A DNA stretch of 36,901 bases from a virus. A model generated the notes under the pieces. That model saw nothing but the letters and a program-made list of their open reading frames with translations. It had not been told where the DNA came from and ran no database searches. The translations under genes were made by a program, and so were the position numbers. Shown one piece after another: positions 1 to 36,901 of the stretch (position 1 is the stretch's first letter; each line of letters starts with the position of its first letter). The stretch lies in the IMG/VR virus record IMGVR_UViG_3300005537_000043, positions 1 to 36,901 of that record, one strand, 5' to 3'.

Positions 1-538
1 TGCCGACCCAAATCGAGAATCCGAACGGGTCATCCCAATTCCAGTAAGCAAGGGCGCAGCATGTCATTCGTTGAGCAACCCTCTCCCAATCGACTAGGGC
101 CGATCCCATCCAAGCCAATAAAGGTTTGGCTTTGCCTTCCATTAGCTCGGTAGCTCGCCGCATAAGCGCCGTGGGGTCGTTAAGAAGCGCTCGGACACGA
201 GCTACCGCGACGGCCAGCCGGTTCACCTGTTCCACGTCGGGGTTATCGAGCCCGAGGACTTCAGCCTCCGAGATTCCCATCACGTCATAGGCGGCTGGCA
301 TGATGCCGGATATGAATGATTCGGTCCCTTCTTCCCATGCCCCTAATTGCCGCTCCACAACGACCACGCCGAGCACGTCACTTAACGCGGCGGCTAGACG
401 TTTCTGATCCCATCCGGCGGATAGACGCGCAGTCTTCAGCCGCGAAGCTGCTAATTGTTGATAGCGGTCTTCCCCCGTTTGCAATTTGATTATTATTCCT
501 AGTGGCGCGTCTTCTTGCGCGTTTTGAGCCGTTATCAA
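1..538 (-). CDS. XRE-family HTH regulator (partial, runs off left edge)
   Basis: This frame is open on the minus strand from a TTG at 538 to the window edge (about 179 codons, C-terminus missing). GGAGGAG lies 8 nt before the TTG, which fixes the start. Residues about 30-85 read as a Cro/CI-type helix-turn-helix: SRLKTARLSAGWDQKRLAAAL, then LGAWEEGTESF and a VMGISEAEVLGL tail. The rest is helical and Trp-rich near the edge, perhaps an oligomerisation domain. It lies downstream of, and on the same strand as, a second HTH gene, so the two probably form one leftward immunity transcript. It is the best candidate for the phage repressor or its antagonist. The HTH call is fairly sure; the repressor role is inferred from position. 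Confidence 0.72.
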   Translation of the reverse strand, partial: MITAQNAQEDAPLGIIIKLQTGEDRYQQLAASRLKTARLSAGWDQKRLAAALSDVLGVVVVERQLGAWEEGTESFISGIMPAAYDVMGISEAEVLGLDNPDVEQVNRLAVAVARVRALLNDPTALMRRATELMEGKAKPLLAWMGSALVDWERVAQRMTCCALAYWNWDDPFGFSIWVG

Positions 539-639
539 CCTGAGTGCTCCTCCCCGCTTGGACTATCCGATGTGATACGCGTACGCGGGGAAACGTTAGG
601 TGGCTACTAAAAGACAATGCAAGGACAAAAGGGAAATAG

Positions 640-1053
640 TTAACGACGCTTCGGACGGATCGACTCGGCGGCCGCGCGTACCTGTTCTGCCGCTTCACCC
701 TTTAGCGCATCCGCGATACTTTCCAGTGCTGCCGCCAGCTTGACGGCCTGCGGAATGGTCGCCGGGCCTAATTCGCTATCAATGATTTCAGACAAGTCGA
801 AGCCCTGCGACCTCGCGAGTTCGGCGGCTGCGATCAGCGCGGCGGCCGGAACTGAGCGAATCGAAGTCTCCCAACCACTCAGCGCAGGCTGACCAAAAGA
901 CGGGATCCCCATACGCTTAGCGATCGCGGCGGCGAAGTCGGTTTGATTCATGTCGGCCGACTGGCGCGCACGCAAGAGGATTCGCCCGGCAACCCGGTTT
1001 TGCCGGGACTTAGCTACCTTGTGGTTTTCGGTGTCAAATGACTTAGCTGGCAT
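640..1053 (-). CDS. XRE-family HTH regulator
   Basis: This 137-residue protein has a typical Cro/CI HTH at about residues 20-75: RILLRARQSADMNQTDFAAAI, then GQPALSGWETSIRSVPA, where ALSGWE resembles recognition-helix sequences of XRE proteins. The ATG at 1053 was chosen over a longer upstream start because GGAGGT sits just before it. The frame stays open 26 codons further upstream, but those codons cover the promoter region. The C-terminus (AAALESIADALKGEAAEQVRA) is helical and may dimerise. It is the first gene of the leftward transcript, divergent from the early operon, so it probably represses one or both divergent promoters. Whether it is CI-like or Cro-like cannot be told from sequence. 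Confidence 0.82.
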   Translation of the reverse strand: MPAKSFDTENHKVAKSRQNRVAGRILLRARQSADMNQTDFAAAIAKRMGIPSFGQPALSGWETSIRSVPAAALIAAAELARSQGFDLSEIIDSELGPATIPQAVKLAAALESIADALKGEAAEQVRAAAESIRPKRR

Positions 1054-1097
1054 TGGCTCACCTCCGACGGGGAACTTTAGGCCATGGCGCAGCGAAA

Positions 1098-1113
1098 CGC
1101 AATAGTAATTGCG
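1098..1113. promoter_or_regulatory. Candidate operator: CGCAAT-AGTA-ATTGCG palindrome
   Basis: A perfect 6-bp inverted repeat with a 4-nt centre lies between the leftward -10 and the HTH gene start, the usual place for autoregulation. A GCAAT half-site recurs at 1217-1221 inside the rightward -10 region. Binding by either HTH protein is inference. Confidence 0.45.
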
Positions 1114-1116
1114 CCT

Positions 1117-1138
1117 AGCGATATTTAACACAATCGCT
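1117..1138. promoter_or_regulatory. Candidate operator: AGCGAT-N10-ATCGCT inverted repeat
   Basis: Two 6-bp inverted arms (1117-1122 and 1133-1138) flank the proposed leftward -10 hexamer, so a dimer bound here would block RNA polymerase. Seen directly; function inferred. Confidence 0.4.
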
Positions 1139-1151
1139 TAACGAAAGTCAA
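1123..1151 (-). promoter_or_regulatory. Leftward immunity promoter
   Basis: On the minus strand TTGACT (1146-1151) is followed after 17 nt by TTAAAT (1123-1128). This gives a sigma70-like promoter driving the HTH genes with a leader of about 60 nt before the ATG at 1053. It is overlapped by the inverted repeat at 1117-1138. Confidence 0.55.
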
Positions 1152-1195
1152 CGGCCTTAAGTGAAATTGAAAATGAGACTCTCTCGCATAGCGGC

Positions 1196-1224
1196 TTGAC
1201 ATAAATATCACACTATGCAATGAT
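1196..1224 (+). promoter_or_regulatory. Rightward early promoter, extended -10
   Basis: A perfect TTGACA (1196-1201), 17-nt spacer and AATGAT (1219-1224) preceded directly by TGC (extended -10). It lies upstream of the first early gene and divergent from the leftward promoter, and is the likely main early promoter. GATC-containing direct repeats follow at about 1222-1240. Confidence 0.6.
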
Positions 1225-1277
1225 CCTGTCGCGATCTGTCCGGCGCTAATCCGGGCCTTATGTGACGGAGGGACGAC

Positions 1278-1532
1278 ATAGGAACTAACGCTCACGTCCT
1301 CGGCGGACGCATTGGCGCCTATCGCAAGTGGGCGCGATGTACCGACCGAGCGGCAGCCGTAGCCGCCTCTCACGCGTCCTTTAATGCGCGGTTCGAGCGA
1401 GAGGTTGACCCCGAAGCGAAGTTACCCGAACACGAGCGAGCACTAAGGGCGGAGGCAGCGCGACGCGCCTACTTCGCCGAGCTAGCACTTAAGCGGCATT
1501 ACAGCAACCACAAAGAAAAGGGAGAGCGGTAA
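1278..1532 (+). CDS. Small conserved regulator-linked protein, apparent ATA start
   Basis: From an upstream in-frame stop at 1263-1265 the frame is open to TAA at 1530-1532. It reads as a genuine charged helical protein: GGRIGAYRKWARC, then FEREVDPEAKLPEHERA and AARRAYFAELALKRHYS. The VDP..LPE.ER..RAEAARRA.. pattern resembles small hypothetical proteins I associate with actinobacterial HTH regulators (recognition from memory, not searched). No ATG, GTG or TTG occurs in frame. GGAGG at 1268-1272 is well spaced before ATA at 1278, so I place the start there (84 aa). ATT at 1311 is a weaker alternative, and a sequencing frameshift remains possible. It is the first gene after the rightward promoter. 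Confidence 0.6.
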   Translation: MGTNAHVLGGRIGAYRKWARCTDRAAAVAASHASFNARFEREVDPEAKLPEHERALRAEAARRAYFAELALKRHYSNHKEKGER

Positions 1533-1727
1533 ATGAAGCGACGCGGAGCCACTAGCTCAACCCCCGTCAATGAAAACGACTACTCCGACGATCCCCATTA
1601 CGCCTATAAGCCGTTGAGTTTCCATGCGACGCGGGCGGTCATGGACGCCGACTACGCACGGCGGCAGGCTATCTACGCCGAAGGTAATCGCCTCGGATGG
1701 CACCGACCTTGGTGGGAGGCGACATAA
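1533..1727 (+). CDS. Hypothetical small early protein
   Basis: A 64-residue polar protein rich in Tyr, Trp and Arg, ending HRPWWEAT. Its ATG directly follows the upstream TAA, with GGGAG about 10 nt before, so it is probably translated with its neighbour. No motif recognised. Confidence 0.6.
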   Translation: MKRRGATSSTPVNENDYSDDPHYAYKPLSFHATRAVMDADYARRQAIYAEGNRLGWHRPWWEAT

Positions 1728-1877
1728 ATGCGCTCAACCCTGGCGCTTTACCTCGCGCGACTCGTTGGCCGACTTCTCGCCAAGGGCAGCGGGCATCAGG
1801 TCCGTATAACGCTCGAAGTCTTCGACGGGCCGGGCATGTACGACCCGGCGACTATTTCGCGCTGGTTCAGGCCATGA
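1728..1877 (+). CDS. Hypothetical small protein
   Basis: A 49-residue ORF whose ATG immediately follows the upstream TAA and whose TGA overlaps the next ATG (ATGA at 1874-1877). It begins RSTLALYLARLVGRLLAKG, a short amphipathic or weakly hydrophobic helix, and ends in a compact DPATISRWFRP segment. The perfect start/stop packing is the main support. Function unknown. Confidence 0.5.
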   Translation: MRSTLALYLARLVGRLLAKGSGHQVRITLEVFDGPGMYDPATISRWFRP

Positions 1878-2068
1878 GGCGGCGTGACGGCAACCGAAAG
1901 CGTCGCATCGAGCGCCAGGACGAGGCGGCAGCGCGACAGCTTCGATATGACGCACTCACGCCTGACGAAAAAGTGATTCAAGCGAGCCTTCGGCCGGGCA
2001 ACAGCCTTCGCGAACTTCGCCGGTTCGACCTCGAAGCCGAGCCCATCGGCGGCGTGAGACTCGCATGA
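1874..2068 (+). CDS. Hypothetical small basic protein
   Basis: A 64-residue protein with an Arg-rich N-terminus (MRRRDGNRKRRIERQDEAAA) and helical remainder. I use ATG 1874, which overlaps the previous stop as ATGA. The frame extends upstream, but there it only shadows the preceding genes. The basic N-terminus would suit nucleic-acid contact; no family recognised. Confidence 0.55.
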   Translation: MRRRDGNRKRRIERQDEAAARQLRYDALTPDEKVIQASLRPGNSLRELRRFDLEAEPIGGVRLA

Positions 2069-2181
2069 AGCGAAAGATTGTGATGCTCGGCTGTAGCTGT
2101 ATCGTCGTCACGGCTGGCATTACCGGCGCGCTCGGAATGGTGGTCCTCCTAGCCCTGGCAGTTTGGGGTGTCATCCAATGA
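2065..2181 (+). CDS. Single-pass membrane peptide
   Basis: A 38-residue ORF: MKRKIVMLGCSC, then about 22 hydrophobic residues to VWGVIQ. It is joined by ATGA-type overlaps to both neighbours (2065-2068 and 2178-2181). Positive N-terminus plus one transmembrane helix suggests a small membrane peptide; a Cys pair sits at the start of the helix. Confidence 0.5.
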   Translation: MKRKIVMLGCSCIVVTAGITGALGMVVLLALAVWGVIQ

Positions 2182-2393
2182 AGCGCCTTCTCATTTCGGC
2201 CGCTGGCCTAGCCGGACTCGGCGTCTTGCTTGGCGGAATCCTGTTGTGGCGAAAGCTCGGCGCTCCGCTTCCGTCGCGATACATCGAGACATTCGACCCC
2301 GAGCGGTTGGAGACCGAGCTTGAGGAGCTAGCCCGGCAGCGATGGGCGTACGGCTCCGGGCCGGGGACGCTCGCAGGGGATGACGACCTGTGA
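2178..2393 (+). CDS. Small N-terminally anchored membrane protein
   Basis: A 71-residue protein with a KR-flanked hydrophobic helix at residues 4-25 (LLISAAGLAGLGVLLGGILLW) and an acidic, Glu-rich cytoplasmic-type tail. ATG 2178 overlaps the previous TGA. Second membrane protein in a tightly packed string. Function unknown. Confidence 0.58.
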   Translation: MKRLLISAAGLAGLGVLLGGILLWRKLGAPLPSRYIETFDPERLETELEELARQRWAYGSGPGTLAGDDDL

Positions 2394-2626
2394 TTAGTAC
2401 GGCGCACATCGGCGCGGTGTCCGTTACCGACAAGTACGGCAATCGCCGGATCGTGCCGCGACGCGGGATCAGCTATCCCGAGCCCGGTTGGGCCGTCTTT
2501 GAAGGTAAGCGACTCGTCTTCCCATCCGACTGTCCGGTTCACCCGAAGTATCAGGCGCTCCGACCCCCGCGCTCGGAGAAGCCCGGTTGTACATGCGCGG
2601 AAATCTACGCAAGGAGAAACGTTTAG
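2390..2626 (+). CDS. Hypothetical protein
   Basis: A 78-residue soluble protein starting at GTG 2390 within the previous stop (GTGA). Three Cys (DCPVH, then GCTCAE) near the C-terminus might bind metal, but no standard zinc ribbon is evident. It ends by overlapping the GTG of the SSB-like gene by one base. Confidence 0.55.
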   Translation: MISTAHIGAVSVTDKYGNRRIVPRRGISYPEPGWAVFEGKRLVFPSDCPVHPKYQALRPPRSEKPGCTCAEIYARRNV

Positions 2627-3099
2627 TGACTCAAGACGCGAACGAATATCTGATGGGCGGCGGCGTTAAGAGCGCCAAGTTTGAGAAGAAGGGCCAGGTT
2701 GTGAAGGGCATCATTGTCCGCAAGCCTGAGCTTCAGCAGCAGCGCGATTTCGATAGTCAGAAGCCGTTGACGTGGGACGACGGATCGCCCCGCCAACAGA
2801 TAAAGGTCGTGCTGAAGACCGACGCGAAGGATGACGAGGACGACAACGGCGAGCGCGCGCTTTACCTCAAAGGCGGGCTGTTGAAGGCGGTTCAGGCGGC
2901 CGTGAAGAAGGCCGACGCGAAGGGCCTTGAAGTCGGCGGCATGCTCGCGATCAAGTACACAGGCGACGGGGAGAAGAAGGGCAAGCTCAACCCGCCGAAG
3001 CTGTACGCCGCGAAGTACGAGGCACCGGACCCGATGGCCGTTGCAGCGGCGAGTGAGCCCGAGGAAGTGAAAGAGGAGGAAGGGCTTGACGACTTCTAA
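2626..3099 (+). CDS. ssDNA-binding-like phage protein
   Basis: I place the start at GTG 2626, after AAGGAG (157 aa). The N-terminus NEYLMGGGVKSAKFEKKGQ is followed by strand-rich sequence with VVKGIIVRKPELQQQRDF, TWDDG, QIKVVL and LAIKYTGDGEKKGKLNPPK, compatible with an OB-like fold. The C-terminus is strongly acidic and ends EEEGLDDF, resembling the SSB acidic tip used to recruit replication proteins. I recall this family as common, usually hypothetical or SSB-like, in actinophages; that is memory, not a search. It probably coats ssDNA during replication or recombination and works with the nuclease and primase downstream. Confidence 0.66.
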   Translation: MTQDANEYLMGGGVKSAKFEKKGQVVKGIIVRKPELQQQRDFDSQKPLTWDDGSPRQQIKVVLKTDAKDDEDDNGERALYLKGGLLKAVQAAVKKADAKGLEVGGMLAIKYTGDGEKKGKLNPPKLYAAKYEAPDPMAVAAASEPEEVKEEEGLDDF

Positions 3100-3292
3100 G
3101 AAGAAGTCGAAGAAGCTCGTTTACGTCCAATTTCATTTGGACGGAATCGTTCTGACTACGCAGATTGCAGCCGATTCGATCGAGGACGCGACAGCAACCG
3201 GTCGCACGATGCGCCTAACGGACGTTATCAACTTGGCCGGTGCGGAGTGGATCGACGGCGATGTTCGGGTTACGGGCGTCTTCGAGTCTTGA
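3086..3292 (+). CDS. Hypothetical small protein
   Basis: A 68-residue protein starting at TTG 3086 inside the end of the SSB-like gene, with GAGGAGGA just upstream. Lys-rich N-terminus, then VYVQFHLDGIVLTTQI and a compact alpha/beta pattern ending VRVTGVFES. Translationally coupled to both neighbours; function unknown. Confidence 0.6.
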   Translation: MTTSKKKSKKLVYVQFHLDGIVLTTQIAADSIEDATATGRTMRLTDVINLAGAEWIDGDVRVTGVFES

Positions 3293-3468
3293 AAACGGCC
3301 GCTCGCGTCGCAGTCATCTACCTGTCGCTCATGGTCGCCGTGTGGTTTGGCTATCAGGTGTGGCAGGCGACACAACTCCACGCGCTTGATTGCATCCTCA
3401 TAAGCGACACGCAATTGTTCTGTCAACCCGTTCCGCCATTGACCGGGCTCCCGGACAGGCAGTTTTAG
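3289..3468 (+). CDS. Small membrane protein
   Basis: A 59-residue ORF from TTG 3289 (overlapping the previous TGA). A hydrophobic helix at about residues 6-24 (RVAVIYLSLMVAVWFGYQV) is followed by a short tail with two Cys (ALDCIL, LFCQP) that could form an extracytoplasmic disulfide. Type-II-like or signal-anchor topology; function unknown. Confidence 0.52.
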   Translation: MKTAARVAVIYLSLMVAVWFGYQVWQATQLHALDCILISDTQLFCQPVPPLTGLPDRQF

Positions 3469-3507
3469 CGCGCCTTCACGTATCACATAATGCAATAAGG
3501 AGGACGG

Positions 3508-3912
3508 ATGGAACGCCGAGAGTTTTACGAGCCGAAGCTAGACCCGAAAGCGGACGAGGCTTGGATCGCGGACCGCGAGGCATATGGGGGCCACGTTCCG
3601 TATGAAGTCACGTCGAGCAATCCTGACTTCGATCCTGAATCGAACTTGATCGGCTCGCTTGTAGAGGGCACGCTCGGCGACGCTGGCAGTCTCCATATGC
3701 CAGTGCTTGACATTGACGGAATCTCCGTCCGTGTCGTTCCGTCCGCCACTCCCAGCAACTGTCACCTTTACATCGACAAGGCGGTTACATGGCATTGGTA
3801 TTACCGGCTTCTCGTTGCGCTGGCCGATGCTGGAATTGTCGAGCGCGGCTATGTTCTAGCGAGCATTCGGCAGGGCGCGACGTTCGTTCGCAAGCCGGGG
3901 ATCGCCAAGTGA
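3508..3912 (+). CDS. Hypothetical actinophage-type protein
   Basis: A 134-residue protein with a strong AAGGAGG upstream of ATG 3508. The C-terminal half contains VRVVPSATPSNCHLYIDKAVTWHWYYRLLVALADAGIVERGYV and an RQGATFVRKP end. This layout (strand, LYID, helix, AGIVE.GYV, then RGAT.VR) resembles a hypothetical family I recall from actinophage early regions, biochemically uncharacterised. Its stop overlaps the next GTG. Confidence 0.6.
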   Translation: MERREFYEPKLDPKADEAWIADREAYGGHVPYEVTSSNPDFDPESNLIGSLVEGTLGDAGSLHMPVLDIDGISVRVVPSATPSNCHLYIDKAVTWHWYYRLLVALADAGIVERGYVLASIRQGATFVRKPGIAK

Positions 3913-4199
3913 AGCGAACTCTCGCGCTCCTAGCAGCGGCACAGCTAGCCGACATTCTTACGACTTGGTACGGGCTCAATCACGGAGCGCGGGAAGGAAA
4001 CCCCGGCACTCTCGCAGCCGTCGCATTTGGTGGATGGGCAATGTTCGCATTCATCAAGCTCGGAACGGTTCCTGTCGTTGGGCTTCTCTCATATCTCACG
4101 CCAACAGAGAAAGTGCGAAGGCATGTACATACAGCAATTCGTTTCGTCGCTGCAATGATCTTCGGCGTCGCGACCGTAAACGTCTTGGTGACGTGGTGA
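3909..4199 (+). CDS. Multi-pass membrane protein, DUF5658-like
   Basis: 96 residues from GTG 3909 (GTGA overlap). The pattern ADILTTWYGLNHGAREGNPG, followed by hydrophobic segments at about 30-55 and 72-94, resembles the DUF5658 layout (D..TT...L..G..E.NP plus 2-3 helices). Integral membrane protein of unknown role. Confidence 0.55.
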   Translation: MKRTLALLAAAQLADILTTWYGLNHGAREGNPGTLAAVAFGGWAMFAFIKLGTVPVVGLLSYLTPTEKVRRHVHTAIRFVAAMIFGVATVNVLVTW

Positions 4200-4702
4200 G
4201 CTACCCATGGGAGACCGGCCCGCGACTGCAAAGCGTTTGCTGTCAGGTATGCGGTACGGAAATCGCGATGGTCAATCCCGACGAGGTTAAGGCACGGCTC
4301 GAAAGCGGTGAGTACGTGACGCGCCGAGCCACTATGAAAAGGGACACGTGGGGCGGCGGGGCGACGGAGCATTCGATTCAGGAAGGCGTCTTCGGTATCT
4401 GCATGAAGTGCCGCCGGATCGAGGCCGGTAAGCCTATCAAGGGCGGCAGCGCGGCACAGGCCGACGCGCAGCACCGCCGGATCATGGAGCGAGCCGAATG
4501 GACCCGGCTACAGCGGTCGGACCTGACGCGCGAGCAGGCCGTAAGCGCCGCAATCGAAGATGAGTTCGACCCGCACAACGAGCCGAACCCCGGCTTGCGT
4601 GCGTACTTGCTTGAGCAGGCAACGAAAGACGAAGAAAGCGATGAGGTAGCGCGGCAAGTCCTGGCGAAATTGGACGAGCTAGGAGATATGCCGCGTGACT
4701 GA
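4196..4702 (+). CDS. Zinc-ribbon protein
   Basis: 168 residues from GTG 4196, overlapping the previous TGA. Two Cys pairs, CCQVCG near residue 14 and CMKC near residue 62, frame a zinc-ribbon or knuckle. The C-terminal half is a charged helical region (AQADAQHRRIMERAEWTRLQR, then LTREQAVSAAIEDEF). Possibly nucleic-acid binding or an adaptor for the nuclease it overlaps downstream. The frame continues upstream of 4196 only as a shadow of the membrane gene. Confidence 0.6.
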   Translation: MSYPWETGPRLQSVCCQVCGTEIAMVNPDEVKARLESGEYVTRRATMKRDTWGGGATEHSIQEGVFGICMKCRRIEAGKPIKGGSAAQADAQHRRIMERAEWTRLQRSDLTREQAVSAAIEDEFDPHNEPNPGLRAYLLEQATKDEESDEVARQVLAKLDELGDMPRD

Positions 4703-5438
4703 AGTTGTCTCAGTCGATCTAAAGGAAGGCAAGCCGAAACGCAACAAGAAGGCCGAATTCGGGGACAAGGTAAAAGCACATCAGCGCTACTACACGAATG
4801 ACGGCCAAATGGTCGCGGGGTCCACAACGGTTATCGGCGTCCTCGGACTCGGTAAAGATCGCCTGATTCGTTGGGCAAACCGGCTCGGACTTGAAGGAAC
4901 CGACAGCGACAAATACAAGGAAGAAGCCGCCGCAAGCGGTACATGCCTTCATTACCTAGTCGAGTGTTACATGACCGGGGAAGACCCCGAACCAAAGCTC
5001 AAGGACTTCACCGAGAACCAAATCGAGCGCGGAAACATCGGGCTAGCAGCATTCAAGAAATGGCGGGAGGCCAACTATCCGAACCTGAAGATGATCGAAG
5101 CCGAGGTTCGGCTTGTGTCGGACCTCTACCGATTCGGCGGGACGCTTGACCTCTATTGCGAGTTCGACGGGCCAGGCACCGAGGGGTTATTAGATTACAA
5201 AACTTCGACGGGCATCTACCTAGAGCACAAGGTACAGGTAACGAGTTATGTAAAGCTCGCGCGCGAGAACGGACGGCGAATTACAAAGGCGATTCTCTTA
5301 CAGCTTCCGCAGGTTGAGGACGGCGAAGCCATCGCGCATCAGCTAAACGGGCGGCACATGAAGCTCTATTGGCGGATGTTCGAGTTATGCCTTGCGGTGC
5401 GCGCGGTCGATAGAGAAATCAGGAAGGAGGGCGCGTAA
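4695..5438 (+). CDS. PD-(D/E)XK exonuclease, RecB/Cas4-like
   Basis: A 247-residue protein with the core motifs of the RecB/Cas4-type PD-(D/E)XK nucleases: GTCLHYLVE (82-90, the G..(L)H...E motif), an acidic position in MIEAEVRL (133-140), FGGTLDLY (147-154), the catalytic LDYKTS (166-171) and QVTSYV (181-186, QxxxY-like). Such phage enzymes resect DNA ends for recombination-dependent replication or repair, and the SSB-like gene nearby fits that. GTG 4695 overlaps the previous gene by 8 nt. No Cys cluster for a Cas4-type Fe-S centre is seen. Confidence 0.82.
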   Translation: MTEVVSVDLKEGKPKRNKKAEFGDKVKAHQRYYTNDGQMVAGSTTVIGVLGLGKDRLIRWANRLGLEGTDSDKYKEEAAASGTCLHYLVECYMTGEDPEPKLKDFTENQIERGNIGLAAFKKWREANYPNLKMIEAEVRLVSDLYRFGGTLDLYCEFDGPGTEGLLDYKTSTGIYLEHKVQVTSYVKLARENGRRITKAILLQLPQVEDGEAIAHQLNGRHMKLYWRMFELCLAVRAVDREIRKEGA

Positions 5439-5591
5439 ATGTTTGAGCAAGAGTGGCAGTTCGGCTACGACGAGGCTGAGGGTGACGTCGGCATCACGTA
5501 TGACGACGACCCCGAGAGCCCTCGCAGCGTGGCTTATGACGAGGGTCGGACGGCAGGCCGGATAGCACTCGGGCTGGAAGATGGAGACTGA
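5439..5591 (+). CDS. Small acidic protein
   Basis: A 50-residue, strongly acidic ORF (begins MFEQEWQFGYDEAEGD; ends GRIALGLEDGD). AAGGAGG lies about 9 nt before the ATG, which follows the nuclease stop directly. It overlaps the adenine methyltransferase by 11 nt. A highly acidic small protein could be a DNA mimic, but this is speculation. Confidence 0.55.
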   Translation: MFEQEWQFGYDEAEGDVGITYDDDPESPRSVAYDEGRTAGRIALGLEDGD

Positions 5592-6066
5592 AGCCATCGA
5601 CCTGTTCGGGACTCAGCGAGAGCAGGCCCCTGCGTGGTGGAGCACCGACCACTGGATCACGCCACCTGAGTTCGTGCGGACTCTTGAGGTTGAGTTCGGC
5701 CCGTTCGATCTCGACCCCTGCTGTGTGCCCATGAGCGCCAAGGCCCCAAGGTTCTACACGCCGACCGAGAACGGACTGCTTCAGCCGTGGACAGGCCGTG
5801 TGTGGTGTAACCCGCCCTTCAGCAAGCCAGCGCCCTGGATCCGCCGTGCGATTGCTGCAACGCAGGATGGCGGCGCGGAGGTTGTGGTGATGCTCCTGCC
5901 CGTTAAGACCGATACGCTCTGGTTCCACGAACTTGTCCTGCCACACGCCGAGGTGAGGTTCCTACGCGGACGTCTCGCCTTCCACGGTTGGAAGGGCACG
6001 CCCCTGACGCGAGCCCGATTCCCGAACATGCTCGCGATCTTTCGATCTGAGCATAAGGCGGGTTAG
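5581..6066 (+). CDS. Phage DNA N6-adenine methyltransferase (Dam-like)
   Basis: 161 residues matching the phage N-6-adenine methyltransferase family: DHWITPPEF (23-31), FGPFDLDPC (39-47, SAM-binding side) and the catalytic NPPF (77-80), followed by PWIRRAI and VVVMLLPVKTDT. It transfers a methyl group from SAM to adenine N6, probably protecting phage DNA from host restriction or marking it for replication or packaging. No cognate restriction enzyme is seen, so it is an orphan. Codon choice (GTG for Val, CTG for Leu, GAG for Glu) looks different from the flanking early genes, hinting that it arrived with the next gene as a cassette. Confidence 0.88.
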   Translation: METEAIDLFGTQREQAPAWWSTDHWITPPEFVRTLEVEFGPFDLDPCCVPMSAKAPRFYTPTENGLLQPWTGRVWCNPPFSKPAPWIRRAIAATQDGGAEVVVMLLPVKTDTLWFHELVLPHAEVRFLRGRLAFHGWKGTPLTRARFPNMLAIFRSEHKAG

Positions 6067-6750
6067 GTGACAAAACCGAGGCTCTTGGATCTGTTCTGTG
6101 GTGCTGGCGGCGCGGCGATGGGCTACCACCGCGCGGGGTTCGAGGTCGTGGGTGTGGACATCAAGCCTCAACCGCACTACCCGTTCGAGTTTCGATTGGG
6201 CGATGCACTGGAACCGAACCCGGCTCGGCGCTGCTACGCGTGGTCTAGCTTCGACGCCATCCATGCCTCACCGCCATGCCAGGCATACAGCATTGCCAAC
6301 AACATTCACCAGAGAACCGACCACCCGAGGTTGATTGAGCCTACACGTGAGCTCCTGAGAGCCTCTGGACTGCCCTACGTGATTGAGAACGTGCCCAGGG
6401 CTCCGCTTGTCGATTGGGTGAACGTGTGTGGCCTTGCGCTCGGCCTGAACGTCAAGCGTCACCGCTGGTTCGAGTCGAATCAGGTGCTCTTCGGGACAGA
6501 GTGCCCCAAGGGACATCCGGGTGACTGGCTGCTTGTGTTCGGTCACACCGTCCTAGAGCGCGGCCATCAGATCGGGCGCACAGCCAAGAACGGGCCGATC
6601 ATCCGCCGCAAGCACGTAGGCACCGACCGTGGCCGCGCCGCTATGGGTATCGACTGGATGAACCGGGACGAACTCTCGGAGTCGATCCCGCCGGCGTATA
6701 CCGAGTTCATCGGCAAGCAGCTCATGGAGGTGATCTCAGTTGCAGCCTAA
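6067..6750 (+). CDS. DNA C5-cytosine methyltransferase
   Basis: 227 residues from GTG 6067, directly after the previous stop. Motif I DLFCGAGGAAMGY (8-20) binds SAM, motif IV ASPPCQ (67-72) carries catalytic Cys71, and motif VI ENV (107-109) follows. It is shorter than bacterial C5 enzymes (usually over 300 aa) and has little target-recognition region, as is common for phage orphan enzymes. The GTG-rich codon use matches the upstream methyltransferase. Probable role: modifying phage DNA against host restriction. The stop overlaps the next TTG. Confidence 0.9.
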   Translation: MTKPRLLDLFCGAGGAAMGYHRAGFEVVGVDIKPQPHYPFEFRLGDALEPNPARRCYAWSSFDAIHASPPCQAYSIANNIHQRTDHPRLIEPTRELLRASGLPYVIENVPRAPLVDWVNVCGLALGLNVKRHRWFESNQVLFGTECPKGHPGDWLLVFGHTVLERGHQIGRTAKNGPIIRRKHVGTDRGRAAMGIDWMNRDELSESIPPAYTEFIGKQLMEVISVAA

Positions 6751-6934
6751 TCAGACTAAGGCTACGAAGCTAGAGCGCCTCATCGAGATCGAGCGCAACG
6801 TCAAGTCAGCGTACTGGACGGGCGAGGGTCATTACACGCGACCCGAGCAGCGCATCCTCGATGACATCGAATTCCTGACGACCTGGCTTCGGGAGTTGCG
6901 ATTCGAGATATGGACGGCACTGAACCATGAGTGA
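6740..6934 (+). CDS. Hypothetical small helical protein
   Basis: 64 residues from TTG 6740, overlapping the methyltransferase end. Charged helical sequence (KLERLIEIERNVKSAYW, then LDDIEFLTTWLRELRFEIW). The frame directly beyond its TGA (6932-6934) remains protein-like, see the next entry. Confidence 0.58.
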   Translation: MQPNQTKATKLERLIEIERNVKSAYWTGEGHYTRPEQRILDDIEFLTTWLRELRFEIWTALNHE

Positions 6935-7199
6935 CCATATCCACGCTTACCCGGCCTTGAACTCTGGATCACCGACACGGGCGGCGTTGCCCACTCCACT
7001 CAGATCATCCCGTGGGAGACGGTGGACACCTGGATGGATGCTGCCTCTGCTGGAGATCACTGGCGGGGGCCACGACTGGACCGAAGCCGCTCAGCGCATC
7101 CACGGCCTACAGCACATGGTCATGGCCCAAGCAGCAGCCCGTGCATTTCCCCACCTCTACCGAGAGTTGGGCGAGATCACTGACGATATGAGCGAATAG
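6927..7199 (+). CDS. IHGLQ-motif small protein with a probably frameshifted 5' half
   Basis: The 3' half (from about ATG 7038) reads convincingly: HDWTEAAQRIHGLQHMVMAQ, then AAARAFPHLYREL. It is paralogous to the gene at 10831-11028 (FIHGLQTLVMVRAAVRAHPDLF). The 5' half in this frame is Arg-rich and unnatural, whereas the frame shared with the gene ending at 6934 gives a natural protein (LELWITDTGGVAHSTQIIPW, then ETVDTWMDAASAGDHW) that lacks a start codon. A GTG at 6931 would start it if one base were shifted near 6949-6952. I read this as two fused or degraded small genes, or a sequence error. If only the sound part is expressed, the product is 7038-7199 (53 aa). Confidence 0.45.
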   Translation: MSDHIHAYPALNSGSPTRAALPTPLRSSRGRRWTPGWMLPLLEITGGGHDWTEAAQRIHGLQHMVMAQAAARAFPHLYRELGEITDDMSE

Positions 7200-7204
7200 A
7201 AATC

Positions 7205-7414
7205 GTGGAGAACTACGAGGGCTGGCGGATGATGTGGGCGGGCTACTGGTGGGTCGTTCGATCTGACTTCGGAGAGGCCGGAGCGCGGATGGAGCGCCTT
7301 CGGGGCGGCAAGCGCCCGACCGGACAGTTCCAGAACATCTCTCGGGGCAGTCTCGATTTCGCCAAGGCCGATCACCGACTCGTCGCTCCGGAAACGTCGG
7401 ATAAGGCGGGCTAA
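7205..7414 (+). CDS. Hypothetical protein
   Basis: 69 residues from GTG 7205 to TAA 7414; Trp/Tyr-rich N-terminus (ENYEGWRMMWAGYWWVV) then a basic stretch. No clear ribosome-binding site, so support is mainly its fit between neighbours (next GTG directly after its stop). No family recognised. Confidence 0.5.
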   Translation: MENYEGWRMMWAGYWWVVRSDFGEAGARMERLRGGKRPTGQFQNISRGSLDFAKADHRLVAPETSDKAG

Positions 7415-7666
7415 GTGACAAAGACCTATTTGGAACGGATTCAAGATGCACTGAAGGAGCAGAGAGAAGCCATGGAAAACCATCCTCCCGGACTCGCTAC
7501 CCCCGACACGTCCCTACCGCCGCTCGTACCTGACGGGCCTCGCCGCAAGATGCTCATCACGATCGAGGTTTCGGCCAACTTCGAGAAGCGCCTGGATAAC
7601 CAGTGGGAGGTCGAGCGCGAGATCAACGCTGACCGATGGTCGTGGCGCTGGGCCGACGAGCCTTAA
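7415..7666 (+). CDS. Hypothetical protein
   Basis: 83 residues from GTG 7415, immediately after the previous TAA. Helical N-terminus (YLERIQDALKEQREAMENH), Pro-rich linker, then a strand-like KMLITIEVSANFEKRL and a Trp-rich end. Function unknown. Confidence 0.58.
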   Translation: MTKTYLERIQDALKEQREAMENHPPGLATPDTSLPPLVPDGPRRKMLITIEVSANFEKRLDNQWEVEREINADRWSWRWADEP

Positions 7667-7681
7667 CGGAGGCTAGAAAAT

Positions 7682-7978
7682 TTGGGAACGATCACCCTCG
7701 ACGTTGCGCCGTACGGCCACGAGTGCGACACATGCCAACAGGCCAACTACCGGCGGCCAGGAATGGAAGACCCGCGTTTCCCATGCCTCATCTATGCGCT
7801 GACGATCGGCGCGGGATACCGGCAGCCGTCGTATTTGTGCCCTAACTGTTTAAACATCCTGCGCCTGACGCTCGGCGTCAAAGGTCAAAGGCGAGCGCTC
7901 GATGGCTTTGGCGTACTTCACGAAATTGCAGAGCGCAATGGACCCGCTTTGGAACTCATAAGGGAGGAAGGCGATTGA
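7682..7978 (+). CDS. Treble-clef/zinc-ribbon-like protein
   Basis: 98 residues from TTG 7682, preceded by GGAGG. CDTC (about residues 15-18) and CPNC (about 56-59) form a likely four-Cys zinc site, with another Cys between. The C-terminal half is helical. Possibly a small DNA- or protein-binding factor. The TGA overlaps the next TTG. Confidence 0.6.
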   Translation: MGTITLDVAPYGHECDTCQQANYRRPGMEDPRFPCLIYALTIGAGYRQPSYLCPNCLNILRLTLGVKGQRRALDGFGVLHEIAERNGPALELIREEGD

Positions 7979-8274
7979 ACTTCAAAACTGCCGTTTGGCT
8001 TGACGAGGAAACCGAATCCTGGCATGCACGCATCTATCCCGAGGCGGTAGGAATCGACCTCGCGGCATGGGGCTTCACGTCAACCGAGCTTGAGCCAATC
8101 GACATAGAGGCGGCGAGTATTCACGACCTCGGGCAATTGTGCGAGGCGAAGCTTCAGCGCATTTCCCCAGACTTCCCTATGTCGAAGTTCAATCCGCAAT
8201 TCATCGGAAAGCTGAACCGCAGCGCCGACATTCGCGCGCTTCTCGATATCAAGCTCGCCGCAGTCGCGGCCTAA
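7975..8274 (+). CDS. Hypothetical protein
   Basis: 99 residues from TTG 7975 (TTGA overlap). Begins FKTAVWLDEETESWHARIYPEA, compatible with a small beta sheet, then a helical C-terminus. No motif recognised. Confidence 0.58.
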   Translation: MNFKTAVWLDEETESWHARIYPEAVGIDLAAWGFTSTELEPIDIEAASIHDLGQLCEAKLQRISPDFPMSKFNPQFIGKLNRSADIRALLDIKLAAVAA

Positions 8275-8286
8275 AGGAGAACGCAT

Positions 8287-8865
8287 TTGGCAATCACCAA
8301 AACGAAGGACGGTAAGCCGCTCGACTTCATCCACACCTTTACAGGTAGGTCCGTACGCCCGCTCGCGATCACGGCGGAGGATATCGACATTCGCGATATC
8401 GCTCACTCGCTCGCGCAGCAAGCGCGCTGGCAAGGCATGAGCCAGAAGTTCTACAGCGTGGCGGAACATTCCGTCCGTGTGTCGATGATTTGTCCGGCAA
8501 AGGACGCGCTCTACGGCCTACTTCACGATGCGGCCGAGGCTTACCTGAAAGATCTTCCCGCGCCCGTCAAGTACGCCGAAGCGTTTGAGGCATACCGGCT
8601 ACACGAGGGCCAGGTTATGCAGGCGATCGCGGAGAAGTTCAATCTCGGTCGCTCAACCAAGCCGGCGAGTGTTCAGCGTGCCGATGAAGTTATGCAGCAC
8701 ACCGAGGGCCGCGACTTGTTCCCGGCCGGCGTTCACGACGAGTGGATAGACCTCGGCATGACACAGCCGGGCCGATTGCGGCCCTTGGGATGGGAAGCGG
8801 CAGAGGAATGGTTTATGCAGCGCTACCGAGCTCTTGAAAAGAAGCGCGCGAAGGCGGCGGCGTAA
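8287..8865 (+). CDS. HD-domain phosphohydrolase, YfbR-like nucleotidase
   Basis: 192 residues from TTG 8287 with AAAGGAG 8 nt upstream. Metal-binding HD motifs are clear: RWQGMSQKFYSVAEHSVRVS (H61), YGLLHDAAEAYLKDLPAPVK (H80, D81, E84) and a later ADEV (distal Asp). The layout matches the YfbR-type 5'-deoxynucleotidase branch used by phages to process dNMPs, either to tune precursor pools or to assist modified-base synthesis. It acts in the cytosol. The fold is secure; the substrate is inferred. Confidence 0.83.
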   Translation: MAITKTKDGKPLDFIHTFTGRSVRPLAITAEDIDIRDIAHSLAQQARWQGMSQKFYSVAEHSVRVSMICPAKDALYGLLHDAAEAYLKDLPAPVKYAEAFEAYRLHEGQVMQAIAEKFNLGRSTKPASVQRADEVMQHTEGRDLFPAGVHDEWIDLGMTQPGRLRPLGWEAAEEWFMQRYRALEKKRAKAAA

Positions 8866-9074
8866 TGGCGAATAAGACAGATGGCGATCCAAACAAAAAA
8901 GGCGGGGCCTACGCGCCGAAGGGCAGGAAACATCCGGCCGGGCCGAAGATTCCCGTTGATCGCAAGCGACCGCGCGGCGGTTGGGTGACGAGTCCTGTCG
9001 TGAGTGGGCGCCATGGCCGCGCCGGAAGTATCGCGCTCGCTCGCAGGATGAAGCAGATTAAGGCGGCGGCATGA
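8865..9074 (+). CDS. Small basic Gly/Pro-rich protein
   Basis: 69 residues, ATG 8865 overlapping the previous TAA. Lys/Arg/Gly/Pro-rich and probably disordered (KKGGAYAPKGRKHPAGPK) with a basic helical end (RMKQIKAAA). Likely nucleic-acid associated; unknown. Confidence 0.55.
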   Translation: MANKTDGDPNKKGGAYAPKGRKHPAGPKIPVDRKRPRGGWVTSPVVSGRHGRAGSIALARRMKQIKAAA

Positions 9075-9271
9075 GGGAATACATCGACTTCACCGCATCG
9101 CTAAACATCGGCTATGCGAGCGACGTAACGCTTAAGACGCTTCGCCGCGAGCTAACCCGATTCTCAAAGGTCGTCCCGCCGCACGCGCGGATTACGCTTG
9201 AAAAGGTCGAATCACAATCAGGCGGCAGCTTTTACCGGCAGCTTGTCGCGCGGTGGAATCAATACGTATGA
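9071..9271 (+). CDS. Hypothetical protein
   Basis: 66 residues from ATG 9071 (ATGA overlap with the previous stop). Predicted alpha/beta pattern: LKTLRRELTRFSKVVPPHAR, then ITLEKVESQSGG. Function unknown. Confidence 0.57.
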   Translation: MREYIDFTASLNIGYASDVTLKTLRRELTRFSKVVPPHARITLEKVESQSGGSFYRQLVARWNQYV

Positions 9272-9528
9272 AAAACGAACAGGCGATTGAAGCCGCGCTA
9301 GTACGTCACAAAGAAGCAATACAGGAAATGGCCGACCTCATGGATGAACACATAGAAGTAGCGCTTGGGATGTTGGGGATTGTCGCTTACAAGCTGTATC
9401 ACCCGAAGTCATGCCCGAGCATCGCGCACACGGACGAGAAGAAGGAACCGCCGGAAACCGACATTCCCGATGCATTCAAGAGGATGTTTGACGGCGGCGA
9501 AACAGTCGAGGAACCGAAGGCCGACTAA
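9268..9528 (+). CDS. Hypothetical protein
   Basis: 86 residues from ATG 9268, overlapping the previous TGA. Helical N-terminus (EAALVRHKEAIQEMADLMDE), a short hydrophobic stretch (VALGMLGIVAYKLY) and an acidic tail. Might associate peripherally with membrane; unknown. Confidence 0.57.
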   Translation: MKNEQAIEAALVRHKEAIQEMADLMDEHIEVALGMLGIVAYKLYHPKSCPSIAHTDEKKEPPETDIPDAFKRMFDGGETVEEPKAD

Positions 9529-9788
9529 TGCCTGTCTACCCCGACATTACGCCATTCTTCCGTGTAGCCGGTTCGCTGTTCTTTGCGGGCGTGTCAATCG
9601 TGTTCTTCGGGCTTGCGGTCCTCATGATCTATGAAGTAACCGCAATCTGGACGCGGCAAGTTCCGACCATTTCACTAATCACCGCGTTTGAGTTTTTAAA
9701 GCATCCCGTTTGGTGGGTTGTCGCGGCGTGCATGTTGAGCTTTGCTTTCGGCGCGCTCGTTACCCACTTCACGCATTGGACGCCATAG
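9528..9788 (+). CDS. Two-helix membrane protein
   Basis: 86 residues. Hydrophobic helices at about 12-36 (VAGSLFFAGVSIVFFGLAVLM) and 62-80 (WWVVAACMLSFAFGALVTHF) with a polar loop. The ATG overlaps the previous stop. The size would allow a holin, but early-operon position makes that unlikely. Confidence 0.58.
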   Translation: MPVYPDITPFFRVAGSLFFAGVSIVFFGLAVLMIYEVTAIWTRQVPTISLITAFEFLKHPVWWVVAACMLSFAFGALVTHFTHWTP

Positions 9789-9800
9789 GAGGACGATAGA

Positions 9801-10355
9801 TTGGCAAATCTTACTGGGCCGTTGACGTTCAACATTTCGGTCGTTGACTCAGACGAACTCGACGCACTTCGCGAGGCCGTCGAAATATTAGAAGACCGGC
9901 TAGTTCGCGCCGTTGAGGACTTCAAGTCCCAAACATGGGAACTGGAATACACCCGCGATAAATGGTTCACCCTTGCGAAAAGGTTTGATGAGTTTCGCGG
10001 ACCGGCATATGAAGCCGTCGAAGTCCTCGAAGACCAACTAACGCAGGCTGAGGAGCACGTCGAGCCGTGGAAGGAAGCGTCCAAGGCGTTCTATGGCGAA
10101 ACGCTAACGCTGAAGGCACAGGTTCGAGAGCTTACCTCGCAGATTATCGGGGAAGACTGGCGGCACGACTCGACATATGACGCGCTCGACCGCACGAAGG
10201 CCGCGCTCGCTGACGCGCAAGAAAAGATCAAAGAGCTTCACGAGACAATCGCGACAATTCTTCGTCATGCGACGATCCGGCAACTTGCAAGTAAGAGCGG
10301 CCTTGAGCACGAGGCGAGTGCCGAATTCTGGCACGAACACCGTAACGTCATCTAG
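9801..10355 (+). CDS. Coiled-coil protein
   Basis: 184 residues from TTG 9801 with AGGAGG upstream. After a beta-like N-terminus (TGPLTFNISVVDSDE) there are long heptad-rich helices (about 20-60 and 75-160: LREAVEILEDRLVRAVEDF, AALADAQEKIKELHETIAT). Probably oligomeric. Unknown role in the early block. Confidence 0.62.
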   Translation: MANLTGPLTFNISVVDSDELDALREAVEILEDRLVRAVEDFKSQTWELEYTRDKWFTLAKRFDEFRGPAYEAVEVLEDQLTQAEEHVEPWKEASKAFYGETLTLKAQVRELTSQIIGEDWRHDSTYDALDRTKAALADAQEKIKELHETIATILRHATIRQLASKSGLEHEASAEFWHEHRNVI

Positions 10356-10844
10356 TTGCCTGAAGTCTCGATATATGCGGAGTACAGCGCCCGAGTAGTA
10401 ATCAAGACCCATGTTGAGGTTCCCGACGTTGTACCCGCGAACAAGATCAAGGCGCTAGCCGGGCACGACAAGACGGCAAGCGTTTTTGCGTGGCTCGGCA
10501 AGCACCCGCTAGACAAAAGATGTTCGTGCTACGTGTGCGAGAACACGCCGACTAAGGCGGAAGCCTTCAACCCGTTTAAACGCGCTAGCTGGCAGTCGAG
10601 CGAACCTGTCAAGCCATATGTCCGCTTCGATGTTGGCGCGCGAAACGTGCGCTTCAAGATTCACGGCGGGGAGCATTTCGTTGTTGTTGCGGAGTGCGAC
10701 GTTGATCTTTGGCTAGCACTGTTGCCACTCAACGCGGGCGAGCGGCTAGGCAATGAACGGCTCGGCTTGATGCTCGCGCTCCCGCTGACGATAGAGCGGG
10801 CAGCGAAAAAATCTAGGAAGGAGGTAGTGCGTGCTAACGACTGA
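10356..10844 (+). CDS. Hypothetical protein
   Basis: 162 residues from TTG 10356 immediately after the previous TAG. Contains CSCYVC (about residues 52-57), a possible metal site, and a beta-rich C-terminal half (YVRFDVGARNVRFKIHGGEH). No family recognised. It overlaps the next GTG by 14 nt. Confidence 0.57.
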   Translation: MPEVSIYAEYSARVVIKTHVEVPDVVPANKIKALAGHDKTASVFAWLGKHPLDKRCSCYVCENTPTKAEAFNPFKRASWQSSEPVKPYVRFDVGARNVRFKIHGGEHFVVVAECDVDLWLALLPLNAGERLGNERLGLMLALPLTIERAAKKSRKEVVRAND

Positions 10845-11028
10845 CGAACTAGAAGTGCTCGAAGCGATAAAACAGGCGTGGAATAAGTTTTTAGCGTTAC
10901 CGCGCTGCCACCCTACAGAGGTTCAGGAGGGCTGTACGTTCATTCACGGATTACAGACCCTTGTAATGGTTCGCGCAGCCGTCCGCGCACATCCCGACCT
11001 ATTTACTAAGACTGGCGAGTTTAAGTGA
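10831..11028 (+). CDS. IHGLQ-motif small protein
   Basis: 65 residues from GTG 10831 with AAGGAGG upstream. The TFIHGLQTLVMVRAAVRAHP motif is repeated in the gene ending at 7199, so these are paralogs. I recall similar short proteins in actinophages (memory only). It overlaps the primase gene by 4 nt, suggesting co-translation with replication functions. Confidence 0.6.
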   Translation: MLTTDELEVLEAIKQAWNKFLALPRCHPTEVQEGCTFIHGLQTLVMVRAAVRAHPDLFTKTGEFK

Positions 11029-12905
11029 GTCGCGAAGATTTCACCAAGGAGTCGATCTTCTTGAGGGCCGCACTCACCTACGCCGCGCGAGGTTGGGCGA
11101 TCTTTCCCCTCGGCATGCGGAGCAAGAAGCCGATAACCGACAAGGGCGTTCTCGACGCCACGACGGACGAGGCGCAGATTCGCGCATGGTGGAAGCAATA
11201 CCCGAGCGCCAATATAGGCATCGCGACGGGCGCTAGTGGACTTGCGGTGTTAGACGTTGACAAGAAGAAGGCCGATCACGAGCGCGACGGCATGGAGAGT
11301 CTGCTTGAGTGGGTAGCGACCCATGGCGCGGATATCCCCGCGACAGTCACGGCGTATACGCCTACCGGCGGCGTGCATCTTCTATTCAGATATGACGGCA
11401 ACGAACTAGGCCCGGCGCAGGATGTTTTCGGTAAGGGCTCAAACGTCGATCTTCGAGCGGCGAACAGCTACATCGTTGCCCCGCCGTCGATTCACCCTGA
11501 TACCGGCACAGCGTACAAGTGGGACAAGAACGCACACCCGGCGCGGGTTGAGTTGGCGAATTTGCCGGATGCCCTACTGCGCAACCTAACTACTGCAAAA
11601 CCTACCGGAAACGGTATAGATCGCAGTAGTGAAGCGCCGGAAATCATCGAGGACGGACAAGACGCATACGGCGCGCGACAGGCAGCGGTCCTAGCTCGGA
11701 AGGGATTCGGTAAGGAGGAAGCCCGCGCAGCACTAGAGGCGATGATCGAAACCCGCTTCGCCGGAGGCTGGACGGGGCTCGATGCGCGCCGACCGTGGAA
11801 GGCGGGGGACGTTGAGCGCTGGCTAAAGGGAGCATATGAAAAGTTCTATGACCCCGACGCAGGCGACAGTCAAACCGAGGAACAAGAAGCAATCGCGGGG
11901 CTCGGATTTACTGAACCGGGCACATTTACCGGATCAGTAAATAAGGCCGAAACAGGCAACAAGCCGAAGCAAAAGCTCGACGGGATTACCGCTGACGAGC
12001 TACAAACACAGGAGTACAAACCGCTCAGGTGGGTAATCAGCGACCTCCTACCTGAAGGCGCGTCGATTCTCGGCGGTAAGCCAAAGGTCGGTAAATCATG
12101 GCTCACACTCGGTCTAGCGTCGGCCGTGGCGGGCGGCGAATATGCCCTTGGCGAACTACCAGTAACTAAGGGTGAAGTCGTCTACCTGGCCCTTGAGGAC
12201 GGCAGGCGACGGCTACAGCGGCGGCTAAAGAAGATGCTTGGCGATAAGCCCTGGCCTAAAGGCTTGACGTTCTTCACGGAATGGCCCCGCGTCGATCAGG
12301 GCGGCATAGAAGAACTCGACAAATGGCTAGCCGAGCACCCGAAGGCGCAGTTAGTCGTAATCGACACCCTGAAGCACATTCGAGCGCCGGAGTCGGCAAG
12401 GATACAGGGCTATGGCGCGGACTACGAAGCAGTCACGCCACTACAGCAGTTAGCAACCAAGCACGGCGTAGCGGTCCTCATCGTGACTCACCTACGCAAG
12501 CTCGACGCCGACGACCCGCTAGACACCGTACAGGGCACGCTAGGCATTAGCGGCGGCCTTGACGGTACATACGTCTTTAAGCGGCCGAAGGGCAGCCTCA
12601 AGGGGACGCTCTACTACCGAGGCCGCGACATTGAGGAAGGCGAAAAAGAACTCATCTGGAAGGAAGGCGAGTCGATGCTTTGGCGGCTCAGTGACGGAAA
12701 CGACGAATTGCCTAAGCCGGGCGACGTGGTTCTAGACGCGATCAAGCCGGGAACGACAGTAACGCCGCAACAGCTAGCCGACACGCTCGGCTTACCGGCC
12801 GATACGGTCCGAAAGCGGCTTGAGCGGCTGACGGAATACAGGCAGGTAGTGAGGGTCCGAAAAGGACACTACGCCTTACCTGAAACGCCGCTCGACACCT
12901 TCTAG
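11025..12905 (+). CDS. Primase-polymerase / RepA-like helicase fusion
   Basis: A 626-residue fusion. Residues 10-190 are a bifunctional primase/polymerase domain: GWAIFPLG, TDEAQIRAWWKQYPSANIGI, the metal-binding DVD (77-79), TPTGGVHLLF with His118, and VDLRAANSYIVAPPS. Residues about 320-525 form an AAA_25/RepA-like ATPase: Walker A GGKPKVGKS (350-358), Walker B LVVIDT (443-448), VLIVTH and the GTLGISGGLDGTYVF region. The C-terminus (about 565-620) looks like a winged helix (TPQQLADTLGLPADTVRKRL) that could bind the origin. It primes and unwinds phage DNA. The iteron array begins one base after its stop, so it is the natural candidate for the origin-binding initiator. Confidence 0.9.
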   Translation: MSREDFTKESIFLRAALTYAARGWAIFPLGMRSKKPITDKGVLDATTDEAQIRAWWKQYPSANIGIATGASGLAVLDVDKKKADHERDGMESLLEWVATHGADIPATVTAYTPTGGVHLLFRYDGNELGPAQDVFGKGSNVDLRAANSYIVAPPSIHPDTGTAYKWDKNAHPARVELANLPDALLRNLTTAKPTGNGIDRSSEAPEIIEDGQDAYGARQAAVLARKGFGKEEARAALEAMIETRFAGGWTGLDARRPWKAGDVERWLKGAYEKFYDPDAGDSQTEEQEAIAGLGFTEPGTFTGSVNKAETGNKPKQKLDGITADELQTQEYKPLRWVISDLLPEGASILGGKPKVGKSWLTLGLASAVAGGEYALGELPVTKGEVVYLALEDGRRRLQRRLKKMLGDKPWPKGLTFFTEWPRVDQGGIEELDKWLAEHPKAQLVVIDTLKHIRAPESARIQGYGADYEAVTPLQQLATKHGVAVLIVTHLRKLDADDPLDTVQGTLGISGGLDGTYVFKRPKGSLKGTLYYRGRDIEEGEKELIWKEGESMLWRLSDGNDELPKPGDVVLDAIKPGTTVTPQQLADTLGLPADTVRKRLERLTEYRQVVRVRKGHYALPETPLDTF

Positions 12906-12977
12906 AACGGACAGTAACGGACAAAACAACGGACATACAAGTCTTAACAAGGGCAACGGACAGGAACGGAAAAAAGG

Positions 12978-13010
12978 CCGTTTTCCGGTGTAAATGTCCG
13001 TTAGTCCGTT
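12978..13010. repeat. Left arm of a 33-nt inverted repeat
   Basis: It is the reverse complement of 13186-13218 with one mismatch and contains one inverted iteron and one near-copy. Spacing between arms is 175 nt. Confidence 0.8.
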
Positions 13011-13110
13011 GTGAGTTCAACGAACGGACATGACCCTGTAAATCGTATTCAAACACAACGGACATAACAACGGACAAAGCGCTCAGGAACGGACAAAAGG
13101 GCTCTCGGGC

Positions 13111-13167
13111 CTGATATCACACGATGTTAAGAAAAAAGAAGTAGTGATAATAGCTTAGATAGCTTTG
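13111..13167. other. AT-rich segment, candidate DNA-unwinding element
   Basis: 57 nt with 18 G/C by hand count, against a high-50s background, containing an A6 run and a TAGCTT direct repeat (13151, 13160). It sits between the main iterons and the right inverted arm. Confidence 0.55.
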
Positions 13168-13185
13168 TCCGGTGGTTGATCTTGG

Positions 13186-13218
13186 AACGGACTAACGGAC
13201 ATTTACACCCGAAAACGG
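13186..13218. repeat. Right arm of a 33-nt inverted repeat
   Basis: It carries one perfect and one near-perfect AACGGACA and mirrors 12978-13010 with one mismatch. It lies just before the next gene and is read through if that gene starts at TTG 13176. Confidence 0.8.
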
Positions 13219-13223
13219 CACAA

Positions 13224-13643
13224 ATGGAGGTTTTGGCACGCTTGCCGATATCGCAAACCGCAATAAGCCCGATGGTGTTTCAAAAGCAGTTTGACCAGTG
13301 GCTAAAGCAGCACGAGGCGGCTAAGCCGTTTCATACCCTGCGGGAGCTAGAAGCTCGGATCAGGGAAGGCGACCGGAAGATAGGCGCGGCTCTCAAGGCG
13401 GGCAACGTCACGCCGAAAGATGACAAATACAAGCAGGCGATGGCAAAGCTCGAAGGGCTCAGGAAGGAGCGCGATGAGCTACGCCGGACGGCACAGGTTC
13501 CGCACCTGGCAATGGCGGTAGTCCATGACTTCCTGCGTGCGACGCGAGGAATGGGCCTGAAGGCCGGTAGCAGGATTGAGATTCAACTACCCGGCTCGAT
13601 AGACCTAGCCGTGGACTTGAGCGACGAGGAACCGCCGTTCTAA
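13224..13643 (+). CDS. Origin-proximal protein with SSB-like acidic C-tip
   Basis: 139 residues from ATG 13224. A TTG at 13176 is the alternative, but the added residues would just translate the inverted-repeat arm. Neither start has a good ribosome-binding site. The middle is helical and charged (LRELEARIREGDRKIGAAL, then MAKLEGLRKERDELRR); the end is VDLSDEEPPF. Acidic residues followed by a terminal Pro-Phe resemble the tip of bacterial SSB that docks on replication partners. It may be a replication accessory or loader recruited to the origin beside it. No catalytic motif seen. Confidence 0.6.
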   Translation: MEVLARLPISQTAISPMVFQKQFDQWLKQHEAAKPFHTLRELEARIREGDRKIGAALKAGNVTPKDDKYKQAMAKLEGLRKERDELRRTAQVPHLAMAVVHDFLRATRGMGLKAGSRIEIQLPGSIDLAVDLSDEEPPF

Positions 13644-13894
13644 TGGCAACGCCTATCCCGCCGGAGCAGTCGTTCGCATGGGAGCCGGTCTACGCTCAAC
13701 CCTTCCTAGCCATCTTCGGCGGGAAGGTCATTGCTGCGGCAACCGTAATAGCTCGGACTCGCGAGGCAACTAATCCGCTCCTACGTGTCGCTACATGGGA
13801 AGCGGAGCGCGGACAGTCCGAAATGGTCCTGACCCCTGTCGGGTACGCGGAGTGGTCGTATACCTGGCGACTTTTGAAGGAGCGGAATGACTAG
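13643..13894 (+). CDS. Hypothetical protein
   Basis: 83 residues from ATG 13643, overlapping the previous TAA. Compact alpha/beta composition with Trp-containing C-terminus (GYAEWSYTWRLLKERND). Overlaps the next gene by 8 nt. Unknown. Confidence 0.57.
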   Translation: MATPIPPEQSFAWEPVYAQPFLAIFGGKVIAAATVIARTREATNPLLRVATWEAERGQSEMVLTPVGYAEWSYTWRLLKERND

Positions 13895-14084
13895 ACGACC
13901 AAAAGCTCCGGCCTGCCCTGATTGCGGTAGCCATAACATCGAAGCGCAAGGTGTCATAAGTCGAGTCTTTGCCACTTGGCAATGCTTGAAGTGCGGCCTT
14001 AGTTGGCGCTCCGATGCTGCGAGCGGGCGTCTGATCACGCGTCTAAGCGTTCGAGAACTTCAGCAGCAAATTGGAGGAGGCTAG
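13887..14084 (+). CDS. Zinc-ribbon protein
   Basis: 65 residues with CPDCG (about 10-14) and CLKCG (about 34-38), a classic two-knuckle zinc ribbon, followed by a helix (RLSVRELQQQIGGG). Probably binds nucleic acid or a polymerase subunit. Preceded by AAGGAG; overlaps the gene upstream. Confidence 0.62.
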   Translation: MTRRPKAPACPDCGSHNIEAQGVISRVFATWQCLKCGLSWRSDAASGRLITRLSVRELQQQIGGG

Positions 14085-14087
14085 CTC

Positions 14088-14324
14088 TTGATCGTTACCA
14101 TGCCTTGTCCGTCGTGTAAGCGACAGACAGCAGCGTTCGTAACCGCTGACGGCATAACGAAATGCCCGGCGTGCTCGCCGGTTCCTACAGATAAACCTCA
14201 CGATTACCAACCAGTAATCCCGAAACACATGCTCGGCTGTTGCGGCGACCCGTCCGACTGTATGCAGCCTTGCGGTAGGACGTGCGTATGTGTGTTACAT
14301 CGGTTGGCAGTCCGGGCGGTTTAA
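14088..14324 (+). CDS. Cys-rich zinc-binding protein
   Basis: 78 residues from TTG 14088, 7 nt after GGAGGAGG. CPSC and CPAC form one ribbon; a second Cys cluster (GCCGDPSDC, CGRTCVC) follows. ATG 14100 is an alternative start. Likely a structural-zinc adaptor; unknown function. Confidence 0.6.
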   Translation: MIVTMPCPSCKRQTAAFVTADGITKCPACSPVPTDKPHDYQPVIPKHMLGCCGDPSDCMQPCGRTCVCVLHRLAVRAV

Positions 14325-14327
14325 GTA

Positions 14328-14687
14328 GTGTCCAACCCAAGTAAGCAAAAAGGCACCCGTTTTGAGACTCAAGGCGTCGAATACCTCAACTCTCGCGACG
14401 TGGAAGCTGAGCGTCGAGCCCTTCACGGCAATACAGACATGGGCGATATAGCGGGCGTCCCTGATTGGACGTTCGAGTTTAAGAACCGCAAGACGCTCGA
14501 TGTAGGCGGCGCGATTGATGAGGCGCGAGTAGAAGCTTCCAACGCCGGTACGCGTTGGTATGCGGCGATTGTCAAGCGTCCTCGTAAGGGCAGCGCAGCC
14601 GAAGCCATTGCAGCAATGCCGTTCTCGTTATTGGTGGACTTGATTCTCGAACTAAGGAGACTGAATGCAGCGAACGGGCCTTCCTGA
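14328..14687 (+). CDS. Holliday-junction-resolvase-like PD-(D/E)XK nuclease
   Basis: 119 residues from GTG 14328. KQKGTRFETQGVEYL (Glu13), MGDIAGVPDWTFEFKNRK with Asp and the E-x-K pair (E50, K52), and a later Trp-Tyr-Ala strand match small PD-(D/E)XK resolvases of phages. It would cleave branched DNA arising in replication or before packaging. The fold is likely; junction specificity is inferred from the family. Confidence 0.72.
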   Translation: MSNPSKQKGTRFETQGVEYLNSRDVEAERRALHGNTDMGDIAGVPDWTFEFKNRKTLDVGGAIDEARVEASNAGTRWYAAIVKRPRKGSAAEAIAAMPFSLLVDLILELRRLNAANGPS

Positions 14688-15036
14688 ATCTAAGAGCCCT
14701 GAATTGCGCATGGCTATCGCACTCCGCGATAAGGCCAATGACATTGCTAAGGTCAAAATCCATAAGCCGCATTGGATGGTACGCGATGAGGCGCGAAAGA
14801 TCCGACGCCGATTCAAGCATCTTGCGAATCTCACGACAAAACAGCGTTCGTATCGAGAGAAAGGGCGACAGGCGCTATTGACGATTCAACGTGTGCTAGT
14901 CGAACGACAGAAGCGGCAGGCCGAGCTTTTGAAAGGTCTACAGCAGAAGGAACAGAAGACCGAAACAGGAATCGTCCTTCCGTCCGGGCGCCAGGTGGCC
15001 GAAGTATTAACCGGCGCGCGTGGCGAAGGGAACTAA
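14665..15036 (+). CDS. Basic helical protein
   Basis: 123 residues from ATG 14665 with AAGGAG upstream, overlapping the resolvase. Strongly basic helices (DEARKIRRRFKHLANLTTKQ, then RKRQAELLKGLQQKEQK) suggest nucleic-acid binding. It overlaps the HTH gene by 17 nt. No family recognised. Confidence 0.58.
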   Translation: MQRTGLPESKSPELRMAIALRDKANDIAKVKIHKPHWMVRDEARKIRRRFKHLANLTTKQRSYREKGRQALLTIQRVLVERQKRQAELLKGLQQKEQKTETGIVLPSGRQVAEVLTGARGEGN

Positions 15037-15538
15037 TTTCGATGATTACCCGCCTGAATTTGACCTCAGCCTTAAGGACTTACAGCGCTACGGGGTAACT
15101 GAGGTTTGGGCGGCATATCACGATCCGACATTACGGCCAAAGGTCTTTCGTAAGTGGCGAGCAGGTTCTAGGTCGTTTCCTATTTGGGTCGCTCAAGAGA
15201 TTTATGCGCAACGGCATGCTAGGCGTCAATCTCCTTGGTATCTCGACTGGGAGCGTCCAGTCCCGAAAGAGCGCCCGCCTTGGCAGGAACTCTATGCCCC
15301 TGAGTTAATCGACCATCCGGAACTAGCGTTCGCCATTTCGACCAGCTTAGGTGAGGTATTTAGGCGGGCGAAATTGTCGGCTAGTGAGGCGGCGGTAATG
15401 AAGCGGCTATGTAGCGGAATGGATCTATCTGCGGTCGCCACTGAACTCGGAATCACCTATTGGAACGCCAATCGTGATCGCTGGCGAGCAGTTAAGAAAT
15501 TCCGAAAGGTCTTTTTGGAACAACCCATTTCTTTATAG
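15020..15538 (+). CDS. HTH protein, candidate late-gene activator
   Basis: 172 residues from GTG 15020. The C-terminal quarter (about 125-170) reads SASEAAVMKRLCSGMDLSAV, then ATELGITYWNANRDRWRAVKKF: a helix-turn-helix resembling sigma-70 region 4 or LuxR-type DNA-binding domains. The N-terminus has LSLKDLQRYGVTEVWAAY and PKVFRKWRAG, which may be a second HTH-like segment. It is the next-to-last gene of the early block, just before the long gap ahead of the late operon, the classic place for a late regulator. DNA binding is likely; the activator role is inference. Confidence 0.6.
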   Translation: MAKGTNFDDYPPEFDLSLKDLQRYGVTEVWAAYHDPTLRPKVFRKWRAGSRSFPIWVAQEIYAQRHARRQSPWYLDWERPVPKERPPWQELYAPELIDHPELAFAISTSLGEVFRRAKLSASEAAVMKRLCSGMDLSAVATELGITYWNANRDRWRAVKKFRKVFLEQPISL

Positions 15539-15557
15539 ATGCAGGAGGGTCACCCTT

Positions 15558-15755
15558 TTGGCTCAGTTTGGTGGTAGTGCTCTCCGTGAACATGAGCGCC
15601 GAGTAGCAGAATTCATGAAGCAAGCTAAGGCCGATAATCCCGAACTCGTGAAGGAGCTTGAGGATCGGCTTCCCGTTCTTACGGAAGATCAGCTTCGCTA
15701 TCGGCGTCGTTTTGAGATTCCCCTTGAATCGTTGGACGGGGAATTTGAAGATTAG
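15558..15755 (+). CDS. Hypothetical small protein, last early gene
   Basis: 65 residues from TTG 15558, preceded by GGAGG at about 7-9 nt; the longer frame upstream only shadows the HTH gene. Charged and helical (REHERRVAEFMKQAKADNPE), ending LESLDGEFED. Unknown. Confidence 0.58.
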   Translation: MAQFGGSALREHERRVAEFMKQAKADNPELVKELEDRLPVLTEDQLRYRRRFEIPLESLDGEFED

Positions 15756-15836
15756 CAGCGCTGAATTATCTCGGTCCTCGGCTTCGGCCGACTGATCGGG
15801 TTTAGGGGGTTCCGTCGCCCTCAGTCCAAAGTACGG

Positions 15837-15861
15837 CGGTCGGACCTGACTAGTCCGACCG
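15837..15861 (+). terminator. Strong hairpin, possible early-operon terminator
   Basis: Nine perfect base pairs (CGGTCGGAC / GTCCGACCG) with a 7-nt loop, about 80 nt after the last early gene. No clean U-run follows (GAGTATTAACTTT), so intrinsic termination is uncertain. Confidence 0.4.
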
Positions 15862-15933
15862 AGTATTAACTTTCCTGCGCGTATGCGGCGCGCAGCAAAA
15901 AACAAGTGCCGCTCTTAGCGTGTGCCACGCGGA

Positions 15934-15962
15934 TTAGAACCGCGTATGCAGTCGGCTATAGT
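15934..15962 (+). promoter_or_regulatory. Candidate late promoter
   Basis: TATAGT (15957-15962) matches the -10 consensus at five of six positions; TTAGAA lies 17 nt upstream as a weak -35, as expected of an activator-dependent promoter. The predicted leader is about 310 nt. The -35 is inside a 5-bp hairpin (15928-15944). Confidence 0.35.
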
Positions 15963-16074
15963 GTCGGGTAATCACGCACCGGCCCGTATAACGGGACAGC
16001 GCCACGAGAATCAGCGCGCTAAGTGGTGGATTCGTTCTCTCCCCACGCAAGAGGATTCGCAGAACGGCGCGTAG

Positions 16075-16212
16075 GGTCCGCGCATAAATAGGCCACGCCG
16101 CGCAGGACGGCGGATGTACGAGCGCGCGGGAGCAATGCAAGGTCCGGGCAGCCCTTTAGAAAAGGTCCGGCAGTCTCCCCGCGCATCCTTGTAACTCTTG
16201 CCGGGGGTCCGG
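16075..16212. repeat. Dispersed GGTCCG(G) repeats upstream of the first late gene
   Basis: Copies at 16075-16080, 16141-16147, 16164-16170 and 16206-16212; the second and third extend as GGTCCGG(G)CAG. They could be sites for the late regulator or for terminase. No experimental meaning can be assigned. Confidence 0.45.
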
Positions 16213-16281
16213 GCGAGTCCGAGAGGACCGATTGATAGCGCCCGCACTCCCCGGCTTTTTGATTTTTCGGAAAGGAAGGAA

Positions 16282-16899
16282 ATGGATCAGAACATTGATG
16301 CCCTAGCGGGTAAGTATTTCAAGGCGACTAACCCGGCCTTCGGAACGGGCATCGCTCAATCCATCGTTACTGGATTCCTGGCGACATCGCCAATTCTCTC
16401 GATCTTCAATAGCGCGGGGTCGGGCGGCTTGTCGATTCACCCTGATTACATCAAGTTGATTTGTACCGCCGCTGGCGCTACCTCAACGGCAGCGCATCTA
16501 GCGATCGTCCTTGATGTCATTAATCGCTTTTCGTCAGGCGGTAGCACAATTACCGCAGCCAACCCGAATAGCGGTTCAAGTACAACGAGCAAGGCGGTAA
16601 TTAACTTTGGTGCGCTTGTCGCAACTGCCGCATCTGCCGCGCGCCAGATTGGACGCGATGCGATCAAGACGCAGGCCGCGCCTTGTTGGGTTGTTGGTGA
16701 TGAAGTATTCATCAAGTTCGGAAACTTCGATAACACCTTCGGACCAACAAACGGTGCCGCGTCCAACATCTATCCCGCCCCAACCGGACCGGTTGTGATT
16801 GCGCCCGGACATACGCTTTTGCTTTACCTCTGGAATGTCGCTAATGCGACAACCGCGCCATCGTGGGAATTTGAAATGGGATGGGCTGAAAGACCGTAA
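16282..16899 (+). CDS. Putative virion protein
   Basis: 205 residues from ATG 16282 (GGAAGGA just upstream). It is Ala/Ser/Thr/Gly-rich, beta-prone and Cys-poor, like phage capsid decoration or appendage proteins: GGSTITAANPNSGSSTTSKA, then VVIAPGHTLLLYLWNVANAT and SWEFEMGWAERP. No membrane helix or enzyme motif is evident. It is the first gene of the late operon, ahead of HNH and terminase. I do not recognise the family; a surface or decoration role is inference from composition. Confidence 0.6.
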   Translation: MDQNIDALAGKYFKATNPAFGTGIAQSIVTGFLATSPILSIFNSAGSGGLSIHPDYIKLICTAAGATSTAAHLAIVLDVINRFSSGGSTITAANPNSGSSTTSKAVINFGALVATAASAARQIGRDAIKTQAAPCWVVGDEVFIKFGNFDNTFGPTNGAASNIYPAPTGPVVIAPGHTLLLYLWNVANATTAPSWEFEMGWAERP

Positions 16900-17099
16900 T
16901 GGCAATTCAAAGTTACAAATTCGTCAAGGCTGCCGCCGATGCTAACGGCGATTACAAGATCGGCGATGAAGTGAACCTTGATGATGCGAGCGCGGTTGCC
17001 ATTGCCCTGCTAAACGCTGGCGCAATTGTCCTCATGTCGGCTCCGGGCGTGGATCCAAGTACGGTCCCACCGGTAACCGACCCACCGCCAATCAGTTAA
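16899..17099 (+). CDS. Small virion-associated-type protein
   Basis: 66 residues, ATG 16899 overlapping the previous TAA. YKFVKAAADANGDYKIGDEV, then NLDDASAVAIALLNAGAIVL and a Pro-rich tail. The short domain resembles small head-associated proteins of siphophages, but I cannot name it. A Pro/Thr-rich tail suggests flexible exposure. Confidence 0.58.
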   Translation: MAIQSYKFVKAAADANGDYKIGDEVNLDDASAVAIALLNAGAIVLMSAPGVDPSTVPPVTDPPPIS

Positions 17100-17181
17100 G
17101 ACAACGCCCAACAACACACATACACCATGCCGCGTTGCGCGATGCCCTAACCTACGGCCTTGTCCTATCCATGGGGCACGG

Positions 17182-17409
17182 TTGCCGGACCATCGCCCAT
17201 CCCCTGCTTATCGCGGCTATAGTAGCGAATGGCAGCACAGACGAGCGCGACAGTTAAGGGACTTTCCTTTCTGTAGGTGCGGTGCGATTGCAACGATGGT
17301 CGATCACGTGATACCTCTAGCACAAGGCGGCACGCACGCCCCTGAAAACCTCCAGTCTATGTGCCGATCATGCCATGGATTGAAGACCTATAGGGACGGC
17401 AGCCGGTAG
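17182..17409 (+). CDS. HNH endonuclease (packaging-associated)
   Basis: 75 residues from TTG 17182 (weak ribosome-binding site). The HNH core is clear: CRCG (31-34), VDHVIPLAQGG (40-50) with the catalytic DH, ENLQSMC with Asn57, and CRSCHGLKT (61-69). Small HNH proteins directly upstream of terminase are required for cos cleavage and packaging in HK97-like phages, so this is probably part of the packaging motor rather than a homing endonuclease. The N-terminal SSEWQHRRARQL is typical of this subgroup. Confidence 0.87.
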   Translation: MPDHRPSPAYRGYSSEWQHRRARQLRDFPFCRCGAIATMVDHVIPLAQGGTHAPENLQSMCRSCHGLKTYRDGSR

Positions 17410-17480
17410 GGGGGTAAAAATCCTCACCGGGTGCGAGCCTGTACCGCGCTTCAGACGCGCATACATCGCCGCAAGTTTTA
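17403..17480. other. Candidate cos region
   Basis: Directly at the 3' end of the HNH gene lie an inverted pair CCGGT/ACCGG (17403-17407, 17426-17430), a G6 run (17409-17414) followed by TAAAAATCC, and a short GCGC repeat pair. A G-run after HNH and before terminase is where cos sites often sit in HK97-like phages. Position-based guess. Confidence 0.3.
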
Positions 17481-17504
17481 AACAAATTCTAGGAGCCGCA
17501 AGTT

Positions 17505-17822
17505 ATGGGCCTTTTGACCGAAGCGCTAGCCCCTCGAACTCCACGAGCGGCGGCGCCTAGTCCCGTAACTAGACTCCTGAATAGGCTCAAGCGAACAGCC
17601 ATCAGCCGCGACGCCGCTCTAGATTCACTGACGCAACCCGAAGTCGAGGATTGGGCGGCCGGTAACGGGCTCTCTCTATCACCTAAGCGCCGGGCATTCG
17701 TCGGCGTCCATTATCCGACCCCGAGCGGGACAAGCGTCTTTGCTTGTAGCTGTGGATGGGAAGGTATGGCGCCGTGCCCTAGATCCCCACGCGTCGCCCG
17801 CATGTCAGGAAAGAAGAAGTAG
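17505..17822 (+). CDS. Hypothetical protein with Cys motif
   Basis: 105 residues from ATG 17505 with AGGAG upstream. Basic N-terminus (LLNRLKRTAISRDAALDSL), acidic middle, and FACSCGWEGMAPC near the C-terminus, a possible metal site, then a basic tail ending GKKK. Lies between HNH and the terminase small subunit, so possibly packaging-related. No family recognised. Confidence 0.57.
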   Translation: MGLLTEALAPRTPRAAAPSPVTRLLNRLKRTAISRDAALDSLTQPEVEDWAAGNGLSLSPKRRAFVGVHYPTPSGTSVFACSCGWEGMAPCPRSPRVARMSGKKK

Positions 17823-17824
17823 CA

Positions 17825-17905
17825 ATGGTAGGCGCAACAATCATCGTCCTTGTCGCGTTCGCGTGGGCCGCTGTCTTCGCGTGGCGGTCTGAGCGTGGGC
17901 GCTAG
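17825..17905 (+). CDS. 26-residue membrane peptide
   Basis: ATG 17825 to TAG 17905: a single hydrophobic helix (VGATIIVLVAFAWAAVFAW) with a basic end (RSERGR). It begins two bases after the previous stop and ends 11 nt inside the terminase small-subunit gene, so translating it would feed ribosomes to that GTG start. It may be a leader peptide rather than a functional protein. Confidence 0.4.
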   Translation: MVGATIIVLVAFAWAAVFAWRSERGR

Positions 17906-18350
17906 AGGCCCCGCCCCTAAGCCGACTGCCTTAAAGGTTCTCGAAGGCAACCCCGGTAAGCGGGCGCTCAACAAGGCAGAACCAAAGCCCCGCCCACTCA
18001 TGCCAAGGATGCCGGAATGGTTAGTCGGACTTGCTGCCGACTTCTGGCAGCGCAACGGCAAGATGCTTCATAAGCTCGGCGTCCTCACTGAAGCTGATAC
18101 CGAGTCGTTCGCGAAGCTTTGCCAGTCCTATCAGTCATGGCGTGAGGCGATCAATGCCCGCGAACTTGACCTTGCGGCGGTTCAGTCGGGCCAAAAGTTA
18201 ATGGTCGATTGGCACCTAGCGATAGCGGCACAGAACGCCGCAAAGCTCTATGCCGCCGATCTCCAGCAATTCGGAATGACACCGGCTAGCCGCACGCGTA
18301 TTCGCGTCGCTGGCACTGACGAGGAAGGCGAAATAGACGACTTGCTCTAG
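17895..18350 (+). CDS. terS: Terminase small subunit, P27 family
   Basis: 151 residues. The N-terminal GARGPAPKPTALKVLEGNPG is the hallmark of P27-family small subunits. I use GTG 17895, which gives the expected MGARGPAPKP start, rather than TTG 17850, whose extra residues are atypical. The helical centre (AADFWQRNGKMLHKLGVLTE) is also family-like. It recognises phage DNA and hands it to the large subunit. No strong ribosome-binding site is present; coupling to the upstream 26-codon ORF may supply ribosomes. Confidence 0.9.
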   Translation: MGARGPAPKPTALKVLEGNPGKRALNKAEPKPRPLMPRMPEWLVGLAADFWQRNGKMLHKLGVLTEADTESFAKLCQSYQSWREAINARELDLAAVQSGQKLMVDWHLAIAAQNAAKLYAADLQQFGMTPASRTRIRVAGTDEEGEIDDLL

Positions 18351-18361
18351 GAGGTTGCCGC

Positions 18362-19912
18362 TTGTTCGACCAGATAAAGGCCGACAACGCGGTTAGGTTC
18401 CTACAGCACCTAAAGCACAGTAAGGGCAAATGGGCCGGGGTCCGCTTCGAGCTTCTGCCCTGGCAAGACAAGATCGTTCGAGACATCTTTGGGACCGTCC
18501 GAGCGGATGGCCTGCGGCAGTACCGAACGGCATATGTCGAGATTCCCCGCAAGGCCGGTAAGTCACACCTTGCGGCCGGTATCGCGCTTGACTGTCTCTT
18601 TGCGGACGGCGAGGCGGGCGGCGAAGTCTACCTTGCGGCCACTGACCGGGATCAGGCGTCGATCGTCTTCGGTATCGCGGCGGAAATGGTTCGGAGTTCT
18701 CCGACCCTACGCTCACGAGCGAAGATCATCGACTCATCGCGTCGAATTATCGTCACAAAAGGGCGCTCGTCCGGCTCAGTCCTTCGGGCTATCCCGGCCG
18801 ACGCTCCCGGCGCGCATGGCTTCAACGCCAGCGCGGTTATCTATGACGAGCTACACGCTGCGCCAAACCGCGAACTTTGGGACGTACTCACTACTTCAGT
18901 AGGCGCTCGCGAACAGCCGCTTTCAATCGCTATTACGACGGCAGGCTTCGACCGCGAATCTATTTGTTGGGAACTTCACGAGTTCTCACGGCAGATTCTC
19001 GAAGGCGTCATAGAGGAGCCGACGTTCTATCCCGTCATCTTCGCAGCGGCCGAGTCCGACAACTGGAAAGATCCGGCGGTATGGGCGAAGGCGAATCCGA
19101 GCCTCGGCACTTCCGTTTCGTTGGATTACTATGAATCGGAATGTCGCAAGGCGCAACAGCTTCCCGCCGAGGAAAACCGATTCCGGCGCCTTCTCCTCAA
19201 TCAATGGACGACGCAGGATTCCCGGTGGATTCCAATCGACCGGTGGGACGCTTCGGCCGGAACGGTTGATCCCGCGACACTTCGCGCACGCCCTGTCTAC
19301 GCGGGCCTTGACCTCTCCACGACTACGGACCTATCAGCGCTTGCCCTCGTATTCCCGCCTGACCGCGAGGACGGCGAATACAAGGCGCTATTCCACTTCT
19401 GGATCCCCGAAGCAAAGCTAGCTGAACGGAGCCGGATTGATCGCGTTCCGTACGAATCATGGGCCGGTCCTGGCGGTTACGTGACCGCGACGCCGGGTAA
19501 TGTCGTTGATTACGCCTACATTCGGCGCGATCTCAATGCGCTTGGTCGCGAATTTCCGATGTTGCGTGAAATCGCGTTCGACCCTTGGAATGCGACACAT
19601 CTAGCGCTTGATCTCGAATCCGACGGCTTCACAATGGTTCAAGTTCGTCAGGGATTCGCGAGCCTGTCGGCTCCGACGAAAGAGCTAGAGCGCTTAATTC
19701 TTGAGACTCGCTTACATCATGGCGGTAATCCCGTCATGCGCTGGATGGCGAATAACGTTGCGATCAAGCAGGACGCTGCTGGCAACTTGAAACCTGACAA
19801 GTCCAAGTCAACGGATCGCATCGACGGCGTAATTGCTCTCGTCATGGGGCTAGATCGCGCCTCGCGACACTTGGCATCCACTTACGAATCTCACCGCTTA
19901 TTCGTGCTCTAG
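18362..19912 (+). CDS. terL: Terminase large subunit
   Basis: 516 residues from TTG 18362 with AGGAGG upstream. ATPase domain: Walker A IPRKAGKSH (61-69), Walker B AVIYDE (158-163) and the coupling segment SIAITTAGF. Nuclease domain: YAGLDLSTTTDLSAL (Asp317), IAFDPWNA (Asp407) and STDRIDGVIALVM (Asp485/488). It pumps DNA into the prohead and cuts it at the genome end, docking on the portal encoded downstream. It belongs to the Terminase_1-type group found with P27 small subunits and HNH. Confidence 0.95.
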   Translation: MFDQIKADNAVRFLQHLKHSKGKWAGVRFELLPWQDKIVRDIFGTVRADGLRQYRTAYVEIPRKAGKSHLAAGIALDCLFADGEAGGEVYLAATDRDQASIVFGIAAEMVRSSPTLRSRAKIIDSSRRIIVTKGRSSGSVLRAIPADAPGAHGFNASAVIYDELHAAPNRELWDVLTTSVGAREQPLSIAITTAGFDRESICWELHEFSRQILEGVIEEPTFYPVIFAAAESDNWKDPAVWAKANPSLGTSVSLDYYESECRKAQQLPAEENRFRRLLLNQWTTQDSRWIPIDRWDASAGTVDPATLRARPVYAGLDLSTTTDLSALALVFPPDREDGEYKALFHFWIPEAKLAERSRIDRVPYESWAGPGGYVTATPGNVVDYAYIRRDLNALGREFPMLREIAFDPWNATHLALDLESDGFTMVQVRQGFASLSAPTKELERLILETRLHHGGNPVMRWMANNVAIKQDAAGNLKPDKSKSTDRIDGVIALVMGLDRASRHLASTYESHRLFVL

Positions 19913-19932
19913 GGCATGACGAGGAGTGCTAG

Positions 19933-20076
19933 TTGAAGAAGTTCGACTCAAAAGATTTGACGCTCATCCTCGGCGTTGCCATGAGCGCAGCGGGCCTATG
20001 GCTCTTGCATCCAATGGCGTTCTATGGCGGCCTAGCCGTTTTCGGAATCCTCTTAATTCGGCGAAGCGTTAGCTAG
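19933..20076 (+). CDS. Small two-helix membrane protein
   Basis: 47 residues from TTG 19933, preceded by GAGGAG. KKFDSKDLTLILGVAMSAAG and FYGGLAVFGILLIRR give one or two membrane helices with positively charged ends. It ends two bases before the portal ATG. Small hydrophobic ORFs between terminase and portal occur in some siphophages but have no known role that I can cite. Confidence 0.55.
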   Translation: MKKFDSKDLTLILGVAMSAAGLWLLHPMAFYGGLAVFGILLIRRSVS

Positions 20077-20078
20077 CG

Positions 20079-21740
20079 ATGGGAGTCCTTACTAACGCGC
20101 TTTCGCGCGCCTCAAAGATCCCCGGCATTGCCGTTGGGAGTGAAAACTCTTGGCTTCGCGGGCTGTTCAATTTCAGCGAATCGGCTACCGGCATCAAAGT
20201 TGATGAGTTCAATGCTCTTAACACAACGGCCGTTTACGCTTGTGTTCGTATTCTCGCGGAGTCGATAGCTTCCCTTCCCCTCGTTACTTACGAGCGGACG
20301 CAGCCAACAGGCAAGAAGCGCGCATTCGATCACTACCTCTATCACACGCTCCACGACCAGCCGAACGATGAAATGTCGAGTTTCGAGTTACTTGAAACGA
20401 TGATGGGTCACGTTCTCTTGTGGGGTAACGCCTACGCGGAACTCGTGCGCGATGGTGCCGGGCGTGTTCGTCAAATCTGGCCTTTGCGCCCTGATCGCAT
20501 GGTGATTTGGCGCGATGCCGAGACTCAGGAACTCGTCTATATCTACACCGTCAAAAGCAGCTTTGACCTGACACGGCAACCGGAAAAGGTCTATATGGCT
20601 CCGTCGGAAGTTCTTCATATTCGCGGCCTCGGGTATGACGGCGTTCGAGGCTATGGTCCGATTAGCCTTAATCGTGAGGCGGTCGGTTTAGCGCTCGCTA
20701 CCCAGGAATATGGCGCGCGGCTCTTTGCGAACGGCGCGCGACCAAGCGGAATCCTAACCGCCAATCGTCCGCTGAATGCGGACGCGAAAAAGAATCTCCG
20801 TGAAGACTGGCAACAGATTTACGGCGGACTTACGAACTCACACCGCGTGGCAGTTCTTGAGGAAGGCGTCACCTGGCAGGCGATCGGTATTCCGCCTGAG
20901 GATGCGCAGTTTCTCGCCACTCGTACATATCAGCTAAATGAAATCGCTCGAATGTTCCGTGTGCCGCCTCATCTTCTTCAAGAGTTGACGCGATCAACGA
21001 ACAACAACATTGAGCATCAGGGCATGGACTACGTGACGCACACGGTCCGCCCTTGGACGATCCGATATGAGCAAGCCTTTTACCGGTCGCTGTTCTTGCC
21101 GGGCGAGCGGGATCGGTTCTTCGCTGAGTTCTTACTCGATGGCCTGTTGCGTGGTGATCAGTTGTCACGGTTTCAGGCATACGCAATTGGCCGTCAATGG
21201 GGTTGGCTGAGCGCGGATGAGATTCGAGATAAAGAGAACATGAACCCGATTCCTGAGGATGGCGAGAGCGATTATCTCGTTCCGCTAAATATGATCCCCG
21301 AGGATCAAGTCGGTATAGAGGCGGTCGAACCCGCCACGCCTGACCCTCAAGACCAAGGCGGAAACGACACAGGCGGCGACGGCGCGCGGTCGATTCTGGC
21401 TCTGTTTGCGAGCGATGTTATCTCGCGTCTTACTAAGCGTGAGCGTCAAGACATTAGCCGGGCAGCAGAGAAGTTTCTATCGAGGGGTCAACTCGATAAG
21501 TTCCAAGCGTGGCTCATAACGTTCGCGAAGGATCATCGAGATTTCATTTCTCAACATGCCTTGACCTTGCATAAGGCCGCTGGCGGTTCCGAAATCGAAG
21601 CTCGCGATTATGCGGAGCGGCGCGTTGGTGCCTTAGTTTCTAGTCTTGCTGAATTGACGACCGAAGCGGCAGTTAATGAATATCTCGACGCGTGGGAGTC
21701 TCGACAAGCTGACTTCGCGCAACTCAAGGAGTCGGCCTAA
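20079..21740 (+). CDS. Portal protein, HK97 type, with long C-terminal extension
   Basis: 553 residues. Family features: NTTAVYACVRILAESIASLP, GNAYAELVRD, VLHIRGLGYDGVRGYGPISL, ARLFANGARPSGILT, MFRVPPHLLQELTRSTNNNIEHQG and GWLSADEIRDKENMNPI. Dodecameric portals form the DNA entry ring. The core ends at about residue 420; the remaining 130 or so residues (acidic linker, then LTKRERQDISRAAEKFLSRG and a helical domain) exceed the usual length and are probably surface exposed. The stop overlaps the protease ATG. Confidence 0.93.
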   Translation: MGVLTNALSRASKIPGIAVGSENSWLRGLFNFSESATGIKVDEFNALNTTAVYACVRILAESIASLPLVTYERTQPTGKKRAFDHYLYHTLHDQPNDEMSSFELLETMMGHVLLWGNAYAELVRDGAGRVRQIWPLRPDRMVIWRDAETQELVYIYTVKSSFDLTRQPEKVYMAPSEVLHIRGLGYDGVRGYGPISLNREAVGLALATQEYGARLFANGARPSGILTANRPLNADAKKNLREDWQQIYGGLTNSHRVAVLEEGVTWQAIGIPPEDAQFLATRTYQLNEIARMFRVPPHLLQELTRSTNNNIEHQGMDYVTHTVRPWTIRYEQAFYRSLFLPGERDRFFAEFLLDGLLRGDQLSRFQAYAIGRQWGWLSADEIRDKENMNPIPEDGESDYLVPLNMIPEDQVGIEAVEPATPDPQDQGGNDTGGDGARSILALFASDVISRLTKRERQDISRAAEKFLSRGQLDKFQAWLITFAKDHRDFISQHALTLHKAAGGSEIEARDYAERRVGALVSSLAELTTEAAVNEYLDAWESRQADFAQLKESA

Positions 21741-22591
21741 TGTCAGACAGCAGCCACACGCATAGCCTCGTTTCAAATTTTCACACTCATTCAATCGGTA
21801 GTAGCGGCCATACCCGCAAGCTAGATTCGCCCATCCCTTTGTTTCGTAGTCAGGGGCGCGGCAGCAAGGAGCGTCGATCGCTTCTGGAGCCGATCACGCT
21901 TGAAGCTCGCGCAGATGGTGGGCCTGACACAATTAAGGGTCATTCGGCGGTCTTCAACTCCATGAGTGAAGACCTCGGATTCTTCAAGGAGATTATCCGA
22001 CCTGGCGCATTCGCGAATTCGTTTGCGCGGTCGGACACCTTCGCGCTTAAGAATCATGACGAGAATCTGATTCTCGGGCGTACGGCCAATAAGACGCTCC
22101 TTCTCCATGAAGATCAGCGCGGCCTTTTCATGGAAGCGATGCCGCCCGATACACAGGCGGCACGCGATGCAGTCATCGAAATTCGATCCGGCCTTCTCAC
22201 CGGCCAGTCATTCACCTTCACAGTTATGAATGACTCATGGCGGACGGAGGGCGGTATCGAGGTTCGAGAGATCATCGAAATTGACCAGCTTTACGATGTT
22301 GGCCCGGTTGCGTATCCCGCATACCGCGCCACTGACATCAACGCCCGCGCATTAATGGCGGATACAGGCGTTGATTTTGAGGGCTTGAGCGCGGCCTTTG
22401 TGAAGCGTTTTCGCGGCTTGGACTTGACCGCAGCCGACCGCGACATTATCCGCCGAGCCCTTGCGGTCTTTGCCGAGGTTGATCCGATCTCCCAGGCGGG
22501 TGAAAAGGTCACGAAGATGGAGACTCCAGTCGCTCAGGCGAGCGGCTTAGAGCTACGCCAGCAATACCTATGGCTACTCGCTAACAGCTAG
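21740..22591 (+). CDS. Prohead maturation protease, HK97 family S78
   Basis: 283 residues. The protease domain (about 48-205) has IKGHSAVFNSMSEDLGFFKE, IIRPGAFANSF, FALKNHDENLILGRT with the probable catalytic His106, and SGLLTGQSFTFTV with Ser157, then VGPVAYPAY. It cleaves scaffold and capsid during head maturation. Odd feature: residues 1-27 are Ser/His-rich with three H-T-H/H-T units (SHTHS, HTHS, GHT), not usual for this family. The C-terminal part may act as scaffold, since no separate scaffold gene is seen. Confidence 0.9.
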   Translation: MSDSSHTHSLVSNFHTHSIGSSGHTRKLDSPIPLFRSQGRGSKERRSLLEPITLEARADGGPDTIKGHSAVFNSMSEDLGFFKEIIRPGAFANSFARSDTFALKNHDENLILGRTANKTLLLHEDQRGLFMEAMPPDTQAARDAVIEIRSGLLTGQSFTFTVMNDSWRTEGGIEVREIIEIDQLYDVGPVAYPAYRATDINARALMADTGVDFEGLSAAFVKRFRGLDLTAADRDIIRRALAVFAEVDPISQAGEKVTKMETPVAQASGLELRQQYLWLLANS

Positions 22592-22700
22592 AGCGATCTA
22601 GCCCCGTCTTTGCCGTTTCGACGTGCGCTTTCGCGTGCCCTCATGCATTGCAAGGCGCGATATCGACCGGCCCATATCACCCAAAAGGAGTGAATCAAAC

Positions 22701-23936
22701 GTGAAGATCGTTGAACTTCAGGAAAAGCGCGCACGGCTCGTTACCGAAGCTCGCGCAATTCTGGATCGTAACCCCGACTCAATGCCGGAAGGCGATGACC
22801 GGGGACAGTACGACAAGATCACCGAGGAAATCACCGGCCTCGGAGATCGCATTCAGGCCGAGGAGCGGCAGCTTGAGACTGAGACTCGACTTAACAAGGT
22901 CGAGAGCCCGAAGGCCGCTAAGCGCGACAACGCCGCTGTTGAGACTGACGCTGACAAGGCGAAGGTTGAGAAGCGCGCCGCGTTCAAGCGGTACATTACC
23001 GTTGGCGAAAGCCGCCTGATGGAGCACGAGCGCCGCGCCCTTCAGATGGACGCCGATACCGCCGGTGGTTTTCTCGTTGCGCCACAGGAGTTCGTTAACT
23101 CACTGATCGCATTTGTGAAAGACAACGTTTGGATGCGCAAGCTTGCAAACGTTACGACCGTGACGCAGGCTGAATCCCTCGGTATCCCGTCCTTGGACGC
23201 GGATCCGGCGGACGCCGACTGGACGGCTGAAATCGCAACCGGCCAGGAAGACACGACTATGAAGTTCGGCAAGCGCGAGCTTCGGCCGCATCCCGTCGCA
23301 AAACTCATCAAGGTTAGTCAGAAGTTGCTTCGGGCTTCCGCGATGGACCCGGAGGGAATCGTCATCGACCGCTTGGGCTACAAATTTGCCGTTACTGCTG
23401 AGAAGGCTTATCTCCTCGGCACCGGCAACCAGCAGCCACTCGGCGTGTTTACGGCGACCGCTGACGGTATCAGCACGAACCGCGATGTCAACACCGGTAA
23501 CACCGCCACCGCGATTGGTGCGGACAACCTGTTTGAAGTCAAGTTCAAGACCAAGCAGCAATATTGGGAGCGCGGCGCGTGGATTTTCCACCGTGACGCC
23601 CTCAAGAACCTGATGAAATTGAAGGACACGAACGGTCAGTATCTTTGGGTTACTGCCGGACTCGGTCAGAGAGGTCTGGGCGCCGGGATGCAGGACGTTC
23701 TAGTGAACAGCCCTGTCTATCTCTCGGAATACGCACCAAACACCTTCACAACCGGTAAGTATGTCGGAATCTTCGGTGACTTCTCGCGCTACTGGATCGC
23801 GGACTCTCTGTCCCTTCAGTTCCAGCGCCTCGTTGAGTTGTACGCCGCAACCGCTCAGGTTGGTTTCATCGGTCGTTTGGAAACTGACGGTATGCCCGTG
23901 CTCGAAGAAGCCTTCGCGCGGGTCACCCTGGCCTAA
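22701..23936 (+). CDS. Major capsid protein, HK97 fold
   Basis: 411 residues from GTG 22701, about 10 nt after AAAGGAG. The first 100 residues are a charged helical delta/scaffold domain (ELQEKRARLVTEARAILDRN), probably removed by the upstream protease. The mature part starts near TAGGFLVAPQEFVNSLI and contains the family patterns VSQKLLRASAMDPEGIV, AEKAYLLGTGNQQPLGVF, AWIFHRDALKNLMKLKD and VGIFGDFSRYWIAD. Forms the icosahedral shell. A weak in-frame ATG at 22623 would add residues without a ribosome-binding site. Confidence 0.94.
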   Translation: MKIVELQEKRARLVTEARAILDRNPDSMPEGDDRGQYDKITEEITGLGDRIQAEERQLETETRLNKVESPKAAKRDNAAVETDADKAKVEKRAAFKRYITVGESRLMEHERRALQMDADTAGGFLVAPQEFVNSLIAFVKDNVWMRKLANVTTVTQAESLGIPSLDADPADADWTAEIATGQEDTTMKFGKRELRPHPVAKLIKVSQKLLRASAMDPEGIVIDRLGYKFAVTAEKAYLLGTGNQQPLGVFTATADGISTNRDVNTGNTATAIGADNLFEVKFKTKQQYWERGAWIFHRDALKNLMKLKDTNGQYLWVTAGLGQRGLGAGMQDVLVNSPVYLSEYAPNTFTTGKYVGIFGDFSRYWIADSLSLQFQRLVELYAATAQVGFIGRLETDGMPVLEEAFARVTLA

Positions 23937-23961
23937 GCGGTCAAAGGAGAAAAGAACATAA

Positions 23962-24387
23962 ATGGCACAGCGAATTAACTTCGAGGTTGCGAACCGTCCC
24001 GTCAACGCGACGGCGGCCGGTGTGACTGCAATCAACGGCAACAGCTATGACATGCAGGACTTTGAGGGAATCGTATTCATCTGCGCGATGGGTACTCTTA
24101 CTGCCACGCAGGTTACGAACCTCAAGGCTCAGCAGTCAACCGACAATGCGACATGGGCCGACATCACCAATGCGGCTACGGCAAACGCAGCGGACGCAGA
24201 CAGCAACAAGCTTCTCGTTCTTGACGTTTACCGGCCGCAGCAGAGATACGTTCGGCCCGTCGTGAACCGGGCGACCGCGAACGCCGTAATTGATGGCGTT
24301 ATCGCGATCCGTTACGGAGAAAAGAAACTCCCGACCACGCAGCCGACGGCTGACGTTAGCCAGTCGAAGGTTACGCTCGGCGTTTAA
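23962..24387 (+). CDS. Putative head accessory/decoration protein
   Basis: 141 residues, Ala/Asn/Thr-rich and beta-prone: FEVANRPVNATAAGVTAING, FEGIVFICAMGTLTATQVTN and RYVRPVVNRATANAVIDGVI. Position immediately after the capsid gene and lack of enzyme motifs suggest a capsid decoration or head-associated protein made in quantity (AAAGGAG upstream; terminator after). Family not recognised; similar proteins of unknown role sit here in other siphophages. Confidence 0.62.
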   Translation: MAQRINFEVANRPVNATAAGVTAINGNSYDMQDFEGIVFICAMGTLTATQVTNLKAQQSTDNATWADITNAATANAADADSNKLLVLDVYRPQQRYVRPVVNRATANAVIDGVIAIRYGEKKLPTTQPTADVSQSKVTLGV

Positions 24388-24401
24388 ACGGTTCGACTAT
24401 T

Positions 24402-24432
24402 AAGGAGGGGGTCGGCTTCGCGCCGACTCCTT
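24402..24432 (+). terminator. Rho-independent terminator after head genes
   Basis: GTCGGC-TTCGC-GCCGAC (24411-24427) extended by AAGGA/TCCTT with a G4 bulge, followed by the pyrimidine-rich CCTCTCTTTCT. It would partly separate capsid from connector expression. Confidence 0.6.
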
Positions 24433-24457
24433 CCTCTCTTTCTAGGAGGCCCCTGAT

Positions 24458-25150
24458 ATGGCTGGAGTCGTTGACTACTGCAAGGTAACGGACATTGCCG
24501 CGCAGCTTCCGAACGCGACTGTTTCGGAGGAGCAAGCAGTTTGGACACAGTTTATTCATGCGGCCTCACGCGGAATTGACACTATTTGCGACCGATCATT
24601 CGGGCCGGACGGCACCGCAACGAAGTACTTCGACATTCCGCGTTCAGACATGACGCGATTCATCCTGCCTGTTTGGGCAGGAGACTTTTACAACCCTACC
24701 GCGATCAAGGTTGCATTAGTCGAGAACGCGGATCCAGCGGGCACAAATTGGCGAACGCTGACCGGCGACGGGATTACACCACCGAGTAACTACTATCTCG
24801 GACCAGAGAATCCCGATTACATCGGAACCAATGACTCGCCAAGCGCTACGCGGCCGTTTTATTGGATTGACCTTCCGTCTACCCCGAATCCCAACGATTC
24901 AACGAACTACGCAATGACGTTCACAAAGGGTATGCGCACCTTGTCAATTACGGCCTCGTGGGGTTTCTCTGTGATTCCCGATCAGATCAAGCAGATTTGC
25001 ATAAACATCGTCGTTCGTATGTGGAATGCAAAAGGAGTCGGCTTTTCCGGCACTACGGGAGCGCCCGAGATTGGCGTCGTCGCGATACCTCGATACCTCG
25101 ATATCAACGAGAAGGCAGTCCTCAACGGCTGGCGCCGCGAGTCGGCGTAA
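24458..25150 (+). CDS. Head-tail connector/adaptor protein
   Basis: 230 residues; TAGGAGG precedes the ATG. The N-terminus (VDYCKVTDIAAQLPNATVSE, then FIHAASRGIDTICDRSF) and C-terminus (GFSVIPDQIKQICINIVVRM) match the layout of gp6-like (DUF3199-type) adaptors: helices at both ends with a strand-rich middle containing ALVENADPAG. It would ring the portal after packaging. Position directly after the head block supports this; primary similarity is moderate. Confidence 0.7.
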   Translation: MAGVVDYCKVTDIAAQLPNATVSEEQAVWTQFIHAASRGIDTICDRSFGPDGTATKYFDIPRSDMTRFILPVWAGDFYNPTAIKVALVENADPAGTNWRTLTGDGITPPSNYYLGPENPDYIGTNDSPSATRPFYWIDLPSTPNPNDSTNYAMTFTKGMRTLSITASWGFSVIPDQIKQICINIVVRMWNAKGVGFSGTTGAPEIGVVAIPRYLDINEKAVLNGWRRESA

Positions 25151-25153
25151 TTC

Positions 25154-25633
25154 GTGGACATCAAATACCAAATTAGGGGTCTTAAGAAGCTCCAGCTTGC
25201 GGCGCGCGAGGCGCCTGGCCTGCTGGCGGTCATGAATAAAGAAGCGTTGGAGTCGGCTACCGAAATGGTAAAGGCCGGATTCATCCAGCGTACGCCGACG
25301 GGTCCGGGCCATTTCGGTTTTCACCTTGTGAATCGGATCTTCACGCGGGTTCGATTCGGCCCGCGTCGGAGCGTTGGTATCGTCGCCACAAACGATCCAG
25401 TAGGCCGTTGGCGTGAGTTCGGTACGAAAGCGCACGATATTGCGCCACGTCAAGCGAAAGAGCTAGCGCTAGGCGGTAGTGATGCGGCCGGTTTTGCCGC
25501 CATCGTTCATCACCCCGGCAGCAAGGCATTTCACACAATGAGAAATGCGCTTCGAGCCGCTAAACCGGCAATCCAAAACTCATTTCAGATGTCCGCGCAG
25601 GCGGTCGTAAAGCGGATGGCGGGAAAGGAATAG
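25154..25633 (+). CDS. HK97 gp10-like head-tail joining protein
   Basis: 159 residues from GTG 25154. IKYQIRGLKKLQLAAREAPG, then VMNKEALESATEMVKAGFIQ, and WREFGTKAHDIAPRQAKELA with an HHPGSKAFHTM segment are typical of gp10/HK97-type tail-completion proteins (the WREFGT..H.I.P pattern). Acts at the head-tail interface. Confidence 0.8.
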   Translation: MDIKYQIRGLKKLQLAAREAPGLLAVMNKEALESATEMVKAGFIQRTPTGPGHFGFHLVNRIFTRVRFGPRRSVGIVATNDPVGRWREFGTKAHDIAPRQAKELALGGSDAAGFAAIVHHPGSKAFHTMRNALRAAKPAIQNSFQMSAQAVVKRMAGKE

Positions 25634-26974
25634 ATGGCACTCAAGACGGTCACATTCAAGGTTACGGCGCCGGATGGCTCCGCTATATCTGGAGCCGAGG
25701 TTCGGGCTGACCTTTCGCAAGCTTGCGTAATCGCAGGCACTCAAGAAATTGTGCCGTCTTCAGTGAAGACCACGACAGCGGTTGATGGAACCGCGAGCCT
25801 CGTTCTTCAAGCGAACAACGACATGACCCCAACCGGAACCTCTTATATGGTCACGGAGTCAGGGTCAACCGGAACCTATCGCTATACGGTCGTTGTTCCG
25901 ATAACCGGTAAGGCGATCACGAATGCGATTAACAACGGATCGGGCCTTATCCGCATCACCGCAACCGCTCACGGTTTCGTAACCGGCAATAAGGTAGATG
26001 TAGGAAATGTTACCGGCACGACCGAGGCGAATAAGACCGGTTGGACGGTTACGGTTATCGACGCGAACACGTTTGATCTTCAGGCATCCGTGTTTGCGAA
26101 TGCTTATGTGTCCGGCGGGGTGGCGAGCTTGCCATTCGCCGCTTCAAGCATTCAATCGAACGCGCCGACCGCTTCTCCTACCCCCGCGCGCGTTTCAACG
26201 CTGACCGTTGACGGTGCGGCAACCTTTACGGCCGGACCGGTTGTCATCGGGGCGGATCCTGGCGGCGCGCAGCTTCTCCGCGTTGGCGGAACAGGGCATT
26301 TCTCGGGACTCCTGACGCTTGACGCAGGATTGACGGTTAGCGCGGGGCCTGTCAGTCTACCTGCCTCAACTTTTAGCGGCACCATTACCATCAGCGCAGG
26401 TGGCCTCGCCGTCAATGCAGGTGGCATCCAAGCCATCCACGGCGCACAGGCCACGACACCTGGAGGCGGTGGTAATCCTCCAGCGCTCTACGGTCTCAAG
26501 ATCACCGGTACAGGGGCGCTGCCCAACGCGTATCTGTACGCCGTGACGGATGCGAACGGTGGCTTGGCGATTCAGGCGGATCGCACGTACTTCGTCGGGT
26601 ATTCGGTCAACTACTCGAAACTTACAACGATTGAAGGCTTCCCGGTCATTCAGGCTGGAGGCACGGCGCAGGGATTCAATGGAGTCACCGACTTCCTTGT
26701 CCAAACCAACGGCAGCAACATCACTCTCTTTCACGGCAGTAACGCATCAGACACCAATATTGCAGCCTATACCGGCTTCAAAACCAACTTGCTTGGTAGC
26801 GGCGTCGGCGGAACGGCCAAAATCTCCGTTGACTCCACCGGGCTCAGTTTCTATGCGGGAGCTACGGTTGCTAAGCAAACCGTCAACGGCTCTCGCGCCG
26901 GTAATGCAGCGCTCGCGTCCCTGTTGACGGCACTTGCCGCAACCGGACTACTCACAGACAGCAGTACGGCGTAA
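25634..26974 (+). CDS. Fiber/appendage-like virion protein
   Basis: 446 residues. The N-terminus (TVTFKVTAPDGSAISGAEVR) is an Ig- or carboxypeptidase-regulatory-like domain with an insertion (IRITATAHGFVTGNKVDVGN). The middle is repetitive, Gly/Ala/Thr-rich and beta-helix-like (GLLTLDAGLTVSAGPVSL, then TISAGGLAVNAGGIQAIHG). The C-terminus KQTVNGSRAGNAALASLLTA, then LAATGLLTDSSTA is a tail motif I recall from many phage fibers and head fibers. Lying among connector genes, it may be a head or neck fiber binding cell-surface polymers. A likely extension in another frame follows at 26971-27060. Confidence 0.65.
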   Translation: MALKTVTFKVTAPDGSAISGAEVRADLSQACVIAGTQEIVPSSVKTTTAVDGTASLVLQANNDMTPTGTSYMVTESGSTGTYRYTVVVPITGKAITNAINNGSGLIRITATAHGFVTGNKVDVGNVTGTTEANKTGWTVTVIDANTFDLQASVFANAYVSGGVASLPFAASSIQSNAPTASPTPARVSTLTVDGAATFTAGPVVIGADPGGAQLLRVGGTGHFSGLLTLDAGLTVSAGPVSLPASTFSGTITISAGGLAVNAGGIQAIHGAQATTPGGGGNPPALYGLKITGTGALPNAYLYAVTDANGGLAIQADRTYFVGYSVNYSKLTTIEGFPVIQAGGTAQGFNGVTDFLVQTNGSNITLFHGSNASDTNIAAYTGFKTNLLGSGVGGTAKISVDSTGLSFYAGATVAKQTVNGSRAGNAALASLLTALAATGLLTDSSTA

Positions 26975-27060
26975 ACAAAGTTCGTCAGGCCGGGGACAAA
27001 TATCTCGTTGTGGACGCAAGTGGAAATGTTCACGTTTCGGCATTAGGTCCGGCATCGTAG
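26971..27060 (+). pseudogene. Out-of-frame C-terminal extension of the fiber gene
   Basis: In the -1 frame from about 26971 to TAG 27058-27060 the sequence reads VNKVRQAGDKYLVVDASG, then NVHVSALGPAS, a typical phage fiber ending with no start codon of its own. A single -1 shift near the fiber stop would append 30 residues. No slippery heptamer is visible, so a mutation or sequence error is more likely than programmed frameshifting. Confidence 0.5.
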
Positions 27061-27098
27061 AACGATCTGTTCATCAGCAACGCAAGGGAGAAAAGGTT

Positions 27099-27422
27099 TT
27101 GTCAAAGAAAACCCGTTTTCATGTTGTCGCAGAAGGTCAGAAGGCGGATCGCGAACCTATACATCTAAATCCGGCCGGGACATTGTTCTCGGTCGTCGCT
27201 CAGATGTTGCAAGGGGCGATCAATCAAGCGACACAGGCGGACCTGACGCGAGCGTCGGTTTCTGCTTACTGCGAAGGTCGCGGCCTCACGGGAACTTGGC
27301 GACTGAAGGTTAAGGGGCTAAACATTTCCGAAATGCTGCTTGTGCCCGTTCCCGATGAAAATGAGGAGCCGAAGCCGACCGAGCCGAAAGAACCTATCGA
27401 GGCTGGCGCCAAAACCTCGTAA
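27099..27422 (+). CDS. Hypothetical tail-region protein
   Basis: 107 residues from TTG 27099 with AAGGGAG and AAAAGG upstream; the longer frame upstream is unnatural. SKKTRFHVVAEGQKADREPI, LFSVVAQMLQGAINQATQAD and a Pro/Glu/Lys-rich tail (EEPKPTEPKEPIEAG). Possibly a small neck or tail component; unknown. Confidence 0.57.
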   Translation: MSKKTRFHVVAEGQKADREPIHLNPAGTLFSVVAQMLQGAINQATQADLTRASVSAYCEGRGLTGTWRLKVKGLNISEMLLVPVPDENEEPKPTEPKEPIEAGAKTS

Positions 27423-27428
27423 GGCTGA

Positions 27429-27932
27429 ATGGCTGACTTTCAGACAGATATACTCGACAAGATCGCGCAGATTGTAGGGGGGACGGTAAGCGGCAACGAT
27501 GCTCACTTCTTTGACGATCACACCGCATCATCGCCGACCGGCGTAGCGGGCCTCAAGGGTTGTTACTCGGCCCCGCCGCGTTCGATTGGATCGACTACCC
27601 CGGTCGGAATCGTCATACCGGGACGTTTCACCGCTGACCTTGCAAGTCAGGGCGGGGAGGACAACGAGGATCACGTTCGCCTTTTGATTCTCGTGGCACC
27701 TTACGACCCCAAGGCGCAGATGCCGATTCTATCGAAATTCCGCGATACCATCCCGGCAGCCTTCCGCGCTCACATGCAAGCGACATTTAACGGTACGCCG
27801 TCGCCGGGGACGATTGACTTTTTCGTAACCGATGGCTCGGCCGCCGTGCATGAATGGGGCGGTATCCCGTTTTACGCATGGGAATTCACGGTCCGCGTAC
27901 GCCGAATGATGAGCGTCACCTACACGGCTTAA
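27429..27932 (+). CDS. Tail terminator/neck-like protein
   Basis: 167 residues. FQTDILDKIAQIVGGTVSGN, then VGIVIPGRFTADLASQGGED, VRLLILVAPYDPKAQMPILS and WEFTVRVRRMMSV give the alternating strand/helix layout of tail-terminator proteins. Position two genes before the major tail protein fits the capping of the tail tube at the head-proximal end. Assignment from context and layout, not clear sequence identity. Confidence 0.58.
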   Translation: MADFQTDILDKIAQIVGGTVSGNDAHFFDDHTASSPTGVAGLKGCYSAPPRSIGSTTPVGIVIPGRFTADLASQGGEDNEDHVRLLILVAPYDPKAQMPILSKFRDTIPAAFRAHMQATFNGTPSPGTIDFFVTDGSAAVHEWGGIPFYAWEFTVRVRRMMSVTYTA

Positions 27933-27991
27933 CGCTCTTTCGCGCGCCCGGATACATCACAAACCGCAATGACGGCATCAGGAAAGGAGAA

Positions 27992-28168
27992 ATGTCCAGT
28001 TACATCTATGACTTTGTTGGCGATACACCAAAAGTCATCCGCGAAAAGTTAGTCAATCCGGGCGACAAGGACATCGAATTTCCTGAGCCCGTCATTAACG
28101 GCGACTTCACGCCGACGCCTCAGTCCGCCGATTACATCGCGCCCGCAAAGGCGCACGAGGGGGAATAG
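27992..28168 (+). CDS. Small hypothetical tail-region protein
   Basis: 58 residues from ATG 27992 with AAAGGAG; upstream codons in frame shadow the previous gene. SSYIYDFVGDTPKVIREKLV and a Pro-rich acidic end. Often such small proteins precede the tail tube gene; function unknown. Confidence 0.57.
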   Translation: MSSYIYDFVGDTPKVIREKLVNPGDKDIEFPEPVINGDFTPTPQSADYIAPAKAHEGE

Positions 28169-28174
28169 TTCTAG

Positions 28175-29119
28175 ATGGCCGCTCCGACATGGAGACTAGC
28201 CGTCGGTCTTGCTAAAGAGACAACTTGGGGAACGGCTGTTACGGCCACCACGTTTTATCCAGTCAAGAAGCCGAGCGGTTTTGTCCCGCAATACGAAGAC
28301 ATAGAAGACACCGACTACCGAAATAACGCGTCTGCATTGCAGGCGTATTACGAAGGTGTCGGACAGACGCCGGTCGATACCGGAGACATGTTGTTCTTCC
28401 CTGACGATTCCGGTCATTGGTTGATGGCCCTCCTTGGGGCCGACGCGATTTCCGGCGCTGGTCCGTATACGCACGCCTTGACGCTACTAAACACAGCGCT
28501 ACCGCCTTCGTATACGGTCGTCAAATATGACTCGCTGATTGCGACCTCGCGCCAAGTGGCCGGTGTCCGTGTTAGCGAAGTTATTTTGAAGTTCTCGACC
28601 AAAGGTAAGCTGACCATTGCCGCTAAGGGCATTGGAAAGATCGCTGGTACGATTGCCAAGCCGACCGAAGCATATTCGGCGGCGAGCGCCTATCTCGGCT
28701 GGCAGGCTTCCGCAACTGTTAGCGCTGCGAACACGAAGCTTGAGGAAGGAGAAATTCGGCTTACGCGTACGCTTGAGCCGATCTTTGGCGCCAACAATTC
28801 TCAGGACATGACCGATCAGATGGTTGATGTTCTTTCGGTCACTGGTAGCCTGACCTTCGCCCCGGTGGACGACACGGAAAAAGCCTACTACACCAACAAC
28901 ACGCAGCCGAACGTTTCGATTGTCTTTACGTCAGGAACGAACACGTTAACCCTTCAGATGTCAAAGGCTGCTTTCGCGAAGGGCTCCGACATTGACCACG
29001 GCTCCAAGTACGCAAAATTCCGCACGCCATTTAAGGCGGTTGCGAACGCCACAGACGCCGGTACGGGCAACGCACCATTTAAGGCCACTCTCGTTAACGG
29101 CAAGAGCGCCGCGTACTAA
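28175..29119 (+). CDS. Major tail (tube) protein
   Basis: 314 residues. Opens WRLAVGLAKETTWGTAVTAT, characteristic of phage tail-tube proteins, with a beta-rich body including QVAGVRVSEVILKFSTKGKL, then TIAAKGIGKIAG, and KLEEGEIRLTRTLEPIFGAN. Ring subunits stack into the tail tube around the tape measure. A terminator follows, and chaperones and tape measure lie immediately after, the canonical siphophage order. Confidence 0.83.
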   Translation: MAAPTWRLAVGLAKETTWGTAVTATTFYPVKKPSGFVPQYEDIEDTDYRNNASALQAYYEGVGQTPVDTGDMLFFPDDSGHWLMALLGADAISGAGPYTHALTLLNTALPPSYTVVKYDSLIATSRQVAGVRVSEVILKFSTKGKLTIAAKGIGKIAGTIAKPTEAYSAASAYLGWQASATVSAANTKLEEGEIRLTRTLEPIFGANNSQDMTDQMVDVLSVTGSLTFAPVDDTEKAYYTNNTQPNVSIVFTSGTNTLTLQMSKAAFAKGSDIDHGSKYAKFRTPFKAVANATDAGTGNAPFKATLVNGKSAAY

Positions 29120-29131
29120 TCCGCAAGACCT

Positions 29132-29169
29132 AACCCCGCCCGGCTCGCGTAAGCGTCCTGGCGGGGTTT
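29132..29169 (+). terminator. Rho-independent terminator after major tail gene
   Basis: Nine-bp stem AACCCCGCC (29132-29140) with GGCGGGGTT (29160-29168), 19-nt loop and a following TTCTCGTT. Likely reduces read-through from the highly expressed tail tube gene into tail assembly genes. Confidence 0.78.
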
Positions 29170-29190
29170 CTCGTTATAAGGAGAAAACGT

Positions 29191-29613
29191 TTGCCGAAGC
29201 TCGTAATGACTAGTAGCGGCGTTGACACTTTCAAGCTGCCGGTTAGCGGTGTAACTGTCGTGATGCGGCGGAAGGCTACGGGCGGCGACATTAGCGATGT
29301 GATTCAGGCTGTCCGTGGCGATCAAGGATTCAATTCTCGACATAGCTACGCCCTTTTCCTTCGGTATATGTCTGCCACGCTCATTGAATCTTGGGACGCC
29401 GTAGATGATGAAGGCAACCCTATTCCGGTTTCGCCGCAAACGCTTGTCGCGATCCAGGATCAGCACGATTACGAAAAGATCACGACCGAAGCGGGCGCTC
29501 GCACTGAGCTTAGGGATGAGAAAGACGAAGCCCCTTTAGAGGAACCCTCCTCGACATCTTCACAGGAAAAGAAGTCGAGCCCAGAGACATCCCCGGACTT
29601 CTCCTCGAACTAG
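29191..29613 (+). CDS. Tail assembly chaperone, short form
   Basis: 140 residues from TTG 29191 with AAGGAG upstream. The folded part is about 1-112 (DTFKLPVSGVTVVMRRKATG, ISDVIQAVRGDQ). The last 25 residues are low-complexity Ser/Glu (SSTSSQEKKSSPE), typical of the zero-frame end beyond a frameshift site. It is the analogue of lambda gpG: it coats the tape measure and helps tube assembly. The longer form is listed separately. Confidence 0.85.
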   Translation: MPKLVMTSSGVDTFKLPVSGVTVVMRRKATGGDISDVIQAVRGDQGFNSRHSYALFLRYMSATLIESWDAVDDEGNPIPVSPQTLVAIQDQHDYEKITTEAGARTELRDEKDEAPLEEPSSTSSQEKKSSPETSPDFSSN

Positions 29614-29762
29614 AACTCCTTCAACTATTAGGCGAGGAATACCCGAACACCATTTGGACCCTTGAAGGGTTGCGTCGGCTCGATATTCAGACGATAGCCG
29701 ACCTGCGAACGATCGTCACTTATCGCCGCGATATACGCGGCACTCCCGAGGTAACAGAGTAG
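29191..29762 (+). CDS. Tail assembly chaperone, long form by -1 frameshift
   Basis: Slippage at CCCTTTA (29532-29538), positioned in frame as C CCT TTA, would join the first 116 codons to 74 codons in the -1 frame (about 190 aa). That frame reads GTLLDIFTGKEVEPRDIPGL, then QLLGEEYPNTIWTLEGLRRL and ends at TAG 29760-29762, one base before the tape-measure ATG. It has no start codon of its own. This is the gpG/gpGT arrangement conserved in long-tailed phages. A second, less canonical GGAAAAG lies at 29575-29581. Confidence 0.85.
29532..29538 (+). promoter_or_regulatory. Programmed -1 frameshift slippery heptamer CCCTTTA
   Basis: A perfect X XXY YYZ heptamer in the chaperone reading frame, just upstream of the point where the -1 frame becomes protein-like. 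A small hairpin (GAGG/CCTC, 29539-29549) follows almost at once. Confidence 0.75.
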
Positions 29763-31739
29763 ATGGGCGTTGAAAGAGCGGAGCTAGAAGTTGTCATAAG
29801 CTCCCAGGCTGATCGCGTCCTCGCGGGGCTCGCATCCTTTGAGCGCGCCCTAGAGCGGACCGAAAAGGCTCATATCGCGGCTGGCAATGCCGCCGATCGC
29901 CAAAGCGTCCATATAAACCACTTGGGGCATGTGATGGAGCAGGCCGCACAGCGCTCCGAATTCCTGGCCTTGGGCTTTGAGCATTTCCGAAGCATCATGG
30001 CCGGTGGCGCGATTAGTTTCGGACTGTTCGAGCTTATCCATTCAACGGTCGCATTTGACGAACAACTCGCTCGACTGACGCAGCGTTTCCAAGGCGACGC
30101 GGAAGCCGCTTCAACTTGGCTTGAGATTAGCAAACTAACCGGCGTCGAGCTACCTACCATCGAGAAGGCGATCTCAAAGCTTTCGGTCGCCGTTGAAGGT
30201 CATATCCCGGCCTTGCGGCAAATGGGGATTGCGACTGTTGACGCGAAGGGAAACTATCTAAGCCTCAGCACCATCCTTCTTCAGTCGGCGGACTACTTCA
30301 AGGCTCATGCCGGTGCGACAGACAACGCGGCGCTAGCTCAGCAGCTATTCGGTAAGGGCGGCAAAGACTTATTGCCGATTCTCGAAAAAGGCCGCGATGC
30401 TTTGAACGCCGTCACCGAGGAGGCCCGCAAATACGGGCTTATTCTCGGTGTCGATGCAGTCCAGCGAAATGCGGCGTTTGCGGAACAACTGAAGGCATCC
30501 GAAATGGCTATTAGGGGCCTGACGACCAGTTTGGGTAATGCTCTACTTCCGGGTATCGCAGCCCTCGCGCAAGGTCTTTCTCGCATTGTTGAAATGAATC
30601 TTCCGGCATTCATCGCCGGAATTAATCGCGCCGTTAGCTACATCATTGGCTTTGTCGAGGGCCTAACAGGAACAACCCTCGCGGTTGATGAGAACGCCCA
30701 AAAGATAGCCGATCTCGCACGCGCGACTGACGGCTACGGCAACGAGGCCGATTCTGCGGCCAATAGCTCTAAGGCGTTTGCGGCAGCGGAGAAGCAGATT
30801 CGCGAAGAAGCCCGCGACGCAACGGCAGCGATCGACGCTCAGATTCGCTCGCTGGAGCGCGAACAGCAACAGGAGCAATTCGGCGACAAGATGGCGCAGT
30901 TGCGCCAGGACCGCGCGGACAAGGCGAAGAAGGTTGCTGACGAGCAGGCGAAATATGACGCCGAAATCTTGCTTGGCAATTTTGGCGCGGCCAAAGACGT
31001 TAACGCGAAACTCACAATCGCCAAGGAAGAACTAGCTAAGGCTGAAAAGGCGATAACTCGCGCCAGTACCGATGAGCAACGCAAGACGCTTATCGACCAC
31101 CTGAAGGATCAACAGAAGGCGATTCAAGAGGATTCGCAAAAGCGAATCGAGGCAATGCAGGCAGCCGCCGACGGAATGACTAGGGCCATTGTCGCGGCTG
31201 GACCCGCGATGTCATCAGCAATGGCGGCAAGCGGTAAGGACATGGCCGACAAGCTGAAATTCGCCATGGATGCAGGCGCCGAGGCGACCGGTAAATCCGT
31301 GGCCGAAAAGCTCGCCGCGCAATTTAAGGCGGGCGACTGGAAGAACGTGGGCGAAACAGTCGGGGAGGCTGTCGGAACCGGCATCATGACCGCTCTAGGA
31401 AACAAGTTTAAAGAGTGGTGGGAACACTTTCTCCGCGATGGCGAACTTGATCCAAGCGGAAGGCCACGCGGCGGCCAGCAACTCAATCTCTTACAACTAC
31501 TCATGGACTCCGCTGCAATTGCCGGTTCATTCGCCGAGGGCGGTTATGTGCCGGGCATCGCGGGCGAGCCGAAGCTTATTAAGGCTCATGCGGGTGAACA
31601 AGTGCTTACGCCTGCCCAACAGCAGCAGCGTGGCGGTGGAGGAAACAGCGTGAGCATCACAATTTACGGCGCTACCGATACTGCCGAGACTGAGCGCGTC
31701 GTTCGTCGCGTCCTCATGGACGCATTGGGGACAGCTTAA
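29763..31739 (+). CDS. Tail tape measure protein
   Basis: 658 residues, long and mostly helical. N-terminus VERAELEVVISSQADRVLAG, a membrane-like patch near 80-95 (IMAGGAISFGLFELI), a second hydrophobic region about 255-300, and coiled coils about 335-480 (ATAAIDAQIRSLEREQQQEQ). C-terminus FAEGGYVPGIAGEPKLIKAH, then AGEQVLTPAQQQQ is standard for tape measures. Position right after the frameshifted chaperones settles the call. At roughly 0.15 nm per residue it predicts a tail near 100 nm. Confidence 0.93.
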   Translation: MGVERAELEVVISSQADRVLAGLASFERALERTEKAHIAAGNAADRQSVHINHLGHVMEQAAQRSEFLALGFEHFRSIMAGGAISFGLFELIHSTVAFDEQLARLTQRFQGDAEAASTWLEISKLTGVELPTIEKAISKLSVAVEGHIPALRQMGIATVDAKGNYLSLSTILLQSADYFKAHAGATDNAALAQQLFGKGGKDLLPILEKGRDALNAVTEEARKYGLILGVDAVQRNAAFAEQLKASEMAIRGLTTSLGNALLPGIAALAQGLSRIVEMNLPAFIAGINRAVSYIIGFVEGLTGTTLAVDENAQKIADLARATDGYGNEADSAANSSKAFAAAEKQIREEARDATAAIDAQIRSLEREQQQEQFGDKMAQLRQDRADKAKKVADEQAKYDAEILLGNFGAAKDVNAKLTIAKEELAKAEKAITRASTDEQRKTLIDHLKDQQKAIQEDSQKRIEAMQAAADGMTRAIVAAGPAMSSAMAASGKDMADKLKFAMDAGAEATGKSVAEKLAAQFKAGDWKNVGETVGEAVGTGIMTALGNKFKEWWEHFLRDGELDPSGRPRGGQQLNLLQLLMDSAAIAGSFAEGGYVPGIAGEPKLIKAHAGEQVLTPAQQQQRGGGGNSVSITIYGATDTAETERVVRRVLMDALGTA

Positions 31740-31741
31740 AG

Positions 31742-33658
31742 GTGCGAATTAACGGCATTCTAGATTTCGGCGCCTCTCATCCATTTCGATCAGTTGAAGC
31801 CGGTCAGGTGATGGGAAGCGCAACCGTTGAGGGTAGGGGCGAAATTCCCTATCCTCGCGGCGGCAAAGCTGAATACATGACCGTTTCATTTTGGGTCCGC
31901 GACTTTCAGGGACGCGGCGGCAATGCGGCAAATAGCGCAGCATCGCTCAAGCTCCTTCTTCGACAACTCGAAGAATTTGTCGGAAACCGGGACATGAACC
32001 CGGCCTATATCGAATGGGAAGCGACGGCGGATCCTAACGGAACCAATAACACGACCGAGCACGATGGATGGTGGATCATCCACGCGCCCGTAAGCGCCGA
32101 GCGTCGCACGATTCAAGCGGGCATCGTCAAAGTCCGCATGAACGTGACGAAAGTCGCGGGACCGGCGCCGGTGGGTGTCGGTCTCTGGTATACGGGGGGT
32201 AAGCTTTCTTCGCCATCGCCGTTTTCGGGAGCAGCGCTAAACCTCCTTTCTCTCCCGGTCGGGTCTACATCGTTTGAATCTTCATTCGTACGCACAGGTG
32301 CCGAAGGCGCGATTCGCTGCATCCTCTCACCGTCCGCAACCATTGAATCCTTCGTTCTTCCGACAGTTATTACAAATCTATGGAAGGGCGGCGTACACGT
32401 TTACGATACAATCAATACGATTACGAATCCCGTTCCGACAACGGGCGGCACATTCGTACATGCGAATTGGGTCGAGGTTTTTAGCTCAAAACATAACTTC
32501 GTAGGCGATTGCGTCATTACGAACGGACTGCAATTAATCTTGACGCAAGCCGGACAAGGAAACCACGCGCTATATATTTGGAATACGGCGCTCGCAACCG
32601 CCAATTGGCAATTATGGGCTTCGCTTGCGTATCTCGATAGTGCGGGGTCTTCTGGCGGTGTAATTCGGAATTACTCATTTCAGCGGATCAGTCCCGAGGA
32701 ATGCAGCCTCGTTACTGAAATGGATTCGGCTACTCCGAATCTTGCTAGATTTTTATTCCGTCTTCAGCGTGGCCGTTACGAAATCCGAGTGGATTACACG
32801 CCGCGAACCGCCAGTGACGCTAGTCAATATAAGCTGGAATTGATATTCTCATCTACTCAGAAAATCCAGTACAACCACTCGCGCGTAGGAGATATCACTT
32901 TTGAGAATCCAGCCGTTGACTCGACATATGGATATTCCGGCATTTTCGGTACGGTGGTCGCCTCACCCTTCATAGGCGGATTTCTCTATCGAGACCAGCC
33001 GGGTTCATTGCAGTCCGGGACTCTAGGCGCAACCACATTCATTACCGGTGACAGCACTCTATTGGCGAAAGACGCCACGCGATCTTATGGAGTGTTCGCG
33101 ATCCCATTTGGAGTGAGCGGGATATATTCGCCTGCAAACCTTCAGGCTGAGGGTGAGTCGGGAACGCTCTCTGCAGGGTGGTCGTCTGTCGCGGATGGCG
33201 CAGCTTCAAACGCTAATGCTATTAAGTATGCTGCCGGTTCAGTAAGCGTTAATCAGGTTGCTTTCGGAAGCGCGTGGACGCCGCCCGCCGGGACATATGA
33301 CGTCTGGTTCCGAATGAAAGTCGGAAATGCGGCCGGAGCCGCTAACGAAATGAATGTAGGGCTAGCGCTCGGTGATCTTTCTAACTGGATTACTGGATTT
33401 CCCGCCACATATAAGCCAAACCTGTTAACGACAAGCTACGCTTGGTATCGCGCGGGCACGGTCGCTCTACCGACAGGGCAAAGTCCCGCGACGGTTCGAT
33501 TCCTGGCACAAGCGGTAAACGTGGCCGCGAGCACCGATTGGTTTGTCGATGAAGCAGTCTTAGTTCCAAAAATCCTGACCGCCGACAATCGCGGCCCACA
33601 AGACCTCTGGCAGCAATTCATCTACGACCGCGAAGCGAAGCTTATACGGCTTCCTTAG
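31742..33658 (+). CDS. Distal-tail-like protein with C-terminal sugar-binding-like domain
   Basis: 638 residues from GTG 31742. Residues 1-150 (DFGASHPFRSVEAGQVMGSA, MTVSFWVRDFQG, WWIIHAPVSAERRTIQAGIV) resemble a Dit-type tail-tip domain. A large beta-sandwich-like middle follows. The C-terminal portion (about 465-610: NLQAEGESGTLSAGWSSVAD, AGTYDVWFRMKVGN, WFVDEAVLVPK) looks like a jelly-roll carbohydrate-binding module. Position after the tape measure supports a distal-tail or adhesion role. Sugar binding is inferred from layout only. Confidence 0.7.
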   Translation: MRINGILDFGASHPFRSVEAGQVMGSATVEGRGEIPYPRGGKAEYMTVSFWVRDFQGRGGNAANSAASLKLLLRQLEEFVGNRDMNPAYIEWEATADPNGTNNTTEHDGWWIIHAPVSAERRTIQAGIVKVRMNVTKVAGPAPVGVGLWYTGGKLSSPSPFSGAALNLLSLPVGSTSFESSFVRTGAEGAIRCILSPSATIESFVLPTVITNLWKGGVHVYDTINTITNPVPTTGGTFVHANWVEVFSSKHNFVGDCVITNGLQLILTQAGQGNHALYIWNTALATANWQLWASLAYLDSAGSSGGVIRNYSFQRISPEECSLVTEMDSATPNLARFLFRLQRGRYEIRVDYTPRTASDASQYKLELIFSSTQKIQYNHSRVGDITFENPAVDSTYGYSGIFGTVVASPFIGGFLYRDQPGSLQSGTLGATTFITGDSTLLAKDATRSYGVFAIPFGVSGIYSPANLQAEGESGTLSAGWSSVADGAASNANAIKYAAGSVSVNQVAFGSAWTPPAGTYDVWFRMKVGNAAGAANEMNVGLALGDLSNWITGFPATYKPNLLTTSYAWYRAGTVALPTGQSPATVRFLAQAVNVAASTDWFVDEAVLVPKILTADNRGPQDLWQQFIYDREAKLIRLP

Positions 33659-33692
33659 CCTTCCTTCAGGCATCACGGAGTGCAATAACTAA

Positions 33693-36194
33693 ATGGCCGA
33701 CGATCCCTTAGTTCCGTACCTGCAATATCAGGTTCTTCATCCCGTAACCGGCACCGTATTAATCAGCAACCTTCAGCACACCAATTCGGATAAGTGGGAC
33801 GTACGGTTCATGCAGGGCGCATCGAGCGCCGCCTCAATCGGAACCTTTGAGATCCCGCTTATTCCGCCCGGGGCTGAAGGCCATAAGGCGGCGAAGGCCG
33901 ACTATGACAAACTGGATTATGGGCAGCGAATCGAGGGGTATCTAGGCAAGGTTGGCGCCGGAGATCCGAAATTCTCCGGCGTCATTCGCAAGCTACCGAA
34001 AGACATTGGTCGTTACTCAATCACAGGCGAGGACTCGATCAGTCTTCTTCGAGACATGCGGACGAACCGCAGCGAGTATCTAAGTCTCGGAACCGACAAG
34101 CTCTTTAAGTTCGCCCTACGCGGTTGGTCGCTCGTCAAAGGTGACGACTTCACAGGCGATCTAAGCGCTTACACCAATAACGCATCATGGACGCAGGCTA
34201 CATACCCGGATAACACCGGAATGAAATGCGTCACCAACTCCACGACCGGCGGCATTAAGTGGCTCTATACGACAACCAGTTACGCGAACGCGAACTATGC
34301 CGACTGCTTCGTAGAGGGCATCTTTCGCGTAACGATGGGGACGGACGCGACCATTGCCGGTGAAGCTGGCATCGTTGCCGCGCTCACCGATACAAATAAC
34401 TACATCTATGCCCGCGCCTTCGCGCGGTATGTCGCAGCATCGACACGATGGGAAATCGACGCGGAGATTCACCAAGTCTCAGCCGGAGTAGATACGCGTA
34501 AAGCGCGCCTCCCGATTGCAATAGTGATGGCGTCAAACCCACTTCGACTCGCTCCGCTGCAATTGATCGGGAAGCGCGGAACCTTCGCCGGTGGGACGTT
34601 CACGCCAGATTCGGCCGGTGCCGATTATCTGTGGCGCCTCGTCCTCAATGGCTATGACGGTAACTGTACTTGGGTACAGACCGGCGCGGGAGCGTCAACG
34701 TCCGGCGCGGTCGGCCTCCGTTGGTTTGCCAATGCTGGCGGCGCTCCGCAAGTTTGGGCAACGCAACTTTGTTTTGCTAACCGAACGGCGATGTTTCAGA
34801 ACGGCGCCGTTACGGTCGGCTCGCTTGCGATTGCGCAAACGCTTTCGGAAGCTCAGCACCTAGACATCATTCATCAGGCAGCGATAACCGAAGGCTTCCA
34901 ATTCCGAAAGAATCCAAAGACCGGACTCAATAACGACACGATGGATTTTGGTGCAATCGGGGCCGACCTAACCGCAAGTGTTAGATTCACCGAGGGCGAC
35001 AACCTCGTTACTCCGGGCGTTTCGCTCGAACCAAACGCCGAGGCTCCGGCGACTGATATTCGCCTTCAAATTGCGCCGGGACCGGACGCGGCGGAAATCG
35101 TCTACCGCAACCTTTCGGCGAGCGGTATCTCTAAATACGGATGGCGTACCGAAACCGTTCAGGCGCAGAACATGGCCGACACAAAGAGCGCCATCAATCT
35201 AAGCAAGACGGTTTCTGACCTTAAAGCAAAGCCGGGAACGGCAAAGCGCTTTACGGTCTATCGTGATGCGGCAACCGCCGACAAATGGCGCGAGGGCGAT
35301 ACGGTCCTTGTTCATCAACCAACATCAGCAATCTTCAACGCTCCCGTTCTCGTTCAGGGCTACACATTCTATGGCGGAAAGCCGACCATGGACATCATCG
35401 GCGATCAGTATTCGCTCGAATACAACGCCGATTATCAGATTCGCCGCATTCAACAGACCATCGAGAGATTGTCTGCCGGTGTATCCGGTGTCACCCCCTC
35501 CGGGCCTAGCGGTCTTGTCTATGACAACCGATACGGGACGCCGTACATTGCTAACTGGCCTAGCGGTTTGCAGCCGGTTAGTACGGGCTTTCCTTGTCGG
35601 ATCATCTTCTTTATTCCGACAAACCTTCTTGCTTTACAGAAGGTAACCGTTAGTTTCGCGCTCGTTGCATTTCGCAGCGGACAGCAATCGACTAGTGCGG
35701 GCGGAAGTGCGCACAACCATAGCGTTAGCGGACAAACAGCATCGGCGACGACATCAGGCAACCAAGGTGCTAACCACCTACACACCATCACGATTAATAG
35801 CGGGCTTGCTGGAAATACGGTTTTCTATGACAGCCTAGGCGTAGGACTACAGGCATCAACGGGCGGCACAGTCGGTACAAGCACAGAAAACGCGACTCAT
35901 ACGCATGGCGTTCCCGCGACGGCCGTTAGCGCGGCAACCTCAAGTTCTGACAGTACCCATACGCACGCCCTCAACGCTCCGAATGCGATCTATGAAACAG
36001 GTGCGGCGTCCGGAGCAACCGTCATTCTCGACGGAACAACGATTCTCGCCGGTCCCTATAACGCGGACCAGTTCGAGCTAGACATCACGCAATTTCTAAC
36101 CGGGAGCGGGAAGCATGAAGTACAGATCACGTCAACCGCGCTCGGCGGGATCTTCGGTCACGTCCAGGTTATCGGCTTGGTTAAGAGCAACTAG
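33693..36194 (+). CDS. Tail tip/hub protein with inserted lectin-like domain and HxH tip
   Basis: 833 residues. The N-terminus (VLISNLQHTNSDKWDVRFMQ, then QRIEGYLGKV, FSGVIRKLPKDIGRYSITGE) and the return at about 375-590 (LDIIHQAAITEGFQFRKNPK, VLVQGYTFYGGKPTMDIIGD) resemble hub proteins of siphophage tail tips. Between them, about residues 147-370 form a LamG/concanavalin-like insertion (DDFTGDLSAYTN to LCFANRTAMF). The C-terminal region (about 665-760) has HNHS, HLHT, HTHG and HTHA, HxH metal-binding units typical of trimeric tail-tip fibers. Probably the receptor-binding tip. No lysozyme motif seen. Confidence 0.72.
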   Translation: MADDPLVPYLQYQVLHPVTGTVLISNLQHTNSDKWDVRFMQGASSAASIGTFEIPLIPPGAEGHKAAKADYDKLDYGQRIEGYLGKVGAGDPKFSGVIRKLPKDIGRYSITGEDSISLLRDMRTNRSEYLSLGTDKLFKFALRGWSLVKGDDFTGDLSAYTNNASWTQATYPDNTGMKCVTNSTTGGIKWLYTTTSYANANYADCFVEGIFRVTMGTDATIAGEAGIVAALTDTNNYIYARAFARYVAASTRWEIDAEIHQVSAGVDTRKARLPIAIVMASNPLRLAPLQLIGKRGTFAGGTFTPDSAGADYLWRLVLNGYDGNCTWVQTGAGASTSGAVGLRWFANAGGAPQVWATQLCFANRTAMFQNGAVTVGSLAIAQTLSEAQHLDIIHQAAITEGFQFRKNPKTGLNNDTMDFGAIGADLTASVRFTEGDNLVTPGVSLEPNAEAPATDIRLQIAPGPDAAEIVYRNLSASGISKYGWRTETVQAQNMADTKSAINLSKTVSDLKAKPGTAKRFTVYRDAATADKWREGDTVLVHQPTSAIFNAPVLVQGYTFYGGKPTMDIIGDQYSLEYNADYQIRRIQQTIERLSAGVSGVTPSGPSGLVYDNRYGTPYIANWPSGLQPVSTGFPCRIIFFIPTNLLALQKVTVSFALVAFRSGQQSTSAGGSAHNHSVSGQTASATTSGNQGANHLHTITINSGLAGNTVFYDSLGVGLQASTGGTVGTSTENATHTHGVPATAVSAATSSSDSTHTHALNAPNAIYETGAASGATVILDGTTILAGPYNADQFELDITQFLTGSGKHEVQITSTALGGIFGHVQVIGLVKSN

Positions 36195-36205
36195 GAGTTA
36201 GTGCT

Positions 36206-36574
36206 TTGGCCGCCGAAACACATAATGACGATCAGAAGGTTAGTTATACCGTTAAGGAAGTCCTGGCGCGGATTGAAGGCAAGATAGATGGCCTAGCTAT
36301 CAGTGTTGCCGCGAAAGCTGACGCAACAGCGCTAGATAAGTTGGACGGGCGCGTCACTGCCCTTGAGTTTCGCAATGAGACAAACAAAGAGCTTGCGGCG
36401 CCTTATCTGGCCGAATGGACAACCATAAAGACGACCGTCAGACGCCTAGAGGCAGCGCAAGAAGACCGGCAGGCCGTGACGCGATATAGACGTTGGCTTC
36501 TCGCTAGCGTTGTTGCTGGCCTAACCGCACTAGCGGCGTTGGTCGGCGTGGTTACCAAGTTCAGGATTACTTAG
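36206..36574 (+). CDS. Coiled-coil protein with C-terminal membrane anchor
   Basis: 122 residues from TTG 36206 (AGGAG upstream). Residues 15-90 form heptad-rich helices (VKEVLARIEGKIDGLAISVA, AKADATALDKLDGRVTALEF). A basic RRYRRWLL-type segment precedes one hydrophobic helix (ASVVAGLTALAALVGVVTKF). Proteins of this plan downstream of tail genes are often lysis-associated (holin or spanin-like accessory), but no endolysin is within the window to confirm it. Confidence 0.58.
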   Translation: MAAETHNDDQKVSYTVKEVLARIEGKIDGLAISVAAKADATALDKLDGRVTALEFRNETNKELAAPYLAEWTTIKTTVRRLEAAQEDRQAVTRYRRWLLASVVAGLTALAALVGVVTKFRIT

Positions 36575-36649
36575 GCGCCGCAGCGTTGTAGATCCGACTC
36601 GATCGCGCTCGTTCTCTCCCTTTATCCCCCATTCACGGAGGTAATGCGT

Positions 36650-36901
36650 TTGTCTGAACCGGTATCGAAACACGCCTTTAACGCTGCGATGGAAAGGACG
36701 CTTAACCGATCCCTCGCGATTGGCTCGCAGCGTGGCGGCGAATATCTCGACTCCTGGCATATTGACAATCAAGTTACGACGTTCATAGATCACGTCCTCG
36801 CGTTGCCAATCATTCAGGGCCATGAGCGTGAGTACAAGCGACTCCTAATGGTCGCTTCGCTCGTTGACGTAAAAGACTCGCGCATGAGCGGCCCTTGGAA
36901 G
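36650..36901 (+). CDS. Hypothetical protein (partial, runs off right edge)
   Basis: The frame is open from TTG 36650 to the window end (84 codons). GGAGG (36637-36641) is 8 nt before this TTG, but only 2 nt before the ATG at 36644, so TTG is preferred. SEPVSKHAFNAAMERTLNRS, GGEYLDSWHI and LLMVASLVDVKDSRMSGPW suggest a small helical protein, somewhat like phage DUF6378/DUF1599-type proteins; low certainty. Confidence 0.55.
   Translation, partial: MSEPVSKHAFNAAMERTLNRSLAIGSQRGGEYLDSWHIDNQVTTFIDHVLALPIIQGHEREYKRLLMVASLVDVKDSRMSGPWK

Follow-up and report, generated by a model that had tools for sequence, protein, structure and literature searches.

The stretch at 12906-13223 of IMGVR_UViG_3300005537_000043, an IMG/VR virus contig with terminase, portal, HK97 capsid and tape-measure genes, is very probably a phage replication origin, and the gene preceding it is very probably a dedicated initiator, whose binding, melting, helicase-loading and priming functions are inferred. 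The window, as used below, is the whole of this 36,901-base record; IMG/VR contigs are assemblies. The array of short repeats, its position and recurrence behind AAA_25 genes, and the covariation between repeat and helix in Prim-Pol/AAA_25 relatives are directly observed. The original prediction read this region as an origin-initiator module, and that reading is supported by the recurrence and by the helix/iteron covariation, with physical binding and origin firing remaining inferences.

The initiator gene matches primase and helicase families in PHROG, and the proposed fusion of a Prim-Pol domain with a helicase is borne out by Pfam, which finds both PF09250 and PF13481 in it (Table 1). Its C-terminus, suspected from the outset of being a winged helix, is indeed predicted by AlphaFold2 to adopt such a fold. 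In the model of residues 535-626 (three sequences), the order of elements is helix-helix-helix-strand-strand, with pLDDT mostly around 80 over residues 565-617. The best Foldseek matches for this domain are mostly winged helices of the MarR/IclR/GntR type, at modest E-values of 0.002-0.02, and HTH_20 is matched at residues 569-606 (E 8e-5, below the Pfam cut-off). The segment ADTVRKRLERLTE is presumed to be the recognition helix, on the basis of its position in the model and by analogy with the iteron-covarying helix of relatives. Elsewhere in the window, the large terminase (18362-19912) is about 52% identical to terminases of gut Blautia/Faecalimonas/Oscillospiraceae phages, and phage records contain no close relative of the replication gene. 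A short C5-cytosine methyltransferase-like ORF (6067-6750, 227 aa) matches the Pfam model only at its start and is possibly truncated or split.

Directly behind the initiator gene, AACGGACA occurs in ten exact copies (nine direct, one inverted) within 12906-13201, and the first of them begins at the base that follows the stop codon TAG (12903-12905). Both the count and the position agree with the original prediction, which was also right that near-copies are present, although these number four, each with one mismatch, and not three. The iterons consist of an 8-nt core with no conservation of the flanks. A genome-wide count, suggested earlier as a check, establishes the array as unique, with only two further exact copies in the rest of the 36.9 kb, at 2418 (-) and 24487 (+). 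AACGGACA clusters far more than any other 8-mer in the window, reaching 10 per 320 nt compared with 3 for the next unrelated 8-mer, and in 10 dinucleotide shuffles of the window such clustering never exceeded 3 in 320 nt.

The AT-rich stretch that accompanies the array, estimated beforehand at about 32% G+C, has 31% over 13110-13160 and is a probable unwinding element. Two features of the region had been missed. Iterons flank the AT-rich stretch on both sides, the right set being small (one exact and two near copies), and an inverted repeat with 54-nt arms, the longest of its kind among 56 cluster representatives, encloses three iterons together with the AT-rich stretch. The most plausible start of the next gene is the ATG at 13224, which leaves about 318 bp non-coding. 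An Rfam search of the array region matched no recognisable RNA. Cumulative GC skew climbs past the array to about 16.5 kb, with no sharp switch at the array itself.

Table 1. Features of the putative initiator gene and origin region (window coordinates; brackets mark iterons with one mismatch, a minus sign those on the - strand)
Feature	Coordinates	Strand	Basis or remark
Fused primase-helicase-initiator gene (initiator role inferred), 626 aa	11025..12905	+	Pfam: Prim-Pol and AAA_25 (RepA-like); predicted C-terminal winged helix
Prim-Pol domain, residues 16-182	11070..11570	+	Pfam PF09250, E 1.2e-42
AAA_25 ATPase/helicase domain, residues 317-494	11973..12506	+	Pfam PF13481, E 5.7e-36
Predicted winged-helix DNA-binding domain, residues 565-617	12717..12875	+	AlphaFold2, Foldseek
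Presumed recognition helix ADTVRKRLERLTE, residues 592-604	12798..12836	+	Third helix, before the wing strands (model)
Left iteron set, AACGGACA	12906..13095	+	Starts: 12906, 12916, 12928, 12955, (12965, AACGGAAA), 12995(-), (13003-, AACGGACT), 13023, 13057, 13069, 13088
Right iteron set	13166..13201	+	Starts: (13166-, ACCGGACA), (13186, AACGGACT), 13194
AT-rich stretch, least stable 60 bp of the genome	13110..13169	.	Nearest-neighbour stability scan of the whole record
Inverted repeat, left arm, 54 nt, imperfect (87%)	12977..13030	+	
Inverted repeat, right arm, 54 nt	13166..13219	-	
Next gene, 139 aa, ATG at 13224, no family	13224..13643	+	End of the non-coding, putative origin region

The resemblance of the C-terminal domain to MarR/IclR-type winged helices, which are mostly transcription regulators, and the location of the array between two co-directional genes would also suit an operator or regulatory site, through which the winged helix or another phage regulator controls downstream transcription or regulates its own gene, with no origin present. 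The array lies behind the initiator gene, however, and not at a promoter; up to 10-13 sites are combined with the least stable DNA of the genome, and arrays recur behind helicases in circular plasmid records. Fusion of a DNA-binding domain to both a helicase and a primase follows the logic of a replication initiator, which adds to the points that make a purely regulatory site improbable. Some regulation through the same iterons is compatible with an origin.

In the model with the most support, the C-terminal winged helix would bind the AACGGACA iterons, whose two sets flank the AT-rich unwinding element, and several protomers, binding cooperatively, would open the AT-rich stretch. The protein's own AAA_25 (RepA-like) helicase ring could then be loaded onto the exposed strands, where the fused Prim-Pol domain would make the first primers. 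Because Prim-Pol would prime after a helicase that loads itself, one protein and about 300 bp could form the core of a self-contained replicon. No binding, melting or replication data for any AAA_25/iteron pair were found in the searchable literature.

Recurrence of the arrangement was assessed with a motif-agnostic test, in which any exact 8-mer present at least four times was sought in the interval from 350 nt upstream to 450 nt downstream of the stop codon. The AAA_25 genes were gathered by protein similarity only, because the count of AACGGACA triplets gave no evidence; one scan alone provided 584 relatives. An array was present at 71 of 82 AAA_25 loci in a first collection, compared with 17 of 824 windows taken from other parts of these loci. 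In a second collection of 26 new non-redundant loci, examined at the same threshold, 14 had an array, as did 6 of 289 control windows. Across all non-redundant loci that were not chosen by motif, the proportion is 56/76 against 10/418 non-overlapping control windows (Fisher p 4e-46), so that the search for paired 8-mer arrays beside homologous genes, proposed earlier as a check, was strongly positive. The window gene itself meets the definition of the class, having an AAA_25 domain, a predicted C-terminal winged helix and an 8-mer present at least four times around its stop codon. Near the stop codon there is likewise an excess of inverted repeats 16 nt or longer (24/56 vs 6/348), and the least stable 50 bp of the locus, or nearly so, lies within 400 nt of the stop in 24/56.

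Among the relatives tested, Pfam places Prim-Pol together with AAA_25 above its cut-off in L339, L296, L304, L259, L264 and L265, besides the locus L002 described below. Arrays also occur in annotated isolates, including Rhizobium phages RHph_X2_25 (GCGTGACA, 13 copies) and RHph_N65 (ATCTCCGC, 12 copies) and Roseobacter phages CRP-831 and CRP-406, the last of which has a TOPRIM primase in place of Prim-Pol (Pfam) and an array nonetheless. No array was detected in the annotated phages BFK20, Jersey, Andre, Archimedes, Taco, RDJL3, MR14 and others, all of which carry homologous Prim-Pol or AAA_25 genes. Since many homologue-bearing phages are without a detectable array, the gene-plus-array layout is not universal; BFK20, Jersey-like, mycobacterial and streptococcal relatives, in which none was found, were dropped as further examples.

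The number of AACGGACA triplets was rejected as evidence of conservation. More than 119 viral contigs contain such triplets, but a reversed-motif control was saturated too and many of the matches are coding repeats, which makes the count meaningless. An AAA_25 match within 225 nt of the array, or overlapping it, was found at 14 of 119 AACGGACA loci (four clusters) and at 1 of 119 controls. Three of those 14 loci (L061, L076 and L040), missed by tblastn with the window protein, have AAA_25 confirmed by Pfam. A degenerate DNA pattern search gave four loci, and an alignment of eight distant relatives was dropped as a search query, its conservation being too low. Other AACGGACA arrays were observed in different settings. 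In L013, L026, L030, L067, L082, L106 and relatives, a gene of about 811 aa that matches AAA_25 weakly contains the array in its 3' coding end, some 90-240 nt upstream of the stop codon. Arrays located 5' of Mu-type transposase genes (PF09299; L080:851-983 and L084:3260-3320) are perhaps end-binding sites of the transposase, an unrelated context, and those of L007, L029 and L090 have C- or G-rich spacers and lie in gaps beside small genes of unknown function.

The search for close relatives of the window protein yielded only L002, plus two distant partial matches in prokaryote genomes. The L002 protein is about 50-51% identical to the window protein over the alignment and likewise combines Prim-Pol and AAA_25. 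It is followed, 18-186 nt past its stop codon, by ten copies of a different 8-mer, CTCCGACA. The position of the array is thus kept and the repeat changed, which is how a site co-evolving with its own protein would be expected to look. Inside the L002 array (L002:6838-6935), perfect 20-nt inverted arms lie 58 nt apart; the downstream origin of pRN1 has a 21-nt stem and a 58-nt loop, possibly a coincidence.

Repeats vary among elements, mostly ending in ACA after variable bases, as in CGGGACA, CCGGACA, CGTAACA, GCGCAACA, CGTGACA, TCCGACA and others. Their relation to the putative recognition helix was assessed within a branch whose members share only about 20-25% identity with the window protein, which itself has few close comparators in its own branch. 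The C-terminal domain of this branch (L296 and 27 relatives) is a high-confidence predicted winged helix, in which the covarying helix is the last before the wing; Foldseek gave only weak PDB matches for it. Among 33 non-redundant members of the Prim-Pol/AAA_25 type, iteron similarity correlates with helix identity (r 0.67), and the correlation persists when helicase-domain identity is held constant (partial r 0.64, p 0.0002), compared with 0.26 for the converse, iteron against helicase with the helix controlled. With 46 members, the partial correlation for the helix is 0.60 (p 0.0003). These p-values are only indicative because the sequences are related, and natural swaps are the stronger argument. 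One such pair, L259 and L266, has identical AAA domains, helices that are 38% identical and the iterons CGTAACA and TGCAACA, respectively. In the other, L296 and L304, the AAA domains are 92% identical, the helices 12%, and the iterons read CGGGACA and TCCGACA.

A partial rule can be read from helices of the form (K/R)XxAFxR. Lys at position X goes with G at iteron base -3 in 11/11 cases and Gln with C in 4/4, and Arg is mixed. This rule was spotted in the first set, and the second set, with three Lys cases and one Gln case, agrees with it. Whole-iteron prediction on new loci reached 0.61 from the nearest helix, 0.55 from the nearest helicase and 0.48 at random; as the nearest helix performs only modestly better, no full recognition code is claimed.

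The covariation points to the fused protein itself as the reader of the repeats, an inference from sequence comparison in which binding is not directly seen. It bears on two further explanations. Clustered short repeats also mark centromere-like sites, and an iteron-bearing site of this kind has been published for a Bacillus phage; the array could be a site for partition (parS-like), packaging or recombination, with a different protein binding it. Such a third protein would leave unexplained the covariation, in relatives, of the repeat with the C-terminal helix of the helicase itself. Moreover, the large terminase gene is 5 kb away, and no partition-family match was found among the window proteins scanned, a subset of the total, leaving this explanation highly improbable. 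It is equally hard to credit that the origin is opened mainly by another initiator, either host DnaA or a second phage protein, with the fused protein recruited only as helicase and primase. DnaA is also used by many iteron plasmids (PMC4980987), but the covariation of helix and iteron suggests that it is the fused protein that reads the repeats.

An AAA_25 helicase gene with an array is also present in circular records from plasmid collections that bear phage genes. These include pMRAD08 (L427; CGGACA in ten copies, a terminase and the helix KRKAYKR), Caenibius p1 (L428; CTTCCGCA in 12 copies, terminase) and the Klebsiella plasmid pKp_Goe_795-4 (L429; GTGCGGCA in five copies, capsid gene). 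Filed as plasmids but carrying the terminase or capsid gene beside the helicase-array unit, these three are likely phage-plasmids or satellites. A Methylobacterium currus plasmid has GCGCAACA in six copies, and Tsukamurella plasmid 5, whose C-terminus resembles that of the window protein, has a short repeat and an inverted copy after the stop codon. The plasmid records fit a helicase-array unit that supports extrachromosomal replication, without proving it. Two candidates were set aside: pATHE01 (L424), whose weak repeat, in only four copies, does not exceed its own control windows, and the Nonomuraea match L425, which is in several pieces, has an AAA_25 ORF that stops within the helicase and shows no array.

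Taken more broadly, the evidence makes it reasonably likely, with less assurance than for the window origin itself, that a large, undescribed class of phage and phage-plasmid replicons exists, in which a primase, AAA_25 and a winged helix are joined to a cognate array of 7-8-bp repeats (mostly NNNNACA) at the stop codon. With the helicase kept constant, C-terminal domain and array would move as one specificity cassette, and a legible code (for example, Lys-G and Gln-C at base -3) would determine the identity of the replicon and, presumably, its incompatibility. AAA_25 initiators with iterons have no earlier description in the literature searched, which left out most subscription papers and all preprints. 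The origins of most uncultured phages are unmapped, and if the rule holds, sequence alone would be enough to locate both the origin and the binding site of its initiator in hundreds of phages. The origin layout, previously described as exclusive to phage-inducible islands (PMC6092414), would then extend to another helicase family, to ordinary phages and to phage-plasmids; the data suggest that others besides these islands share it. Matched helix/iteron pairs, together with the natural swaps, supply data from which a winged-helix recognition code could be worked out, and are also useful for engineering orthogonal minimal replicons.

The Reps of classical iteron plasmids such as R6K, F, P1 and RK2 are not known to be helicases or primases. 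The window unit resembles these plasmids in having a winged-helix initiator and repeated sites beside an AT-rich unwinding element, with binding inferred for the window, and differs from them in its 7-8 bp iterons and in carrying helicase and primase within the same protein. Classical iterons measure about 17-22 bp (PMC4980987).

Fusions of an archaeo-eukaryotic primase (AEP), a RepA-type helicase and a winged helix have been described in mobile elements (Kazlauskas 2018, PMC5862659), with a domain order that is the same in principle as in the window protein. That paper speculates that the C-terminal winged helix of PolpTN2 helps to recognise the origin. No origins or iterons are described in the passages searched. 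The window primase matches PF09250. In pRN1, ORF904 combines an N-terminal Prim-Pol with a C-terminal winged helix, and the origin lies just downstream with a large inverted repeat (PMC4234260). The window protein has the same N-terminal Prim-Pol and predicted C-terminal winged helix, and its array, also with a large inverted repeat, lies just downstream of the gene. The helicase of pRN1, in contrast, is SF3 and not AAA_25, and its origin is stated by the authors to be a 100-bp stem-loop without iterons (PMC4234260), whereas in the window 10-14 iterons dominate over the 54-nt inverted repeat.

The published system that works most like the window unit is the Rep/ori pair of SaPIs and PICIs. In SaPIs, iterons lie directly behind the helicase gene and are read by the Rep C-terminal domain, a cognate logic already published (PMC7581432), and in the PICI ori an AT-rich region is flanked by two iteron sets (PMC6092414). 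The window meets the 3' position of such an origin, itself inferred here, with an array 1 nt after the stop codon of the initiator-helicase, and its iteron sets (12906-13095 and 13166-13201) are likewise arranged around 13110-13165; support for iteron binding by its C-terminal domain is comparative only. A primase is sometimes fused to Rep in these islands (PMC7581432; PMC6092414), and in the AAA_25 class it is Prim-Pol (PF09250), or TOPRIM in CRP-406. PICI Reps have DUF927 or Primase_Cterm/D5-type helicases (PMC7581432), whereas for the helicase part of the window protein Pfam finds AAA_25 alone. In contrast to phage-dependent islands, the elements that carry the AAA_25 unit are tailed phages and phage-plasmids, which bring a capsid and a terminase of their own. 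As its helicase family differs and its carriers are phages, the window unit is not a member of the SaPI/PICI group, close as the two are in their apparent mode of working.
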